64,000 nucleotides of DNA, from contig NZ_JBEGIK010000001.1 of NCBI RefSeq assembly GCF_040675855.1, positions 3,286,001 through 3,350,000 on the forward strand. Direction: 5' to 3'. Below, piece after piece: positions 1-64,000 of this stretch (positions within the stretch are counted from its first letter, which is position 1; every line of letters starts with the position of its first letter). The translations under genes were made by a program, and so were the position numbers. This DNA is from Microbacterium sp. LWH3-1.2. GTDB taxonomy: Bacteria; Actinomycetota; Actinomycetes; Actinomycetales; Microbacteriaceae. The notes below the pieces were generated by a model. That model had not been told where the DNA came from. It worked only from the letters and a program-made list of their open reading frames with translations, and made no database searches.

Positions 1-291
1 GCCGGCACCACCGTCACCGTGAGCGTCTCGCGCGACGGCGACGACGCGATCCTCCGCGTGCAAGACGACGGTCCGGGGATCGACCCGTCGATCAAGGACG
101 AGCTCTTCGAGCGCTTCTCCCGCGCCGATCGTTCGCGTGCCCGTCAGACCGGCGGCACCGGCCTCGGCCTCTCGATCGCCCGGGCCATCGTCGACGCGCA
201 CGGCGGCAGCATCCGTGTCTCCAGCGAGTACGGCGACACGACCTTCGAGGTTCGCCTGCCGGCGCGGCCGATCGACCCCGTCACCCCCTGA
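1..291 (+). CDS. Sensor histidine kinase, C-terminal ATPase part (5' end outside window)
   Basis: The frame is open from base 1, so this is the last 96 codons of a larger protein. It shows the HATPase_c boxes in order: a G1 box DDGPGID, an F box ELFERFSRAD and a G2 box GGTGLGLSIA. These bind ATP and phosphorylate the conserved histidine of a two-component sensor kinase. The N box, dimerisation domain and sensor are upstream of the window, so the stimulus is unknown. A GTG at position 19 is only an internal codon. The gene converges on the minus-strand flavin cluster, with a long palindrome between them. Confidence 0.93.
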   Translation, partial: AGTTVTVSVSRDGDDAILRVQDDGPGIDPSIKDELFERFSRADRSRARQTGGTGLGLSIARAIVDAHGGSIRVSSEYGDTTFEVRLPARPIDPVTP

Positions 292-306
292 CCCCGGCCG
301 CTTCGA

Positions 307-379
307 CCGCGAGACTTCAACGGGGCACCGAGACTTCGCACACGAGGTGAAGTCTCGGTGCCCCGTTGCAGTCTCGCGG
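307..379. repeat. Long near-perfect palindrome (31-nt arms), first copy
   Basis: The arms 307-337 and 349-379 match at 30 of 31 positions around an 11-nt loop. Each arm contains the unit GAGACT twice. It starts 16 nt after the kinase stop, in the 133-bp gap between convergent genes, so it can act as a bidirectional transcription stop or mRNA 3' stabiliser. A related copy with the same outer arm (CCGCGAGACT) and inner unit (CCGAGACT) lies at 63411-63483, so this is a dispersed repeat family and not a one-off terminator. No T-tract follows. Confidence 0.85.
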
Positions 380-424
380 ATGGGGCGCGGGGGCGCGGGG
401 GCGAAGGGGGGCGGGGGGGGCGGG

Positions 425-1987
425 TCAGTAGCCGCTGAAGGCGTCGGTGGTGATCGAGCGGGCCTTCTCGAGCGCGGGCGCGAGCTCGGCGATCAGACCG
501 GCCGGGCCGGAGATGTACGCGTGGCGGGCGGCGATGTCGGGGACCACCTGCACAAGGCCTTCGGCGTCGAGACGCACGCCCTGCGCCCACGTCCAGTGGG
601 CGGGCAGGTCGGCGGGCCGGTCGCGCGTGAACACCACGACGCGGGCGCCGGATGCCTCGATCTCGTCGCGGTACGCCAACTCGGAGGAGTCCGACGCGAC
701 GTAGACCAGGACCACGTCACGGTCGAGGCCCTTCGCCCTCGCCTGTCCGAGCTGCGACACGAACGGCGTCACGCCGATGCCGGCGGCGACCATCAGGATC
801 GGCGCGGCGTCGCGCTTGGGGAGCAGGAAGTCTCCCCACACGCCGGTGATCGCGAGCTCGTCGCCGGGTTCGACCAGCGCGAGCGCCTTCTTGTACGAGC
901 TCAGTGCCTTGGGGGTCTTGCCCTCCTTGAAGGCGACCTTCACAAACGGCAGCTCGGCCGGCGCCGACGCGATGCTGAACTCGCGGCGGGTGCCGCGCGC
1001 GTCGGGATGGCGGTGCGGCACCTCGAGCTCGAGGTACTGGCCGGGCAGGAACGTGAGCCGGTCGTGGACGCGGAACGTGAGCTCCTGCACGGTCGGGGTC
1101 GGCTCGGACCGAGCGACGAGCGTGAGCCTCACCGCGGTGCGGAGCGCGAAGGCGAAGGCGACGAGATTGCCGACGAGGAGCGCGCGCTCCTGACCGAGGG
1201 TGATGTCGCCGATCGCGATCGGCCATCCCGCGAGCACGCCCACGACGCCGGCGACCACGAACTGCTGCCAGCGGCGGGGCGGGAGGGTCAGCGGCTCGGA
1301 GAGCATGAACGCGCCGAGGAAGAGGAACGGCGACGACCACAGCACGGGCCAGAGGAGGTCGAGCGCGTCGATCTCGAGGCCTGCCTCCTGGTACTGGACC
1401 GAGGTGCGGATGACCGCGACCGCCACGGCGACGACCAGGAAGACCGCGATCACCCTCACCTTCTCGGTGCGTACGAGCACCGCGAGCCCCAGCAGGATCA
1501 CCGGCGCGGCGAGGGCAGGCGTGCCCACCCACCACGCCGACGCCCCGAGGTCTGGCCAGGCGAGGCTCAGCAGAGTGAGGACGGTCGCACCGACCGCCGC
1601 GGGGTTGAAGATGTGGCGTCCGCGCCAGGCGAGCACGTACTTCGACAGGGAGGCGACAGCCGCCGCGATCGCGATGCCGAGGAGTCCCACCACCTCGTAC
1701 GTGGGCCGCAGCACGAACAGCAGGATGTGCGCGGTGATCAGCGACGATTCGAGGCGCCAGGGAAGGTTCAGCACACGTTGGGCGGCGGCATCCGCCCCCA
1801 CGCACACGGCCGAGAGCACGACGAGCGTCGCGATCAGCTGCAGCGGGTCAGGCCCGACGAGATCGAAGAACGACAGCAGCAGCGCCACGATGGCGAGCGC
1901 CGCGAGTGCGAGGTAGACGAGGCGGTACATCGACACACGGCCGAGCACCGCGAAGGCGCGGTTCCAGAGAGCAGCGAGGGTGGTCAT
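425..1987 (-). CDS. Membrane NqrB/RnfD-like domain fused to FAD/NAD(P) oxidoreductase
   Basis: A 520-residue fusion. Residues about 20-290 are strongly hydrophobic with several membrane segments and carry the RnfD/NqrB-like signature RGRHIFNPA near residue 125. Residues about 295-520 are a ferredoxin-NADP reductase module with the FAD motif REFS (335-338) and the nucleotide motif AGIGVTP (402-408), ending in an aromatic Tyr. It probably passes electrons from cytosolic NAD(P)H to a membrane or extracytosolic flavin. It is the last gene of FMN-lipoprotein/apbE/MOSC/this gene, starting 4 nt after the MOSC stop. The ATG at 1987 is preferred to an upstream in-frame start inside the MOSC gene. No SGA(S/T) flavinylation motif is obvious in the membrane half. 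Confidence 0.85.
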   Translation of the reverse strand: MTTLAALWNRAFAVLGRVSMYRLVYLALAALAIVALLLSFFDLVGPDPLQLIATLVVLSAVCVGADAAAQRVLNLPWRLESSLITAHILLFVLRPTYEVVGLLGIAIAAAVASLSKYVLAWRGRHIFNPAAVGATVLTLLSLAWPDLGASAWWVGTPALAAPVILLGLAVLVRTEKVRVIAVFLVVAVAVAVIRTSVQYQEAGLEIDALDLLWPVLWSSPFLFLGAFMLSEPLTLPPRRWQQFVVAGVVGVLAGWPIAIGDITLGQERALLVGNLVAFAFALRTAVRLTLVARSEPTPTVQELTFRVHDRLTFLPGQYLELEVPHRHPDARGTRREFSIASAPAELPFVKVAFKEGKTPKALSSYKKALALVEPGDELAITGVWGDFLLPKRDAAPILMVAAGIGVTPFVSQLGQARAKGLDRDVVLVYVASDSSELAYRDEIEASGARVVVFTRDRPADLPAHWTWAQGVRLDAEGLVQVVPDIAARHAYISGPAGLIAELAPALEKARSITTDAFSGY

Positions 1988-1991
1988 GAGG

Positions 1992-2546
1992 TCACACCGG
2001 CTGGAGAGGCTGGTGGGGGCCTTCCGCCAGGAGGACACGGATGCTGTCGCCGGGGCGCACGACGCCGCCCGCGAGCACGACCGACATGACCCCTGCCAGG
2101 CGCACCGTGGCGCCCGTTTCGTCGACGTGGACCACTTCTTTCATGAGCCCTTCAGAGAGTTCGTTGATCTGCGCGCACGGGTTCCGCAGCCCGGTGATCT
2201 CGATCACCGCGTCCTCACCGAGTTCCAGCCGTGTGCCGCGCGGGAGACCGAGCAGGTCGATGCCGGCCGTCGTGATGTTCTCGCCGAGAGCACCGGGCGT
2301 CACCTGGTGCCCGCGCTCGGCCATGTGGTCGAACAGCTCGGCGAGGATGAGGTGCACCTGCCGGAGGTTCGGGGCGGTCGGGTCCCGCTTGATGCGCGAG
2401 AGGTGCTGCACGGTGGCGCCGGCGTGCGCGTCTGCCTCGACGCCGATCCCGGCGATCAGGGTGATGCTCTCGCGCGCCGGCTTGCTGAAGCGATGCGCGT
2501 CGTCGCGGGACACGGCGACGACGTGTCCGGGGAGGGGCTCGGTCAC
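1992..2546 (-). CDS. MOSC domain protein
   Basis: A 184-residue single-domain MOSC (molybdenum cofactor sulfurase C-terminal) protein. It has the family motif GALGENIT in the middle and the conserved cysteine in RNPCAQI, which in this family handles sulfur or molybdopterin-bound metal. The GTG start overlaps the apbE stop by 4 nt (GTGA), so the two are translationally coupled. A MOSC gene inside a flavin electron-transfer operon suggests either a partner molybdoenzyme elsewhere or transport of electrons to an N-oxide or molybdenum-linked substrate. That link is inference; no molybdoenzyme is in the window. Confidence 0.85.
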   Translation of the reverse strand: MTEPLPGHVVAVSRDDAHRFSKPARESITLIAGIGVEADAHAGATVQHLSRIKRDPTAPNLRQVHLILAELFDHMAERGHQVTPGALGENITTAGIDLLGLPRGTRLELGEDAVIEITGLRNPCAQINELSEGLMKEVVHVDETGATVRLAGVMSVVLAGGVVRPGDSIRVLLAEGPHQPLQPV

Positions 2547-3442
2547 CGTCCTACGCTATCCGTTCGAACGAAGAGGTCGGCGCGGCAGCCGGGCGACCAC
2601 TCGACGCGGCCGTCGGTGGTCATGCGCACCCACTCCACAGCCCAGTCGTGGGCGACGCGCGGCCCGCCATCGAAGAACAGCGCCGTCGCGACCGCGTCGG
2701 CCGTCATCACGTCGGACGCCACGGCCCACGTCGCCGCGATCGTGCGCACGGGCTCCCCGGTGCGCGCGTCGAGCACGTGATGCAGCGCGGTGCCCGTCGC
2801 CGACGGCCACGCGCGCCGGTTGATCGCAGACGCGCAGAGCGCAGCATCCGTCACCTCCCAGACGCCGATCGCGCGGCGCGGATCGAACGGATGCTCCAGC
2901 CCGATGCGCTGCGGACGACCTCGCACGGCGAGGTCGCCGCCGGCATCGACGGTGAGGTCCCCGGACTCCGCGCGCGACAGGATCTCGAGCACGCGGTCGA
3001 CCAGGCGGCCCTTGCCGAGCGCGCCGACGTCGATCGTGGCCGGTTCGGTGAGCGCGAGGCGGCCGCCCCGCCAGGTGAGCCTCCCGCGCCAGTCGACGGG
3101 CGCGGCCACCGGGCCGGCGTCGTGGAGCGAGTAGTCCCCGTCGTAGCCGCGCGCGCCGAGCGAAGCACCGACGAGAGGGTTGACCGCACCGTCGGTCGCC
3201 TCCGACACCGCGGCGAGGGCGTCGAGCATGGGTGCGGCGTCCGAAGGCGCCGGAATCGACCCGCCCGCGCGGGCCAGCGCGCTCACGTCGGAGTCCGGCC
3301 GGAACCGCGACCACGTGTGGTCGAACGCGTCGACGAGCGCGGTCACCTCCTTGCGCACCGCTGCGGGAAGCGGGCGCTCGGTGACGATCTCCCACGTCGT
3401 GCCGATGGCGTCGAAGCGCCAGGACGCCGGCACGGAGCCCAC
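2543..3442 (-). CDS. apbE: ApbE, FAD:protein FMN transferase
   Basis: ApbE attaches FMN from FAD covalently to Ser/Thr of target proteins, using Mg2+. The 299-residue sequence has the family motifs in order: DVGALGKG, VDAGGDLAVRG, the HHVLDARTGEPV motif (H-x-x-D-x-x-T-G-x-P), and SDVMTADAVATAL, whose TAD Asp is the usual metal ligand. There is no signal peptide or lipobox, so the enzyme appears cytosolic or relies on partners. It starts with GTG 2 nt after the FMN-binding lipoprotein stop and overlaps the MOSC gene, which makes that lipoprotein the obvious substrate. Confidence 0.93.
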   Translation of the reverse strand: MGSVPASWRFDAIGTTWEIVTERPLPAAVRKEVTALVDAFDHTWSRFRPDSDVSALARAGGSIPAPSDAAPMLDALAAVSEATDGAVNPLVGASLGARGYDGDYSLHDAGPVAAPVDWRGRLTWRGGRLALTEPATIDVGALGKGRLVDRVLEILSRAESGDLTVDAGGDLAVRGRPQRIGLEHPFDPRRAIGVWEVTDAALCASAINRRAWPSATGTALHHVLDARTGEPVRTIAATWAVASDVMTADAVATALFFDGGPRVAHDWAVEWVRMTTDGRVEWSPGCRADLFVRTDSVGR

Positions 3443-3444
3443 GG

Positions 3445-3924
3445 CTAGCTCGCCGCTTCGGACTTGATCGTCTCGATGGCCTTGTTGAAGCCGCCGCTGG
3501 TGAGGGACGATCCGGCGACGCGGCTGACCTGGATGTCGTCGATGTCCTCCCCGACGACCACGTCGGCGATGCCGCCGATGAACTGGCTCTGGTACTGCTC
3601 GGACTCACGCTTCTGCGGGTCGCCCGTCGCCACGACGGCGGTGATGACGTCGTTCTCGAGCGTCACCGTGACGCTGATGGTCTCGACCGACTCGGGCGTC
3701 GCGTAGGAGCCCTCGGCCGTGTAAGTTCCGTCGGCATACGAGCCGGAGCCGGCGGAGCCCGTGCCGGTCGAGCCGGAGCCGGTCGACGATCCGGTGTCGC
3801 CCGTGGTCGGCTCCTCGGCCTCGGAGGCGCTCGCGGCACAGCCCGAGAGGAGAGCGATGCCGGCGACGGCGGTCAGGGCCGCTCCGGCGCGGACGGGGCG
3901 GGAAGCGAGTGCGGTGCGGATCAT
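3445..3924 (-). CDS. FMN-binding domain lipoprotein (likely ApbE substrate)
   Basis: A 159-residue exported lipoprotein with an N-terminal signal and lipobox LLSGC (Cys29), then a Ser/Thr/Gly-rich linker (about 35-62) and an FMN_bind domain. Near the C-terminus, AGSSLTS (137-143) aligns with the usual SGA(T/S)xTS flavinylation motif, predicting FMN on Ser140. It would act outside the membrane as the electron acceptor or relay for the NqrB-like reductase three genes downstream. It is the first gene of the coupled block and starts 76 bp after the P-type ATPase stop. Confidence 0.9.
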   Translation of the reverse strand: MIRTALASRPVRAGAALTAVAGIALLSGCAASASEAEEPTTGDTGSSTGSGSTGTGSAGSGSYADGTYTAEGSYATPESVETISVTVTLENDVITAVVATGDPQKRESEQYQSQFIGGIADVVVGEDIDDIQVSRVAGSSLTSGGFNKAIETIKSEAAS

Positions 3925-4000
3925 GATGGTCCTCCTGGCTCGTGTCGGGCTCGCGACGTCGACGCGGTGTCCGCGTCGGATCGGATCCTCTCAACCCCTC

Positions 4001-6760
4001 CTATGAGCCGCCTTTGAGCGAAGCAACGGCGTGTGATGAGCGCCGTCGGGCACGCAGCACTGCCTTCAACACCTCCACGGCCAGGAAGATCCCGATCGAC
4101 ACGACGATGGGGAGGATCCAGGATGCCGCGGACACCGGTCGCGACTCGAACAGGACGTTCATGAACGGCACGTAGGTGTAGATCAGCTGCAGCACCACGA
4201 GCGCGATCGCCGACCACCACACCACGCGATTGCCCCGCAGCACGTCGATCGTCAGGCTCGAGCGGGTCAGGAACCGGCAATTGAAGAGGAACGCGAGCTG
4301 CCCGAACGCGAGCATGAGCACCGCCTCGGTGCGCGCCACCTCGATGTCGGCCCCGGTCGCCACGACGCCATAGAAGACCCCCATCGCCGCGCCGCCGATC
4401 AGCAGCGACACGACGAGGATGAAACCGAGCTCGCCGCGGTTGATGATCGGCCCACCGGTCGCCCGCGGCGGACGACGCATGATGCCGCGCTCTGCCGGCT
4501 CGTACGCGAGGGCGAGCGAGAGCGTGACCGCGGTGACCATGTTCACCCACAGGACCTGCACGCTCGTGAGCGGCAGCGCGAGCCCGAACACGACCGCGAC
4601 CAGGATGACGAGCGATTGCGCGCCGTTCGTGGGCAGCAGGAAGACGATCGACTTGCGCAGGTTGTCGTAGATGCGGCGGCCCTCGGCGATGGCGCTGCGG
4701 ATCGTGGCGAAGTTGTCGTCGGCGAGCACGAACTCCGCCGCCTCCTTCGTCGCCTCGGTGCCCTTGATGCCCATCGCGATTCCGACGTCCGCGCGGGTGA
4801 GCGCCGGGGCGTCGTTGACGCCGTCGCCGGTCATCGCCACGACCTCGCCGTGCGACTGCAGCGCACGAACGATGCGGATCTTGTGCTCGGGGCTGGTGCG
4901 CGCGTAGACGTCGACGTCGCGCACCACCTCGCGCAGCTGCTCCTGGGTGAGCGCCTCGAGCTCGGCTCCGGTGAGCACCTCGGCGTCGGCGCCCGCGAGA
5001 CCCATCTCGTGCGCGATCGCAAGGGCGGTGCCGGCGTGGTCGCCGGTGATCATCTTCACGCGGATGCCGGCGGCGTGGCAGTCGGCGATCGCCTCGACGG
5101 CCTCGGGCCGGGGCGGATCGACGATCCCCCACAGGCCGATGAACTCGAGGTCCACCAGGTCGTCGAGCCCGAACTCCTCGGTCGTCGGCCGCACCGGCTT
5201 GCGCGCTGCTGCCAGGACACGCAGGCCCTGGCCGCTCAGCGCGGCGACGGCGTCGTCCCAGCGCGCGAGGTCGAGCGGTTCGGACCCGTCGGCGCCGCGC
5301 TGCGTCAGCGAACGCTCGAGCAGGCGGTCCGGCGCGCCCTTGACCAGGATCGCCCGTGATACCTCGCCGGCCTCGCCGCCCGAGCGGGCGCCCTCGTTGA
5401 GCGTCGCCATGAGCTTGTTGGCGGAGTCGAACGGGATGACCGCGACCCGGCGCCCACCCGCACTTCCGACTCCGCCCTTGATCGCGACCGCCTTGAGCGC
5501 TCCCTCGGTCGGCTCGCCGACGAGGCTCCACATGCCGTCGTCGCCCCGCACGATGTGCGCGTCGTTGCACAGGGTCGCGATCGCGAGGATGGCGGCCAGA
5601 TCGCCCCGGCCTGCGGCATCCGTTTCCTCGGCGCCTGCCGGCACGATCTCGCCCTCGGGTTCGTACCCGATGCCGGTGACCTCGTACTCCGCGAGCGGGG
5701 TGACGATGTGGCGCACCGTCATCTCGTTGCGGGTGAGCGTTCCCGTCTTGTCGGAGCAGACCGTGGTGACCGAGCCCAGCGCCTCGACCGCGGGGAGCTT
5801 GCGCGTGATCGCGTTGTGGCGCGCCATCTGCTGCACGCCGATCGCGAGCGTGATCGTCACGAGCGCGGGAAGGCCTTCGGGGATCGCCGCGACGGCGAAC
5901 CCGATCGCCGCAGAGATCAGCTCGTCGAACGGCATCCCGTGGAGGAACCGGCCGATCATGAGCATGACGGCCGCCATGCCGAGGATCACGACGGTGAGCA
6001 CCCGGCCGAAGCCGTCGAGCTGACGGGTGAGAGGCGTGGCCAGCGCATCGGCTTCGTCGGCGAGGCTCTGGATGCGGCCCAGCTCGGTCGTCGGCCCGGT
6101 CGCGGTGACCACACCGCGCCCTTGCCCGGCGCTCACGATCGTGCCGGAGAACGCCATCGAGCCCCGGTCGCCCACGCCCGCCTCGGCGGCGACCGCGTCG
6201 GTGGTCTTGGATGAGGGCACCGACTCTCCGGTGAGCGCGGCTTCGTCGATCCGCAGCTGATGCGCCTGCAGCAGTCGCAGGTCCGCCGGCACCTTGTCGC
6301 CGGGCATCAGCCTCACCACATCGCCGGGCACGAGATCTTCGGCTGCGACGGTGGCCCAGCCGCCGTCGCGCCGCGCGCTGGCGTCGGCCGACAGCATCCC
6401 GCGGATCCCCGCGAGCGCCTTCTCAGCGCGCCCCTCCTGGATGTAGCCGATGACGGCGTTGATGATCGCGACGACCATGATGACCCAGAAATCGAGCCAA
6501 TCGCCCATGAGCGCCTTGATGACGGCGGCGCCCAGCAGGATGTAGATCAGGGTGTCGTTGAAGTGAGCCAGGAAACGCAGCCAGCCCGGCTTGCGCGCCG
6601 GTTCGGGCAGCCGGTTGGGCCCCGCGATCTCGAGCCGTTGCGCGGCGCCAGAGGTGCTGAGGCCTCCGGCGTCCGCCTCGAGATGCGTGAGCACGTCGCC
6701 TGCGGGGATCGCCCACGGACGTGCGACGGTGAGGCGGGCTTCCGTCAGCGGCTGCGACAT
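4001..6760 (-). CDS. P-type cation-transporting ATPase (P2-like)
   Basis: At 919 residues it has the full P2 layout: a cation-ATPase N domain, TGES in the actuator domain, the phosphorylation loop CSDKTGTLT, TGDGVNDAPA in the P domain, and about ten membrane segments. The M4 motif is AAIPEGLPA, as in Ca2+ and H+/Na+ pumps. In M6, WVNMVTAVTL has Ala where calcium pumps have a liganding Asp, so the transported ion cannot be assigned from sequence. It follows prs after 54 bp and precedes the FMN lipoprotein after 76 bp on the same strand. Confidence 0.92.
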   Translation of the reverse strand: MSQPLTEARLTVARPWAIPAGDVLTHLEADAGGLSTSGAAQRLEIAGPNRLPEPARKPGWLRFLAHFNDTLIYILLGAAVIKALMGDWLDFWVIMVVAIINAVIGYIQEGRAEKALAGIRGMLSADASARRDGGWATVAAEDLVPGDVVRLMPGDKVPADLRLLQAHQLRIDEAALTGESVPSSKTTDAVAAEAGVGDRGSMAFSGTIVSAGQGRGVVTATGPTTELGRIQSLADEADALATPLTRQLDGFGRVLTVVILGMAAVMLMIGRFLHGMPFDELISAAIGFAVAAIPEGLPALVTITLAIGVQQMARHNAITRKLPAVEALGSVTTVCSDKTGTLTRNEMTVRHIVTPLAEYEVTGIGYEPEGEIVPAGAEETDAAGRGDLAAILAIATLCNDAHIVRGDDGMWSLVGEPTEGALKAVAIKGGVGSAGGRRVAVIPFDSANKLMATLNEGARSGGEAGEVSRAILVKGAPDRLLERSLTQRGADGSEPLDLARWDDAVAALSGQGLRVLAAARKPVRPTTEEFGLDDLVDLEFIGLWGIVDPPRPEAVEAIADCHAAGIRVKMITGDHAGTALAIAHEMGLAGADAEVLTGAELEALTQEQLREVVRDVDVYARTSPEHKIRIVRALQSHGEVVAMTGDGVNDAPALTRADVGIAMGIKGTEATKEAAEFVLADDNFATIRSAIAEGRRIYDNLRKSIVFLLPTNGAQSLVILVAVVFGLALPLTSVQVLWVNMVTAVTLSLALAYEPAERGIMRRPPRATGGPIINRGELGFILVVSLLIGGAAMGVFYGVVATGADIEVARTEAVLMLAFGQLAFLFNCRFLTRSSLTIDVLRGNRVVWWSAIALVVLQLIYTYVPFMNVLFESRPVSAASWILPIVVSIGIFLAVEVLKAVLRARRRSSHAVASLKGGS

Positions 6761-6814
6761 CCTTGCTTGGTCCTTCCGTCGCCGCCGGGTCCGCGTCTCG
6801 ACCCGCTGCCGGCG

Positions 6815-7849
6815 TCAGGCGGCCCCGTCGAACATGCTGGTGACTGAGCCGTCCTCGAACACTTCGTGGATCGCACGTGCGAGCAGGGGTGCGATAGGCA
6901 GAATCGTAAGCGTCGAGAAGCGCTTCTCGGCGGGGATCGGCACCGTGTCGGTCACGACGACCTCGTCGACGGCCGGGCTCTGCAGGCGCTGGGCCGCGGG
7001 ATCGCTGAAGATCGCGTGGGTCGCCGCGACGATGACCTTGACCGCGCCGTTCGCCTTCAGCGCCTCGGCGGCCTTGACGATTGTGCCGCCGGTGTCGATC
7101 ATGTCGTCGACGAGGAGGCATACGCGCCCGTCGACCGTGCCGACGATCTCGTTGACGGTGACCTGGTTCGCGACGTTCGGGTCGCGGCGCTTGTGGATGA
7201 TCGCGAGCGGTGCGCCCAGGCTGTCGGACCACTGGTCGGCGACGCGTACGCGTCCGGTGTCGGGCGACACCACGGTCAGACGTTCACGGTCCTCCTCGCT
7301 GAGCGTGTTCTCGAAGTACTCGAGCAGCACCGGCTTGGCGAACAGGTGGTCGACGGGGCCGTCGAAGAACCCCTGGATCTGCGCCGCGTGCAGGTCGACG
7401 CTCATGACGCGGTCCGCGCCCGCCGTCTTGAAGAGGTCCGCGACGAGGCGGGCGCTGATCGGCTCACGGCCGCGACCCTTCTTGTCCTGCCGGGAGTACG
7501 GGAAGTACGGCGCGACGACCGTGATGCGCTTGGCCGACGCGCGCTTGGCGGCGTCGAGCATGATGAGAGTCTCCATCATCCACTCGTTGACGGGCGGCCC
7601 GAAGCTCTGGATGAGGAACAGGTCGCAACCGCGGATCGAGACCTCGAAGCGGGTCAGGATCTCGCCCGACGCGAACGTGCGGTACTCGGTCGGCACCAGT
7701 TCCGTGCTCAGCTGGGCGGCGACCTCGGCCGCGAGCTCGGGGTGCGAGCTTCCTCGTGCGACCACGAGGCGCTTCTTCGTCTTCGCGACGAGTCCCGGGG
7801 CGATGTCGTTCGCCCGGTCGAGCTCAACGGTCTTCTTCTTGCGCGCCAT
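6815..7849 (-). CDS. prs: Ribose-phosphate pyrophosphokinase (PRPP synthetase)
   Basis: It makes PRPP from ribose 5-phosphate and ATP for nucleotide, His and Trp synthesis. The 344-residue protein has the class I signatures FPYSRQDKKGRGREP, the VDLHAAQIQGFF segment and the PRPP-binding loop LVDDMIDTGGT. The start MARKKKTVEL at 7849 is chosen because homology begins there; a longer frame only runs into glmU. The start overlaps the 3' end of glmU by 26 bp, and glmU-prs is a widely conserved pair. Confidence 0.95.
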   Translation of the reverse strand: MARKKKTVELDRANDIAPGLVAKTKKRLVVARGSSHPELAAEVAAQLSTELVPTEYRTFASGEILTRFEVSIRGCDLFLIQSFGPPVNEWMMETLIMLDAAKRASAKRITVVAPYFPYSRQDKKGRGREPISARLVADLFKTAGADRVMSVDLHAAQIQGFFDGPVDHLFAKPVLLEYFENTLSEEDRERLTVVSPDTGRVRVADQWSDSLGAPLAIIHKRRDPNVANQVTVNEIVGTVDGRVCLLVDDMIDTGGTIVKAAEALKANGAVKVIVAATHAIFSDPAAQRLQSPAVDEVVVTDTVPIPAEKRFSTLTILPIAPLLARAIHEVFEDGSVTSMFDGAA

Positions 7850-9296
7850 CGTCCGCCTTCTGTGCGCTGCGGGCCTTGGCTGCGACATCCGCCGCCCCGG
7901 TACCCGGTCTGTTCTTCTCGACCCAACCCTCGACGTTGCGCTGAGGGGCGACGCTGAGAGCGAGGGCACCGGCGGGCACATCCTTGCGGATGACCGCCCC
8001 TGCCCCGGTTTTCGCGCCGTCTCCGATCCTAACGGGCGCCACGAAGACGTTGTGCGACCCGGAGTGGACCTCGTCGCCGATCTCCGTGCGGTGCTTGCTC
8101 AGGTCGTCGTAGTTCGCGGTGATCGCGCCGGCGCCGAGGTTGACGTGCTTGCCGATCGTGGTGTCGCCGATGTACGACAGGTGCGGCACCTTGCTGGCTT
8201 CGCCGATCGTCGAGTTCTTCGTCTCGACGAAGGTGCCGATCTTGCCTTTGTCGCCGAGGTACGTGCCCGGGCGCAGGTAGGCGTACGGGCCCACGGTGGC
8301 CTTCGCGCCGATGACGGCGAGCGTCGCGTCCGTGCGGGTGACGGTGGCGTCCTCCCCCACCTCGCAGTCGACGAGGCTCGTGTCGGGCCCGACGATCGCA
8401 CCCGACGCGATCGTCGTGGTGCGCAGGATGTGCGTGTTCGGCAGCACCGTGACGTCGGCCGCCAGCTTCGCGTCGACATCGATCCACGTCGTCGCCGGGT
8501 CGAGGACCGTGACACCCTCGAGCTGCCAGCGCCGCACCGTGCGCGCGTTCAGCAGGCGAGCGGCCTCGGCCAACTGCACCCGGTCGTTCACGCCGAGGGC
8601 TGCCGCCGCGTCCGGAGCGGTCTCCGCCGCGACGCCGAGACCGTCGCCGCGCAGCAGCGCCACCACGTCCGTCAGGTACTTCTCGCCCTGCGCGTTCTCG
8701 GTGCCGACGAGCGCCAGCTCGGTGCGCAGCGCCTGCATCTGGAAGACGTACACCCCTGCGTTGATCTCGGTGACGGATGCCTCGTCCGCCGTCGCATCCT
8801 TCTGCTCGACGATGCGCGACACCGTGCCGTCGGCGTCGCGGATCACGCGGCCGTAGCCGGTGGCGTCGTCGAGCGCGGCGCTGAGCAGGGTCGCGGCCAC
8901 GGCACGGTCGCGGTGCGTGCGCACCAGCCCCGCGAGCGTGTCGGCCTCGAGGAGCGGCACGTCGCCGCTGAGCACCAGCACGTCGCCCGCGAAGTCGCCG
9001 AGGGCGTCGAGCGCCACCTCGACCGCGCGACCGGTGCCGGGGATCTCGTCCTGGTCGACGACCACCACGCCCGGCACGGCCTTCACGACGGCGTCGGCGA
9101 CGAGATCGCGCTCGTGGCGCACGACCACGATGACGCGCTCGGGTCCGAGGGCGATCGCGGTGTCGAGCACATGCCCGACGAGCGGGCGTCCGCCGATGCG
9201 GTGCAGCACTTTGGGAACCGAGGACTTCATGCGGGTACCTTGCCCCGCGGCCAGGACGATGACGGCCAGTGCGCTGTCGCGGGTCGTGTCGGTCAT
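7824..9296 (-). CDS. glmU: Bifunctional GlmU (UDP-GlcNAc synthesis)
   Basis: A 490-residue two-domain enzyme making UDP-N-acetylglucosamine for peptidoglycan and wall polymers. The N-terminal uridylyltransferase carries LAAGQGTRMKS. The C-terminal left-handed beta-helix acetyltransferase has hexapeptide repeats and the region around NYDDLSKHRTEIG. The ATG at 9296 is the only start compatible with the N-terminal Rossmann strand. It lies one base after the discriminator base of tRNA-Gln, so any ribosome-binding site would fall inside the tRNA acceptor stem. Confidence 0.95.
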   Translation of the reverse strand: MTDTTRDSALAVIVLAAGQGTRMKSSVPKVLHRIGGRPLVGHVLDTAIALGPERVIVVVRHERDLVADAVVKAVPGVVVVDQDEIPGTGRAVEVALDALGDFAGDVLVLSGDVPLLEADTLAGLVRTHRDRAVAATLLSAALDDATGYGRVIRDADGTVSRIVEQKDATADEASVTEINAGVYVFQMQALRTELALVGTENAQGEKYLTDVVALLRGDGLGVAAETAPDAAAALGVNDRVQLAEAARLLNARTVRRWQLEGVTVLDPATTWIDVDAKLAADVTVLPNTHILRTTTIASGAIVGPDTSLVDCEVGEDATVTRTDATLAVIGAKATVGPYAYLRPGTYLGDKGKIGTFVETKNSTIGEASKVPHLSYIGDTTIGKHVNLGAGAITANYDDLSKHRTEIGDEVHSGSHNVFVAPVRIGDGAKTGAGAVIRKDVPAGALALSVAPQRNVEGWVEKNRPGTGAADVAAKARSAQKADDGAQEEDR

Positions 9297-9297
9297 G

Positions 9298-9369
9298 CTC
9301 CGCCGCCAGGACTCGAACCTAGACCTCACAGCTCCAAAGGCTGTCGTGCTGCCATTACACCACGGCGGA
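9298..9369 (-). tRNA. tRNA-Gln (anticodon TTG)
   Basis: It folds as a standard cloverleaf. The 7-bp acceptor pairs TCCGCCG with CGGCGGA, with a G discriminator at 9298. The D arm is GTGTAATGGCAGCAC, the anticodon stem ACAGC/GCTGT closes loop CTTTGGA with anticodon TTG (+ strand 9335-9337), and the T arm is CTAGG-TTCGAGT-CCTGG. CCA is not encoded. The glmU start codon follows after one base. No other tRNA was found in the window. Confidence 0.96.
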
Positions 9370-9461
9370 CCGCAGGCTCCCGGGTGCCGGGCCCCTGCCC
9401 GTCAAGTCTGCCAGATGCCCCGTGCGCGCCCGTCCGCGGGGGTGCGCAGCATCCGTGCCGG

Positions 9462-9467
9462 GATAAT
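9462..9467 (+). promoter_or_regulatory. Probable -10 element of the marR gene
   Basis: GATAAT lies 6 nt upstream of the ATG at 9474. This spacing would start the transcript at or next to the start codon, which suggests a leaderless mRNA of the kind common in actinobacteria. No convincing -35 was seen. Confidence 0.4.
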
Positions 9468-9473
9468 GGGGGC

Positions 9474-9977
9474 ATGACGGCGCAGAGCGACGAGGTCGAC
9501 CGCATCGTCGAGGCGTGGACCACGCAGCGCCCCGACCTCGACTTCTCGCCCCTCGGCGTGCTGTCGCGCGTCGACCGGCTGTCGCGCCACCTCGATCGCG
9601 CGCGCCGCGACGCGTTCAAGCGCAGCGAACTCGAGCCGTGGGAGTGGGACGTCCTGTCGGCCCTGCGGCGCGCGGGTGAGCCCTTCCAGCTGAGTCCGAA
9701 GCAGCTGCTGCAGCAGACCCTCGTCTCGAGCGGCACGATGACGAACCGCATCGACCGCCTCGTGGGGCGCCGGCTGGTGCGCCGGGAGTCCGACCCCGAC
9801 GACGGCCGCAGCATCCTGGTCACGCTCACCGACGAGGGGAAGATCAGGGTGGATGCCGCGATCACGCGTCTCGTCGACGCCGAGGCGCTCCTGCTCGAGG
9901 GCCTGTCCCGCGGCGACCGCGACCGCCTCGCGGCCCTGCTGCGCAAGCTCAGCCTCGGCTTCGACGCCGCCGACTGA
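9474..9977 (+). CDS. MarR-family transcriptional regulator
   Basis: A 167-residue winged-helix regulator. The HTH lies around LSPKQLLQQTLVSSGTMTNR and is followed by the typical wing RRESDPDDGRS with a DxR signature. It is divergent from tRNA-Gln/glmU and converges on the ABC-F gene with a 9-bp gap. MarR proteins usually repress their own and neighbouring transport or redox genes in response to aromatic or oxidative ligands. No operator palindrome was identified here and the target is unknown. Confidence 0.92.
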   Translation: MTAQSDEVDRIVEAWTTQRPDLDFSPLGVLSRVDRLSRHLDRARRDAFKRSELEPWEWDVLSALRRAGEPFQLSPKQLLQQTLVSSGTMTNRIDRLVGRRLVRRESDPDDGRSILVTLTDEGKIRVDAAITRLVDAEALLLEGLSRGDRDRLAALLRKLSLGFDAAD

Positions 9978-9986
9978 CCCGCCGGG

Positions 9987-11801
9987 TCAGCCGATCTGCT
10001 CGGTGAGCTCGAACCAGCGCTCCTCGACGCCGTCGCGCTCCTTCTCGAGCTCGCCGATGCGTGCCATCTCGGCGCCGAGGCCGACGTAGTCCGACTGGTC
10101 GTGGTCGGCCAGGGCCGTGCGTGCGGCGCCGATCCGGGTCTCGAGCTTCTCCAGGCGACGCTCCAGCGATGCGACCTCCTTCTGCGCGGCGCGCAGCTCC
10201 TGCCCCGACAGCGACGACGCGGTGGACGAGACGGATGCTGCGACCGCAGCATCCGTGCCCTTCGAAGGCGCCGGCCCCGCGGATCGCTCGCGCTCGCGCA
10301 GGCGCAGGTACTCGTCGACGCCGCCGGGGAGGTGGCGGAGGTGGCCGCCGAGGATCGCGTACTGCTGGTCGGTGACGCGCTCGATGAAGTACCGGTCGTG
10401 CGACACGACGAGGAGGGTGCCCGGCCACGAGTCGAGGAGGTCCTCGATGGCGGCGAGCATGTCGGTGTCGAGGTCGTTCGTCGGCTCGTCGAGGATGAGC
10501 ACGTTGGGCTGCTCGAGGAGGATGAGCAGCAGCTGCAGGCGGCGCTTCTGGCCGCCCGAGAGGTCCTTGACGGGCGTCGAGAGCTGCGCGCTCTGGAAGC
10601 CCATGCTCTCGAGCAGCTGGCCCGGCGTGAGCTCCTGCGCCTTCGAGCCGCTTCCGAACGTGTAGGTGGTGCGCAGCCGCGAGATGACGACGCGCACGGG
10701 GTCGTCGAGGTGCTCTTCGAGTTCGTCGAGGCGCTGCGTGAGGGTCGCGACCTTCACGGTCTTGCCGCGCTTCACGCGGCCGGAGGTGGGTTCGACGTCA
10801 CCCGCGACGAGGCCGAGCAGCGTCGACTTGCCGGCGCCGTTGACGCCGAGGATGCCGGTGCGCTCGCCCGGGGCGATGCGCCACTCCACCGGATGCAGCA
10901 CCTCGCGGCCGTCGTACGAGACTGCGGCGTCGAGGAGGTCGACCACGTCCTTGCCCAGACGCGAGACCGCGAGCGAGCGCAGCTCGGTCGCGTTGCGGAT
11001 CTCCGGCTCGTCCGCGATGAGCACGTTGGCGGCGTCGATGCGGAACTTCGGCTTGGACGTGCGCGCGGGCGCGCCGCGGCGCAGCCATGCGAGCTCCTTG
11101 CGGGCGAGGTTCTGGCGGCGCTGTTCGATGACGGCGGCCTGACGGTCGCGCTCGACGCGCTGCAGGATATACGCCGCGTAGCCGCCCTCGAACGGCTCGA
11201 CGACGCGGTCGTGCACCTCCCACGTGGTGTTGCACACCTCGTCGAGGAACCAGCGGTCGTGCGTCACGACCAGCAGGCCGCCCTGGTTCGCCGGCCACCG
11301 GCGCTTGACGTGCTCGGCGAGCCACGCGATCGCCTCGACGTCGAGGTGGTTCGTGGGCTCGTCGAGGAAGATGACGTCGTAGTCGCCTACGAGCAGAGCC
11401 GCGAGCGACACGCGCCGACGCTGACCACCCGACAGGCCCGCGACCGGACCGTCCCACGCGAGGTCGCCGAGGAGGCCCGCGATGACGTCGCGCGTGCGCG
11501 CGTCACCCGCCCATTCGTGATCCGGACGATCGCCGACGACGGCTTCCCGGATCGTGAGGGCGTCGTCGAGTGTGTCGGACTGGTCGAGCACGCCGACGCG
11601 GACGCCGCCGCGCACCGTGACTCGGCCGCCATCGGGCTCGAGCCGCCCGGCGAGCATCGCCAGAAGGCTCGACTTGCCGTCGCCGTTGCGGCCGACGACT
11701 CCGATGCGGTCGCCCTCGTCGATGCCGAGGGACACCCGGTCGAAGACGGCCTTGGTCGGGAACTCCAGGTGCAGGGCCTCGGCCCCCAGAAGATGTGCCA
11801 T
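9987..11801 (-). CDS. ABC-F family ATPase (Uup/EttA-like)
   Basis: 604 residues with two ABC domains and no membrane segments: Walker A GRNGDGKS and GVNGAGKS, and signatures LSGGQRRR and LSGGQKRR. The C-terminal 90 residues form a charged coiled coil, as in Uup. ABC-F proteins act on the ribosome or on DNA branch structures and do not transport. The start has a good GAGGGG site 2 nt upstream. The 5' flank (11802-11916), with a 14-bp palindrome at 11834-11847 (TCTCGA-AA-TCGAGA), borders the accessory island. Confidence 0.93.
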   Translation of the reverse strand: MAHLLGAEALHLEFPTKAVFDRVSLGIDEGDRIGVVGRNGDGKSSLLAMLAGRLEPDGGRVTVRGGVRVGVLDQSDTLDDALTIREAVVGDRPDHEWAGDARTRDVIAGLLGDLAWDGPVAGLSGGQRRRVSLAALLVGDYDVIFLDEPTNHLDVEAIAWLAEHVKRRWPANQGGLLVVTHDRWFLDEVCNTTWEVHDRVVEPFEGGYAAYILQRVERDRQAAVIEQRRQNLARKELAWLRRGAPARTSKPKFRIDAANVLIADEPEIRNATELRSLAVSRLGKDVVDLLDAAVSYDGREVLHPVEWRIAPGERTGILGVNGAGKSTLLGLVAGDVEPTSGRVKRGKTVKVATLTQRLDELEEHLDDPVRVVISRLRTTYTFGSGSKAQELTPGQLLESMGFQSAQLSTPVKDLSGGQKRRLQLLLILLEQPNVLILDEPTNDLDTDMLAAIEDLLDSWPGTLLVVSHDRYFIERVTDQQYAILGGHLRHLPGGVDEYLRLRERERSAGPAPSKGTDAAVAASVSSTASSLSGQELRAAQKEVASLERRLEKLETRIGAARTALADHDQSDYVGLGAEMARIGELEKERDGVEERWFELTEQIG

Positions 11802-11833
11802 GTCCCCTCAAACTGCCTTCGACTGTCCTATTT

Positions 11834-11847
11834 TCTCGAAATCGAGA
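11834..11847. promoter_or_regulatory. Small palindrome upstream of ABC-F gene
   Basis: TCTCGA, a two-base spacer and TCGAGA form perfect 6-bp arms 33 bp upstream of the ABC-F start. It could be an operator. Just beyond it, GTTGGCACG is repeated twice (from 11877), marking the likely junction with the island. Function not shown. Confidence 0.3.
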
Positions 11848-11916
11848 GGCTCCCACAGGCAAGTCCAGCGTACCCAGTTGGCACGGAGTTGGCACGACGG
11901 GGATGTCAGGCGCTCG

Positions 11917-12693
11917 TCAGACCGGGCTGGAATCGTCTGGTGCAGGACTCTGCGCCGGTAGGCCGTACATCGCGTTCTGCTGGTTGACGAGTTCGTCATG
12001 CGCCCTGATGTCATCTCCGTGCAGAGCGTCGAACTGCTCGAACATCCATGTGTAATACGCCTCCCGAAGTCCGGCGTACTCCGTGACCGCGTCAGCAATC
12101 ACGATGTCTTCTTGGTCACCGATGTACTGCTTTGCGGTCGCGCTGAACCTTCCGGAAGCAAGCAACGGTTCCGACTTCATCTTGGCCACGAACTTCGTCT
12201 CGTTGTTCTGGAACGACATCTCGAACGACAGCGGGGGCGTCGTGACATGGGTGATGTAGTTGCGAAGGTCTTTCAGGAACTGGGTGACCGGGGCGTAACC
12301 CAGCGACTGCCGACGCTTCTCCTCCTCCTGCGCGAAGGGCGTGCTTCGATAGTTCGCCATCAGGCCCCGCACGTTGTCCACGAGGGTGGTGTTCATGGCG
12401 GTGTAGTTGGCAAGGAACAAGAACAAGAACATCCAGAACGTCTGCATGGCCTCCCGTTGCTCTCGCTCCATGCCCATGTAGCTAAACGCCCTCGCCTCAC
12501 CTTCTGGGCCGGTGAAGTCGATGTGCCTCAACAGGAAGTGCTCGTTCCACTTGAGCGCCGCATGTACCAGTCGCACCGAGTCCCAGCGGTTGTGGGCGAT
12601 GCGCCCAGGGTGATTCCGAATACTCGTTCGCAGTGCTTCCGCACGAGCGGCGAAGTCTTCGTCGGACTCTTCGGGCTGGATACTCTCAGGCAC
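11917..12693 (-). CDS. Orphan helical protein with HEPN-like RNYITH motif
   Basis: 258 residues, not recognised as a named family. It looks all-helical, with a strongly hydrophobic segment at about 86-105 (FWMFLFLFLANY) that may be a membrane or buried helix. DLRNYITHV (142-150) fits the Rx4H pattern (R144, H149) of HEPN ribonucleases, which are common in toxin-antitoxin and abortive-infection systems. The first 40 residues and the C-terminus are acidic. Codon use is less GC-biased than in neighbours, it stands alone, and a hairpin-rich non-coding stretch lies upstream. A defence or toxin role is inference. Confidence 0.7.
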   Translation of the reverse strand: MPESIQPEESDEDFAARAEALRTSIRNHPGRIAHNRWDSVRLVHAALKWNEHFLLRHIDFTGPEGEARAFSYMGMEREQREAMQTFWMFLFLFLANYTAMNTTLVDNVRGLMANYRSTPFAQEEEKRRQSLGYAPVTQFLKDLRNYITHVTTPPLSFEMSFQNNETKFVAKMKSEPLLASGRFSATAKQYIGDQEDIVIADAVTEYAGLREAYYTWMFEQFDALHGDDIRAHDELVNQQNAMYGLPAQSPAPDDSSPV

Positions 12694-13046
12694 GAGGGAA
12701 ATCTAGCCGTTGTAGTGGTTAGCCTTGAGCTCACTCCCGCCTGACCGAGCCTTTCCATTCCACCGAATGTGCACAGTGCGCCCCGTTACCAAATCGTTAC
12801 ACGCGAAAAGATGTAGGCAAGGCGTAGGCGAGCGTTGGTACACGTACCAAAGGTCTATCCCCGCAGAGGCGAGACTGGACCACGCCTGAGCATGTCCGCT
12901 GTACCCCAGGTGCACCCATTGGGGTACCTCGGACCACAGAGAGAGTAACGGGATTGAGTCCTGTTACTCACTACTGACGGATGGGGCATCTTTGCCTCAT
13001 CCCCCGGCAATGTAGTCCTTCGCCGGTAGACTCGTACCAAGCGAAA

Positions 13047-13077
13047 GGCCCCCTCGTCTTCGCAGGAGTCGGGGGCC
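13047..13077. terminator. Hairpin GGCCCCC/GGGGGCC
   Basis: Perfect 7-bp arms around a 17-nt loop, preceded by GCGAAA. This is the layout of short intergenic terminators in actinophage genomes. No T-tract follows, so intrinsic termination is uncertain. Confidence 0.4.
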
Positions 13078-13127
13078 AATCGTGGAGGCGACCTCTGTCG
13101 CAGTGCGCGCACTGCTCCAGGGCCAGG

Positions 13128-13172
13128 AGAACCGCTCTCAGCTACCAACTGGGGGCGGTTTCTTCTTTCTAG
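13128..13172 (+). terminator. Putative rho-independent terminator
   Basis: The stem AGAACCGC pairs with GCGGTTTCT (one bulge) and is followed by TCTTTCT on the plus strand. It closes the hairpin-rich stretch. If real, it implies a plus-strand transcript from within 12694-13128 for which no protein is visible. Confidence 0.45.
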
Positions 13173-13211
13173 GGTAGTCCATTAGTCAGCTAATTGCTCG
13201 GGGTTGCGGGG

Positions 13212-13398
13212 GTGAACCATATACCCGCTGGCGCTCCCTGCCAAGTCTTCCTCATCGAGGAGGAGCGCGCCGACTACATCAACGCCCCCGTACATCAAGG
13301 ACGACACCGCGTACTACTTCAAGTGGTCGAGTTCTACTAAGAGAACATCCCCAGCTTCGCGGACTTCATCAACCGAGAGTCTTCGCCGTCTCGCTCAT
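13212..13398 (+). pseudogene. Frameshifted coding remnant (unknown gene)
   Basis: From the GTG at 13212 a frame reads to VFLIEEERADYIN. The next frame then gives PYIKDDTAYYFKW, and the first frame resumes with VEFY, a TAA, and ENIPSFADFINRES. Together these look like one protein broken by two frame changes and a nonsense codon. The only intact part is a 42-codon ORF (13212-13340). The family is not recognised. The remnant overlaps the 3' end of the opposite-strand serine recombinase, which suggests deletion or rearrangement at that edge. Confidence 0.35.
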
Positions 13399-14052
13399 GA
13401 CGATGGCCCGGACGGTAGACGCGTACCACTTGCCACCCTTGGCAGTCGGCACACCCTCATCGTTGAGAGTGCGGGCGATGGCGTTGAGTCCTACGCCGTC
13501 CGCACTCATCAAGAGCACGCGGCGGTAGGTCGGCAGGAAGTCGGCGGCAACCTCACGCCCGAACACTGCACCCTCGGTCTTTCGCTGGGCCATCCCCTCG
13601 CGAGTACGAACCGAAATCAAGCGGCGCTCATACTGGGCGGCGGATGCCAGCACATTGGCCACGAACTCCCCCGAGGGGTCCGAGAGGTCGAGGTTCGGAG
13701 AGAGAAGCACGATGCCCCAGTGCTGGCGGCGTGCACGGTCGATGAGAGCGGCGAAGTCGGCCACAGAGCGCGATACGCGGTCCAGACGCACTGAGAGAAG
13801 GTACTGGGCCTCTCCCCTGTCCAGTCGGCGCAGAGCGTCAGTCAGGGCGGGGCGTCCATGGATGCTCTTGGCGCTCTTGCCCTCTTCGCGCACAATCTCG
13901 ATAGCCCAGCCACGGCGGGCGGCTTCCTCGCGGAGGGTGGATTCCTGAGCATCGAGCGATGCGCCCTCTTCTACCTGCACAGCGGACGAAACACGCACGT
14001 ATGCGAGGGCCAGAGGGCGGGGCGTCTGCTTGCTCACAGTGCAAGCATACAT
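13369..14052 (-). CDS. Serine recombinase, short form
   Basis: 227 residues. The N-terminal resolvase catalytic domain has AYVRVS with nucleophile Ser22 and the RLDRVSRS arginine motif. A partial Recombinase domain (about 160-222, ending GGKWYASTVRAIVMS) follows. Phage-type large serine integrases are 450-600 residues with a zinc ribbon and coiled coil, so this is either a small element-specific recombinase or a truncated integrase. The ATG is chosen for its GAGGGA site 7 nt upstream. It probably mobilised the island, but att sites were not identified. Confidence 0.88.
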   Translation of the reverse strand: MYACTVSKQTPRPLALAYVRVSSAVQVEEGASLDAQESTLREEAARRGWAIEIVREEGKSAKSIHGRPALTDALRRLDRGEAQYLLSVRLDRVSRSVADFAALIDRARRQHWGIVLLSPNLDLSDPSGEFVANVLASAAQYERRLISVRTREGMAQRKTEGAVFGREVAADFLPTYRRVLLMSADGVGLNAIARTLNDEGVPTAKGGKWYASTVRAIVMSETAKTLG

Positions 14053-14076
14053 AAAGGGTTCCCTCTATGTACAGTG

Positions 14077-14223
14077 CTAGTCCTCCGCAAGCTGTCGCAG
14101 AGTGTCCAGCGCTCCCTTCAGATAGGCGCGTTGCTCCGCTGTCGCTTCAAGCTCGCCGTTCTCAATCTCTGCGAGCGTGTCGTCTAAAACGTCCGCCGCC
14201 TTCTCGATGCTGTCGCGGTCCAT
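14077..14223 (-). CDS. 48-residue acidic helical protein A
   Basis: No known family. The start at 14223 gives exactly the same length as its paralogue at 14606-14752 and is preferred to ATG 14247. Both read ...(A)DVL/VGVL..xIE(N/S)GxLxA......ALDxL and end in acidic residues, so they share a common fold of two short helices. It follows a strong hairpin (14262-14304) on the minus strand and lies 24 bp upstream of the serine recombinase. It may be a regulator or antitoxin-sized protein; that is inference only. Confidence 0.6.
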   Translation of the reverse strand: MDRDSIEKAADVLDDTLAEIENGELEATAEQRAYLKGALDTLRQLAED

Positions 14224-14261
14224 AGCTCGATTCTCATTCCTGGCCATCGTTCTGAGAAGAG

Positions 14262-14304
14262 ACAGCCCCCGCCAGTCAAGTGGAAGAGAACTGGCGGGGG
14301 CTGT
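14262..14304. terminator. Perfect 15-bp stem hairpin between small island genes
   Basis: ACAGCCCCCGCCAGT (14262-14276) is an exact inverted copy of 14290-14304, with a 13-nt loop. It lies downstream of the 72-residue gene and upstream of protein A on the minus strand. No T-run follows on either strand, so it may terminate weakly, attenuate, or protect the upstream mRNA. Confidence 0.7.
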
Positions 14305-14390
14305 AGAGGTCGCGCCGCCCTGGCCTGAATCAGGGGGCACTCACTCGCCGGGTGAGGACCCAATGCACCACACCCAGCGAGAGTCTTTAG

Positions 14391-14609
14391 TTAGTCGAGA
14401 GCCAAAATCCGGGCAATCTCTGCGGCGACATCGGCGGGGACATCTGCGTCCCCGCGTGAGATGCGGTCGATTTCGGGAGAGCCTTCCACGATTGCACGTT
14501 CCTGTTCGGGAGTGAACGTCGGCTGTACGTAAGCCGTGGCGGCTCTCTGGCGTTCGATAGCTCGCATCTCAGCGATGAGGGCGCGCTCCCTGGCGTTGTC
14601 AGTGGTCAT
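14391..14609 (-). CDS. 72-residue island protein, unknown function
   Basis: A small charged protein with an N-terminal helix rich in Arg/Glu (RERALIAEMRAIERQR) and an acidic C-terminal half. The ATG overlaps the stop of the upstream 48-residue gene (ATGA), showing translational coupling in the minus-strand operon HTH/145 aa/48 aa/72 aa. No recognised family; codon use matches the other island genes. Confidence 0.7.
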   Translation of the reverse strand: MTTDNARERALIAEMRAIERQRAATAYVQPTFTPEQERAIVEGSPEIDRISRGDADVPADVAAEIARILALD

Positions 14610-14752
14610 CGGTCCTCATCCCCCATTGTTGCGAGCACGTCGAGGGCGTTAACGACTACCTCGCGGTCATTGTCGGATGCGGGTAGTGCTCCGGACTCGA
14701 TGTCCCCGAGGACTCCCACCAAGGCGGCGAGGGCGTCATCTGCGGCAGACAT
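14606..14752 (-). CDS. 48-residue acidic helical protein B
   Basis: A short gene starting at the ATG at 14752, 5 nt after the preceding stop, and ending in an ATGA overlap with the 72-residue gene. It reads MSAADDALAA... and contains GVLGDIESGALPAS then VNALDVL. It is clearly related to protein A at 14077-14223, which has the same length, the same IE(S/N)GxLxA core and the same ALDxL. Tight coupling on both sides supports it as a real gene. Function unknown. Confidence 0.65.
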   Translation of the reverse strand: MSAADDALAALVGVLGDIESGALPASDNDREVVVNALDVLATMGDEDR

Positions 14753-14757
14753 TTTTT

Positions 14758-15195
14758 CTAGAATCCCGCTCTGTCTCGTGTCGTGCTCAGCGTGTGGGAA
14801 TGACTTGCGCCGAACTCGGGGAACTCCGCCCGCACCCTGGCCAGAGCCGCACGTCGTTCATTCGGGTCGCTCACATCCTGCGCGTACGCAAGGTCACGTT
14901 GCCACTGGCGGATGCGGTAGCTCGAATCGTCGCCGCCGAACGTGAGCGCATCGGGACGGGGGCCAGGAGCAAAGCGAATCTCGCCCCACTTCGCTAGTTG
15001 GGCATCGGCGTCCAAGTCCAACCAACTAACGCCGTTGCGGTCTACCGTCTCGGCATAAAGCTCGGGGGTAACCGTGAATTCTTCTCCTTGGAGAAGGACT
15101 CGCCCAGTCGCGGACAGCACAGCACCCGGTGCGGCAGGTACGCCGGGGAGCGTCAGCCCCGAGATGGTTGCATGATGAATTCCGCTGGCGGTCAT
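14758..15195 (-). CDS. 145-residue island protein, unknown function
   Basis: A soluble protein of 145 residues not matched to a known family. The N-terminal half looks beta-rich (ATISGLTLPGVPAAPG, GRVLLQGEEFTVTPEL) and the C-terminal half is helical and charged (RIRQWQRDLAYAQDV). The start overlaps the stop of the upstream HTH gene (ATGA). Small phage-type or satellite structural proteins can look like this, but nothing in the sequence proves it. Confidence 0.7.
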   Translation of the reverse strand: MTASGIHHATISGLTLPGVPAAPGAVLSATGRVLLQGEEFTVTPELYAETVDRNGVSWLDLDADAQLAKWGEIRFAPGPRPDALTFGGDDSSYRIRQWQRDLAYAQDVSDPNERRAALARVRAEFPEFGASHSHTLSTTRDRAGF

Positions 15196-15707
15196 GATTT
15201 CTTCCCCTTGGCCTGCGCTCGCAGCGCGTCTCTAAGTTCAATGAGTGCTTCGTGGTCCCCGAGCACGTCGTACACGTCAGTAGCCCGCTCGGGATGGCTC
15301 TGCACGTATACCTGAACGGCTCTCACCAGTGCGCCGGTAGCCTGCGCCATCTCGACGGCGGTTAGGTCTGTCAGCCCGAGGCGGTCCACCAGCCTGTCAA
15401 GCACTGCAAGCTCACTGGAGGCCACCCGAGCACGGACAGCGGGGGATGCTGTGGCGTCGGCAAGCAATCGAGCTTGACGTGTGCTGTCGGCCAGGTCGCG
15501 GAGTCGCCCCATAACGTCATCGGGGGCGGGTCCATCCTCAGCGATGGCGGTGACAAGGGCCGCGTGTCGGTTCAACTTGTGTCGTGCGACCGCGGAAGCG
15601 GACACGCCGTATCTCGTGGCAATGTCGCGAATAGGTACACCCTGCGCAATATCGCGCTCGATGTCCTCGCGTCTCGCGTGAGAGGCGATGGTGGACGTTC
15701 TGGACAT
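15192..15707 (-). CDS. Helix-turn-helix protein, first gene of the island operon
   Basis: 171 residues from the ATG at 15707, chosen for its GCAGGA site 8 nt upstream. Residues about 15-45 hold a resolvase/transposase-like HTH (IRDIATRYGVSASAVARHKLNRH). The rest is helical with repeated Leu/Ala heptads. Phage terminase small subunits and element regulators share this HTH-plus-helix layout, and either is possible. It heads a four-gene coupled minus operon, and its upstream region (15708-16409) holds repeats and palindromes that may be its targets. Confidence 0.7.
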   Translation of the reverse strand: MSRTSTIASHARREDIERDIAQGVPIRDIATRYGVSASAVARHKLNRHAALVTAIAEDGPAPDDVMGRLRDLADSTRQARLLADATASPAVRARVASSELAVLDRLVDRLGLTDLTAVEMAQATGALVRAVQVYVQSHPERATDVYDVLGDHEALIELRDALRAQAKGKKS

Positions 15708-16201
15708 GGATTTCCTGCGGTTCTTCGGTCTAGGTGACAGCGGGAGCCGGCAGTGCCCCTTTCGAGGCCGTAAGGATATGCCCCGCGCGATTCTCCCGCT
15801 GTCACTACTTACTATCGACCATTCGAGTCGGGACAAACGGCACATAGCGGAACAGATTCTGTGAATAGACAGACCTGTCCTTAAACCCTCATGAGAAGAA
15901 CATCACGTTCAAGAATCATTCATCATTAGGCCCGTAGGGCCAATCGTCATGAGGTAGCGGACATTTCATCCTGGGCTCGGGCACGGTGAAATCCCCCCCG
16001 TAGTAGATAGAGAGCTAGCCACTACAGAGGGGAGGTTGGTTGTCGGTTTACGGAGCCAACCCCACAGCACAGGCTGTCAGGACCGGGGATGCGAAGCTCT
16101 CGTGCACTAGGTGGCCTGGGCGGGTCTGCCTTGATTCAGGTCCGGAGAAGTCTTCTCGTCGTCGCTTGCTTGGTAACAGGGTCGCGTCCCCCGTGTCTCT
16201 A

Positions 16202-16270
16202 CCGGTCGTGTAGTCGCGTCACGTGTGAAATTGGCTAGCGCTTACTTGTCTGCCGGTCGTGCAGTCGCGT
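16202..16270. repeat. 18-bp direct repeat pair
   Basis: CCGGTCGTGTAGTCGCGT at 16202-16219 recurs at 16253-16270 with one change, a 51-bp period. This could be two regulator sites, an iteron remnant or a recombinase accessory site. Unassigned. Confidence 0.6.
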
Positions 16271-16289
16271 TCCTACTTCTATTGTCTCG

Positions 16290-16304
16290 TGAGAATCGTT
16301 CTCA
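16290..16304. promoter_or_regulatory. Zur/Fur-like palindrome
   Basis: TGAGAATCGTTCTCA is a perfect 6-3-6 palindrome and resembles the actinobacterial Zur box TGAAAATnnTTTTCA. A related half sequence GTGAGAATTGTTC recurs at about 16400-16411. No metal-uptake gene is adjacent, so the assignment is tentative. Confidence 0.35.
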
Positions 16305-16327
16305 TGGCCCCGAACACAAATGAGGAA

Positions 16328-16362
16328 TCCCCCCGGTCGATGCGGACGACAACCGAGGGGAT
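16328..16362 (-). terminator. Putative terminator after the interrupted Cys-motif gene
   Basis: CCCCCCGGT pairs with ACCGAGGGG (one bulge) about 50 bp downstream of the stop at 16410. On the minus strand it is followed by ATTCCTCATTT, a weak T-rich tail. Confidence 0.4.
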
Positions 16363-16387
16363 GGGAGAGGCGCAAGCACTGAGCCAA

Positions 16388-16411
16388 GAACAATTCTAGT
16401 GAGAATTGTTC
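16388..16411. repeat. 10-bp perfect inverted repeat
   Basis: GAACAATTCT (16388-16397) and AGAATTGTTC (16402-16411) are separated by 4 nt and overlap the stop codon of the disrupted gene. The half site shares GAGAATnGTTC with the Zur-like palindrome 100 bp away, so one regulator could bind both. Confidence 0.5.
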
Positions 16412-16823
16412 ACTCGTGGCCCCCGATGCCATTTTCTACTTTTGGGCCCACCTGCTTTTCGGCACGCCTGCGGGCGCGGTAAATTCTGGACGCGTCCGAC
16501 TTTGCCTTTCGGCAGTCGTCGCACCGGCACCCGTCTTGGTAGCGGGTAGTTGTCCCGTGCGGGGCGCTTGTTCCCTTCGGTGCACGTAGGCCCAATGAAG
16601 GGCGGCTAGCACTCTTGCCCGCTCGGCACACATCGCACCGACAGCCGCCCTTGTAGCGAATCAGACCGTGCGGGGTGTTCTTGCGGTGCGCCACTGTCTG
16701 TTCGAAACCCTCGGACTGTTCGGGGCGGCTCTCAGGACGCACAGCATCGGGTTTCCGTGGCGTGGTCCATGTGACTGTGACTGGCCTTGGGGCGGGTTCT
16801 TCGTCCTCGCGTGGATGCCACGT

Positions 16824-16829
16824 CCTAGA
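16824..16829. repeat. Target site duplication, left copy
   Basis: CCTAGA directly abuts the TGT end of the element. The identical hexamer sits at 17938-17943 on the other side, so the copy is recent and has not been rearranged. Confidence 0.88.
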
Positions 16830-17820
16830 TGTGATGTCCAGGCAGGTTGTTGAGCCTGCTGATCGGCGGCCCGCCGATTGCGGAGTGTCGCCTGTGGTGA
16901 TTGTAGAAGTGCAGCCATCCGGGCAGGGCGGCTCGGCGTTCGGTTTCTGAGCTGTAGAACCTCGCGTATGCCCAGCCGTCGGCGAGGGTGCGATGGAAAC
17001 GCTCGATTTTGCCGTTTGTCTGAGGCCGGTAGGGCCGGGTGCGCTTGTGCACGATCCCGAGCTCGACGCAGGCGTCCCGCCAGGCGAATGACTTGTAGGC
17101 CGAGCCGTTGTCCGAGAGCACTCGCTCGACCGTGACGCCCTGGTCGGCGAACCAGGCGACCGCCCGTTGCAGGACGCCGACCGCTGTGTCCTTGCGTTCA
17201 TCGGTGTGCATCTCGACGTAGGCGACGCGGGAATGGTCATCGACGACGGTGTGCAGATACCCGATTCCAAGGTGTGGTTGGTAGCGGGCGTTGCGGGTGC
17301 CTTCACGGTCGGAGGTGACAGCGCGGTGCTTCAGTCCTTGCTGACGGCCGACGAAGCGATGCCCGCCACCGTCTGGGATCCGGCCGAACTTCGTCACATC
17401 GACGTGGATCAGCGCGCCGGGATGGTCGTGCTCGTAGCGGCGGATCGGTTCCCCGGTGACACGGTCGATTCGGGAGAGCCGGTTGATCCGACACCGTGTC
17501 AAGACAGCGTGCACGGTTGACGCAGGCATACCCAGCTCGCCGGCGATCTGCGCCGGTCCCAGCCGACGCCGCCACCGCACCCGGACGATCCGTTTCACCA
17601 CTTCCCGCGGTGTCTTGGTCGGCATGGAGCGGGGTCGGCTGGAGCGGTCGATCATTCCGGGCGCGCCTTCGGCGCGGTATCTGGCCGCCCATTTCCGAGC
17701 CGTGACCGGCGACACCATGAACATCATCGCGGCCGGCTGGACCGGCCACCCATCATCAACGATCAACCGCGCCATCCTCAGTCGTGCGCGCGGAGTCAGA
17801 GCAGCGTTAACGTGAGACAC
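16825..17820 (-). CDS. IS481-family DDE transposase
   Basis: 331 residues: N-terminal HTH domains (around PVTARKWAARYR and GPAQIAGELGMPASTV), then an rve-type integrase core with HVDVTKFGRI (first Asp), LSDNGSAY (second Asp) and NGKIERFHRTL (Glu). The GTG at 17820 is chosen because AAGGGAGG lies 5 nt upstream and family members begin SHVNAxLTPRxRL; a longer frame exists. The TAG stop is outside the element, in the duplicated target. The frame and catalytic triad are intact, so it is probably active. Confidence 0.93.
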   Translation of the reverse strand: MSHVNAALTPRARLRMARLIVDDGWPVQPAAMMFMVSPVTARKWAARYRAEGAPGMIDRSSRPRSMPTKTPREVVKRIVRVRWRRRLGPAQIAGELGMPASTVHAVLTRCRINRLSRIDRVTGEPIRRYEHDHPGALIHVDVTKFGRIPDGGGHRFVGRQQGLKHRAVTSDREGTRNARYQPHLGIGYLHTVVDDHSRVAYVEMHTDERKDTAVGVLQRAVAWFADQGVTVERVLSDNGSAYKSFAWRDACVELGIVHKRTRPYRPQTNGKIERFHRTLADGWAYARFYSSETERRAALPGWLHFYNHHRRHSAIGGPPISRLNNLPGHHI

Positions 17821-17937
17821 GAAGGCCTCCCTTGGCTCGTGAAGCGGTTCCTTGAACAGCTCCACTTCACACCGGGGAGGCCTTCGCCGTCAGCACCTCA
17901 GAGACGCGTCCCCGGAACAACGTCCCTGGACATCACA
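16830..17937 (-). mobile_element. Complete IS481-type insertion sequence (1108 bp)
   Basis: The ends are 22-nt inverted repeats (16830-16851 and 17916-17937), matching at 20 of 22, starting TGTGATGTCCAGG. The CCTAGA target is duplicated on both sides. One transposase gene fills the element. It has interrupted a Cys-motif island gene on the same strand. TGT/ACA termini and a single DDE frame fit the IS481 family. Confidence 0.93.
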
Positions 17938-17943
17938 CCTAGA
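17938..17943. repeat. Target site duplication, right copy
   Basis: CCTAGA, identical to 16824-16829. It codes the Ser-Arg of the interrupted gene on the minus strand. Confidence 0.88.
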
Positions 17944-18249
17944 GGGCTCTGCGGGCGTCTCAGCGGGCCTCTGCGCCTCCCTGGCGGCATATGCGGCACG
18001 CTGGGCGAAATCGGCACGTGCGGCGGCGTCACGCTCTTGAGCGACGCGCAGAGCTTCTACCCGCGCCGACCGCACGATGATGTGAGCCCGGTCAGGGTCG
18101 GCAACGACCTGCGCGGCCAGGTACCGGATTCGGGGCGTTGGAAGGTCGAGGGCACGGAGAGCGGCAAGGGCGTCTGGAAGATTCATGATGCATCTACCTA
18201 TCGACCAAACCGTGCGCGGCCAGGACCGCTCTCCACGATTTCGCGTTCG

Positions 18250-18300
18250 ATACCCCCTAGGGTATCCTCGATCACCTAAGAGTTATACCCCTAGGGGTAT
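18250..18300 (+). promoter_or_regulatory. Two CsoR/CstR-type operators
   Basis: ATACCCCCTAGGGTAT (18250-18265) and the perfect palindrome ATACCCCTAGGGGTAT (18285-18300) are 35 bp apart, directly upstream of the CoA-disulfide reductase start. This TACCC-CTAG-GGGTA pattern is the known binding site of CsoR/RcnR/CstR repressors, and such a repressor is encoded in the same operon. The downstream box runs into the AAGGAG ribosome site, so binding should block both transcription and initiation. Confidence 0.85.
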
Positions 18301-18315
18301 CGAGAAGGAGATGTC

Positions 18316-20288
<1,973 letters not shown>

Positions 20289-20329
20289 CGCCGGTCGCGG
20301 GATCATCCGAATCGAAAGGAACGACCTCC

Positions 20330-20491
20330 ATGTGCAGCAGGGTCACGTGCACCACGTGCGGCAAGGCCACCTGGGCCGGGTGCGGCCAGCACGTCGAGCA
20401 GGCGCTCGCCGGCGTGTCGCAGACGCAGCGGTGCCAGGGACACGAGCCCGCGCCGCGGCGCGGCTTCTTCGCGGCGTTGCGGGGTCGCTGA
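20330..20491 (+). CDS. 53-residue Cys-rich small protein
   Basis: The start is fixed by AGGA 9 nt upstream of the ATG. Cys2, Cys7, Cys10, Cys18 and Cys35, with His21 and His38, suggest a small zinc ribbon. The core TCGKxTWxGCGQHV is one I recall from many actinobacterial genomes, always as a short uncharacterised protein. It closes the sulfur-stress operon 41 bp after the repressor, so it could be a metal- or persulfide-responsive partner. Function unknown. Confidence 0.8.
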   Translation: MCSRVTCTTCGKATWAGCGQHVEQALAGVSQTQRCQGHEPAPRRGFFAALRGR

Positions 20492-20534
20492 GCGGGCGTC
20501 ATCCGCCGTCACAGTTCGGCGTCGCGAACCGGAC

Positions 20535-20555
20535 AGGTTAGGCTAGCCATACCTT
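20535..20555 (+). promoter_or_regulatory. IdeR/DtxR-type iron box
   Basis: AGGTTAGGCTAGCCATACCT closely follows the IdeR consensus TTAGGTTAGGCTAACCTAA and lies about 60 bp before the AMP-ligase fusion gene. It predicts iron-dependent repression of that gene. A second such box is at 26981-27000. Confidence 0.8.
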
Positions 20556-20612
20556 GCACCCGCGCCGGCGACTCTCCCCGCACCGGCGCGTCCGGAGAAA
20601 GCCCCCGACTCT

Positions 20613-23264
20613 ATGACCGCGATCGCGCCCGCCCTCGGCCTGTCCATCCTCGGAGGGGATCCCGACCACACTGCGCTGATCGCCGACGGCATGCGGCTCG
20701 ACTACGCGGAGCTGCGCGATCGGGTGATGCGGCGCCGGGACGAACTCGGCGGCGTACGACGGCTCGTGATGATTGCGGCGGGCAACGCCGTGGAGCCGAT
20801 CGTGACCTACCTGGCCGCACTCGAGGGCGGGCACCCGGTGCTCCTCGTGTCGGGCGAAGAGGACGAGGCCGCGCGCGCGCACCGCGCGTCGCTGATCGCA
20901 CGGTTCGATCCCGACGTCATCGCCCACGAGGGAGCCTCGGGCTGGACGCTCGACGAGCGCCGCCCCGGGAGCCGCCACGACTTCCATCCCGATCTCGCCG
21001 TCCTCTCGAGCACCTCGGGCTCCACCGGCTCGCCCAAGCTCGTGCGTCTGTCGGTCGAGAACGTCCGCAGCAACGCGGCGGCGATCGCCGAGTACCTCCG
21101 GCTGACGCCGAGCGACCGAGCCGCGACCACGCTGCCGCTGCAGTACTGCTACGGACTGTCGGTGATCAACAGCCACCTGCTGACCGGGGCGAGCCTGCTG
21201 CTCACCGAGCGCTCCGTCGCCGACGAGGAGTTCTGGACGCGGGCCCGCGCCCACGCCGTCACCTCGTTCGCCGGCGTCCCGTACACGTTCGAGCTGCTGG
21301 AGGCGAGGGGCTTCGACGGTGCCGACCTGCCGTCGCTGCGCTACCTCACGCAGGCGGGTGGCCGGATGACCCCCGACGCCGTGCGACGGTTCGCGCACCT
21401 CGGGCGGGAAAGCGGCTTCGAGCTCTTCGTGATGTACGGGCAGACCGAGGCCACCGCACGCATGGCCTACCTCCCGCCCGACCTCGCGCTGACGCACGCC
21501 GGCGCCATCGGCCGCCCCATCCCCGGCGGTGCTTTCCGCATCGACGCCGTCGACGGCGCCGAGTCCGGCGAGCTCGTGTACGAGGGCCCGAACGTCATGA
21601 TGGGGTACGCCCACGGGCCCGAGGACTTCCCGCTCGGGAGCACCGTGACGGAGCTGCGCACCGGAGACGTGGCGAGGCTGCGCACCGACGGCCTGTACGA
21701 GATCGTCGGCCGCATGAACCGCTTCGTGAAGGTGTTCGGCCTGCGTCTCGACCTCGACCGCGTCGAGCACCTCCTCGCCGACGAGGGGATCGAGGTGCGC
21801 GCCGCGAGCTCCGACGAACGGCTGCTGCTTTTCGCGACCTCCGAGCGCGCGGCCGCCCGTGCGCGCGAGCGCGCCGCGTCACTCACCGGCGTGCCGGCGC
21901 GGGTGATCGGCGCCTACGCGGTGACCGAGTTCCCGCGGACCTCGAACGGCAAGCGCGACTACACGACCCTGGTGCGCTTCGCCGCCGCGCACGACCACAG
22001 CGCGGCCGCCCTCCGGCCGACGGCTCCGGCCGTCGTCACGGCCGAGATCGTGCGCGACTTGTATGCGACGCTTCTCGGTGAGCCCGACGCGGGCATCGAC
22101 GACACGTTCGCGGGACTCGGTGGCGACTCGCTGAGCTACGTCGAGCTCTCGCTGCGACTCGAGGACATGGTCGGCACGCTCCCCCGGGACTGGCCGACGC
22201 GCACCCCGCGCGAGTTGGCGGCATCCGCTCCACCCCCGCAATCCCCGGTCGCGAACACGGAATCGGATGCCGCTCGCGCGGTTGCCGCGGCGGCGTCGAC
22301 CCTGCGGCCCAGGCGTCGCCGGCTCTCGTGGACGCGCCTCGAGACGCCGGTCGTGCTGCGGGCGGCGGCGATCTTCCTCATCGTCGCGACTCACGCCGAT
22401 CTCTTCTCGCTGAAGGGCGGTGCGCACCTCCTCCTCGCCGTCGCCGGCTACAACCTCGCGAGATTCCAGCTGGCGCCCGTTGCGGGCACCGCGCGCCTGC
22501 GGCGCCTCGGGCGCAGCGCCGCCCAGCTCGCGGTGCCGGCGGTGCTGTGGATCGGCGCGGTGGCGCTCGTCACCGGCCAGTACGCGCCGACGACCGTGGC
22601 GCTCGTGAACAACTTCGCCCCCGGCGACGGCCGGTGGAACGAGCAATGGCAGTTCTGGTTCCTCGAGGCGATGCTCTGGACGTTCGCAGGCGCGGCGGCG
22701 CTCCTCGCCGTGCGCCGCGTGGAACGACTCGAGCGCCGGGCGCCGTTCGGGTTCGCTCTGGTGGCGCTCGCCGTCGCGCTCGCCGCCCGCTTCGCGATCG
22801 CTGGGCCCACTGCCGAGTACGTGGAGCGGTACTCCGCACCCGTCGTCCTGTGGCTGGTGGCCCTCGGGTGGCTCGTGGCACGCGCGGACACGACCGCCCG
22901 TCGGATCCTCGTGTCCGCGGTGACGGTCGCAGCGACCTTCGGATTCTTCGGCGAGCCGTGGCGCGAGGCGATCGTGGCAGGCGGGATCCTCACCCTGGTA
23001 TGGGTCGGGGCCATCCCGCTCCCCCGCATCGCGGCGCCCCTCCTCGTGACGGTGGCCGGTGCATCCCTGTTCGTCTACCTCACGCACTGGCAGGTGTATC
23101 CGCCGTTCGAGCAGAGCGCACCGTGGCTCGGCACGCTGCTGTCGTTCGTCGTCGGCGTGATCGCCTACCGGCTCTATGTCAGGGCCTGCGCCGGTGTTGC
23201 GGCCGGGTGGGCGCGGCTGGGCCGCGCGACGGCGCCGCTCAGCCTGCGGCTGCGCCGCGCGTGA
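20613..23264 (+). CDS. AMP-ligase / carrier / membrane acyltransferase fusion
   Basis: 883 residues in three parts. Residues 1-460 are an adenylation domain with STSGSTGSPKL, YGQTEA, GDVARL and the catalytic NGKRD lysine. Residues about 470-540 are a carrier domain with GGDSLSYVELS (phosphopantetheine Ser). Residues about 575-880 are a multi-pass acyltransferase_3-like domain with the ATHAD histidine. The plan is to activate an acid, load it on the carrier, and transfer it to a substrate at or across the membrane. The upstream IdeR box and the adjacent iron transporter suggest a role in iron starvation. Substrate unknown. It overlaps the iron ATPase gene 3' end by 26 bp, convergently. Confidence 0.82.
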   Translation: MTAIAPALGLSILGGDPDHTALIADGMRLDYAELRDRVMRRRDELGGVRRLVMIAAGNAVEPIVTYLAALEGGHPVLLVSGEEDEAARAHRASLIARFDPDVIAHEGASGWTLDERRPGSRHDFHPDLAVLSSTSGSTGSPKLVRLSVENVRSNAAAIAEYLRLTPSDRAATTLPLQYCYGLSVINSHLLTGASLLLTERSVADEEFWTRARAHAVTSFAGVPYTFELLEARGFDGADLPSLRYLTQAGGRMTPDAVRRFAHLGRESGFELFVMYGQTEATARMAYLPPDLALTHAGAIGRPIPGGAFRIDAVDGAESGELVYEGPNVMMGYAHGPEDFPLGSTVTELRTGDVARLRTDGLYEIVGRMNRFVKVFGLRLDLDRVEHLLADEGIEVRAASSDERLLLFATSERAAARARERAASLTGVPARVIGAYAVTEFPRTSNGKRDYTTLVRFAAAHDHSAAALRPTAPAVVTAEIVRDLYATLLGEPDAGIDDTFAGLGGDSLSYVELSLRLEDMVGTLPRDWPTRTPRELAASAPPPQSPVANTESDAARAVAAAASTLRPRRRRLSWTRLETPVVLRAAAIFLIVATHADLFSLKGGAHLLLAVAGYNLARFQLAPVAGTARLRRLGRSAAQLAVPAVLWIGAVALVTGQYAPTTVALVNNFAPGDGRWNEQWQFWFLEAMLWTFAGAAALLAVRRVERLERRAPFGFALVALAVALAARFAIAGPTAEYVERYSAPVVLWLVALGWLVARADTTARRILVSAVTVAATFGFFGEPWREAIVAGGILTLVWVGAIPLPRIAAPLLVTVAGASLFVYLTHWQVYPPFEQSAPWLGTLLSFVVGVIAYRLYVRACAGVAAGWARLGRATAPLSLRLRRA

Positions 23265-24360
23265 CGACGCTTCCCGTCGTCGCGGTCTCACCCGCCGCGG
23301 CGTAGAGCACGACTCCGCCCTCGACGATCACGCGCACGGCCGTGCCCGGCGCGAACGCGGCCGCCCGGTGCTGCGGCACGCGGTACATGAGCTCTGCCTC
23401 CAACTCCCCCGTGCCGACGCGGAGACGCAGGTCGGCTGTCGATCCGGCGGGACGCACCGCGACGACGGTGCCGTTGGCCACCGAGGCCAGCGTGGCGGCC
23501 GCCCCGTGCGCCGCCGCGGCCACGCGCAGCTGTTCCGGGCGCACCATGGCCCGCACCCGCGCGGCTCCGCCCGACAGATCGTGCCGCACGGTCAGCCGGC
23601 CGAATCCGCACTCGACACCGTCCGCGTCCGAGCGCGCGGGAACCACGAGCGCATCGCCGAGGAACAGCGCCACGCTCGCGTCGATGGGCGCGTCGTACAC
23701 CGCCATCGGGTCGCCGGACTGCACCAGGCGACCGCCGACGAGCACACCGACCTGGTGCCCGAACGACAGGGCCTCAGGCTGATCGTGGGTCACCAGCACG
23801 GCGGTGACGCCGCTGCGCTCCAGGACATCGATCACGGCATCGCGTGTCGCCGACCGCAAGCCCGTGTCGAGCGCGCTGAACGGCTCGTCGAGCAGGATCA
23901 CCGTGGGATTCTGGGCGAGCGCGCGCGCCAGGGCCACCCGCTGCTGCTGACCGCCGGACAGCTCGTGCGGCATCCGGGCGGCGAGGTCCGGGTGCAGCGA
24001 CGCCAGCTCGAGCAGTTCGCGCACGCGCTCGGCACGACCGGGTCCGCGCGGCAGCCCGAAGGCGATGTTGCGGGCCACCGACAGATGCGGGAACAGCGCG
24101 CCGTCCTGCGCGACATAGCCGATGCCCCGCCGGTGGGTGGGCACCGTTCTGCCATGCCCCGACAGCTCGCGGCCGCCCAGGCTGATCACGCCGGCGTCAG
24201 GGTCGACGAATCCCGCGACCAGGCGCAGCAGCGTGGTCTTGCCGCTTCCCGAGGCGCCGACGAGTGCGAGGCGAGTGCCTCGCGGAACATCGAGCGACAC
24301 GTCGCGCAGCACCTCCGTGCCGCCGTACGCCTTCGACACGCCCTCCAGCCGAAGCGTCAT
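23239..24360 (-). CDS. Ferric iron ABC transporter, ATP-binding protein
   Basis: 373 residues with Walker A GASGSGKTT, signature LSGGQQQR, Walker B VILLDEP and a C-terminal TOBE-like extension (about 240-373) as in FbpC/PotA-type ATPases. The ATG at 24360 overlaps the permease stop (ATGA); a longer frame upstream lies inside the permease and is rejected. It is the third gene of SBP-permease-ATPase under the IdeR-like box at 26981. Confidence 0.92.
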   Translation of the reverse strand: MTLRLEGVSKAYGGTEVLRDVSLDVPRGTRLALVGASGSGKTTLLRLVAGFVDPDAGVISLGGRELSGHGRTVPTHRRGIGYVAQDGALFPHLSVARNIAFGLPRGPGRAERVRELLELASLHPDLAARMPHELSGGQQQRVALARALAQNPTVILLDEPFSALDTGLRSATRDAVIDVLERSGVTAVLVTHDQPEALSFGHQVGVLVGGRLVQSGDPMAVYDAPIDASVALFLGDALVVPARSDADGVECGFGRLTVRHDLSGGAARVRAMVRPEQLRVAAAAHGAAATLASVANGTVVAVRPAGSTADLRLRVGTGELEAELMYRVPQHRAAAFAPGTAVRVIVEGGVVLYAAAGETATTGSVVTRGAAAG

Positions 24361-25832
24361 CTGAGAGTCCTCCCTGCCGCATGCGCGAACATGAGTGCGA
24401 CCGCGGGCACCGACAGAAGCACCAGAAGCACCGCGTAGGGTGCGGCCGTCGGGTAGTCGAGGGCGGACGCCGCCGACCAGAAGCTCGTGGCCACCGTGCT
24501 CGTGCCGGTCGGGGCGAGCAGCAGCGTGGCGGTGAGTTCGTTGGCCGCGCCGAGCGCCACCAGGGCGGCACCAGCGCCGATCGCCGGGAGCAGCAGCGGC
24601 ACGGTGACCCGCAGCCGCGCGGCGGCAGGAGGCACCGCGAGAGCGCGCGCGGCCTCCTCGAGGGATTCCGGCACCTGCGAGAGTCCGGCGCGCAGCGGCA
24701 CGAGGGCCCGCGGCAGGAAGATCACGACGTATGCCGCGACCACGGTGAACGCCGTCTGGTAGAGCGACGGCGCGAAGGCGAGGGTGACCGCCACGAACGA
24801 GAGCGCGACGATGATCGCCGGGAGGCTGCTGGCCAGATATGCGGCGCCCTCGAGCAGTCGTGAGACCCGTCCCGGGTAGCGCACCGCCAGCCACGCGAAC
24901 GGCAGGGCGACAGCGATCGTGCACACCGCACCTGCAAGCGCGAGGCCGAGCGTCTGGAGCGCCGCCAGGCCGACGTCGCCGACAGCCGTGGCATCCGTTC
25001 TCATGAGCCACCGGACGACGCTCGTCAGCGGCACCACGAGAGCACCTGCCAGCACCGCGGCCACTGCGGTGAACGCCGGCACCGTCAGGCGGCCGAGGCC
25101 CAGGGTCTCGGCCGGATGCGGAGCACCGCCGCCGACACGGGCGTAGTGGGCGCGGCCGCGGGCGGCCGACTCCGCGCCGAGGAGGATCAGGCACAGCAGG
25201 GCGAGCACCAGCCCGAGCGCGGCCGCGTTGGGGCCGGCGAACATGCTCTCGTACGCGACGACGATGGCCGTGGTGAACGTGTCGAAGCGCAGGAAGGCGA
25301 AGGCGCCGTACTCGGCCAGCAGGTGAAGGGCGACCACGAGCGCCCCGCCGAGCACCGCCAGCCGCAGCTGCGGCGCGACGACCCGGAAGAACACCGCCCA
25401 CGAACCCATGCCGAGGGAGCGCGCCGATTCCTCCAGCGCGGGATCCAGACCCCTGATCGCTGCGAGGGCGGGCAGGTACACCAGCGGGAAGTACGCCAGC
25501 GTCGCGACCAGCACCGCTGCCCACAGGCCGCTCAGCGACGGGATCGCACTGGCCCAGCCGTAACTCGCGACGAACGCGGGGATCGCGAGCGGGGCGGCGA
25601 GGGCGACCTTGAAGACGCCGCGGCCCGGGAGCGTCGTGCGCTCGACGAGCCAGGCGCCGCCCACCCCGAGGACGACGGTCGCGGGCACGCCGATCGCCAC
25701 CAGCAGCACCGTGTTGACGAGCAGCTCAGCGACCTTCGGCCGGAACACGAGGGCCGACAGCTGGTCCCACCCCATCGAGAACGCCGCCTGGACGACGTAG
25801 CCGATCGGGATCAGCGCGCCGAGAGCCAGCAC
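24357..25832 (-). CDS. Ferric iron ABC transporter, fused permease
   Basis: A 491-residue FbpB-type permease with two repeated six-helix halves, each with an EAA-type loop (LEESARSLGMGSWAVFFRVV and LEEAARALAVPPAAARLRV). The GTG at 25832 begins inside the first membrane helix, because GLVVVV lies in frame just upstream. The true start is therefore probably further upstream, near the SBP stop at 25910, perhaps a non-standard codon. Partners are the SBP upstream and the ATPase that overlaps its stop. Confidence 0.9.
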   Translation of the reverse strand: MLALGALIPIGYVVQAAFSMGWDQLSALVFRPKVAELLVNTVLLVAIGVPATVVLGVGGAWLVERTTLPGRGVFKVALAAPLAIPAFVASYGWASAIPSLSGLWAAVLVATLAYFPLVYLPALAAIRGLDPALEESARSLGMGSWAVFFRVVAPQLRLAVLGGALVVALHLLAEYGAFAFLRFDTFTTAIVVAYESMFAGPNAAALGLVLALLCLILLGAESAARGRAHYARVGGGAPHPAETLGLGRLTVPAFTAVAAVLAGALVVPLTSVVRWLMRTDATAVGDVGLAALQTLGLALAGAVCTIAVALPFAWLAVRYPGRVSRLLEGAAYLASSLPAIIVALSFVAVTLAFAPSLYQTAFTVVAAYVVIFLPRALVPLRAGLSQVPESLEEAARALAVPPAAARLRVTVPLLLPAIGAGAALVALGAANELTATLLLAPTGTSTVATSFWSAASALDYPTAAPYAVLLVLLSVPAVALMFAHAAGRTLR

Positions 25833-25909
25833 CGCGACGACGACGACCAGCCCGGCGGGCGGACGCCTCTCGGTCGTGTCGCGCGCGGGTGTTCGTGTCT
25901 GGAGCTGGG

Positions 25910-26959
25910 TCAGAGGAGTCCGGCTTCCGTCATGAGTTCGATGACCGCGGGCCCATTGAGCGTGGACGGGTCGATCACGGGTGCGTCGAGCTCGGCGAGC
26001 GGGGGCAGTTCGGGCTTGGCCGCGACATCGGAGGCGACGGGATATTCGAAGCTGTATCCCTCGCCGAGGATCTTCTGTCCCTGCTCCCCCGCGATGAACG
26101 CGAGGAACTGCTGCGCCTCATCGGCGTGGGGCGCGTTCTTCAGGACACCGCCGCCCGAGATGCTGACGAAAGCACCCGGATCCTGGTTGCCGAAGTAGTG
26201 CAGCTTCGTGCCGGCGCTGTCTTCGGCTGCGGCGTCCTGATCGCGGAACCAGTAGTAGTGGTAGATGATGCCCATCGGCACCTCGCCGGCGTTGACCGCC
26301 TTCATGGTGACGATGTTGTTGCGGTACTCGACCGCGTTCTCGGCCATGCCGTCCAGCCAGTCGCGCGCGCCGTCCTCACCCTGGGTCGCGAGCACGGCAG
26401 ACACGATCGCCTGGAAGTCGGCCTTCGCCGGCGCGGCACCCCACTTCCCCGTCCACTGCGCGTCGGCGAGATCCAGAAGGGATGCCGGAAGCTCGCTCTC
26501 GGAGATCAGCTCGGGGTTGTAGACCAGCACGGTCGAGCGTGCCGCGATCCCCGTCCAGAGGCCGGAGGCCGGACGGAACTGCTCGGGAACGAGCGCCAGG
26601 GCGGACGGGGCCACCGGGGCGAAGAGGTCCGCACCTTCGACCAGCGACATCGCCGGCGAGTTCTCGGTGAGGAACACGTCGGCCTTGGAGGCCTTCCCCT
26701 CCTGGACGAGCTGATTGGCCAGTTCGCTGTCATCGCCGTTGCGGAGAACGACGTCGATGCCGGTCTCGGCGGTGAACGCGTCGGCCCACTCCTCGGTGAG
26801 CTGCTCGTGCTGGGCGTTGTAGACGACGAGGGCGTCCGGATCGGAGGCGTCATCGCCGCCGGCGCCGCCGGCACAGCCGGCCAGGGCGAGGCCCGCGAGC
26901 GCCACCGGCACGACGAGGAAGCGGCGCAGGCGCGCGGAAGACGGGAGGCGTGAAGGCAT
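25910..26959 (-). CDS. Ferric iron substrate-binding lipoprotein
   Basis: 349 residues with signal and lipobox LALAGC, then a periplasmic-type iron-binding domain of the FbpA/FutA class. The IIYHYYWFRD segment supplies the clustered tyrosines that usually hold Fe3+. It heads the iron ABC operon and has an IdeR-like box just upstream (26981-27000), so it should be made under iron limitation. The transporter probably takes free ferric iron or a simple chelate. Confidence 0.9.
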   Translation of the reverse strand: MPSRLPSSARLRRFLVVPVALAGLALAGCAGGAGGDDASDPDALVVYNAQHEQLTEEWADAFTAETGIDVVLRNGDDSELANQLVQEGKASKADVFLTENSPAMSLVEGADLFAPVAPSALALVPEQFRPASGLWTGIAARSTVLVYNPELISESELPASLLDLADAQWTGKWGAAPAKADFQAIVSAVLATQGEDGARDWLDGMAENAVEYRNNIVTMKAVNAGEVPMGIIYHYYWFRDQDAAAEDSAGTKLHYFGNQDPGAFVSISGGGVLKNAPHADEAQQFLAFIAGEQGQKILGEGYSFEYPVASDVAAKPELPPLAELDAPVIDPSTLNGPAVIELMTEAGLL

Positions 26960-26980
26960 GGGGAACCCCTCGAAGACAGA

Positions 26981-27000
26981 CAGGTAAGGCTAGCCTAAAG
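26981..27000 (-). promoter_or_regulatory. IdeR/DtxR-type iron box of the iron ABC operon
   Basis: On the minus strand this reads CTTTAGGCTAGCCTTACCTG, with the TAGGCTAGCCTTACCT core of the IdeR consensus, 22-41 bp before the SBP start. It pairs functionally with the box at 20535-20555. Confidence 0.82.
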
Positions 27001-27050
27001 CACTTGATCGCCGTGTTTCGTCCGGTTCCGCCCCTCGAGCGCCGACGCTC

Positions 27051-28424
27051 TCAGTACCAGATGCTCAGGCGCGGCGCCGTGTGCCAGCCGAGAACGCGAG
27101 TCGCCATAGCGAGCGCGTCGACGGATGCCTCGGCCGAGGCATCCGTCACCGTCACGCGTCCTGCTGCGGCGAGCGTCGCGAGCGACACGCCGCCGAGGTA
27201 CGTCGCCGACAATTCGGCGACGCCGAGCGTGACCGTCGCCGCAGCGACCGATTCGCCCTCGCCGAGACTCCTCACGCGCGCGGCGCCGCGCTCGTCGGTC
27301 TGGAGCAGGTAGCGGCCGGCGGCGATGCCGAGCGGGTCGGAGACGTCGAGCACCAGCGTGCCCGGCCCGCCGTAGCGGCGGGTCTCGAGCGCGGCGACGA
27401 CGTCGATGATCCGCACGTACTGGTGGTCGCGCACGCTGACCTTGGCCGCGCGCTGGTCGGCGATCATCCACAGCAGCGGCTCGTCGACCGACAGCTCGCC
27501 CGCGTGCACCTCGGCCACCAGGTCGAGCTCGAGCAGGAACCGCCACAGCGCTGCGTACGCGTCGTCGGTCTCGGCCAGCAGGTAGTGGACCGATACGGTC
27601 GCCTTCGTGACGTCGTCGTGGTTCTCGCGGACCGCATACACCGCGACCCCGCGCACGTCGCCCGCAGCGTCGGAATACTGCACCGCGCGCTTCTCGGCGG
27701 TCTTCTCGGCCGCCGGGTTTGTGCCGGCGAACCCGTCCCAGTGACTGCCCGGCACCTCGATCTCGCCCGGGCGGTGGTGCCGCACCCGCTCGTGGAGAGC
27801 CGGCATCAGCTCGCGCACCCGCTCGCGGCTGATGAAGTCGATCCGCCCGGTGGGCTGCGGGCCGATCCAGCCGGCCCGCTTGGTCTCGATCCGCCACGAG
27901 GTGCCCGCCGCAGCGGGCGCGAACCCATAGCGCCCGTACAGCGGCGATTCGCTCACCGTGAGCATCGCCATCGGGATGCCTGCAGCCTGGGCCGCTCGCA
28001 GCTCCCCCTCGAGCATCGCGCGCGCGACGCCCTTGCGCCGGTGGGTCGCAGCGACCGTGACCGCGGAGATCGCGCACGAGGGGATCATCGCCTCGCCGGG
28101 CACCGTGAGCTCGCCGAGCCACGACGCGATGGTCGCCACGGGTGCGTCCAGGGGAGACTCGGGGTCGAACACCCCGGTGAGTCGCCGGTAGCCGCTGCGC
28201 TCGCGTGACGCGGCGATCTGCTCAGCGGTGCGCTCCCCGTCCTGGAAGCCGCGAGAGACGGATTGCAGCCAGCCGACGTACGCGTCGCTGTCGACGGCGA
28301 TGCGCCGGTAGTCCAGTCCGTTCGCAGCGAGCCGGCCCGCCGACTCCTCGTCGACCGGACCCGCGCGGAAGGCAGCGCGCTCGGTCTCGCCGACGCCGCC
28401 GTAGGTCGTTTCGCGCGTGCTCAT
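27051..28424 (-). CDS. Eis-like GNAT N-acetyltransferase
   Basis: 457 residues with the Eis layout: an N-terminal GNAT domain with the acetyl-CoA loop RRKGVARAML (about 135), a second GNAT-like domain, and a C-terminal SCP2-like domain ending SIWY, whose terminal carboxylate acts as the base in Eis. Mycobacterial Eis acetylates aminoglycosides and protein lysines; the substrate here is unknown. Monocistronic or loosely linked, 62 bp downstream of ispE. Confidence 0.87.
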   Translation of the reverse strand: MSTRETTYGGVGETERAAFRAGPVDEESAGRLAANGLDYRRIAVDSDAYVGWLQSVSRGFQDGERTAEQIAASRERSGYRRLTGVFDPESPLDAPVATIASWLGELTVPGEAMIPSCAISAVTVAATHRRKGVARAMLEGELRAAQAAGIPMAMLTVSESPLYGRYGFAPAAAGTSWRIETKRAGWIGPQPTGRIDFISRERVRELMPALHERVRHHRPGEIEVPGSHWDGFAGTNPAAEKTAEKRAVQYSDAAGDVRGVAVYAVRENHDDVTKATVSVHYLLAETDDAYAALWRFLLELDLVAEVHAGELSVDEPLLWMIADQRAAKVSVRDHQYVRIIDVVAALETRRYGGPGTLVLDVSDPLGIAAGRYLLQTDERGAARVRSLGEGESVAAATVTLGVAELSATYLGGVSLATLAAAGRVTVTDASAEASVDALAMATRVLGWHTAPRLSIWY

Positions 28425-28486
28425 GGATCTTCCTCTCCACTCCCGTGAGGGCTCAGGTTGTCGTGCGGGCCGACGCCTGGGCCGCT

Positions 28487-29413
28487 TCAGGTCACCACGC
28501 GCGCGCCGGCAACGGGTCCGTGCACGTGGAGCGCCTCGTAGCCCGCGGCCGACAGCGTGATCTGCAGCTCGAGCGCCGACTCGGGGTCGATGGTCAGGAA
28601 CGCCAGCGTAGGACCCGACCCCGACACCATCCCCGCCAGGGCGCCGGACTCCTCACCGAGTTCGAGCACCTCGCGCAGCTCGGGGCGCAGCGAGAGGGCA
28701 GCGACCTGCAGATCGTTGCGCGTGTGCTCGGCGAGCGCGATCGGGTCCGCTGCCCGCAGCGCGTGCAGCACGCCGGGCGCGACCGTCGGCACGCGCGCAC
28801 CCGACACGATGTCGGGCCGCGCGCGCAGCTCGTCGAGGTGCGTGTACACCTCCGGGGTCGACAGGCCCTCGTCCGACGGCACCACGACCCAGTCGAAGCG
28901 GCCCTTCGCGAGCGCCGGGCTCAGCTGATCGCCGCGTCCGGTGCCGACGGCTGTCCCGCCCATCAGCGCGAAGGGCACGTCGGCGCCGAGGCGCGCGGCG
29001 AGCTTGTGCAGCTCCGCGGTTCCCAGCTCGGCCCCCCACAGCGCGTCGCAGGCGACGAGGGCGGCCGCAGCATCCGCTGATCCTCCGCCCATGCCGCCCG
29101 CGACGGGCACGTGCTTCACGATGTCGAGGTGCACGCCCCCCGCGTGGCCGATGCGCTGCGCGACCAGCCGCGCGGCGCGCACGGCGAGGTTGCGGTCATC
29201 GGCGGGAACCCCCGTCACGTCGACGGTGCCCGAGATCGACACCGTGAACTCGTCGGAGGGCGATGCCCACACGTCCTCGTACAGCGACACGGCCTGGTAC
29301 GCCGACGCCACCTCGTGGTAGCCGTCGTCCTGCATGCCGCCGACCTCGAAGAAGAGGTTGAGCTTGCCCGGCGCCCGCACGCGGACGCCGTCGGCGGCCA
29401 GCGCCTGGCTCAC
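28487..29413 (-). CDS. ispE: 4-diphosphocytidyl-2-C-methyl-D-erythritol kinase
   Basis: A 308-residue GHMP kinase of the MEP isoprenoid pathway. It has the [10 protein letters not shown]-terminal motif, the glycine-rich ATP loop [16 protein letters not shown] and the C-terminal MVSGSGPT loop. The GTG at 29413 overlaps the aldo/keto reductase stop (GTGA). In many actinobacteria it directly follows ksgA; here three genes separate them. Confidence 0.95.
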
Positions 29414-30477
29414 CGGTTCGCCGATTCCGCCCAGAGGTCCACGTCGATGCCGTCCGACAGGGCGTCGATGCGCTCCTCCTCCTCCATCGTGAAGGCCGGC
29501 CCCTCGAGCGCCTTGAGGTTCTCGTCGAGCTGCGCCGGGCGCGACGCGCCGATGAGCGCGGACGCCACCACGGGATTGCGCAGCACCCACTGGATCGACA
29601 TCTGAGCGAGGGTCTGCCCGCGCTCCTTCGCGATGACGTCGAGCGACCGCAAGGTCGACAGCCCCTTCTCGCTCAGCGAGCCGTTCGGCAGCGATCCGCG
29701 CTGCTGCGCGCGCTGGGCCGAGCCGTCGCCGAGATACTTGTCGGTGAGCAGCCCCTGCGCCAGCGGCGTGAACGCGATGGCCCCCATGCCCTCCTGCGTG
29801 AGCACGCGCGTGAGGCCGTCCTCCACCCAGCGGTTCAGGATCGAGTAGGCCGGCTGGTGGATCACGAGCGGCGTGCCGAGCGAGCGGGCGACGGATGCTG
29901 CCACCGCCGTGCGCTCGGCGCTGTAGGACGAGATGCCGACGTAGAGGGCCTTGCCCTGCCGCACCAGCGAGTCGAGAGCGCCCACGGTCTCCTCGATCGG
30001 CACGTCGGGGTCGACGCGGTGCGAATAGAAGATGTCGACGTAGTCGACGCTCATGCGCTTCAGCGACTGCTCGGCGCTCGAGATCAGGTACTTGCGCGGG
30101 CCGCCGTTGCCGTAGGGCCCGTGCCACATGTCGTAGCCGGCCTTGGACGAGATGATGATCTCGTCGCGGTACGGGGCGAAGTCCTCGCGCATCATGCGGC
30201 CGAAGTTCGTCTCGGCGCTTCCGTAGGGCGGGCCGTAGTTGTTCGCCAGGTCGAAGTGGGTGATGCCGCGGTCGAACGCGTGGCGCAGCAGGGCCCGCTG
30301 ACTGTCGAACGGGATGTTGTCGCCGAAGTTCCACCAGAGCCCGAGCGAGACGGGCGGCAGCGTGAGCCCGGAGGCACCCACCCGGCGGTAGTCCGCGCCG
30401 TCGTAGCGGTCGGCGGCGGCGGCGTAGGGACGGTGGAGGTCTCCTCCACGGGACAGATAGCGCGCGTCTTCGGTCAC
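29410..30477 (-). CDS. Aldo/keto reductase, YghZ-like
   Basis: 355 residues of the AKR fold with catalytic Asp/Tyr in [16 protein letters not shown], Lys in [10 protein letters not shown], and His in FYSHRVDPD. The sequence around [16 protein letters not shown] is characteristic of the YghZ group, which reduces L-glyceraldehyde 3-phosphate and other aldehydes with NADPH. It overlaps ispE by 4 nt and is divergent from the Stealth gene. Confidence 0.9.
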
Positions 30478-30647
30478 CGGTCCAGGCTAGCGAGGTCGGC
30501 CCCTGCGCGCAGGAAGCGCGGCACGGCACACCGGCGACACCTTTGTCAAGGGTCTACATCCGAAACGTCGCCGTAACGGACGCTCCCTATGGTGGCGACA
30601 CCGCGTAGTTCGAGCGCCCACGACCATCGAGCGAGAAGGAGGACGGC

Positions 30648-32234
30648 ATGACCCTGCTGTCTGTGCTGCCCCCGGCCACCGACCCGTGGAGCGTGCTCGT
30701 CGCGCGCGCCGACGTGGTGCTCGAGCGGGGCATCCTGCATCTGGTCCACGACGACGTCTCGCCCCACGACGCGCGCGAGACCGACCTGCTCCTCGTCGCC
30801 GACGCACTCGACGACGCCGCCGTGGAGTTCCTCCTCGTCCGGCACGATCGCACGGAGCCGGCATTGGTCGTCGACGTGCGCCAGCGTGAGGCGGTGCAGG
30901 CTGCGCTGGCCGCGGTGTGCACGCGGGAGCCGCTGTACGTCAAGGCCAAGGGCCTCGCGCCGCTGCTGGCGAGCGACGCCGCGGATGTTCCCGACGCTCC
31001 CACCGCGGTGCGGGTGTATCGCCCGCGTCTCAGCCGCTCCGGTTCGCTCCGGTACGGGCCGTCGCTGGGCGTGCACCTGGAGTTCTGGCGCTTCGGGGAC
31101 GACGTGATCGAGGCGCCTCGCGACAACGCCGTCCTGCGACGTCGCACGGCCACCGAGGACGTCGAGTACGACACGATCGAGCGCAACGGGCGCACCTGGC
31201 ACACGATCAGGGGGATGTTCGACCCGCAGCCGCTCGAGGTCACGGAGGACGTCGACATCGTCTTCTCGTGGGTCGACGGGTCATCGAACGAGTTCCGGCG
31301 CCAGCGCGCGGCCCAGCTGTCCGAGTATGTCGTCGGCGACGGCGATGACGGCCCGGCGCGCTACCGTCACGTGGACGAACTCCGCTACGCGCTGCGCAGC
31401 GTCCACATGTACGCCCCGTGGATCCGGCGCATCTTCATCGCCACAGACTCTCCCGCTCCGGCGTGGCTGCTCGACCACCCGAAGGTGACCATCGTGCGCA
31501 GCGAGGAGTTCTTCGCCGATCCGTCTGTCCTGCCCACCCACAACTCGCACGCCGTCGAGGCGCAGCTGCATCGCATCCCGGGGCTCGCCGAGCACTTCCT
31601 CTACTCGAACGACGACATGTTCTTCGGGCGGGCCGTCGAGCCCGAGATGTTCTTCACCCCCGGAGGGGTCACCAAGTTCGTCGAGTGCGAGGTGCGCATC
31701 GGCGGGGGCGAACCCGCGCTCCACCGGAGCGGGCACGACAACGGCCTCCGTGTGAACCGCGCGCTGCTGCGGGAGCGGTTCGGACGCACGATCGTGCGCG
31801 ACCTCGAGCACTGCGCGGCCCCGCTGCGACGCAGCGTCATGGCTGAACTCGAGCAGGCCTTCCCGGACGATTTCGCGAGGACCGCGGCATCCCGGTTCCG
31901 CTCGGCGACCGACATCTCGGTGACCAACAGCCTCTACCACTACTACGCGCTGCTCACCGGGCGGGCTGTCGCCACGCGCTCCCCGCGCGTCCGGTACGTC
32001 CAGACGACGGTGGCCGCGGGACTGCGGCGGATGGAACGGCTCGAGAAGCGCTGCGACGTCGACATGTTCTGCCTCAACGACGGCGGCGAGGTCGAGGTCC
32101 CCGAAGAGGTCCGTGTGCGGGCGATCCGCATCGCGCTCGAGCGCATGTTCCCGGTGAGGGCGCCGTGGGAGCGCGACGAGCTCAGCGCAGCACGGGAATC
32201 GGCGCGGTCGGCGCATCCTTCCGCGCGGCGATGA
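30648..32234 (+). CDS. Stealth-family sugar-phosphate transferase
   Basis: 528 residues with the Stealth conserved regions in order: CR1 DIVFSWVDG (about 203), CR2 [32 protein letters not shown]3 around [30 protein letters not shown], and CR4 with FQxx-like [15 protein letters not shown]. Stealth proteins transfer hexose-1-phosphate to build phosphodiester-linked capsule or wall polysaccharide. A strong GAAGGAGG lies upstream of the ATG. The N-terminal 190 residues are a variable domain. The 3' end overlaps the opposite-strand phosphoesterase by 53 bp. Confidence 0.9.
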
Positions 32235-33102
32235 ACGGCGCGACGCCGGCCTCGCCGAGTCGGCGCTGCGCCTCTTCGGCATCGATGTGCTCGAGTGCGC
32301 GAGGCGCGTCGACCGGGACGACCGAGTGCACGACCGTGTCGTCGTACACGTGCACGATGTTGAACGCCTGCGCGCCGTCCTGAGGACGCGTGCCGCCGAC
32401 GGGAACCGTGAGGTCCTGGGCGTAGCAGGTCGACGACGCCACCGACACCGGAATTCCCGCGAACGTCGCGAACGTCGAATAGTGGAGGTGGCCGGCGATG
32501 ATGGCCCGCACGTCGGTGCCGCGAAGCACCCCCGCGAGCCGGCGCTGGTCGTGCAGCTCGACGCTCGCCGCGAGCGGCAGCACGCTGGGCACGGGCGGGT
32601 GGTGCATCGCGAGGATCGTGCCCAGGGGTGCCGGCGTGGCCAGCACCCCGGCGAGCCACATGAGCTGCTCATCGCTCAGCTCGCCGTGGTGGTGGCCGGG
32701 GACGCTGGTGTCGAGCGTGATCACTCGGAGGCCGTCGAGCTCGTCGACCCGATCCACGGGTCGATCGTCGGATGCCTCGCCATAGAGGCCCGCGCGGAAC
32801 GCCCCGCGCTCGTCGTGATTGCCCATCACCCACAGCACCCGCGCGCCGATGCGCTCCGCGAGCGGCTCGACGAGCCCGCGCAGCGCGGCGTACGCGCCGG
32901 GTTCGCCGAGGTCGGCGAGGTCTCCGGTGACGACGATCGCGTCAGGACGGAGGCCACTGGACTCGATCACGCCGACGGTCTCGGCGAGCCGGTTCGCGCC
33001 GTCGACGACGTCGAAGAGGCGCGGGGTCGAGGGCGCGCGCAGGTGCGTGTCGCTCAGATGCAGCAGGATGCGTTCGGGGGCCGGGTATTCGGCGGTGCGC
33101 AT
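32182..33102 (-). CDS. Calcineurin-type phosphoesterase (CpdA-like)
   Basis: 306 residues with the binuclear-metal motifs LSDTHL, GDLAD, GNHDE, a His in MHHPP and GHLHY. This layout matches class III cyclic-nucleotide phosphodiesterases and related phosphodiesterases. Substrate unproven. It converges with the Stealth gene, whose 3' end it overlaps by 53 bp, so transcription of one may dampen the other. The next gene upstream on the strand is ksgA. Confidence 0.9.
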
Positions 33103-33219
33103 GTCGGGTCACTCCGGTCCGCCGGGAGGCGAGGTGCCGTGGAACCGGACGACGGACCCTCGAATGTTACCGGCATGTTTCATGCATTTCCCGACGGCAC
33201 GGTGAAGATCCGCTGAATT

Positions 33220-34080
33220 TCAGCTGTCCGCGCCGCCCCCGGCGGCTTGCGCGATGCGCACGTAGTCCTCGATCGAGAGGTCCTCGCCGCGTGCGGTCGG
33301 CGCGACCCCCGCGCTCTCCAGGATCACGGATGCCGCGGCCGCCGATCCGCCGAGCACGCCGGCCGTCGCCTGCCGGAGCATCTTGCGCCGCTGCTGGAAC
33401 GCGGCATCCACGATCGCGAACGTCCGCTTGCGCAGCTCCTCGTCACCCCGCGGCTCCGCGGCGCGATGGAAGCCGACGAGCACGCTGTCCACGTTCGGGA
33501 CCGGCCAGAAGACCTGGCGCGACACCGTGCCGGCGAGCCGCCACGGCCCATACCACGCGGCCTTGACGCTGGGCGCCCCGTACACCTTCGACCCGGGAGG
33601 GGCGGCGAGTCGCTCCCCCACCTCGGCCTGCACCATGACGACGCCGCGGTCGAGTGCGGGGAAGTGCTCGAGGAAGTGCAGCAGCACCGGCACGCTCACG
33701 TTGTAGGGGAGGTTGGCGACGAGAACCGAGGGATCACCCGGTAACTCCGTCACCCGCAGCGCATCGGCGTCCACGACCGTGAGCGCGCCGTCGGCGACGC
33801 CGTGCCTCGCCGCGGTGGCGGGCAGCCGCTCGGCCAGGCGGTGGTCGATCTCGACGGCGGTGACGGATGCGTCGGCCTCGAGGATCGCGAGGGTCAGCGA
33901 CCCGAGACCGGGCCCCACCTCGACCACGCGATCGCCCGGTGCGACCTCGGCGACGTGCACGATCTTGCGGACGGTGTTGGCGTCGACGACGAAGTTCTGC
34001 CCGAGCTTCTTGGTCGGCGTCACGTCGAGTTCGGCGGCCAGCGCGCGGATCTCGGCCGCACCGAGGAGTGTCACGGGCAT
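33220..34080 (-). CDS. rsmA: 16S rRNA dimethyladenosine transferase KsgA/RsmA
   Basis: 286 residues. It dimethylates two adjacent adenines near the 3' end of 16S rRNA. Visible motifs are [10 protein letters not shown] at the start, the SAM loop [11 protein letters not shown], and the catalytic NLPYN. The ATG at 34080 is chosen because family members begin about there ([12 protein letters not shown]); an in-frame GTG at 34104 is possible. It belongs to the conserved metG-tatD-ksgA-ispE order. Confidence 0.95.
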
Positions 34081-34172
34081 GGGCCCCACTGTACCGAGCG
34101 CCACGATGGCGCATCGGCGACGAGCCGCGGATACCCTCGCCCTGGCGAAGGCCGAACGCTAGCGTGACCAGC

Positions 34173-35636
34173 ATGCACTCGACCGGATCGATCCCCGCAG
34201 ACGCGTTCTCCCTCCGCAGTCCCTACGGGCGACGAGCGATCGGCCTCTCGCTCGCGGCAGCGGTCGGCGGTTTCCTCTTCGGCTTCGACTCGTCGGTGAT
34301 CAACGGCGCCGTCGACTCGATCTCGAAGGACTTCGCGCTCAACGACGTCATCACAGGATTCGTCGTCGCGATCGCACTGCTCGGCTGCGCGGTGGGTGCC
34401 GTCATCGCCGGCAACCTGTCGGACCGATGGGGGCGCCTCCGGGTGATGTTCCTCGGCGCCATCATGTTCTTCGTCAGCTCGATCGGCGCCGGACTCGCGT
34501 TCTCGGCGTGGGATCTCGCCCTCTGGCGTGTCGTCGGCGGCCTCGGCATCGGCATCGCGTCGGTGGTCGCCCCGGCGTACATCGCCGAGATCGCGCCGCG
34601 CCAGATCCGCGGTGGGCTCGCCTCGCTGCAACAGCTCGCGATCACGATCGGCATCTTCGCGGCACTCCTGTCGGACGCGCTGCTGGCGAACGCCGCGGGC
34701 AGTGCCGACAGCGTGCTCTGGTTCGGGCTCGAAGCGTGGCGATGGATGTTCCTCGTGGGCGTGATCCCCTCGGCGGTGTACGGCATCCTGTCGTTCACCG
34801 TGCCCGAGTCGCCGCGCTACCTGCTGTCGAAGGGCCGTGTCGAGGAGGCCCGCGCGATCTTCGCGCGGCTGATCCCGCCCGCCGACCTCGACCAGACGAT
34901 CCGCGAGCTGCAGACGGCGATCGAGACCGACCGCAAGAACGCCGGCGTCTCGATCCGCGGCCCGGTGCTGGGGCTTCAGCGCATCGTGTGGGTCGGCATC
35001 ATCCTGTCGGTGTTCCAGCAGTTCGTCGGCATCAATGTGATCTTCTACTACTCGACGAGCCTGTGGCAGTCGGTCGGCTTCGACGAGAGCGATTCGTTCA
35101 CGATCAGCGTCGTGACCTCGATCACGAACGTGCTCGTCACCCTGATCGCGATCTTCCTGGTGGACCGTGTCGGACGGAAGCCGATCCTGCTCACCGGCTC
35201 CGTCATGATGACGCTGTCGCTCGGGCTCATGGCCATCTCGTTCATGTTCTCCACGACGGACGCCGAGGGGGCGGTCGTGCTGCCCGCACCGTGGGGGCCC
35301 ATCGCACTCATCGCGGCGAACGTGTTCGTCGTGGGCTTCGGCGCGTCGTGGGGACCGCTGGTGTGGGTGCTGCTCGGAGAGATCTTCCCGAGCCGCATCC
35401 GCGGCAAGGCGCTCGGCGTCGCAGCCGGCGCGCAGTGGATCGCGAACTTCCTGATCACGATTTCTTTCCCCGCGATGTCGTCGTGGTCGCTCCCGTTCAC
35501 CTACGGCATGTACGCCGTGTTCGCGGCGCTGTCGTTCCTCTACGTCGCGTGGCGGGTGCCCGAGACCAAGGGCATGGACATCGAGCAGACCGAGACGCTG
35601 TTCGTCCACGCGAAGGACGCTCCGACCACGCGGTGA
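34173..35636 (+). CDS. MFS sugar transporter (sugar porter family)
   Basis: 487 residues, 12 predicted helices. Sugar-porter signatures are all present: GGFLFGFDSSVINGA in helix 1, DRWGR(R-like) LSDRWGRLR in loop 2-3, PESPRYLL before the central loop, DRVGRKP in loop 8-9 and PETKG at the end of helix 12. It imports a hexose or pentose with H+, substrate unknown. A GTG at 34164 is an alternative start. It is divergent from ksgA and inserted within the otherwise conserved ksgA-tatD neighbourhood. Confidence 0.92.
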   Translation: MHSTGSIPADAFSLRSPYGRRAIGLSLAAAVGGFLFGFDSSVINGAVDSISKDFALNDVITGFVVAIALLGCAVGAVIAGNLSDRWGRLRVMFLGAIMFFVSSIGAGLAFSAWDLALWRVVGGLGIGIASVVAPAYIAEIAPRQIRGGLASLQQLAITIGIFAALLSDALLANAAGSADSVLWFGLEAWRWMFLVGVIPSAVYGILSFTVPESPRYLLSKGRVEEARAIFARLIPPADLDQTIRELQTAIETDRKNAGVSIRGPVLGLQRIVWVGIILSVFQQFVGINVIFYYSTSLWQSVGFDESDSFTISVVTSITNVLVTLIAIFLVDRVGRKPILLTGSVMMTLSLGLMAISFMFSTTDAEGAVVLPAPWGPIALIAANVFVVGFGASWGPLVWVLLGEIFPSRIRGKALGVAAGAQWIANFLITISFPAMSSWSLPFTYGMYAVFAALSFLYVAWRVPETKGMDIEQTETLFVHAKDAPTTR

Positions 35637-35637
35637 G

Positions 35638-35696
35638 ACGACATTGCACGAACGAGAAGCCCGGTGAACCCCGGGGTCTCGTTCCTCGAGTGTCGT
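35638..35696. repeat. Imperfect long palindrome after the sugar transporter
   Basis: Arms of about 26 nt (35638-35664 and 35671-35696) match at about 21 positions. They share the outer ACGACA and the inner GAACGAGA/TCTCGTTC. It begins 2 nt after the transporter stop and could terminate or stabilise its mRNA before the next plus-strand gene. It resembles the 307-379 family in design (nested CGAGA units) but not clearly in sequence. Confidence 0.65.
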
Positions 35697-35725
35697 ATCG
35701 CCGCCGCCGCTCGTAGGATGGCGGG

Positions 35726-37030
35726 ATGCCTTCGCTCGGGGAACTGGTCGCACCACGTCGCCTCGGGACCGACTTTCGCTGGCTGCTCGCGTCGTCGTGG
35801 ACGAGCAATCTCGGCGACGGCATCGCGCTCGCCGCCGCGCCGCTGCTGATCGCCTCGCTCACGTCGTCGCCGGTCCTCGTGGCGGCCGGCGCCATGATGC
35901 AGTTCCTGCCGTGGCTCCTGTTCGGCCTCCTCGCGGGCGCCGTCGCCGACCACCACGACCGGCGGCGCCTGGTGATGCTCGCCAACGGCCTGCGGGCGGT
36001 GATCGTCGCCGTGCTCGTCGCGTTCCTCGTCTCCGGACAGGCCACCGTGTGGCTGGTGCTGGCCGTGGCGTTCCTCTATGGGACGGCCGAGGTCTTCGCC
36101 GATTCGGCCGGCAGCACGCTGCTTCCGATGCTGGTGAGGCCCGCCGACCTCGGCATCGGCAACGCCCGCATGCAGGCGGGCTACCTCGTCGCCAACCAGC
36201 TCGCCGGGCCGCCGCTGGGCGCCTTCCTCTTCGCAGTGGGCTCGTTCTGGCCGTTCGTGCTGCAGGTGCTGTGCGTGGCGCTGGCGGTGCTGCTCATCTC
36301 CCGGATCGCGCGCACGCCGGTGCCCGAACACCCGGATACGGACCGCGGCACGAAGGCGCACGCCATCCGCGAGGGACTGCAGTGGCTGCGCCACAACGCA
36401 CCGGTGCGCACGCTCGTCATCATCATCCTGGTCTTCAACGTCACGTGGGCCGCACCCTGGGGTGTGCTCGTGCTCTACGCCACGGAGCACCTGGGCATGG
36501 GCCCCGTCGGCTATGGTGCCCTCACGACGGCGGCGGCGCTCGGCGGCATCATCGCGATCTTCAGCTTCGGCTGGCTCGAGAAGCACGTGTCGTTCTCGAC
36601 GCTCATGCGGGTGTGCCTTTCGCTCGAAGTGCTCATGCACCTCTCGTTCGCACTCACGACCGCTCCCCCACTGGCCTTCATGATCATGTTCGGCTTCGGC
36701 CTCTACGCGTTCGTATGGGGCACCATCTCGACGACCGTCCGCCAGCGCCTCGTGCCGATGGAACTTCAGGGCCGCATCGCCTCGGTGAACATGGTCGGCG
36801 TCTTCGGGGGTCTCGTGATCGGGCAGTTCATCGGCGGGATCCTCGCCCAGGTGTGGGGACTCACCGCCCCCTGGTGGTTCGCCTTCGGCGGCTCACTCAT
36901 CACGCTGGTGCTGGTGTGGCGCTCGATCTCGCACATCGCGGCCGCGAAGCCGGTGATCGACGCGCGAGAAGCGGAGCAGGTCGCAGACGAGGACGAGCCC
37001 GGCGCGGGTGGGCTCCCCCTGATCGACTGA
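35726..37030 (+). CDS. MFS transporter (MFS_3, efflux-type)
   Basis: 434 residues with about 12 helices, the MFS_3/enterobactin-exporter-like type. Features are the N-terminal RWLLASSWTSNLGDGI, ADHHDRRRLVM in loop 2-3 and a typical N-terminal half ending near GNARMQAGYLVANQLAGPPLG. Members export small molecules or siderophores; the substrate is not predictable. It converges on the NUDIX gene 14 bp away. Confidence 0.9.
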   Translation: MPSLGELVAPRRLGTDFRWLLASSWTSNLGDGIALAAAPLLIASLTSSPVLVAAGAMMQFLPWLLFGLLAGAVADHHDRRRLVMLANGLRAVIVAVLVAFLVSGQATVWLVLAVAFLYGTAEVFADSAGSTLLPMLVRPADLGIGNARMQAGYLVANQLAGPPLGAFLFAVGSFWPFVLQVLCVALAVLLISRIARTPVPEHPDTDRGTKAHAIREGLQWLRHNAPVRTLVIIILVFNVTWAAPWGVLVLYATEHLGMGPVGYGALTTAAALGGIIAIFSFGWLEKHVSFSTLMRVCLSLEVLMHLSFALTTAPPLAFMIMFGFGLYAFVWGTISTTVRQRLVPMELQGRIASVNMVGVFGGLVIGQFIGGILAQVWGLTAPWWFAFGGSLITLVLVWRSISHIAAAKPVIDAREAEQVADEDEPGAGGLPLID

Positions 37031-37043
37031 ACCTGCGGAACGG

Positions 37044-37574
37044 TCAGCCGCGCGGCGCGCTCACCAGCTCGTGCAGGCGGTCTCCGAGCTGCGCCAGCCG
37101 GGGAGTCCAGGGGCCCGCCATCTCGCCGGCTGCGCCGCGACGCATCGCCTCGGCGAGGGGCACCCACGCGCTCTCGCACACCTCGTCGGGGTCGAGGGCG
37201 AGGATCGGATCGCCGACCACCTGCGCGACGTAGACGTCGAACAGTGCGGTCCGCTCGATGAGTCGGCCGACGAGTCGCAGGTCCGAGGTCCGGACCTGGA
37301 CTCCGGTCTCCTCCTGCAGCTCTCGCACCGCCGCCTGCTCGCTCGACTCACCCGTCAGCGCGCTTCCCGCCGGGAACTCCCAGGTGAGGCCCCAGTCCTT
37401 GGCTGCGGCCCGCCGCGTCAGCAGCACGAGCCCGTCGCCGCGCACGACGCACACCGACGCCACGATGTGGAACAGCCCATCCGGGAAGGCGGGGTCGCCC
37501 CGGCGGTGGGTCCCGCCGACGGGGAGGCCGGCGCCATCCAACAGGTCCCACAGCTCGTCGTCCACCGAAGTCAC
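37044..37574 (-). CDS. NUDIX hydrolase
   Basis: 176 residues with a full Nudix box GSALTGESSEQAAVREL-QEETGV (G-x5-E-x7-REU-x2-EExGU). It hydrolyses a nucleoside diphosphate linked to X; the N-terminal DDELWDLLD and HIVASVCVVR pattern resembles isopentenyl-diphosphate isomerase-like or ADP-ribose members. The GTG at 37574, 10 nt after the tatD stop, is preferred; a longer frame runs into tatD. Confidence 0.88.
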   Translation of the reverse strand: MTSVDDELWDLLDGAGLPVGGTHRRGDPAFPDGLFHIVASVCVVRGDGLVLLTRRAAAKDWGLTWEFPAGSALTGESSEQAAVRELQEETGVQVRTSDLRLVGRLIERTALFDVYVAQVVGDPILALDPDEVCESAWVPLAEAMRRGAAGEMAGPWTPRLAQLGDRLHELVSAPRG

Positions 37575-37584
37575 CCGCGTCAGC

Positions 37585-38496
37585 TCAGTCGTCGAACGCG
37601 CCGTAGACCTCGAGCGTGTTCGCCGCGATCTGCGCACACAGCTCGTCGACGCCGACGCCGAGCTCGGCGGCCATGTATCGCACCGTCACCGGGATCAGGT
37701 ACGGGGCGTTCGGGCGGCCACGGTGCGGGGTGGGTGTGAGGAACGGGGCATCCGTCTCGACGAGGATCCGGTCGCGCGGGATCACCGCGAGCGCGTCGCG
37801 GAGGTTCTGCGCGTTGTTGAATGTCACGTTGCCGGCGAACGAGAGGTAGTACCCCCGCGCGCCCGCGATGCGGGCCATGTCGGCGTCGCCCGAGAAGCAG
37901 TGGAAGACCGTGCGATCGGGCGCTCCGACGCGCTCGAGCGTATCGAGCACCGCGTCGTGCGCGTCGCGGTCGTGGATCTGCATCGCGATGCCGTGCTTCT
38001 TCGCGAGGGCGATGTGCGCCTCGAAGCTCTCGAACTGGGCGGGCCGGCCGTCCTCGTCGGTGCGGAAGAAGTCCAGGCCGGTCTCGCCGATCGCGCGCAC
38101 GCGCGGCTGCGCGGCGAGCTCGTCGATCACCGCGATCGCCTCGGGAAGCCGCCCGGCCGCCTGGTACGCGGGCGCCTCGTTCGGGTGGATGGCCACCGCC
38201 GCGAGGACGCGGGGATGGGAGGCCGCCGCCCACGCCGACCAGCGGCTCGAGTCGATGTCGCCACCGGCCTGCACGACGCCGATCACACCGACCTCGCCGG
38301 CACGCTCGAGCTGCTCGTCGAGCGACAGGCCGGCGCCGTCCTCGATCTCGAGATGAGCGTGGTTGTCGTACACGGGCACCGCGAGCGGCTCGGGCGCCGC
38401 CGGGTACGTGACGTCGCGCGAGCCTTTCTCGCGGGAGCGGACGTACTGCGACGGGTCGGAGCCCGCGGCGGGGTACGGCACCGGGGGTGTCGCCAT
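37585..38496 (-). CDS. tatD: TatD-family metal-dependent DNase
   Basis: 303 residues with the TatD metal ligands: HAHLE, GETGLDFF, QIHDRDA, HCFSG and ETDAPFL. The start ATG shares one base with the metG stop (TGATG). TatD proteins are 3'-5' exonucleases or hydrolases in DNA repair and quality control. Conserved neighbour of metG and ksgA. Confidence 0.94.
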   Translation of the reverse strand: MATPPVPYPAAGSDPSQYVRSREKGSRDVTYPAAPEPLAVPVYDNHAHLEIEDGAGLSLDEQLERAGEVGVIGVVQAGGDIDSSRWSAWAAASHPRVLAAVAIHPNEAPAYQAAGRLPEAIAVIDELAAQPRVRAIGETGLDFFRTDEDGRPAQFESFEAHIALAKKHGIAMQIHDRDAHDAVLDTLERVGAPDRTVFHCFSGDADMARIAGARGYYLSFAGNVTFNNAQNLRDALAVIPRDRILVETDAPFLTPTPHRGRPNAPYLIPVTVRYMAAELGVGVDELCAQIAANTLEVYGAFDD

Positions 38497-40076
38497 CAGA
38501 CCGACTGCTCGACGCGCGGGAACAGCGGTGCGAGGCCGTTCACCGAGGTCCCCGGGCGAAGCACGCCCCAGTCGCCCGCCTCGCGGATCGGCTGATCCTG
38601 CAGGCGCCCGATCGACTGCGCCGCGCCGAGCGCGATCCAGAGCTTCTCGGTCGAGACAGGCATCACCGGCGACAGGAGCACCGCCAGGGCGCGCAAGCCC
38701 TCGGCGGCGGTGTAGAGCACCGTTCCCAGGCGCTCGCGCTGCGCGTCGACCTTGGCGAGCGCCCACGGCTCGTTCTCGGTGATGTACAGGTTCAGCGCGT
38801 CGACGATCGTCCAGATGGCGTGGATCGCCTCGTCGATGCGGAACCGCTCGATCGCGGCGTCGGCGTGGGCCGCAGCATCCGCCACCGTCTTCTGGATGCG
38901 CAGGTCGGCCTCGGTGTAGGAGCCCGCCGCGGGCACGATCCCCTCGAAGTACCGCTCGATCATCGCGGTCGTGCGCGACGCGAGATTGCCGAAGCCGTTC
39001 GCGAGCTCGGCCTGGTAGCGGGCCGAGAGATCTTCCCACGAGAACGAGCCGTCCTGGCCGAACGCGATCGCCGACAGGAAGTAGAAGCGGTAGGCGTCCG
39101 AGCCGAACACGTCGGTGATCTCGGTGGGCGCGATGCCGGTGAGCTTCGACTTCGACATCTTCTCGCCGCCGACGAGCAGCCAGCCGTGCGCGAAGACGCC
39201 GCGCGGCACCTCGAGTCCTGCGGCCATCAGCATCGCGGGCCAGATGACGGCGTGGAAGCGCAGAATGTCCTTGCCGACGATGTGGTAAGCCGGCCAGCGG
39301 CGGGCGAACTCGACGGGGTCCTCGCCGTAGCCGATCGCGGTCGCGTAGTTGAGGAGGGCGTCGACCCATACGTAGATGACGTGCGACTCGTCCCACGGGA
39401 GCGGGATGCCCCAGTCGAACGCCGAACGCGAGATCGAAAGGTCTTTCAGGCCGTTCTTGACGAACGACACGACCTCGTTGCGGGCCGACTCGGGGCGCAC
39501 GAAGTCGGGGACGCTCGAGTAGAGCTCGAGGAGCTTGTCCTGGAACTCGCTCAGCTTGAAGAAGTAGTTCTTCTCCTGCAGCAGCTCGAGCGGCTTCGAG
39601 TGGATCGCGCAGACCTTCAGGCCCTCGAACGCGCCCGTGCCGTCGACGATCTCGGCTTCGGGCTTGAACTCCTCGCAGCCCACGCAGTAGAGCGCCTCGT
39701 ACTCGCCGGCGTAGATGTACCCGCGGTCGTAGATCGCCTGGACGAACTGCTGCACCCGCTCCTCGTGGCGGTGCTGCGTCGTGCGGATGAAGTCGTCGTT
39801 GGCGACGTCCAGTGTCTCCAGCAGCGGGAACCATGCCTCGGTGACGAGCTTGTCGACCCACTCCTGCGGCGTGACGCCGTTCGCCGACGCCGCGCGCATC
39901 ATCTTCTGGCCGTGCTCGTCGGTACCCGTCAGCATCCAGGTGTCGTCGCCCGCCTGGCGGTGCCAGCGCGCGAGGGTGTCGACCGCCACGGTGGTGTAGC
40001 CGTGGCCGATGTGGGGCACGTCGCTCGGATAGTAGATCGGCGTCGTGATGTAGAAGGACGAGGGGCCGGAAGTCAC
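38496..40076 (-). CDS. metG: Methionyl-tRNA synthetase
   Basis: 526 residues, class I. It has the ATP motif PHIGHG (HIGH) near residue 21, a knuckle with CVGCEEF, the KMSKS loop EKMSKSK near 305 and an anticodon-binding helical domain with WTIVDALNLYI. It lacks the C-terminal tRNA-binding extension, as usual in actinobacteria. GTG start. Followed directly by tatD (1-nt overlap). Confidence 0.96.
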   Translation of the reverse strand: MTSGPSSFYITTPIYYPSDVPHIGHGYTTVAVDTLARWHRQAGDDTWMLTGTDEHGQKMMRAASANGVTPQEWVDKLVTEAWFPLLETLDVANDDFIRTTQHRHEERVQQFVQAIYDRGYIYAGEYEALYCVGCEEFKPEAEIVDGTGAFEGLKVCAIHSKPLELLQEKNYFFKLSEFQDKLLELYSSVPDFVRPESARNEVVSFVKNGLKDLSISRSAFDWGIPLPWDESHVIYVWVDALLNYATAIGYGEDPVEFARRWPAYHIVGKDILRFHAVIWPAMLMAAGLEVPRGVFAHGWLLVGGEKMSKSKLTGIAPTEITDVFGSDAYRFYFLSAIAFGQDGSFSWEDLSARYQAELANGFGNLASRTTAMIERYFEGIVPAAGSYTEADLRIQKTVADAAAHADAAIERFRIDEAIHAIWTIVDALNLYITENEPWALAKVDAQRERLGTVLYTAAEGLRALAVLLSPVMPVSTEKLWIALGAAQSIGRLQDQPIREAGDWGVLRPGTSVNGLAPLFPRVEQSV

Positions 40077-40119
40077 CCGACGAGTCTAGTCAGCGCGGAT
40101 GCCCTGGCCGCCGCTATGA

Positions 40120-40186
40120 CCGGACGCCGCCGTCCGGACCCGCCGAGGTGCTCGAATGTCACATTCGGGCCCCGTGTTTCGGGAGT
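40120..40186. other. Intergenic hairpins between rsmI and metG
   Basis: The 137-bp gap 40077-40213 holds GGACG/CGTCC and CGAATG-TCA-CATTCG inverted repeats. They are weak candidates for termination after rsmI. No promoter element stands out. Confidence 0.35.
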
Positions 40187-40213
40187 GAGCCCAGGTGACG
40201 GTCGCCGGACCCG

Positions 40214-41032
40214 CTACCCACGGACGGAGAGTGCGGCCTGGTAGAGCTCGCGGCTCGAGTGCCCGGTGAGGCCGGATACTTCGGCCGCCGCCTCCTTCAG
40301 ACGCGTACCGCCGCGCACCAGCTCGAGCACCTGGGTCACCGCGTCCGGGAACGCGACGCCGCGGGCGGGCGCGCCATCCACGACGATGACGAGCTCGCCA
40401 CGGACGCCGGCCTCGGCCCACGCGGCGAGCTCGGCCAGCGCGCCACGCGCCACCTCCTCGTGGAGCTTCGTCAGCTCACGGCACACCGCACCGCGACGGT
40501 CGGCGCCGAACGCGGCCGCCATATCGGCGAGCGTCGCCGCGACGCGCGACGGCGCCTCGAAGAAGACCATGGTGCGCGGCTCCGTGCTGAGCGCTCGGAA
40601 GGCCGCGGCTCGCTCCCCCGCCTTGCGCGGAACGAAGCCCTCGAACGTGAAGCGGTCGGTCGGCAGCCCCGACACCGCGAGCGCCGTCACGACCGCGCTC
40701 GGGCCGGGGATCGCCGTCACCTCGACCCCCGCCGCCGCGGCCGCCGCGACGAGGCCGTAGCCCGGGTCGCTCACGGTGGGCATGCCGGCATCGCTCAGCA
40801 CGAGCACGTCCTGCTCGCGGGCGAGCTCCACGAGCTCGGGCGCCCGCTCCTTCTCGTTGTGGTCGTGGAGCGCGATGAGACGAGGCCGGTTCGCGATGCC
40901 GAGAGCGGCCAAGAGGCGCTGGGTCGTGCGAGTGTCTTCGGCGGCGACGATCGTCGCTTCGCCGAGGGCCTCGACGAGACGCTTCGAGGCATCTCCCAGG
41001 TTGCCGATGGGCGTCGCCGCGAGGATGATCAC
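40214..41032 (-). CDS. rsmI: 16S rRNA 2'-O-ribose C1402 methyltransferase RsmI
   Basis: 272 residues of the tetrapyrrole-methylase fold with ATPIGNLGD at the N-terminus, AAEDTRTTQRLL and LVLSDAGMPTVSDPG, the RsmI signatures. GTG start. It is divergent from the protein mannosyltransferase with only 23 bp between start codons, so at least one transcript must be leaderless or start inside the other gene. This divergent pair is also found in Mycobacterium (Rv1002c/Rv1003). Confidence 0.95.
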   Translation of the reverse strand: MIILAATPIGNLGDASKRLVEALGEATIVAAEDTRTTQRLLAALGIANRPRLIALHDHNEKERAPELVELAREQDVLVLSDAGMPTVSDPGYGLVAAAAAAGVEVTAIPGPSAVVTALAVSGLPTDRFTFEGFVPRKAGERAAAFRALSTEPRTMVFFEAPSRVAATLADMAAAFGADRRGAVCRELTKLHEEVARGALAELAAWAEAGVRGELVIVVDGAPARGVAFPDAVTQVLELVRGGTRLKEAAAEVSGLTGHSSRELYQAALSVRG

Positions 41033-41055
41033 GCCCTCAGCCTAAGCTTGACCGG

Positions 41056-42639
41056 GTGACGGATGCCCCGCGACTCGAGGCCGATCAGCCCGCCGCGCCG
41101 CTCCTGCCTCCGGCACGACCGAGTCTGTACGACCGCTTCGCCCGCCGGCTGAGCCAGGACGCGCGCGCTCGGCGGCTGTACCGGTGGCTCGGCCCTGCGA
41201 TCGTCCTGGTCATCGCCGCGATCCTGCGCCTGTGGAACCTCGCCGCGGCACACGACCTGATGAACCAGTTCGACGAGACGTACTACGTCAAGGACGCCTG
41301 GACGATGCTCAACCTCGGGTACGAGGCATCCTGGCCCGCCGACGCCAACGAGAGCTTCCTCTCAGGGGACGTGAACGTGTTCACCACGAACCCTGCCTTC
41401 GTCGTGCATCCCCCGCTCGGGAAGTGGATCATCGCCCTGGGCATGATGGTGCTCGGCCCCGAGTCGGGGTGGGGCTGGCGCATCACGACCGCACTCCTCG
41501 GCATCGCGTCGGTGCTGCTGCTCATGCTCATCGCGAAGCGCCTGACGAGGTCGACCACCTTCGCGGTCGTCGCAGGGCTCCTGATGGCGGTGGACGGCCT
41601 GGCGATCTCGATGAGCCGCGTCGCGCTGCTCGACACCTCGCTGACCTTCTTCGTCCTGCTCGCCTTCCTGTTCGTGCTGCGCGATCGCGAGCGCACGATG
41701 ACCCGCATCGCCGAGACCGTCGCCGCCCGCTACGACGGCGACGCGCCGCCCTCCTGGGGACCCGTCCTGTGGAACCGGCCGTGGCTCATCGCGGCCGGCG
41801 CGGCGCTGGGCGCGGCGACCGCGGTGAAATGGTCGGGCGCCTGGGTGCTGGCGGGCCTGGGCGTCTACTTCGTGGTGACCGACGCGCTCGCCCGCCGGCG
41901 CGCGGGGGTGGTGCTCTGGCCGACGGATGCCGTGCGCCAGGGTCTCGTCACGTTCGTGCTGTTCGTCCCCGTCGCGGTGCTGGTGTACCTGGCGTCGTGG
42001 ACCGGCTGGCTCGTCACCGACGGGGGGTACGACCGTCACGCCGGAAGCAATCCGCTCGAGAGCCTCTGGCTCTATCACGTCGCGATGTACGCATCGACGG
42101 CGGGCATCATCTCCGGCCACGCCTACGCGAGCTCGGCGTGGCAATGGCCGCTGCTGTGGCGCCCCACCGGCGTCTACTTTCACCGGGATGCGCTGGGCGT
42201 GAACGGCTGCACGGCCCCGAGCGGATGCGTCGACGTGATCTCGACGATGCCGAACCCGCTCATCTGGTACGCCGGCGTCGCCGCAGTGCTCTACCTCGCG
42301 TACCGCTTCGTCGTCGTCCGCGACTGGCGCTACGCGCTCGTTCTCACCGGGGTCGCGGTCACCTACGTGCCGTGGCTGTTCCTGCCCCAGCGCACGATCT
42401 TCCAGTTCTACACGGTGCTGATCCTGCCCTTCATGCTCCTGGCGCTGACGTTCGCGCTCAAGGACATCGCGGGCTCGCCGACGGCCGACACCTACCGCCG
42501 GCTGACCGGGCAGCGTCTGGTGCTCGTGTTCCTCGGTGTGGCGCTCGCGCTGTCCGTCTTCTGGTACCCGGTGATCTCGGCGATCAACGTGCCCTACGAC
42601 TTCTGGCACCTGCACATGTGGCTGAACAGCTGGGTGTGA
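41056..42639 (+). CDS. pmt: Dolichyl/polyprenyl-phosphate-mannose protein mannosyltransferase (PMT)
   Basis: 527 residues, GT39 family, about 11 membrane segments. The first loop holds the catalytic DE pair in NQFDETYYVKDAW, and HPPLGKW follows. It transfers mannose from polyprenyl-phosphate-mannose to Ser/Thr of Sec-exported proteins, such as the lipoproteins in this window with Ser/Thr-rich linkers. GTG start with no clear ribosome site, consistent with a leaderless mRNA. It converges on the DUF255 gene with 7 bp between. Confidence 0.93.
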   Translation: MTDAPRLEADQPAAPLLPPARPSLYDRFARRLSQDARARRLYRWLGPAIVLVIAAILRLWNLAAAHDLMNQFDETYYVKDAWTMLNLGYEASWPADANESFLSGDVNVFTTNPAFVVHPPLGKWIIALGMMVLGPESGWGWRITTALLGIASVLLLMLIAKRLTRSTTFAVVAGLLMAVDGLAISMSRVALLDTSLTFFVLLAFLFVLRDRERTMTRIAETVAARYDGDAPPSWGPVLWNRPWLIAAGAALGAATAVKWSGAWVLAGLGVYFVVTDALARRRAGVVLWPTDAVRQGLVTFVLFVPVAVLVYLASWTGWLVTDGGYDRHAGSNPLESLWLYHVAMYASTAGIISGHAYASSAWQWPLLWRPTGVYFHRDALGVNGCTAPSGCVDVISTMPNPLIWYAGVAAVLYLAYRFVVVRDWRYALVLTGVAVTYVPWLFLPQRTIFQFYTVLILPFMLLALTFALKDIAGSPTADTYRRLTGQRLVLVFLGVALALSVFWYPVISAINVPYDFWHLHMWLNSWV

Positions 42640-42646
42640 TCCCGCG

Positions 42647-44497
42647 TCACGCGCCGAGCTCGGCGACGTCGGTGACGGGCAGCCGGCACGCGAAGTCGCG
42701 GCAGTCGTAGGCGGTCGGACGCCCACCACGCGACGCCTTCTCCGCGAACAGCTCGAATCCCGACTCGGCCCACGAGCGCGCCTGTTCCGGCGACACGATG
42801 CTCACGACATCGGCACGGATGCTGCGCGCCGCCGTCGCGAGCGCGGCCCGGGGATCGTCCGTGACGACGACGATCTGCCGCGGCGGCTCGGCGAGGCGTG
42901 CTGCGACCCGCAGCAGCGCGCCGTACGCGAGCGGCTGCGCGAGAGCGGAGGGGGCGTGGGCCGCGACGAGCCTCTCGGCGATCGACAGATACCGGTCCCC
43001 CGCGCCCAGCGCCCACAGCGCGGCGGCGGCTTCCGCGACCGACGCGGCGCCGGACGGCTCGTCGGCGTCGGACGCGGCATCCGGTGCTCCGATCCCCTGC
43101 CGGGACAGCACCGGGTCTCCCCCGCCGGGAACCGCGACGCGGCCGTCGGCGCCGACACAGGCGTCGACGAGCTCGCGCGCCCGCGTGGCGTACGCGACCT
43201 CGCCCGTCGCGACCGCGAGGGCGAGGAGGCCGGCGGCGAGCTGCCCGTGGTCGGCGAGCGTCGCATGAGCCCGCGACGGCATCTCGTCGAGCGACGCCCG
43301 CAGCAGGCGCCCGTCCGCGGTGACGTTCACCTCGAGCACGGCGTCGGCCGCCCAGCGCGCCGCCTCGATCCAGGATGCCTCGTCCCGTCGCGCGCCGGCC
43401 CGCGCGAGGGAGCCGATCGCGAGGCCGTTCCAGCCGCTGACCACTTTGCCGTCGACGGCCGGCGACTGGAGGTCCGTGCGCCCGGCCGCATCCCGCGCAT
43501 AATAGCCGCCCTCGCTGCGGGCACCATCGATCCAGGATTCCGAGTCCTGGGCGGCGCCGAAGCCGCCGCCCGGCTGCTGGAGCACGTCGCGCAGGAACCC
43601 GGCGATGCCGCGAGCCACGTCGTCGCGGGAGGGCTCCGCGTCCATCGCGACGTCGAGCAGCTGCGCGTTGTCGGTCAGCATGCGCTCGTAGTGCGGCACG
43701 GTCCAGTCGGGCCGGGTCGCGTAGCGGAAGAACCCGCCCTCGACGGGGTCGCGCAGCGGCGACGCGGCCATCGCGGCGAGGGCGCGATCGGCGACGACGG
43801 ATGCCCCGGCCGCCCGCTCGCGGACGACCCGCGTCTGCAGGAAGCGCAGTGCGGTGGCGACCGGGAACTTGGGGGCGCTCGACGCGGGATCGCCGAATCC
43901 GCCGTGGCGCGGATCCTCCCGAGCCGCGAGCGCACGCGCAGCGCCGGCCAGATCATCGGCGGACGGCGTCGTCGCCGGCGTGGCGGGGGCGGACTCGCGG
44001 ACCTCCGCGAGCGCGCCGGCGACGGCATCCGCCGTCTCGTCGATCTGGTCTCGCCGCTCTGTCCACGCCTCGTGGACGGCGGCGAGCACCTGCCGGAACG
44101 CGGGGATGCCCGCATGCGGCTGCGGCGGGAAGTACGTGCCGGCGTAGAACGGTCGTCCGTCGGGCGTCGCGAACACCGTCAGCGGCCAGCCGAGGCTCGG
44201 CGAGAACGCCGAGGCCGCGGCCATGTAGGCGGCGTCGACCTCAGGGTGCTCCTCGCGGTCGACCTTGATCGAAACGAATCCGGCGTCGAGCTCGGCCGCT
44301 GTCGTCTCGTCCTCGAACGACTCCCGCGCCATCACGTGGCACCAGTGGCACGTCGAATAGCCGATCGACACCATGACGGGCACGTCACGGCGCCGCGCCT
44401 CGGCGAACGCCTCCTCGCCCCACGGGAACCACGCGACCGGATTGCCCGCGTGGGCTCTCAGGTACGGGCTCGTCGCTTCCGCGAGGCGAGGGTTCAC
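42647..44497 (-). CDS. DUF255 thioredoxin-domain protein (YyaL-like)
   Basis: 616 residues. The N-terminal thioredoxin-like domain has STCHWCHVM (about 47-55). The long C-terminal half is an (alpha/alpha)6-like domain with [13 protein letters not shown] and [10 protein letters not shown], the YyaL/spermatogenesis-associated 20 layout. The enzymatic role is unknown across the family. The GTG at 44497 begins [12 protein letters not shown], the conserved N-terminus. GGGAG lies about 10 nt upstream. The longer frame upstream belongs to a shadow of the next gene. Confidence 0.9.
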
Positions 44498-44525
44498 GGC
44501 ATCCGCTCCCGCCGCTCGTGAGCGG

Positions 44526-45371
<846 letters not shown>

Positions 45372-45440
45372 CTAGATCCGCAGTGGGGGCGTCGGACGGG
45401 TCGATCCGCTGCACGGCCGGACGGGATACGATCGAAGGCT

Positions 45441-48400
45441 ATGTCCGCGCCCGAACCCGTCATCTCGTATCCGCCGGAGCTCCCCGTCAGCGCCGCGCGC
45501 GACGAGATCGCGCGCGCCGTCCGGGACCACCAGGTCGTGATCGTGGCGGGCGCGACCGGGTCGGGCAAGACGACGCAGCTGCCGAAGATCGCTCTGGAGC
45601 TCGGACGCACCCGCATCGCGCACACCCAGCCGCGCCGCATCGCGGCGCGCACCATCGCCGAGCGCATCGCCGAGGAGCTGCAGGTGCCGCTCGGATCGAC
45701 CGTCGGCTACAAGGTCCGCTTCACCGACAAGGTGTCGGAAGACACGCGGATCGCGCTGATGACGGATGGCATCCTCCTCAACGAGATCCACCGCGATCGG
45801 CTCCTGCGCCGGTACGACATGGTCATCGTCGACGAGGCCCACGAGCGGTCGCTCAACGTCGACTTCCTGCTCGGGTATCTGCGACGGATCCTGCCGAAGC
45901 GCCCCGACCTCAAGGTCGTCATCACGAGCGCGACGATCGACCCCGAGAGCTTCGCGAAGCACTTCGCGAAGCCCGACGGCGCTCCGGCGCCCATCATCGA
46001 GGTATCCGGACGCACGTATCCGGTCGAGATCCGGTACCGCCCGCCGGTGCGTCCGGCGAAGGGCGAGGACGAGTCCGATGACGTCGACGGGATCACCTCC
46101 GCCCTGCGCGAACTCGACCGCGAATCCGCGGGCGACGTCCTGGTGTTCCTTCCCGGTGAGGCCGAGATCCGCGACGCCGCGGACGCCGTGCGGGGCATGT
46201 ACGCGAAGGACGCCGCGCCCACCGAGGTGCTCCCCCTCTACGGTCGCCTGTCTGCGGCGGAGCAGCACCGGGTGTTCGAGCGGTCTCAGGTGCCCGGCAT
46301 CCGTCGTCGTGTCATCCTCGCGACGAACGTCGCCGAGACGAGCCTCACCGTGCCGGGCATCAGGTACGTCGTCGATACCGGCACCGCGCGCATCTCGCGC
46401 TACAGCAACCGCAGCAAGGTGCAGCGGCTGCCCATCGAAGCGGTGTCGCAGGCGTCCGCGCAGCAGCGGTCGGGGCGTGCGGGCCGCACGAGCGACGGCA
46501 TCGCGATCCGGCTGTACTCCGAAGAGGACTTCGACACGCGGCCCGAGTTCACCGAGCCCGAGATCCTGCGCACGAGCCTGGCCTCGGTCATCCTGCAGAT
46601 GCTCTCACTCGGGTTCGGCGACATCTCGTCGTTCCCGTTTCTGACCCCTCCGGACTCGCGCGGCGTCAAGGCCGCGCTCGACCTCCTCGTCGAGCTCGGT
46701 GCCGTCCGGATCGGTCGTGACCACCCCACGCTCACCGACCTCGGCCGCGAGATCTCGCGGCTGCCGATCGATCCTCGCTTCGCCCGCATGCTGGTGGAGG
46801 CGCGCCGCACCGGAGTGCTGCGGGACGTTCTCGCCATCGTCGCGGGGATGTCGATCCAGGATGTGCGCGAGCGCCCCGAAGACCGTCGAGAAGAGGCCGA
46901 CCGCCTCCACGCGCGGTTCACGGACCCGTCCAGCGACTTCCTCAGCCTCCTGAACCTCTGGAACCACCTCCAGGAGAAGCAGGCCGAGCTCGGATCGAGC
47001 GCCTTCCGGCGCCTCTGCCGCGCCGAGCACCTCAACTACGTGCGTGTGCGGGAGTGGGCGGACGTGCACCGTCAGCTCAGCGCACTCGTCAACGCCCCGC
47101 GCTCCGCGCTGGTTGACCGAGCGAAGCGAGTCGAAACGGGCACCGCCGACCCCGACGATCTGCACAAGGCGATCCTCTCGGGCCTGCTGTCCCACCTGGG
47201 CGTCCTCGACGAGCGCACGACTTCCACCGCCGCGCGCGGCCGCACCGGCTCGGACCGCGCCGACCAGCGGCGCAGCGCGGAGTACCTCGGCTCTCGCGGC
47301 ACCCGCTTCGCGATCTTCCCGGGCTCCGGACTCAGGAAGAAGCGGCCGACCGCCGTCATGGCCGCGGAGGTCGTCGAGACGAGCCGCCTGTTCGCGCGCA
47401 CCGTCGCCGCGATCGACCCGGCGTGGGCGGAGCCGCTCGCGGGCGACCTGGCCAAGCGATCGCTGAGCGAGCCGCACTGGTCGAAGGCGTCAGGGGCGGC
47501 ATCCGCGTACGAGAAGGTCACGCTGTTCGGCCTCGAGATCGTGCCGAAGCGCCGGGTGCAGCTCGCGCGGTTCGACCGGCCCTTCGCGCGCGAGCTCTTC
47601 GTGCGCCACGCGCTGGTGGAGGGCGAGTGGGATTCGTCGCACCTCGACAAGAAGCTCACGGCGTTCGAGCGCCGAAACCTCGAGCTGCGGCGACGGCTCG
47701 AGAAGATCGAGGAGCGCGAGCGCCGGCGCGACATCCTGGTGGGCGACGAGGCCGTCTTCCGGTTCTACGACGCCCGGATCCCCGGCGACGTGTTCGACGC
47801 GCGCTCTTTCGAGAGCTGGTGGATGGATGCCTCGGCCCGCACGCCGCGCCTTCTGGACATGACGGAGGCCGACCTCGTCGACGAGGCATCGCGCGGCGAC
47901 GAACGCGACTTCCCCGCACGGTGGACGCAGGGTGACCAGGTGCTCTCGCTCGCGTACCGCTTCGAACCGGGCGCGGCCGACGATGGGGTGACGGCCGTCG
48001 TGCCTCTCGCCCTTCTCGCGCAGTTGCGCGCCGACGGGTTCGACTGGCAGGTGCCCGGGATGCGCGACGAGCTCATCACGGCGCTGCTGCGCTCGCTCCC
48101 CAAGGCGATCCGGCGCCACGTCGTGCCCGCGGCCGACTGGGCGGCCACCTTCTCCGCCGACCTGGCAGGGCAGGGCCCGGAGGCCCACGGCGGCCTGCCG
48201 CCCGTCGCGCTGCGCGAGGCTCTCGCCTCACGCATCCAGCGCGTCGCCAGCCAGCCCGTGAGCGCCGCGGACTTCGAGATGGAGCGCGTACCGGGGCATC
48301 TGCAGGTGTCGTTCCGGGCGGTCGACGAGCGCGGCCGCGCCGTCGGATCCGACCGGGATCTTGCCGCACTGCAAGCGCGGCTCGCCGACCGTGCGCGAGC

Positions 48401-49430
48401 ATCCGTGTCGCGGTCGCTGACCGCGAAAGACGGCGTTCCCCGTTCGTCGAGCGGGCGTGCGAGTCCGAACGGAGAGACGGCGGGCATCGATGCGTCCGGC
48501 CGCTCAGGGCGCTTCGACTCTCTCGTTGCTCGCTCGCTCGACGACCGGGCCACGGCGACCTTCGCCGAGCGCACCGGCCTCACCGACTGGACGTTCGGCG
48601 ATCTGCCCGATGTCGTCGACACGAAGGTCGCGGGCGGCGTCGTGCGCGGCTACCCCGCGATCGTCGACGAGGGCGCATCGGTCGCGCTGCGGATCGAGAC
48701 GACGCCCGAGGCCGCAGCCCGCGCGACGGAGGCGGGGGCACGCCGCCTGGTGCTGCTCTCGGTCGCCTCGCCCTCCGCCTATGTGCTCGAACATCTCACC
48801 TCTGCCGAGAAGCTCGCGCTCGCAGCATCCCCGTATCCGTCTGCGAAGGCGCTCATCGAGGACGCCCGCGTCGCGGTGGCGGATGCCGTCATCGCACGCA
48901 CCGCTCCCGACGCCCTGGTGCGCACCCGCGCCGGCTTCGAAGCGGTGCGCGACGCGCTCTCGGGCGCGGTGGTCGACGAGCTGTTCCAGACGGTGTCGCT
49001 GACCGCCCGCGTGCTCACCGCCGCGCGTGAGGTGGAGCGCGCGATGCGCGACGCGAACTCGCTGACGCTGCTCGGCGCCCTGAACGACGTCAGGGGACAG
49101 CTTGCGGGGCTGGTGTTCCCGGGTTTCGTGTCCCGCACCGGCACCTCCCGGCTGGCGCAGCTGCCCCGCTACCTGCGCGGGGCGCTCGAGCGGGTGCGGA
49201 CGCTCGCCGACAACCCCGGCCGCGATCGCCAGCGCATGACGGAGTTCGAGCGGGCGGCCGCGGTGTTCGCCGAGGCCGGCGGCGTGATCCCCCCGGCGGT
49301 GGACTCCCCGGGTCCGCTCACACACGCTCGCTGGCTGCTCGAGGAGTACCGTGTGAGCCTGTTCGCGCAGTCCCTCGGCACAGCCGAGCCCGTATCGCTG
49401 CAGCGGATTCAGAGATCCCTCAGGGAATAG
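45441..49430 (+). CDS. hrpA: ATP-dependent RNA helicase HrpA
   Basis: 1329 residues, full HrpA length. DEAH-box motifs: GATGSGKTTQ (I), DEAH in VIVDEAHERSLN (II), TSATID (III) and QRSGRAGR (VI). HA2, OB-fold and a long DUF3418 C-terminal region follow. It remodels RNA/ribosomes and contributes to collided-ribosome rescue in bacteria. Two in-frame tracts at residues about 557-566 (47111-47138) and about 1024-1036 (48511-48547) match a dispersed GC-rich repeat and look like insertions between domains. A long upstream frame overlaps the opposite strand and is rejected. Confidence 0.95.
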   Translation: MSAPEPVISYPPELPVSAARDEIARAVRDHQVVIVAGATGSGKTTQLPKIALELGRTRIAHTQPRRIAARTIAERIAEELQVPLGSTVGYKVRFTDKVSEDTRIALMTDGILLNEIHRDRLLRRYDMVIVDEAHERSLNVDFLLGYLRRILPKRPDLKVVITSATIDPESFAKHFAKPDGAPAPIIEVSGRTYPVEIRYRPPVRPAKGEDESDDVDGITSALRELDRESAGDVLVFLPGEAEIRDAADAVRGMYAKDAAPTEVLPLYGRLSAAEQHRVFERSQVPGIRRRVILATNVAETSLTVPGIRYVVDTGTARISRYSNRSKVQRLPIEAVSQASAQQRSGRAGRTSDGIAIRLYSEEDFDTRPEFTEPEILRTSLASVILQMLSLGFGDISSFPFLTPPDSRGVKAALDLLVELGAVRIGRDHPTLTDLGREISRLPIDPRFARMLVEARRTGVLRDVLAIVAGMSIQDVRERPEDRREEADRLHARFTDPSSDFLSLLNLWNHLQEKQAELGSSAFRRLCRAEHLNYVRVREWADVHRQLSALVNAPRSALVDRAKRVETGTADPDDLHKAILSGLLSHLGVLDERTTSTAARGRTGSDRADQRRSAEYLGSRGTRFAIFPGSGLRKKRPTAVMAAEVVETSRLFARTVAAIDPAWAEPLAGDLAKRSLSEPHWSKASGAASAYEKVTLFGLEIVPKRRVQLARFDRPFARELFVRHALVEGEWDSSHLDKKLTAFERRNLELRRRLEKIEERERRRDILVGDEAVFRFYDARIPGDVFDARSFESWWMDASARTPRLLDMTEADLVDEASRGDERDFPARWTQGDQVLSLAYRFEPGAADDGVTAVVPLALLAQLRADGFDWQVPGMRDELITALLRSLPKAIRRHVVPAADWAATFSADLAGQGPEAHGGLPPVALREALASRIQRVASQPVSAADFEMERVPGHLQVSFRAVDERGRAVGSDRDLAALQARLADRARASVSRSLTAKDGVPRSSSGRASPNGETAGIDASGRSGRFDSLVARSLDDRATATFAERTGLTDWTFGDLPDVVDTKVAGGVVRGYPAIVDEGASVALRIETTPEAAARATEAGARRLVLLSVASPSAYVLEHLTSAEKLALAASPYPSAKALIEDARVAVADAVIARTAPDALVRTRAGFEAVRDALSGAVVDELFQTVSLTARVLTAAREVERAMRDANSLTLLGALNDVRGQLAGLVFPGFVSRTGTSRLAQLPRYLRGALERVRTLADNPGRDRQRMTEFERAAAVFAEAGGVIPPAVDSPGPLTHARWLLEEYRVSLFAQSLGTAEPVSLQRIQRSLRE
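47111..47138 (+). repeat. Dispersed-repeat-like tract inside hrpA, copy 1
   Basis: GGTTGACCGAGCGAAGCGAG followed by TCGAAACG resembles the GTTGAGCGAGCGnAGCGAGnCGAAAC repeat that I recall as abundant between genes in Microbacteriaceae. It is read in frame as LVDRAKRVET, next to the DPDDLH helix of the helicase. Confidence 0.55.
48511..48547 (-). repeat. Dispersed-repeat-like tract inside hrpA, copy 2
   Basis: On the minus strand it reads GGTCGTCGAGCGAGCGAGCA then AGAGTCGAAGC, the same repeat type as copy 1 but in opposite orientation. It is read in frame as RFDSLVARSLDDR, in a linker rich in Ser, Gly and Arg before the conserved ERTGLTDWTFGDLPD. Confidence 0.5.
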
Positions 49431-49459
49431 CCGTCTCGACGCCAGGAGTTGCCCCCCTC

Positions 49460-50401
49460 ATGACCACTGCGATCGCGTACACCGAGTTCGGAGGCCCCGA
49501 GGTCCTTCACGAGATCTCTGTTCCCCAGCCCATCCCCGCAGCCGGGCAGCTCGCGATCCGCGTGACGGCCGCCGGCGTCAACCCGATCGACGGCAAACTC
49601 CGCTCCGGTCGTCGGCCATCGGGCGAGATCACCGCGCCGCGTCGCATCGGCGGCGACGGCGCGGGTGTGGTGACGGGCGTCGGCGAAGGCGTCGACGGGT
49701 TCCGCGTCGGCGACCCGGTGGTGTTCGCCGGGGCGTCGGGAGCGTATGCGACCGAGGTGGCGGTGGCCGCCACGCACGCCTTCCCACGCCCGCCGCAGGT
49801 GAGCGCGGCCGAGGGCGCTGCGCTGGGCATCCCGATCGGCACGGCATACCAGACACTCCGCTCCCTTGCGGTCGGCCGCGACGACACCGTGCTCGTGCAC
49901 GCCGGGTCGGGTGCCGTCGGTCAGGCCCTCATACAGTTCGCCGTGCTGTGGGGCGCGACCGTCATCGCGACGTCGTCCGAGAGCCGCTTCGACCGGGTCC
50001 GCGAGCTCGGTGCGACCCCTGTCGCCTACGGTGAGGGGCTCGCCGACCGCGTGCGCGCGGCCGCTCCCCAGGGCGTGACCGTCGCCATCGACGCGGCCGG
50101 CACCGACGAGGCCCTCGACACCTCGCTCGAGCTGGTCGCCGACCGTCAGCGGATCGCGACGCTGGTGCGGGGGCGGGATGCTGCCGGCCGCGGCATCCGC
50201 GCATTCTCCGGCGGCTCCCCCGAACCGCTCACTCCGCAGCAGCAGGGATGGCGTACGGAGGCGGTTCCGGTCGCGCTCGCCCTGATCGCGGCGGGACGCT
50301 TCTCGGTCGAACTCGGCCCGTCGTTCGCCCTCGTCGACGCCGCCGAGGCGCATCGCGCGATCGAGTCGGGCGTGGCGGGCAAGATCACGCTCGTGCCGTG
50401 A
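49460..50401 (+). CDS. Quinone-reductase-like MDR oxidoreductase
   Basis: 313 residues of the medium-chain dehydrogenase fold without the zinc ligands (quinone oxidoreductase type). It has GVNPIDGKLR, DGAGVVTGVGEGVDGFRVGD and the NADPH loop VHAGSGAVGQALIQFA. It reduces quinones or enals with NADPH; the substrate is unknown. The ATG is 29 bp after the hrpA stop. No regulatory site was seen. Confidence 0.9.
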   Translation: MTTAIAYTEFGGPEVLHEISVPQPIPAAGQLAIRVTAAGVNPIDGKLRSGRRPSGEITAPRRIGGDGAGVVTGVGEGVDGFRVGDPVVFAGASGAYATEVAVAATHAFPRPPQVSAAEGAALGIPIGTAYQTLRSLAVGRDDTVLVHAGSGAVGQALIQFAVLWGATVIATSSESRFDRVRELGATPVAYGEGLADRVRAAAPQGVTVAIDAAGTDEALDTSLELVADRQRIATLVRGRDAAGRGIRAFSGGSPEPLTPQQQGWRTEAVPVALALIAAGRFSVELGPSFALVDAAEAHRAIESGVAGKITLVP

Positions 50402-50572
50402 CCGCGCGCCGGGGGCGGACCGGAGGGGATCGTCGAGTCCCGCCGGTGTGATCGGCTACGCCGGGCCCCACCGTTCTCACGCGCGTACGAACTACCGTCG
50501 CCGGGACCCGGTCGGGCCGCCGGCGCAACAGTTCGACACACGAAGCACACCGGCGGGCGCCTCGGCTCGACA

Positions 50573-51952
50573 ATGGTGGGCATGCCTGAACAGACTCGTC
50601 CTGCCGCCCCTCGCTCGTTCGCGACGGCGCAGGTGCAGGCCGGGTTCGACTCCGGCATCGCGGAGAACACCGCCATCCCCTCCATCCACCAGTCCAACGG
50701 GTTCGAGTTCCGCTCGCTCGCCGAGGCACGCGACCTCTTCGCGCTGCGCAAGGACGGCAACATCTACAGCCGCGCCGCGAACCCCACGGTGCTCGTCTTC
50801 GAGCGCCGCGTCGCCGAGCTCGAGGGAGGCATCGCCGCGGCCGGCGTTGCGTCGGGCCAGGCGGCCGTCGCCGTCGCACTGCTGGCTCTGGCCAAGCAGG
50901 GCGAGCACATCGTCGCCGCCCGGCAGCTGTACGGCGGCACCGTCGACCTGCTGCAGGACACCTTCGCCGACTGGGGCATCGAGGTGACATTCGTCGACCA
51001 GGACGACCTCGACGCCTGGCGCGCCGCCGTCCGCCCGACCACGCGCGCGCTCTTCGCCGAGTCGATCTCGAACCCGATCGCGCAGGTGCTCGACCTCGGA
51101 GCAGTCGCGGCGGTCGCCCGAGACGCCGGCGTACCCCTGGTGATCGACAACACCGTCGCGACGCCGTACCTGCAGCGGGCGAAGGACTTCGGCGCCGACA
51201 TCGTCGTGCACTCCGCCACGAAGTTCCTCGGCGGCCACGGCACATCGCTCGGCGGTGTCGTGGTCGACCTCGGCACGTTCGACTTCACCGCCGAACCCGA
51301 GCGCTGGCCACAGCTGACCCAGACGTACCCGCGCGTGCCGGACGGCAGTCTCGTCGAGCGCTTCGGCGAGACGGGGTCGCCGTACATCGCGCTGGTCAAG
51401 ACCAAGTATGTTCACGACCTCGGGCCATCGCTCTCGGCCTTCAACGCCTTCCAGCTGCTGCAGGGCCTCGAGACGCTCGACCTTCGCATGCAGCGCCACG
51501 CCGCGAGCGCCCTCACGGTCGCCCGGTTCCTCGAGACGCACCCCGCGGTCTCGCGTGTGCACCACCCCGGGCTGGAGTCGAGCCCGTGGCGCGCGCAGGC
51601 CGAGGCCTACCTGCCCGACGGGGTGAGCTCGGTCTTCGCGTTCGACCTGCCGTCGACGGGCGACGACGAGGCGGACTTCCGGCTCGTCGAGGCGTTCATC
51701 TCGCGCCTGCAGGTGATCCGCCTGGTCGCCAACATCGGCGATGCGCGCAGCCTTGTGGCTCACCCGGCCTCGATGACGCACAGCCACATGTCGCCGACGC
51801 AGCTCGCCGAGGCGCACATCGGCCCGACCACCGTGCGCCTTTCGATCGGCCTCGAGGACGCCCGCGACATCGTCGACGACCTGGCCCGCGCGCTCGAGCA
51901 GATCACGGCGGCAGAGGCCCGCGCCGAGCTCGCGGAGAGCGTCGCCCGCTAG
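50573..51952 (+). CDS. metY: O-acetylhomoserine sulfhydrylase (MetY-like)
   Basis: 459 residues, Cys/Met metabolism PLP enzyme. PLP Lys is in [27 protein letters not shown] and the C-terminal [28 protein letters not shown] are typical of O-acetylhomoserine aminocarboxypropyltransferase. It makes homocysteine from O-acetylhomoserine and sulfide, so it also consumes sulfide. ATG 50573 is listed; GTG 50576 and ATG 50582 are possible. The 170-bp leader shows no SAM-riboswitch signature that I could recognise. Confidence 0.92.
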
Positions 51953-51989
51953 CGTCCGGCCACGGGCGGCTCGCGCTAGCCTCGTGTTC

Positions 51990-52982
51990 ATGACCTCGCC
52001 CTCCTCCCCCCGCTGGGGGATCCTCGGACCGGGCGGCATCGCCCGTGCGTTCACCAGCGACCTGCGCACCGCCGGACTCGACGTCACCGCCGTGGGTTCC
52101 CGGCGCCGCGAGACCGCCGAGGCCTTCGCCGCCGACTTCGGCCTCGCGCACGCACACGGCTCCTACGAGGACCTCGTGGCCGACCCCGATGTCGACATCG
52201 TCTACATCGCCACGCCGCATCCGATGCACGCGGCGAACGCACTGCTCGCCCTCGAGGCCGGCAAGCACGTGCTGGTCGAGAAGGCGTTCACCCTCAATGC
52301 GGCGGAGGCCGTGGCGGTGCGCGACTGCGCGGCGGAACGCGGACTCCTCGCGATGGAGGCGATGTGGACGCGCTACCTGCCGCACATGGTCCGCATCCGC
52401 GAACTGGTGGAGTCCGGCGCGCTCGGCGAGGTCCGCGCCGTCACCGCCGACCACACGCAGCGCCTCCCTTCCGACCCGGGACACCGTATCAACGCGCTGG
52501 AGCTCGGCGGCGGCGCCCTGCTCGACCTCGGTATCTACCCGGTGTCGTTCGCGTGGGACATCCTGGGCGAACCGCTCTCGATCGCGGCGGCCGCCCGCAT
52601 CGGCGACGCAGGATCCGACACCGAGGTCGCGACGATCATGACCCACGCGTCGGGCGCGCTGTCGACCTCCCTTTCGGCATCCCGCGGCGCGGGCCCCAAC
52701 ACCGCGGCGGTCATCGGCACCGAGGCCCGCATCGACATCGACAGCGTCTGGTATTCGCCCACCTCGTTCCGCCTCGTCGGCCCCGACGGCGCGGTGCGCG
52801 AGGAGTTCCGCTCCGACGTCGAGGGGCGCGGCATGCAGTACCAGGCTCTCGCCGCCGGGCGGTACCTCGCCGAGGGCCGCACCGACTCCGATGTGCTGCC
52901 CATCGACGAGACCGTCGCGATCATGGCGACGCTCGACGAGATCCGCGACCTCGTCGGCGTGCGCTATCCCGGTGAGGAGTGA
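51990..52982 (+). CDS. Gfo/Idh/MocA-family oxidoreductase
   Basis: 330 residues. The N-terminal Rossmann fold starts RWGILGPGGIARAF. The signature EKAFTLN (EKP-like Lys) follows at about 88, then a GFO/IDH C-terminal domain with GGGALLDLGIYPV. It oxidises or reduces a sugar or cyclitol with NAD(P); the substrate is unknown. It starts 37 bp after metY and ends one base before the NYN gene, so the two probably form an operon. ATG 51990 is preferred; GTG 51984 is in frame. Confidence 0.9.
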   Translation: MTSPSSPRWGILGPGGIARAFTSDLRTAGLDVTAVGSRRRETAEAFAADFGLAHAHGSYEDLVADPDVDIVYIATPHPMHAANALLALEAGKHVLVEKAFTLNAAEAVAVRDCAAERGLLAMEAMWTRYLPHMVRIRELVESGALGEVRAVTADHTQRLPSDPGHRINALELGGGALLDLGIYPVSFAWDILGEPLSIAAAARIGDAGSDTEVATIMTHASGALSTSLSASRGAGPNTAAVIGTEARIDIDSVWYSPTSFRLVGPDGAVREEFRSDVEGRGMQYQALAAGRYLAEGRTDSDVLPIDETVAIMATLDEIRDLVGVRYPGEE

Positions 52983-52983
52983 C

Positions 52984-53859
52984 ATGCCCGACCTGCTGAG
53001 CCCGCGCGTGGCGGTGTACCTGGACTTCGACAACATCGTGATGTCGTGGTACGACCGCGTGCACGGCAAGAACTCCTACTCCCGCGACCGACAGAAGATC
53101 GCGACGGATGCTGCGAACCCCGAGATCGCGGAGCGCCTGGCCGCCGCGACGATCGATGTCGGTGCGATCATCGACTACGCGACGTCGTTCGGCACCCTGG
53201 TGCTCACCCGCGCCTACGCGGACTGGTCGGCGCCCGTCAACGCCGAGTACCGCTCGCAGCTCGTGGCGCGCGCCGTCGACCTCGTGCAGCTCTTCCCCGC
53301 CGCGGCGTACGCCAAGAACGGGGCCGACATCCGCCTCGCGGTGGATGCCGTCGAGGACATGTTCCGCCTGCCCGACCTGACGCACGTCGTGATCGTCGCC
53401 GGGGACTCCGACTACGTGCCGCTCGCCCAGCGCTGTCGCCGCCTGGGCCGCTTCGTCGTGGGCGTGGGCGTCGCAGGCTCGACCGCCAAGTCGCTCGCCG
53501 CGGCGTGCGACCAGTTCGATTCGTACGACGCCCTGCCCGGGGTCGCGGCTCCGGCGTCGGGGAAGAATGATGCTGCGCCGCCGCGTGCGTCCGGCAGCCG
53601 GCGTGCGAGGAAGACCGCCGTCGATCCGACCGAATCCCTTCTCGAGCGCGCACTCCGTCTGGAGAGCGACAAGGAAGGCGTGGAGTGGCAGCACGCCTCG
53701 GCGGTGAAGAGCCTCATCAAGCGGCTCGACCCGGCTTTCAGCGAGAAGGCCCTCGGGTACAAGAGCTTCTCGGAGTTCGTGAAGGCGCATCCGGGCGTCG
53801 CCGAGGTCGACGAGTCGGGCAACATCGTGCTCATCCGCCTCGCCGCCGACAGGCGCTGA
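52984..53859 (+). CDS. NYN domain-LOTUS (OST-HTH) RNA-associated protein
   Basis: 291 residues. The N-terminal NYN/PIN-like nuclease domain has the acidic set: YLDFDNI, KNGADIRLAVDAVEDM and VIVAGDSDYVPLAQ. The C-terminal 75 residues (SLLERALRLES to the end) form an OST-HTH/LOTUS RNA-binding domain with KALGYKSFSEFVKAHP. The family is linked to RNA cleavage or quality control. It begins one base after the Gfo/Idh stop. Confidence 0.9.
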   Translation: MPDLLSPRVAVYLDFDNIVMSWYDRVHGKNSYSRDRQKIATDAANPEIAERLAAATIDVGAIIDYATSFGTLVLTRAYADWSAPVNAEYRSQLVARAVDLVQLFPAAAYAKNGADIRLAVDAVEDMFRLPDLTHVVIVAGDSDYVPLAQRCRRLGRFVVGVGVAGSTAKSLAAACDQFDSYDALPGVAAPASGKNDAAPPRASGSRRARKTAVDPTESLLERALRLESDKEGVEWQHASAVKSLIKRLDPAFSEKALGYKSFSEFVKAHPGVAEVDESGNIVLIRLAADRR

Positions 53860-53900
53860 CCGTGCGTGACCCACAGCCGACCGGGGAAATCGGCCGTGGG

Positions 53901-53907
53901 ATAAAGT
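53901..53907 (+). promoter_or_regulatory. Probable -10 element of the ROK gene
   Basis: ATAAAGT lies about 8 nt upstream of the GTG at 53915 without an intervening ribosome site, which suggests a leaderless transcript. No clear -35. Confidence 0.4.
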
Positions 53908-53914
53908 GTGACCT

Positions 53915-55117
53915 GTGGCACGCCGTCAAGCCCCGCCGGGCTCGCAGACCTCGCTCCGCGAGGCCAATCGCGCGCGTGTCATCGAGTCGCTGAAGCGCCA
54001 CGGTCGTCTCACCCAGATCGAGCTCGCCGGCAGCACAGGCCTCTCGCCCGCCACGGTCTCGAACATCGTCAAGGAGCTGACGGCGTCGGGCCTCCTGCAC
54101 ACGTCGTTCACGACGAGCAGCGGCCGCCGCGCGACCCTGGTGTCGCTCGCCCGCCGCCTCGGCCTCGTCGCCGGGGTCCACTACAGCTCACGCCACCTGC
54201 ACATCGCCATCGCCGACACTGCGCGCACCATCGTGACGCAGTCGTCGCTGCCGCTCCCCCTCGACCACCGCCACGACTCCGAACTCGACCGCCTCGCCCT
54301 GCTGCTCGGCGACATGATGGAATCCCTCGGCGGATCCATGGCCGACATCCTCGGCGTCGGTCTCGCGCTTCCCGCGCCCATCGATCCGCGGACCGGCATG
54401 GTGTCGACGCCCGGGCTGCTGCGCGGCTGGGAGAACGTCGACGTCGCCGAGAGCCTCTCGATCCGCATCGGACGCCCCGTGCACGTCGACAGTGAGGCGA
54501 ACCTCGGCGGGCTGGCCGAGGCGCGTGAGGGCAACGGACGCTCGGCCGCGTCGTCGGTGTTCATCCGCGTCGGGCACACCATCAGCGCCGGGCTCGTCGT
54601 GGGCGGCGACCTGTTCCGCGGCGTCAACGGCAAGGCCGGCCAGATCGGGCACGTCACCCTCGACGAGAACGGCCCCATCTGCCGCTGCAGCAATCGCGGC
54701 TGCCTCGAGACCTACGCCGGCGGGCCCGCCCTGCTGTCGCTCTTCCCTCCGAGCGAGGGCATGCACCGCCTCGGCGACCTGCTGCACGCCGCCGAGGCGG
54801 GCGACGGCGCGGCGCGCCGCGTGATCGCCGACGCCGGCCGGCACATCGGCATCGCCGCCGCGAGCCTGTGCAATCTCTTCGACCCCGAGCTCATCGTGGT
54901 CGGCGGCGAGCTCGGCCAAGCCGGCGAGATCCTCATGGCACCGATGCGCCACTCGCTCGAGCGCACCGCACTCGCGTCCGCGGACGGCCTGCCCGAGATC
55001 GTGGGCGCCTCGTTCGGCGAGTGGGCCGAGACGCGCGGGGCGATCGCGATCGCCCTCGACCATGTCACGGTCGACGCCCAGCTGCCGACCGCACCGTCGC
55101 TGCCCATCACCGCATAG
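53915..55117 (+). CDS. ROK-family transcriptional repressor
   Basis: 400 residues. The N-terminal winged HTH (RLTQIELAGSTGLSPATVSNIVKEL) is followed by a ROK sugar-kinase-like domain with GVGLALPAPID, GHVTLDENG and the zinc-motif region CRCSNRGCLETYAGG. This is the NagC/XylR type that represses sugar uptake until its sugar binds. It precedes two sugar ABC systems by 9 bp and is almost certainly their regulator. GTG start, probably leaderless. Confidence 0.92.
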   Translation: MARRQAPPGSQTSLREANRARVIESLKRHGRLTQIELAGSTGLSPATVSNIVKELTASGLLHTSFTTSSGRRATLVSLARRLGLVAGVHYSSRHLHIAIADTARTIVTQSSLPLPLDHRHDSELDRLALLLGDMMESLGGSMADILGVGLALPAPIDPRTGMVSTPGLLRGWENVDVAESLSIRIGRPVHVDSEANLGGLAEAREGNGRSAASSVFIRVGHTISAGLVVGGDLFRGVNGKAGQIGHVTLDENGPICRCSNRGCLETYAGGPALLSLFPPSEGMHRLGDLLHAAEAGDGAARRVIADAGRHIGIAAASLCNLFDPELIVVGGELGQAGEILMAPMRHSLERTALASADGLPEIVGASFGEWAETRGAIAIALDHVTVDAQLPTAPSLPITA

Positions 55118-55126
55118 GCTCGTCCG

Positions 55127-56224
55127 ATGCCCCGTACGCGACTGGATCGGCCGCGACGGCGCCCGAGCGGGCGTCGCGCGGTGGCGGCAGCATCCGGGTT
55201 CCTGCTCGCCACCGCAATGCTGTCGGGCTGCTCCGGCACGCCCGGCCAGGGAGGCACCCCCGACGACGACACGATCGCCCTGTTGCTGCCCGACGCGAAG
55301 ACCGCGCGCTACGAGACGTTCGACCGGCCGATGTTCGAGGCGCGTATCGCCGAGCTCGGCGAGTACGAGGTGCTGTACGCCAACGCCGACCAGGACGCCG
55401 CCAAGCAGCAGCAGCAGGCGGAGTCCGCGCTCGCCGCCGGCGCCGGCGTGCTCGTGCTCGACCCGGTGGACGCGAACGCCGCCGTCAGCATCGTGAGTTC
55501 GGCGAACGCGAAGGGCGTGCCCGTCATCTCGTACGACCGGCTCGTCGCCGGCGGCGACCTGGCGTACTACATCTCGTTCGACAACGAGAAGGTCGGCGTG
55601 CTGCAGGCGACCGCGTTCGTGAAGGGCATGCAGGCGGAGGACGAGGGCAGCGGCATCCTGATGGTCAACGGCTCCCCCACCGACAGCAACGCCGCGCTGT
55701 TCAAGCAGGGCGCGCACAGCATCATCGACGACAGTGGTCTGCGCGTGCTCGCCGAGTACGACACCCCCGGCTGGAACCCCGAGAAGGCACAGGAGTGGGT
55801 GTCGGGCCAGATCGCGCAGCACGGCGACGCCATCGCGGGGGTCTACGCCGCGAACGACGCGACCGCGGGCGGCGCGGTCGCGGCGCTGCGGGTAGCGAAC
55901 ATCGATCCCCTGCCGATCGTCACGGGCCAGGATGCCGAGCTCTCGGCGATCCAGCGCATCTTGACGGGCGACCAGTACATGACCGTCTACAAGGCGATCA
56001 AGCCGCAGGCCGAACTCGCGGCCGAGGTCGCCGTCAAGCTGCTTCACGGCGAGAAGGTCACGGCCCCGCTCGAGATCCAGGGCACACCGGCCACTCTGCT
56101 CGACCCGGTGGCCGTGACGATCGACGACATCATGGACACCGTGGTCGCCGACGGATTCTGGAGCGTCGACGACATCTGCACCCCGGCGTACGCGGATGCG
56201 TGCGAAGCGGCGGGCATCGGGTAG
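55127..56224 (+). CDS. Sugar ABC transporter, substrate-binding lipoprotein 1
   Basis: 365 residues with signal and lipobox AMLSGC, then a Peripla_BP_4 fold like XylF/FrcB. LVLDPVDANAAVSIVSSANAKGVPVISYDRLV and the hinge region MVNGSPTDSNAALFKQGA resemble xylose-binding proteins. It delivers a pentose or hexose to the permease at 57208. It starts 9 bp after the ROK repressor. A paralogue is at 58749-59831. Confidence 0.9.
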   Translation: MPRTRLDRPRRRPSGRRAVAAASGFLLATAMLSGCSGTPGQGGTPDDDTIALLLPDAKTARYETFDRPMFEARIAELGEYEVLYANADQDAAKQQQQAESALAAGAGVLVLDPVDANAAVSIVSSANAKGVPVISYDRLVAGGDLAYYISFDNEKVGVLQATAFVKGMQAEDEGSGILMVNGSPTDSNAALFKQGAHSIIDDSGLRVLAEYDTPGWNPEKAQEWVSGQIAQHGDAIAGVYAANDATAGGAVAALRVANIDPLPIVTGQDAELSAIQRILTGDQYMTVYKAIKPQAELAAEVAVKLLHGEKVTAPLEIQGTPATLLDPVAVTIDDIMDTVVADGFWSVDDICTPAYADACEAAGIG

Positions 56225-56275
56225 GGTCCTGACTCTGACAGGGGTCGGCGGTGGATCGATGAGGACGAGGCGAGG

Positions 56276-57211
56276 ATGTCGATGACGCACCCGCGGGCGG
56301 GACGCCCGCGCGAACGCGTGCTGACGATGCATGGCATCGGCAAGCGCTTCGGCGCGGTCAAGGCCCTCACGGACGTCGATTTCTGGGTCAACGAGGGCGA
56401 GGTGGTCGCCCTCGTCGGCGACAACGGCGCCGGCAAATCGACGCTCGTGAAGGTGCTCGCCGGCGTGCACCCGCCCGACAGCGGAACAATCGAGTTCGAC
56501 GGCGAGCCGGTCGGCATCGACTCCCCCGCCGATGCGCAGCAGCTCGGGATCGAGACGATCTTCCAGGACCTCGCGCTGTGCGACAACCTCGACGTGGTCG
56601 CCAATCTTTGGCTGGGCCGCGAGCTCCGCGACGGCGCGACGCTCGACGAGGTCGACATGGAGCAGCGCACCTGGACGCTGTTGCGCGAGCTCTCGGCGAA
56701 GATCCCGTCGGTGCGGATCCCCGTCGCATCGCTGTCGGGAGGACAGCGGCAGACCGTCGCGATCGCCCGGTCGCTCATCGGCGAGCCCCGGGTCGTCATC
56801 CTCGACGAGCCGACCGCCGCCCTCGGCGTCGCCCAGACGGCCGAGGTGCTGAATCTCATCGAACGGCTCCGCGAGCGCGGGCACGGCGTGATCCTCATCA
56901 GCCACAACATGGCCGACGTCATGGCGGTCGCCGACCGGGTCGTCGTCTTGCGCCTCGGCCGCAACAACGGCGTCTACAACGTCGCCGACGTCACGAGCGA
57001 GACGCTCATCGCGGCCATCACCGGCGCGGTCGACCACTCGACTCTTCGTCGGGCATCGGAACGGACGGATGCCGCGCCCCCGCCGTCGCCGATCGGCCCG
57101 TCCCTGGACGAACCCGAGCTCGACGAGCACACCGCCGGGGGCACGGTCATCCGCATGCCCCGGGCCGGGTCCCGCCGCACGTCCCGTCCCCGCGGGGACG
57201 GGACCCGATGA
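56276..57211 (+). CDS. Sugar ABC transporter, single-domain ATPase 1
   Basis: 311 residues with one ABC domain: Walker A GDNGAGKST, signature LSGGQRQ, Walker B VVILDEP. XylG/RbsA-type ATPases have two domains; this resembles FrcA-type single ATPases. The C-terminal tail (about 255-311) is Pro/Arg-rich and unlike its paralogue. It overlaps the permease start by 4 nt. The last codons lie in a perfect 24-bp palindrome (57181-57204). Confidence 0.9.
   Translation: MSMTHPRAGRPRERVLTMHGIGKRFGAVKALTDVDFWVNEGEVVALVGDNGAGKSTLVKVLAGVHPPDSGTIEFDGEPVGIDSPADAQQLGIETIFQDLALCDNLDVVANLWLGRELRDGATLDEVDMEQRTWTLLRELSAKIPSVRIPVASLSGGQRQTVAIARSLIGEPRVVILDEPTAALGVAQTAEVLNLIERLRERGHGVILISHNMADVMAVADRVVVLRLGRNNGVYNVADVTSETLIAAITGAVDHSTLRRASERTDAAPPPSPIGPSLDEPELDEHTAGGTVIRMPRAGSRRTSRPRGDGTR
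57181..57204. repeat. Perfect 24-bp palindrome at the ATPase/permease junction
   Basis: The 12-nt arm GTCCCGTCCCCG and its exact complement lie 4 nt before the permease ATG, inside the ATPase coding end. In mRNA the hairpin would mask or slow initiation of the permease, or mark a processing site that sets transporter stoichiometry. Confidence 0.8.
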
Positions 57212-58455
57212 GCCTCCCCCACGGAGAGCGGCTCGCGGAGACGGCCCCGCAGGAGCGGCTCCTGAGCGCAAGCGGCATCCGTCACGCCTTCGAGGCGTTC
57301 GTGGCCCGCGTGCGCGGCGGCGATCTGGGGGCGCTCCCCGTCGTGCTCGGGATCGTGGTGATCTGGACGGTCTTCCAGCTGCTGAACCCGGTGTTCCTGT
57401 CGAGCGAGAACCTCGTCAACCTCACGATGCAGTGCGCAGCGATCGGCACGATCGCCCTCGGCGTGGTGCTCGTGCTGCTCGTCGGCGAGATCGACCTCTC
57501 GGTCGGCTCGGTGTCAGGCCTCGCCGCAGCGGTGCTGGCTGTGACCTTCGTGCAGTTGCAGTGGAACCTCGTCCTCTCCCTGGTCGCGGGGATCGTGATC
57601 GGCTGCCTCGTCGGGTTGCTCTACGGGTACCTGTTCACGCGCTTCGGTCTTCCGAGCTTCGTCATCACGCTCGCGGGTCTGCTCGGCTTCCTGGGCCTGC
57701 AGCTGTGGGTGCTCGGCGAGACGGGATCGATTGCGATCCCGTTCGATTCATGGCTCGTGCAGTTCGCGCAGCAGATGTTCCTTCCGGCGTGGGCGTCCTA
57801 TGTCGTGGCCGTGCTCGCCGTCACCGCCTTCGCGTGGTCGCTCGTACGACGTTCCCGACGGCGCGCGGCTGCCAACCTCGTGAGTCAGAGCTACGGCGAG
57901 ATCGCGGTGCGCAGCGCCGTGCTGCTCGTGTTCCTGCTCGTCGCCGCGTGGTACCTCAACCTGAACCGCGGCGTCGGCGTGATGTTCCTGTTCTTCCTCG
58001 CGCTGGTGGTCGCGATGAACTTCGCCCTCACCCGCACCCGCTGGGGGCGCGCCGTCTACGCGGTCGGCGGATCGGTCGAGGCCGCGAGACGCGCGGGGAT
58101 CCGCGTGGACCGGATCTACCTTTCTGTCTTCGCGATGTGCTCGACCCTCGCCGCTGTGGGCGGCATCCTCGCCGCCGCACGGCTGGCCTCGGCGAATCAG
58201 AGCTCGGGCACCGGCGACGTGAACCTCAACGCGATCGCGGCTGCTGTCATCGGCGGCACCAGCCTCTTCGGCGGACGCGGGTCCGCGTTCTCGGCACTCA
58301 TCGGCATCGTCGTGATCCAGTCGATCTCGTCGGGCCTGACGCTTCTGAGCCTCGACTCCTCGGTCCAGTTCATGGTCACCGGCGTGGTGCTCGTGCTCGC
58401 CGTGATCATCGACTCCCTCTCGCGCCGCACCCGCGCGGCCACCGGACGCGCCTGA
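57208..58455 (+). CDS. Sugar ABC transporter, permease 1
   Basis: 415 residues, about 10 membrane helices, BPD_transp_2 (XylH/RbsC class). LVGEIDLSVGSVSGLAA and AVIGGTSLFGGRGSAFSALIG are the family motifs. The N-terminal RVRGGDLGALPVVLG is shared with permease 2. Start overlaps the ATPase stop (ATGA) and follows the palindrome. A 293-bp leader separates it from system 2. Confidence 0.91.
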   Translation: MSLPHGERLAETAPQERLLSASGIRHAFEAFVARVRGGDLGALPVVLGIVVIWTVFQLLNPVFLSSENLVNLTMQCAAIGTIALGVVLVLLVGEIDLSVGSVSGLAAAVLAVTFVQLQWNLVLSLVAGIVIGCLVGLLYGYLFTRFGLPSFVITLAGLLGFLGLQLWVLGETGSIAIPFDSWLVQFAQQMFLPAWASYVVAVLAVTAFAWSLVRRSRRRAAANLVSQSYGEIAVRSAVLLVFLLVAAWYLNLNRGVGVMFLFFLALVVAMNFALTRTRWGRAVYAVGGSVEAARRAGIRVDRIYLSVFAMCSTLAAVGGILAAARLASANQSSGTGDVNLNAIAAAVIGGTSLFGGRGSAFSALIGIVVIQSISSGLTLLSLDSSVQFMVTGVVLVLAVIIDSLSRRTRAATGRA

Positions 58456-58748
58456 AACCGATCGCCCGGCCGCCTGGCTTCACTTGGCGAACGCGCCGAG
58501 CCGGTGTTCACGATGGCTCCCGGAATCCCCTTGTCGAATTGTCGCGTTTCGACCTGCTGCATGGGCACTCTGCACGGTAAGCGCTCTCTAGGCCGTCCGC
58601 GCGACAGTATCCACCCTCTCAGATCGACGGCGTTGCCAAAGCGTTATGTTCAAGACTTGACGATAAGAATCGGTGTACTCGATGATCGCATCAGCGCGAT
58701 GAACACAGGGACGATCCTGGACTCGCTCGCTTCAATGACGAAAGGCGA
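58456..58748 (+). promoter_or_regulatory. Promoter region of the second sugar ABC system
   Basis: No gene was found here. The region includes TCAAGACTTGA (58650-58660), a perfect 5-1-5 palindrome overlapping a -35-like TTGACG (58657-58662). A -10-like GATGAT follows at 58681-58686 with an 18-bp spacer. The ROK repressor at 53915 is the natural candidate to bind here. Position relative to the start at 58749 leaves an untranslated leader of about 60 bp. Confidence 0.5.
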
Positions 58749-59831
58749 ATGATGAAGAAGTCTTCGATCCTTGCCGCGGTCGCCCTTACGGGTGCCGCCG
58801 CGGTGATGCTGGCCGGCTGTGCCGGCAACGGCGACGGCAACGGAGGTTCCACCGAGGGTGGCGGCGACGCGGCCGGCCGCGCCTGCGTGATCCTGCCCGA
58901 CGCGGCGTCCTCGCCCCGCTGGGAGAACCTGGACCGTCCGTTCCTCCAGGAGGGCCTGGAGGCGGCGGGCTTCGAGGCCGACATCCAGAACGCGCAGGGC
59001 GATAAGGACAAGTACGCGACCCTCGCGGACCAGCAGCTCACCAAGGGCTGCGGCGTCATGCTCCTCGTAGACCTCAACGGCGCCGCCGTCTCGGTCGCCG
59101 AGAAGGCGAAGGCCGAGGGCATTCCGGTCATCGCCTACGACCGTCCCTTCAAGGGCTCTGACTACTACGTCTCGTTCGACAACGAAGAGGTCGGCCGCCT
59201 CGAGGGTCAGCTCGTCCTTGACGGTCTCGAGGCCAAGGGGGTCGCCCCCGCCGACGCGGTCGTCGTCTACATGGGCGGCGACCCGACCGACGGTAACGCG
59301 AAGATGTTCCACGATGGCGCCGTTGAGGTCATGGAGGCCGCGGGCATCACCCCGGCCGCCGAGCCTCCGGGGGTCTGGGACCAGGCGAAGTCGCAGACCA
59401 ACTTCGAGCAGGCTCTCACCAGCCTGAACGGCCAGGTCGACGGCGTCTGGGTGGCGAACGACACCAACGCCGCGGGCGTGATCAAGGTCCTGCAGGACAA
59501 CAACCTGACCGGCGTTGCCGTGTCGGGCCAGGATGCGAATGTCGCGGGCCTGCAGAACATCCTTCTCGGCTGGCAGACGGGCACCGTGTGGAAGCAGGTG
59601 AACCTCGAGGCTGACGCCGCGATCGAGACCGCCATCGCGCTGCTGAACGGCGAGACTCCGGATGCGGACGCCGAGCTCGACGACGGCACCCCCTACATCC
59701 AGGTCACGCCGACCGTCGTCGGCCCCAACGAGGTCAAGGACGTCGTCGCCGCCGGCGGCTACGCCAGCTTCGACGACGTTTGCACGCCGGACGTCGAGGC
59801 GAAGTGCGCCGAGTTCGGAGTCACGGAGTAA
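58749..59831 (+). CDS. Sugar ABC transporter, substrate-binding lipoprotein 2
   Basis: 360 residues, lipobox VMLAGC and a Gly-rich linker, same fold as the SBP at 55127. It keeps ILPDAASSPRWENLDRPF and the DNEEVG segment also seen in SBP 1 (DNEKVG), so the two are paralogues, with divergence around the ligand cleft. It may bind a related but different sugar. AAAGG lies just upstream; ATG 58752 is an alternative. It leads the second transporter operon. Confidence 0.9.
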   Translation: MMKKSSILAAVALTGAAAVMLAGCAGNGDGNGGSTEGGGDAAGRACVILPDAASSPRWENLDRPFLQEGLEAAGFEADIQNAQGDKDKYATLADQQLTKGCGVMLLVDLNGAAVSVAEKAKAEGIPVIAYDRPFKGSDYYVSFDNEEVGRLEGQLVLDGLEAKGVAPADAVVVYMGGDPTDGNAKMFHDGAVEVMEAAGITPAAEPPGVWDQAKSQTNFEQALTSLNGQVDGVWVANDTNAAGVIKVLQDNNLTGVAVSGQDANVAGLQNILLGWQTGTVWKQVNLEADAAIETAIALLNGETPDADAELDDGTPYIQVTPTVVGPNEVKDVVAAGGYASFDDVCTPDVEAKCAEFGVTE

Positions 59832-59916
59832 CGTTCGGTTCAAGCCGCGAGGGCGTCGCGTCATCGAGGCGCGGCGCCCTCTCGCGCACAGCACCGACAT
59901 CGCAAGGAAGCGAGCA

Positions 59917-60723
59917 ATGTCAGACACACTCACCGCCACCGAGCCGATCATCAAACTGGTCGGCGTCAAGAAGTCCTTCGGCCCGGTCAGCGTCCTGAAG
60001 GGCGTCGACCTCGAGGTCCACCCCGGCAAGGTCACCGCACTGGTGGGCGACAACGGGGCCGGGAAGTCCACGCTCATCAAGGGTCTCGCCGGTGTTCAGC
60101 CGTACGACGAGGGCGAGGTGCTCATCGACGGAACCCACCGTGACCTGCATGCTCCCCGCGACGCGTCCGGCCTCGGCATCGAGGTCGTCTACCAGGACCT
60201 CGCGCTGTGCGACAACCTCGACATCGTGCAGAACATGTTCCTCGGTCGCGAGGAACTCTCGTTCGGCACCTTCGACGAGGGGCGAATGGAGAAGGAGGCG
60301 TCCGACACCCTCCGCTCGCTCTCGGTGCGCACGGTCAAGTCGGTACGTCAGAAGGTGTCGAGCCTCTCGGGCGGCCAACGTCAGACCGTCGCGATCGCGC
60401 GCGCCGTGCTGAAGAAGGCGCGCGTCGTGATTCTCGACGAGCCCACCGCCGCCCTCGGCGTGGCACAGACAGAGCAGGTGCTGAACCTGGTCAAGCGGCT
60501 GTCGGAGCAGGGCGTCGCCGTGATCCTCATCAGCCACAACCTCGCCGACGTGTTCGAGGTGGCCGACGACATCGCGGTCCTCTACCTCGGTCAGATGGTC
60601 GCGCAGATCCCGACGAGCGAGACCACGCGCGACGACGTCGTCGGATACATCACCGGCACCAAGGCGCCGAAGGGCGTGACGATCGTCGACACCTCCACCA
60701 TCAGCACGGAAGGAGACGTGTGA
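59917..60723 (+). CDS. Sugar ABC transporter, single-domain ATPase 2
   Basis: 268 residues with GDNGAGKST, LSGGQRQ and VVILDEPTAALGVAQT, close to ATPase 1 (shared QDLALCDNLD Q-loop region and HN(L/M)ADV). Again only one ABC domain. Start ATG with GGAAG 7 nt upstream. Overlaps permease 2 by one base (TGATG). The Pro-rich tail of ATPase 1 is absent. Confidence 0.91.
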   Translation: MSDTLTATEPIIKLVGVKKSFGPVSVLKGVDLEVHPGKVTALVGDNGAGKSTLIKGLAGVQPYDEGEVLIDGTHRDLHAPRDASGLGIEVVYQDLALCDNLDIVQNMFLGREELSFGTFDEGRMEKEASDTLRSLSVRTVKSVRQKVSSLSGGQRQTVAIARAVLKKARVVILDEPTAALGVAQTEQVLNLVKRLSEQGVAVILISHNLADVFEVADDIAVLYLGQMVAQIPTSETTRDDVVGYITGTKAPKGVTIVDTSTISTEGDV

Positions 60724-61994
60724 TGAGCGGCAATGCCACGACACGGACCGAAGCCGCACCCGATCCCCTCGCGAGCGACCTCATCGGCAGCGGCGTCGAA
60801 GGCGGCGCCGGCGACCAGCTGAAGGCATGGTGGCAGCGGGTGCGCGGCGGCGACATGGGCGCCCTCCCGGCCATCGGCGGCCTGGTGGTTCTCTTCGCGC
60901 TGTTCTCGGTTCTGAGCCCGTTCTTCCTCACGGAACGCAACTTCGCGAACCTGCTCAATCAGGCGGCCACCCTGGTCGTGCTCGGCATGGCGCTGGTATT
61001 CGTGCTGCTGCTCGGCGAGATCGACCTGTCCGCGGGCGTCACCGGCGGCGTCGGGATGGCGCTCTTCGTCGTGCTCGCGGCCCAGGGGGTTCCCTGGCCC
61101 CTCGCCCTCCTGGTCGGCTTCGGGTTCGGGTTCCTCACGGGCGCGCTGATAGGTTTCTTCGTCGCCCGGGTAGGCATCCCGTCGTTCGTCGTCACGCTCG
61201 GTCTGTTCCTCGGCTTTCAGGGACTCGCGCTCGTCATCATTGGCCCTGGTGGCCTGTTCCGCCTCGAGGTGCCCGAGCTGATCTTCCTGCAGAACGGCAA
61301 CCTTCCCATATGGGGCGGTTGGGTCATGCTCGCGATCATGCTCGCCGTCTCGGCCGGGACGTCATTCTGGGACCGCGCCCGCCGCGCCCGCGCCGGCGTG
61401 CCCAATCGCGCCCTGTCGCTGGTGTGGATCAAGCTGGCGGCCATCGCCGTCATCGGCGGGATCGTGGTGTACGTCCTCAACCAGAACCGCGGACAGTCGG
61501 TGATCGAGGTCGCGGGCGTGCCGGTCGTCGTGCCGGTGGTGCTCGTCATCCTCTGGCTGGGCACGTTCCTGCTCGACCGCACCAGGTTCGGCCGATACAT
61601 CTACGCCATCGGTGGCAATGCCGAGGCCGCCCGGCGTTCGGGCGTGAAGGTGCGCTGGATCAAGTGGTGGGCGTTCGTGATCTGCTCGAGCCTGGCCGTC
61701 TTCTCGGCGCTGCTGAGCGTCGCGCGCGTCGGCTCGGTCGACGCGACCGTCGGCCGCGACATCGTCCTGTCGGGCGTCGCGGCAGCAGTCGTCGGCGGGG
61801 TCAGCTTGTTCGGCGGCAAGGGCCGTCTCATGCACGCCGCGATCGGTGCGCTGGTGATCGCGACGATCACCAACGGCCTGGGTCTGCTGAACCTGCCCGC
61901 CGGCATCAACCTGCTGGTCACCGGCGGCGTGCTGATCCTCGCGGCGACCGTGGACGCCCTCTCGCGTCTGCGTTCCGGCGGAGTCCGGATGTAG
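60723..61994 (+). CDS. Sugar ABC transporter, permease 2
   Basis: 423 residues, BPD_transp_2 class. It has LLGEIDLSAGVTGGVG, GRYIYAIGGNAEAARRSG and AVVGGVSLFGGKGRLMHAAIG. The N-terminal WQRVRGGDMGALPAIGG matches permease 1. It ends the tandem transporter block. A strong rho-independent terminator follows 16 bp after the stop. Confidence 0.91.
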   Translation: MSGNATTRTEAAPDPLASDLIGSGVEGGAGDQLKAWWQRVRGGDMGALPAIGGLVVLFALFSVLSPFFLTERNFANLLNQAATLVVLGMALVFVLLLGEIDLSAGVTGGVGMALFVVLAAQGVPWPLALLVGFGFGFLTGALIGFFVARVGIPSFVVTLGLFLGFQGLALVIIGPGGLFRLEVPELIFLQNGNLPIWGGWVMLAIMLAVSAGTSFWDRARRARAGVPNRALSLVWIKLAAIAVIGGIVVYVLNQNRGQSVIEVAGVPVVVPVVLVILWLGTFLLDRTRFGRYIYAIGGNAEAARRSGVKVRWIKWWAFVICSSLAVFSALLSVARVGSVDATVGRDIVLSGVAAAVVGGVSLFGGKGRLMHAAIGALVIATITNGLGLLNLPAGINLLVTGGVLILAATVDALSRLRSGGVRM

Positions 61995-62009
61995 CGGACA
62001 ACCCACGCC

Positions 62010-62050
62010 AGAAGGCGCCGGGCGGCTGCATCCGTGCGGCGCCTTCTTCT
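62010..62050 (+). terminator. Rho-independent terminator of the sugar transporter block
   Basis: AGAAGGCGCCG (62010-62020) pairs exactly with 62037-62047 around a 16-nt loop and is followed by TCTG. It lies 16 bp after the permease stop and between convergent genes, so it may also stop the sirtuin transcript. Confidence 0.85.
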
Positions 62051-62051
62051 G

Positions 62052-62759
62052 TCATCGCCGCGGCGCGCGCAGTGCGATCGTCTCCTCGACCCACGCCGGC
62101 ACGAGCTCGCTCGCGAGGCCGGCCCGCGTCTCGTCGAAGGGCACCGCCGGGTCGCTGGGCTCGAGGTTGAGCTCCACCGTGCGCGCCCCGAAGGCCGACG
62201 CGAGCGCGACGTACCCGGCCGCCGGGTACACCTGGCCTGACGTGCCGATCGAGACGAACACGTCGCACGCGACGACCGCCTGCTCGATGCGGTCGAGCCC
62301 GTACGGCATCTCACCGAACCAGACCACGTCGGGGCGCAGCATCCGTTCTCCGCATTCGGGGCACGCGGGGCGGTCGATGAGGTCGGCGACCCAATCGGGC
62401 CGGGATCCGCAGGCGAGGCAGAGCGCGCGTCGCAGCTCGCCGTGCATGTGCACGAGGTTGCGGCTGCCGGCGCGCTCGTGCAGGTCGTCGACATTCTGCG
62501 TGACCACGAGCAGGTCGTCGCCGATCGCGCCTTCGAGACGGGCGAGCGCGCGATGCGCGGCATTCGGGACGACGGATGCCGCCGCCCGGCGTCGTGCGTC
62601 ATAGAACGCCTGGACGAGGTCGGGGTCGCGTTCGAATCCCTCCGGCGTCGCCACGTCGTCCACGTCGTGGCCCTCCCAGAGACCGTCGGCGCCGCGGAAC
62701 GTGGGCACGCCGCTCTCTGCCGAGATGCCGGCCCCCGTGAGCACGACGATGCGATTCAT
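62052..62759 (-). CDS. cobB: NAD-dependent sirtuin deacylase
   Basis: 235 residues with GAGISAESGVPTFR (NAD binding), TQNVDDLHERAG, the catalytic His in VHMHGEL and a four-Cys zinc site CLAC...CPEC. FYDARRR supplies a Tyr-x-x-Arg, the pair that gives class III sirtuins (SIRT5, CobB) activity on succinyl and malonyl lysine. ATG overlaps the upstream hydrolase-like gene (ATGA). Confidence 0.93.
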   Translation of the reverse strand: MNRIVVLTGAGISAESGVPTFRGADGLWEGHDVDDVATPEGFERDPDLVQAFYDARRRAAASVVPNAAHRALARLEGAIGDDLLVVTQNVDDLHERAGSRNLVHMHGELRRALCLACGSRPDWVADLIDRPACPECGERMLRPDVVWFGEMPYGLDRIEQAVVACDVFVSIGTSGQVYPAAGYVALASAFGARTVELNLEPSDPAVPFDETRAGLASELVPAWVEETIALRAPRR

Positions 62760-63376
62760 CGCACGGTGTCAGGCGCGACGTGCGACAGCACGCGTTCCCA
62801 GACGTCCGCGAGGATGAGCCTCGCCCCCGGGCCCCCCGTCTTCGGCACCATCTCGACCCGGGCAGACACCAGATGATCCTTGAACCAGCGCGCCGCAGCG
62901 GATGCGGCCGTCGGGTCGGCCTGGCCGTTCATCAGGAGCGTCTTCGCGGAGATGCGGCTCAGGAGCTCGGCGACCTCGCTCGCGCCGAGTTCGGAATCCG
63001 GTCGGGGAACGGCGACGAGTGCAAGTCGGTCGACGCCCTCGCCGAGATGCGCCGCGATCATGATCGCGAGCTCTCCGGCCTCGCCGACTCCCACCAGGCC
63101 GACCGGACGCCCGTGCGCCTCGTCCGCGATGAAGCGCGCGATGACGTTCGCGGTCGCCTCTGCCGGGGTGGCGCCGCGGTACGCCGCAGGGTCGTCGATG
63201 TCGTCGACGGTGAGCCCCACGGCGACGATCCTGGCGTCGCGGTGCGCGGTGACATCGGGCCGAGGATCAGACAGGGTCGAGACACCCGAGCGGAGCAGGA
63301 ACACCGTACGCTCCGCACCGGGCGCCCCGAAGCTGCGGTTCTCGTACGAGGCGTCGGGTGCGGGTCCCTTGGTCAT
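62756..63376 (-). CDS. Degenerate alpha/beta hydrolase-like protein
   Basis: 206 residues with an alpha/beta-hydrolase-like pattern, but the nucleophile elbow reads GVGEAGE: Glu replaces the usual Ser. The C-terminal half has the TLLMNGQADP strand typical of the fold. It may have lost hydrolase activity or act as a binding or scaffold protein. It is coupled to the sirtuin (ATGA). ATG at 63376. Confidence 0.72.
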   Translation of the reverse strand: MTKGPAPDASYENRSFGAPGAERTVFLLRSGVSTLSDPRPDVTAHRDARIVAVGLTVDDIDDPAAYRGATPAEATANVIARFIADEAHGRPVGLVGVGEAGELAIMIAAHLGEGVDRLALVAVPRPDSELGASEVAELLSRISAKTLLMNGQADPTAASAAARWFKDHLVSARVEMVPKTGGPGARLILADVWERVLSHVAPDTVR

Positions 63377-63410
63377 GGCGAAATCCTACGTTCCGCCTCC
63401 CCCGAAGGGC

Positions 63411-63483
63411 CCGCGAGACTTCACTGGAGCGCCGAGACTGCGGGGGCCACCCGCAGTCTCGGCTCTCGGTTGCAGTCTCGCGG
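63411..63483. repeat. Long palindrome, second copy of the 307-379 family
   Basis: 34-nt arms (63411-63444 and 63450-63483) match at 29 positions around the loop GGCCA. The outer CCGCGAGACT and inner CCGAGACTGC are shared with the first copy. It lies 185 bp downstream of the DNA ligase stop and 35 bp upstream of the hydrolase-like start. The rest of the 63377-63667 gap shows no gene. Confidence 0.82.
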
Positions 63484-63667
63484 AGTCGCTGCAGGCGGCG
63501 CCGATGTTCGCGGCTCGGCCGTTCGGCCCCGCGACCGGCACGACGCCGGCTGCGGCGAGCGCGCGAAAAGCACCTCCCCACCGGTCACAGCCTCGTTGCC
63601 GGACACGGTCCCAGGTGTCACGGTAAGTGGAGAATCCTCCGCATGCCCAGCACCCAGGCTGGGCTGA

Positions 63668-64000
63668 TCAACTCCTGAGCAGAGCGCGCAGCGACGCGAT
63701 CGTGTCTGCTTCGTCGGGGCGCTTGTCGGGGCGATAGCCCTTCACACGTGCGAAGCGCAGGGCGACGCCGCCCGGGTAACGCGACGAGCGCTGCACGCCG
63801 TCGATCGCGATCTCGACGACCGTCTCGGGGCGCACGTGCACGGCGTACACCGAGCGGTGCGTCTCTATGGTCGGGAAATGCTCGGTCTGCCACCGCAGCG
63901 TCGCGTCGGTGAGGCCCTTGAACGTCTTGCCGACCATCACGAAGCCGCCCGGCTCGCCGAAGGCGCCTTCGGGGTCTCGGGCACCGAGGTGCAGGTTCGA
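63668..64000 (-). CDS. ATP-dependent DNA ligase, C-terminal part (5' end outside window)
   Basis: The frame stays open to the window edge, giving the last 110 residues. [19 protein letters not shown] then [10 protein letters not shown] and a final OB-fold with [19 protein letters not shown] is typical of actinobacterial LigB/LigD-type ligases. The nucleotidyl-transfer domain with the catalytic Lys lies beyond 64000. The apparent start at 63940 is internal. Confidence 0.9.

Follow-up and report, generated by a model that had tools for sequence, protein, structure and literature searches.

A MOSC gene, probably a passenger, behind a candidate internal leaderless promoter in a flavinylation operon of Microbacterium

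The window, that is the whole 64,000-nucleotide stretch of Microbacterium sp. LWH3-1.2 DNA analysed, carries an array of four closely packed genes. Judged from sequence, three of them, encoding a lipoprotein, ApbE and an NqrB/RnfD-like membrane domain fused to an FNR module (NqrB-FNR), are the core of a published NQR/RNF-like flavinylation system. The array probably consists of this core, a MOSC passenger, an internal leaderless promoter and a translational relay serving NqrB-FNR. A bolder proposition, put forward tentatively and with slightly less than even confidence, is that a cis-regulatory relay has arisen repeatedly by decay of an enzyme gene within an operon. Promoter and start codon would be kept under selection, and the frame that follows, be it a full MOSC, a micro-ORF of 7-70 codons or nothing, would be free as long as ribosomes reach the NqrB-FNR start.

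Organization of the locus

ORF calls confirmed four genes between positions 425 and 3924, all on the minus strand. Genes and sequence elements are the following.

3445..3924, minus strand: FMN_bind-like lipoprotein, 159 aa, preceded by AGGAGG; Cys29 is presumably part of a lipobox-like sequence
3496..3513, minus strand: putative flavin-attachment motif GSSLTS, lipoprotein residues 138-143, with Ser140 at the acceptor position
2543..3442, minus strand: ApbE, FAD:protein FMN transferase, 299 aa, PF02424 (8.8e-42)
2553..2558, minus strand: TAGCGT, a TANNNT -10-like box within the last apbE codons, with 6 nt between its end and the MOSC start codon
1992..2546, minus strand: MOSC-domain protein, 184 aa, GTG start, PF03473 (6.9e-15), Cys124
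425..1987, minus strand: NqrB/RnfD-like membrane domain and FNR/NAD-binding module, 520 aa from the ATG at 1987

The gene order and spacing reported in the earlier note proved exact. Lipoprotein and apbE genes are 2 nt apart, the apbE stop overlaps the MOSC GTG start by 4 nt (GTGA, 2543-2546), and 4 nt separate the MOSC stop from the NqrB-FNR start. For the latter gene the ORF list also includes a longer GTG frame, extending to 2038.

The flavinylation core

ApbE matches solved ApbE structures, and its gene lies in the same cluster as NqrB-FNR. The latter is a single protein, in which an N-terminal NqrB/RnfD domain (about residues 15-285) is followed by a C-terminal FNR/NAD-binding module (about residues 286-520). 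The membrane half fits NQR2_RnfD_RnfE (PF03116, 1.5e-06) with 28.2 bits, barely above the 27.7 cut-off, and the other half fits NAD_binding_1 (PF00175, 7.4e-06); fold matches of the protein are RnfD, NqrB and NqrF. A search of the membrane domain for [S/T]GA[S/T] returned none, only VGAT and LGAS, so that the domain lacks the NqrB/RnfD flavin site. NQR/RNF-like membrane domains of this kind are described in PMC11334425, and the systems are reported there and in PMC8238504 mainly from Actinobacteria and CPR.

The lipoprotein had been annotated as an FMN_bind protein from the sequence alone. The assignment stands by predicted fold, the best matches being FMN_bind domains, and not by Pfam, as no match to PF04205 was obtained even at E<=5. 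Foldseek, taken alone, gave no match at E<=0.001. The putative flavin site departs from the [S/T]GA[S/T] consensus, reading AGSS in the window protein; G138, S139, S140, L141 and T142 are invariant in all 27 aligned lipoprotein sequences, that of the window included. The NQR/RNF-like family would thereby extend to lipoproteins that escape both the Pfam model for FMN_bind and the site motif known from the literature.

The flavin electron-transfer role given earlier to the three proteins agrees with the published class, as far as PMC8238504 and PMC11334425 describe it. NAD(P)H would be oxidized by the FNR module, and the electrons would cross the membrane through the NqrB/RnfD-like domain. The lipoprotein, carrying flavin attached by ApbE, would then give them to an outside acceptor.

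Distribution, gain and loss of the MOSC gene

At E<=1e-30, MOSC adjoins NqrB-FNR in 31 of 366 Microbacterium genomes and is found elsewhere in 17, never in both places. Gene order was counted in the Microbacteriaceae; the scan of named genomes kept the best 80 of 206 NqrB-FNR relatives. NqrB-FNR is present in 232 of the 247 genomes of the genus sample, and in 208 of the 232 MOSC is not adjacent to it. In the family sample of 199, both genes occur in 25 Microbacteriaceae of other genera and are adjacent in none.

The 29 operonic MOSCs form one clade, apart from the 16 standalone ones (support 0.858, midpoint root). Assuming a single gain, 14 losses are required on the operon tree; unrestricted parsimony gets by with 10 changes, which leaves room for some re-gain. 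Clear MOSC scars were recognized at five loci. The remnant at locus L020 is out of frame. The simplest history is a single capture of MOSC at the junction of apbE and NqrB-FNR. Its repeated loss, with the upstream box and a tiny remnant frame often staying, makes MOSC look like a passenger rather than a working part.

Sixteen standalone loci were fetched (11 from Microbacterium, where 17 genomes have a standalone copy, and 5 from other genera), and the gene was located in 13. A constant neighbour or Moco cluster was looked for in these 13, neighbours being judged by eye from N-terminal sequence and not by HMM, and none was constant.

A TANNNT box precedes MOSC

TANNNT is found 6-7 nt before the MOSC start in all 28 intact loci. 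The spacer is 6 in 26 of them, and 7 before an ATG in L126 and in L028, where the start was re-read. The box also precedes the remnant frame in 5/5 scars, and is present in 22 further MOSC-free loci; on the operon tree, 13 tips with the box fall outside the MOSC clade. Among 55 loci the box falls inside apbE in 34, straddles the apbE stop in 15 and follows it in 6, and the spacing is the same in all three situations. In 24 of the 28 intact loci the box lies within apbE in one reading frame, and coding constraint may therefore add to its conservation.

When candidate starts of 255 ORFs of this group were surveyed, TANNNT occurred 39 times at spacer 6, 18 times at spacer 7, and 0-4 times at each other spacer. 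No such peak appeared in 14 loci from a different Microbacterium clade, where spacers 6 and 7 gave 1 and 2 matches among 112 partly homologous ORFs. Leaderless genes of Actinobacteria have a TANNNT -10 box about 12 nt before the start codon, according to PMC3160421 and PMC3898074. The box before MOSC is likely an internal leaderless promoter, since TANNNT peaks at the 6-7 nt spacing typical of such promoters. The idea that MOSC brought its own promoter was discarded: among 16 standalone genes, 3 have the box in front of the start chosen for them, a choice that is itself uncertain.

Of 25 gapped loci lacking the box, 23 have hexamers such as AAGAGT 6-7 nt upstream of NqrB-FNR, by a loose pattern defined post hoc. 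They look homologous to the TAGCGT element. As [AC]AG[AG]GT shows no enrichment upstream of other genes, they are not claimed as promoters.

Reading frames at the NqrB-FNR start

The distance between the MOSC stop and the start of NqrB-FNR is -1 to 5 nt in all 28 intact loci, in none of which a 5-nt Shine-Dalgarno-like core precedes NqrB-FNR. The core is similarly absent in 49/50 overlap loci, and its absence is therefore general. The MOSC/NqrB-FNR junction thus shows both sequence features of translational coupling, a stop near the next start and no Shine-Dalgarno of its own.

At 17 of 21 MOSC-free junctions, the frame opened by the start behind the box closes at the start of NqrB-FNR. The other two frames do so in 3 of 42 cases, and simulated deletions give a fraction of 0.40; the contrast has p ~4e-4 by lineage, in tests that are post hoc and involve related loci. 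If in-frame fusion to NqrB-FNR is counted as productive too, it shrinks to 19/21 versus 14/42.

These data are suggestive of a relay. MOSC would have inserted directly behind an internal leaderless promoter made of TANNNT, 6-7 nt and a start codon; ribosomes would start on MOSC, or on the micro-ORF remaining after its decay. By terminating at the start of NqrB-FNR, a gene without a Shine-Dalgarno of its own, they would supply the translation of that gene. Alternatively, the MOSC slot might be a neutral accretion, box and micro-ORF being functionless leftovers that end near the next start by chance. Common ancestry of the loci and the less striking wider count speak for this, and GTGA/TGATG starts of NqrB-FNR, by providing an extra-frame stop, may cause frames to end there often. 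Both the excess over other frames and simulated deletions, and the constancy of box spacing inside apbE, across its stop and after it, argue against chance, and the neutral explanation is unlikely.

Is MOSC a functional partner?

Cys124 is invariant in 45/45 aligned MOSCs, as befits a member of the MOSC family, and intact MOSCs are under purifying selection (median dN/dS 0.23 versus 0.22 for NqrB-FNR). Both indicate that MOSC works where present, which speaks against the passenger reading. It might be a cytosolic molybdenum reductase (YiiM/YcbX/mARC-like) fed with electrons by the co-transcribed FNR module. MoaC is indeed encoded in 35/35 MOSC genomes versus 211/247 overall (p 0.004, kinship ignored), and the fold of the FNR half resembles many FNR structures, NADH-cytochrome b5 reductase being one of them. 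Such a partnership is made improbable by about 14 MOSC losses from operons that were kept, by the 13 standalone orthologues lacking a constant neighbour, and by the separation of MOSC from the core in the other genera sampled.

The earlier suggestion that MOSC denotes a linked terminal acceptor, or supplies or repairs its molybdenum-sulfur cofactor, is backed by gene order in the window and close relatives, but is largely refuted by the 208/232 genomes without adjacency, the 0/25 in other genera and repeated deletion with the operon kept; no export signal was spotted by eye on MOSC, whereas the acceptor side would be outside. MOSC as an outside partner was rejected on distribution.

Comparison with known systems

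The electron-export unit is already known in kind, and the MOSC insertion is seen in one Microbacterium branch. What is new is the TANNNT box at fixed spacing, together with the frame ending at the NqrB-FNR start after MOSC loss. No description of a MOSC insertion or slot between apbE and NqrB-FNR was found in the literature on apbE/MOSC, coupling and internal promoters; the word MOSC is absent from the main texts of PMC8238504 and PMC11334425, and the terms gene loss and remnant from the available passages of review PMC12548453. The locus warns against inferring function from gene neighbourhood, as a passenger gene and a likely internal promoter are concealed in a tight four-gene array with a 4-nt overlap. 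If the relay is real, the membrane reductase could be expressed apart from lipoprotein and ApbE, and these operons would form a replicated natural series in which one gene disappears and the one after it stays expressed.

In Meheust 2021 (PMC8238504) and Huang 2024 (PMC11334425), NQR/RNF-like systems share with the present core ApbE, an extracytosolic FMN_bind protein and an NqrB/RnfD membrane domain fused to a PF00175 module, and, in the latter report, a membrane domain without covalent flavin site. They differ in that the Microbacterium lipoprotein escapes the Pfam FMN_bind model, GSS replaces GA[S/T], and one lineage has the MOSC gene and the TANNNT box. The window MOSC is like YiiM and YuaD, as presented in PMC5818509, in having a MOSC domain with an invariant Cys, and unlike them in that sequence similarity is weak; at E<=0.01 the PDB yields a single match by sequence, YuaD (1oru, E 4e-4), and no MOSC_N domain was found by Pfam. 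The candidate MOSC start has TANNNT at about 12 nt, as do the leaderless genes described in PMC3160421 and PMC3898074. Unlike these, it lies inside an operon, has a 4-nt overlap with the stop of the gene upstream, and is followed by either a complete gene or a micro-ORF left by erosion.

The flavin unit and its neighbourhood

The unit encoded in the window is the following:

425-3924, minus strand: genes for a lipoprotein, ApbE, a MOSC protein and an NqrB/RnfD-FNR fusion (NqrB-FNR), from ORF calls; the window is contig 1, positions 3286001-3350000, and belongs to Microbacterium, going by named relatives with identities as high as 94%.

ORF coordinates bear out the gene order reported in the earlier note and its spacings too: a gap of 2 nt, then an overlap of 4 nt and a gap of 4 nt. 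Its labels ApbE, MOSC, NqrB/RnfD and FNR are backed by Pfam matches (ApbE, MOSC, PF03116, barely above cut-off, and PF00175), and only FMN_bind in the lipoprotein found no Pfam match. Flavinylation of the unit, its electron donor and its acceptor are predictions.

A cation P-type ATPase gene (PF00122, PF00689; 4001-6760, minus strand) lies immediately upstream of the lipoprotein gene, an adjacency seen in part of the named relatives. The genome (G000) encodes two further MOSC proteins (L001, L003 and G000:C1:1064560), one of which has a MOSC_N domain and is located some 5.4 kb away from a second copy of moaC.

Distribution and history of MOSC

In 199 Microbacteriaceae genomes, NqrB-FNR matches were found in 88 (both halves in 79, the FNR part alone in 9, as tallied by eye in the match table), and orthologous MOSC in 53. 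Outside Microbacterium MOSC adjoins NqrB-FNR in none of the 25 genomes of this sample holding both (coordinates compared by eye). The gene-order count suggested in the earlier note goes against a general retention of MOSC: of 247 genomes sampled from the genus, 232 host NqrB-FNR and 35 host MOSC, next to NqrB-FNR in 24. All 35 carry moaC, vs 211 of the 247 overall (p 0.004, uncorrected for kinship). Among 366 Microbacterium genomes (E<=1e-30) MOSC is found in 48, beside NqrB-FNR in 31 and elsewhere in 17, and none has both arrangements. The standalone orthologues have no constant neighbour in 13 compared. L022, deposited publicly under the name Planococcus sp. APC 4015 but probably a mislabelled assembly, features a Microbacterium-type operon with MOSC.

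Loci were picked by similarity, not randomly (161, of which 138 distinct). MOSC is found between ApbE and NqrB-FNR in 28 of the 132 distinct Microbacterium loci, and five others show clear MOSC remnants (scars). ApbE is missing from two; one of these, L123 of G412, counted among the 31, has lost the lipoprotein gene as well, and reads ATPase, MOSC, NqrB-FNR. Operonic MOSCs (n=29) form a single clade that excludes the 16 standalone sequences (support 0.858, tree rooted at its midpoint). In the operon tree the last common ancestor of MOSC-bearing tips (support 0.965) covers 58 tips, 29 with MOSC, so that one gain implies 14 losses on a tree with several weak inner branches; 10 changes suffice under unrestricted parsimony. 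Intact MOSC evolves under purifying selection (median dN/dS 0.23 in 300 pairs from 25 loci, vs 0.30 for ApbE and 0.22 for NqrB-FNR). MOSC thus works where present, yet the unit can be kept without it.

A TANNNT box precedes MOSC

All 28 intact loci have a -10-like TANNNT box, usually TAGCGT or TAGCCT, upstream of MOSC. In 26 it is separated from the MOSC start by 6 nt; in the remaining two the spacer is 7 nt and the start an ATG, which in L028 had to be re-read. At candidate starts of 255 ORFs from the window and 16 genus or family loci, TANNNT is most frequent at spacer 6 (39 matches) and spacer 7 (18), every other spacer scoring 0-4; no such peak showed up in another Microbacterium clade (1 and 2 matches at spacers 6 and 7; 112 partly homologous ORFs, 14 loci). 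Of 55 box-bearing loci, 34 have the box within apbE, invariably in a single frame, 15 have it spanning the apbE stop and 6 beyond that stop; apbE coding is therefore not its sole explanation. The box is a likely internal promoter, and the ApbE/MOSC overlap is probably a leaderless start as well.

Other candidate leaderless genes, with the box 6-7 nt before the candidate start codon, include 11917-12693, 29410-30477, 35726-37030, 38496-40076, 40214-41032, 41056-42639 and 62756-63376 of the window.

The slot left after MOSC loss

The box is retained in all five scars and in 22 other MOSC-free loci, and is found in 1 of 51 loci in which ApbE and NqrB overlap by 4 or 1 nt. Among the 21 MOSC-free junctions that have a separate frame, 17 show the frame opened at the box start stopping -12 to +8 nt from where NqrB-FNR begins; the other two frames do so in 3 of 42 cases. 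Of the four junctions left, two fuse in frame with NqrB-FNR, while in the others the frame overshoots the NqrB-FNR start by 13 and 16 nt; with fusions included, the count is 19/21 vs 14/42. Simulated deletions of at least 300 nt in intact MOSCs give an expectation of 0.40 (0.31-0.67 across loci). In these post hoc tests the frame stops near the NqrB-FNR start in 14 of 17 lineages, grouped by eye (p ~4e-4), and in 5/5 clear scars (p 0.01).

In 28/28 loci MOSC itself stops within -1 to 5 nt of the start of NqrB-FNR, and a 5-nt Shine-Dalgarno-like core precedes NqrB-FNR in 0/28 MOSC loci, 1/50 overlap loci and 4/27 MOSC-free box loci. NqrB-FNR translation thus probably depends on the preceding frame, to which it would be coupled.

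AAGAGT-like hexamers, a loose pattern, are located 6-7 nt before NqrB-FNR in 23 of 25 gapped loci lacking the TANNNT box (L043, L056, L061, L072 and relatives), and are not enriched before other genes.

Origin of the slot and comparison with known systems

The box may be older than MOSC: 13 tips bearing it fall outside the MOSC clade, and among 16 standalone MOSCs it precedes only 3. This favours an existing promoter that would have captured MOSC. On sequence grounds, MOSC is rather probably a one-lineage passenger whose slot combines a likely internal leaderless promoter with a relay frame. Repeated decay of MOSC into a cis-regulatory relay feeding ribosomes to the NqrB-FNR start is conceivable, at somewhat below even chances. 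Both estimates were slightly lowered by the missing TANNNT peak in the other clade and by the wider fusion-inclusive count.

The core of the unit, MOSC aside, is an already known NQR/RNF-like flavinylation system. A second flavin unit of the genome (L183 636-3474; G000:C1:3895500-3899500), made of a Ferric_reduct protein, an FMN_bind protein with SGAT and a second ApbE, resembles the MsrQ-like class as outlined in part of PMC8238504. Leaderless genes of Actinobacteria are described with the TANNNT signature in sections of PMC3160421 and PMC3898074, and the MOSC box and start share it.
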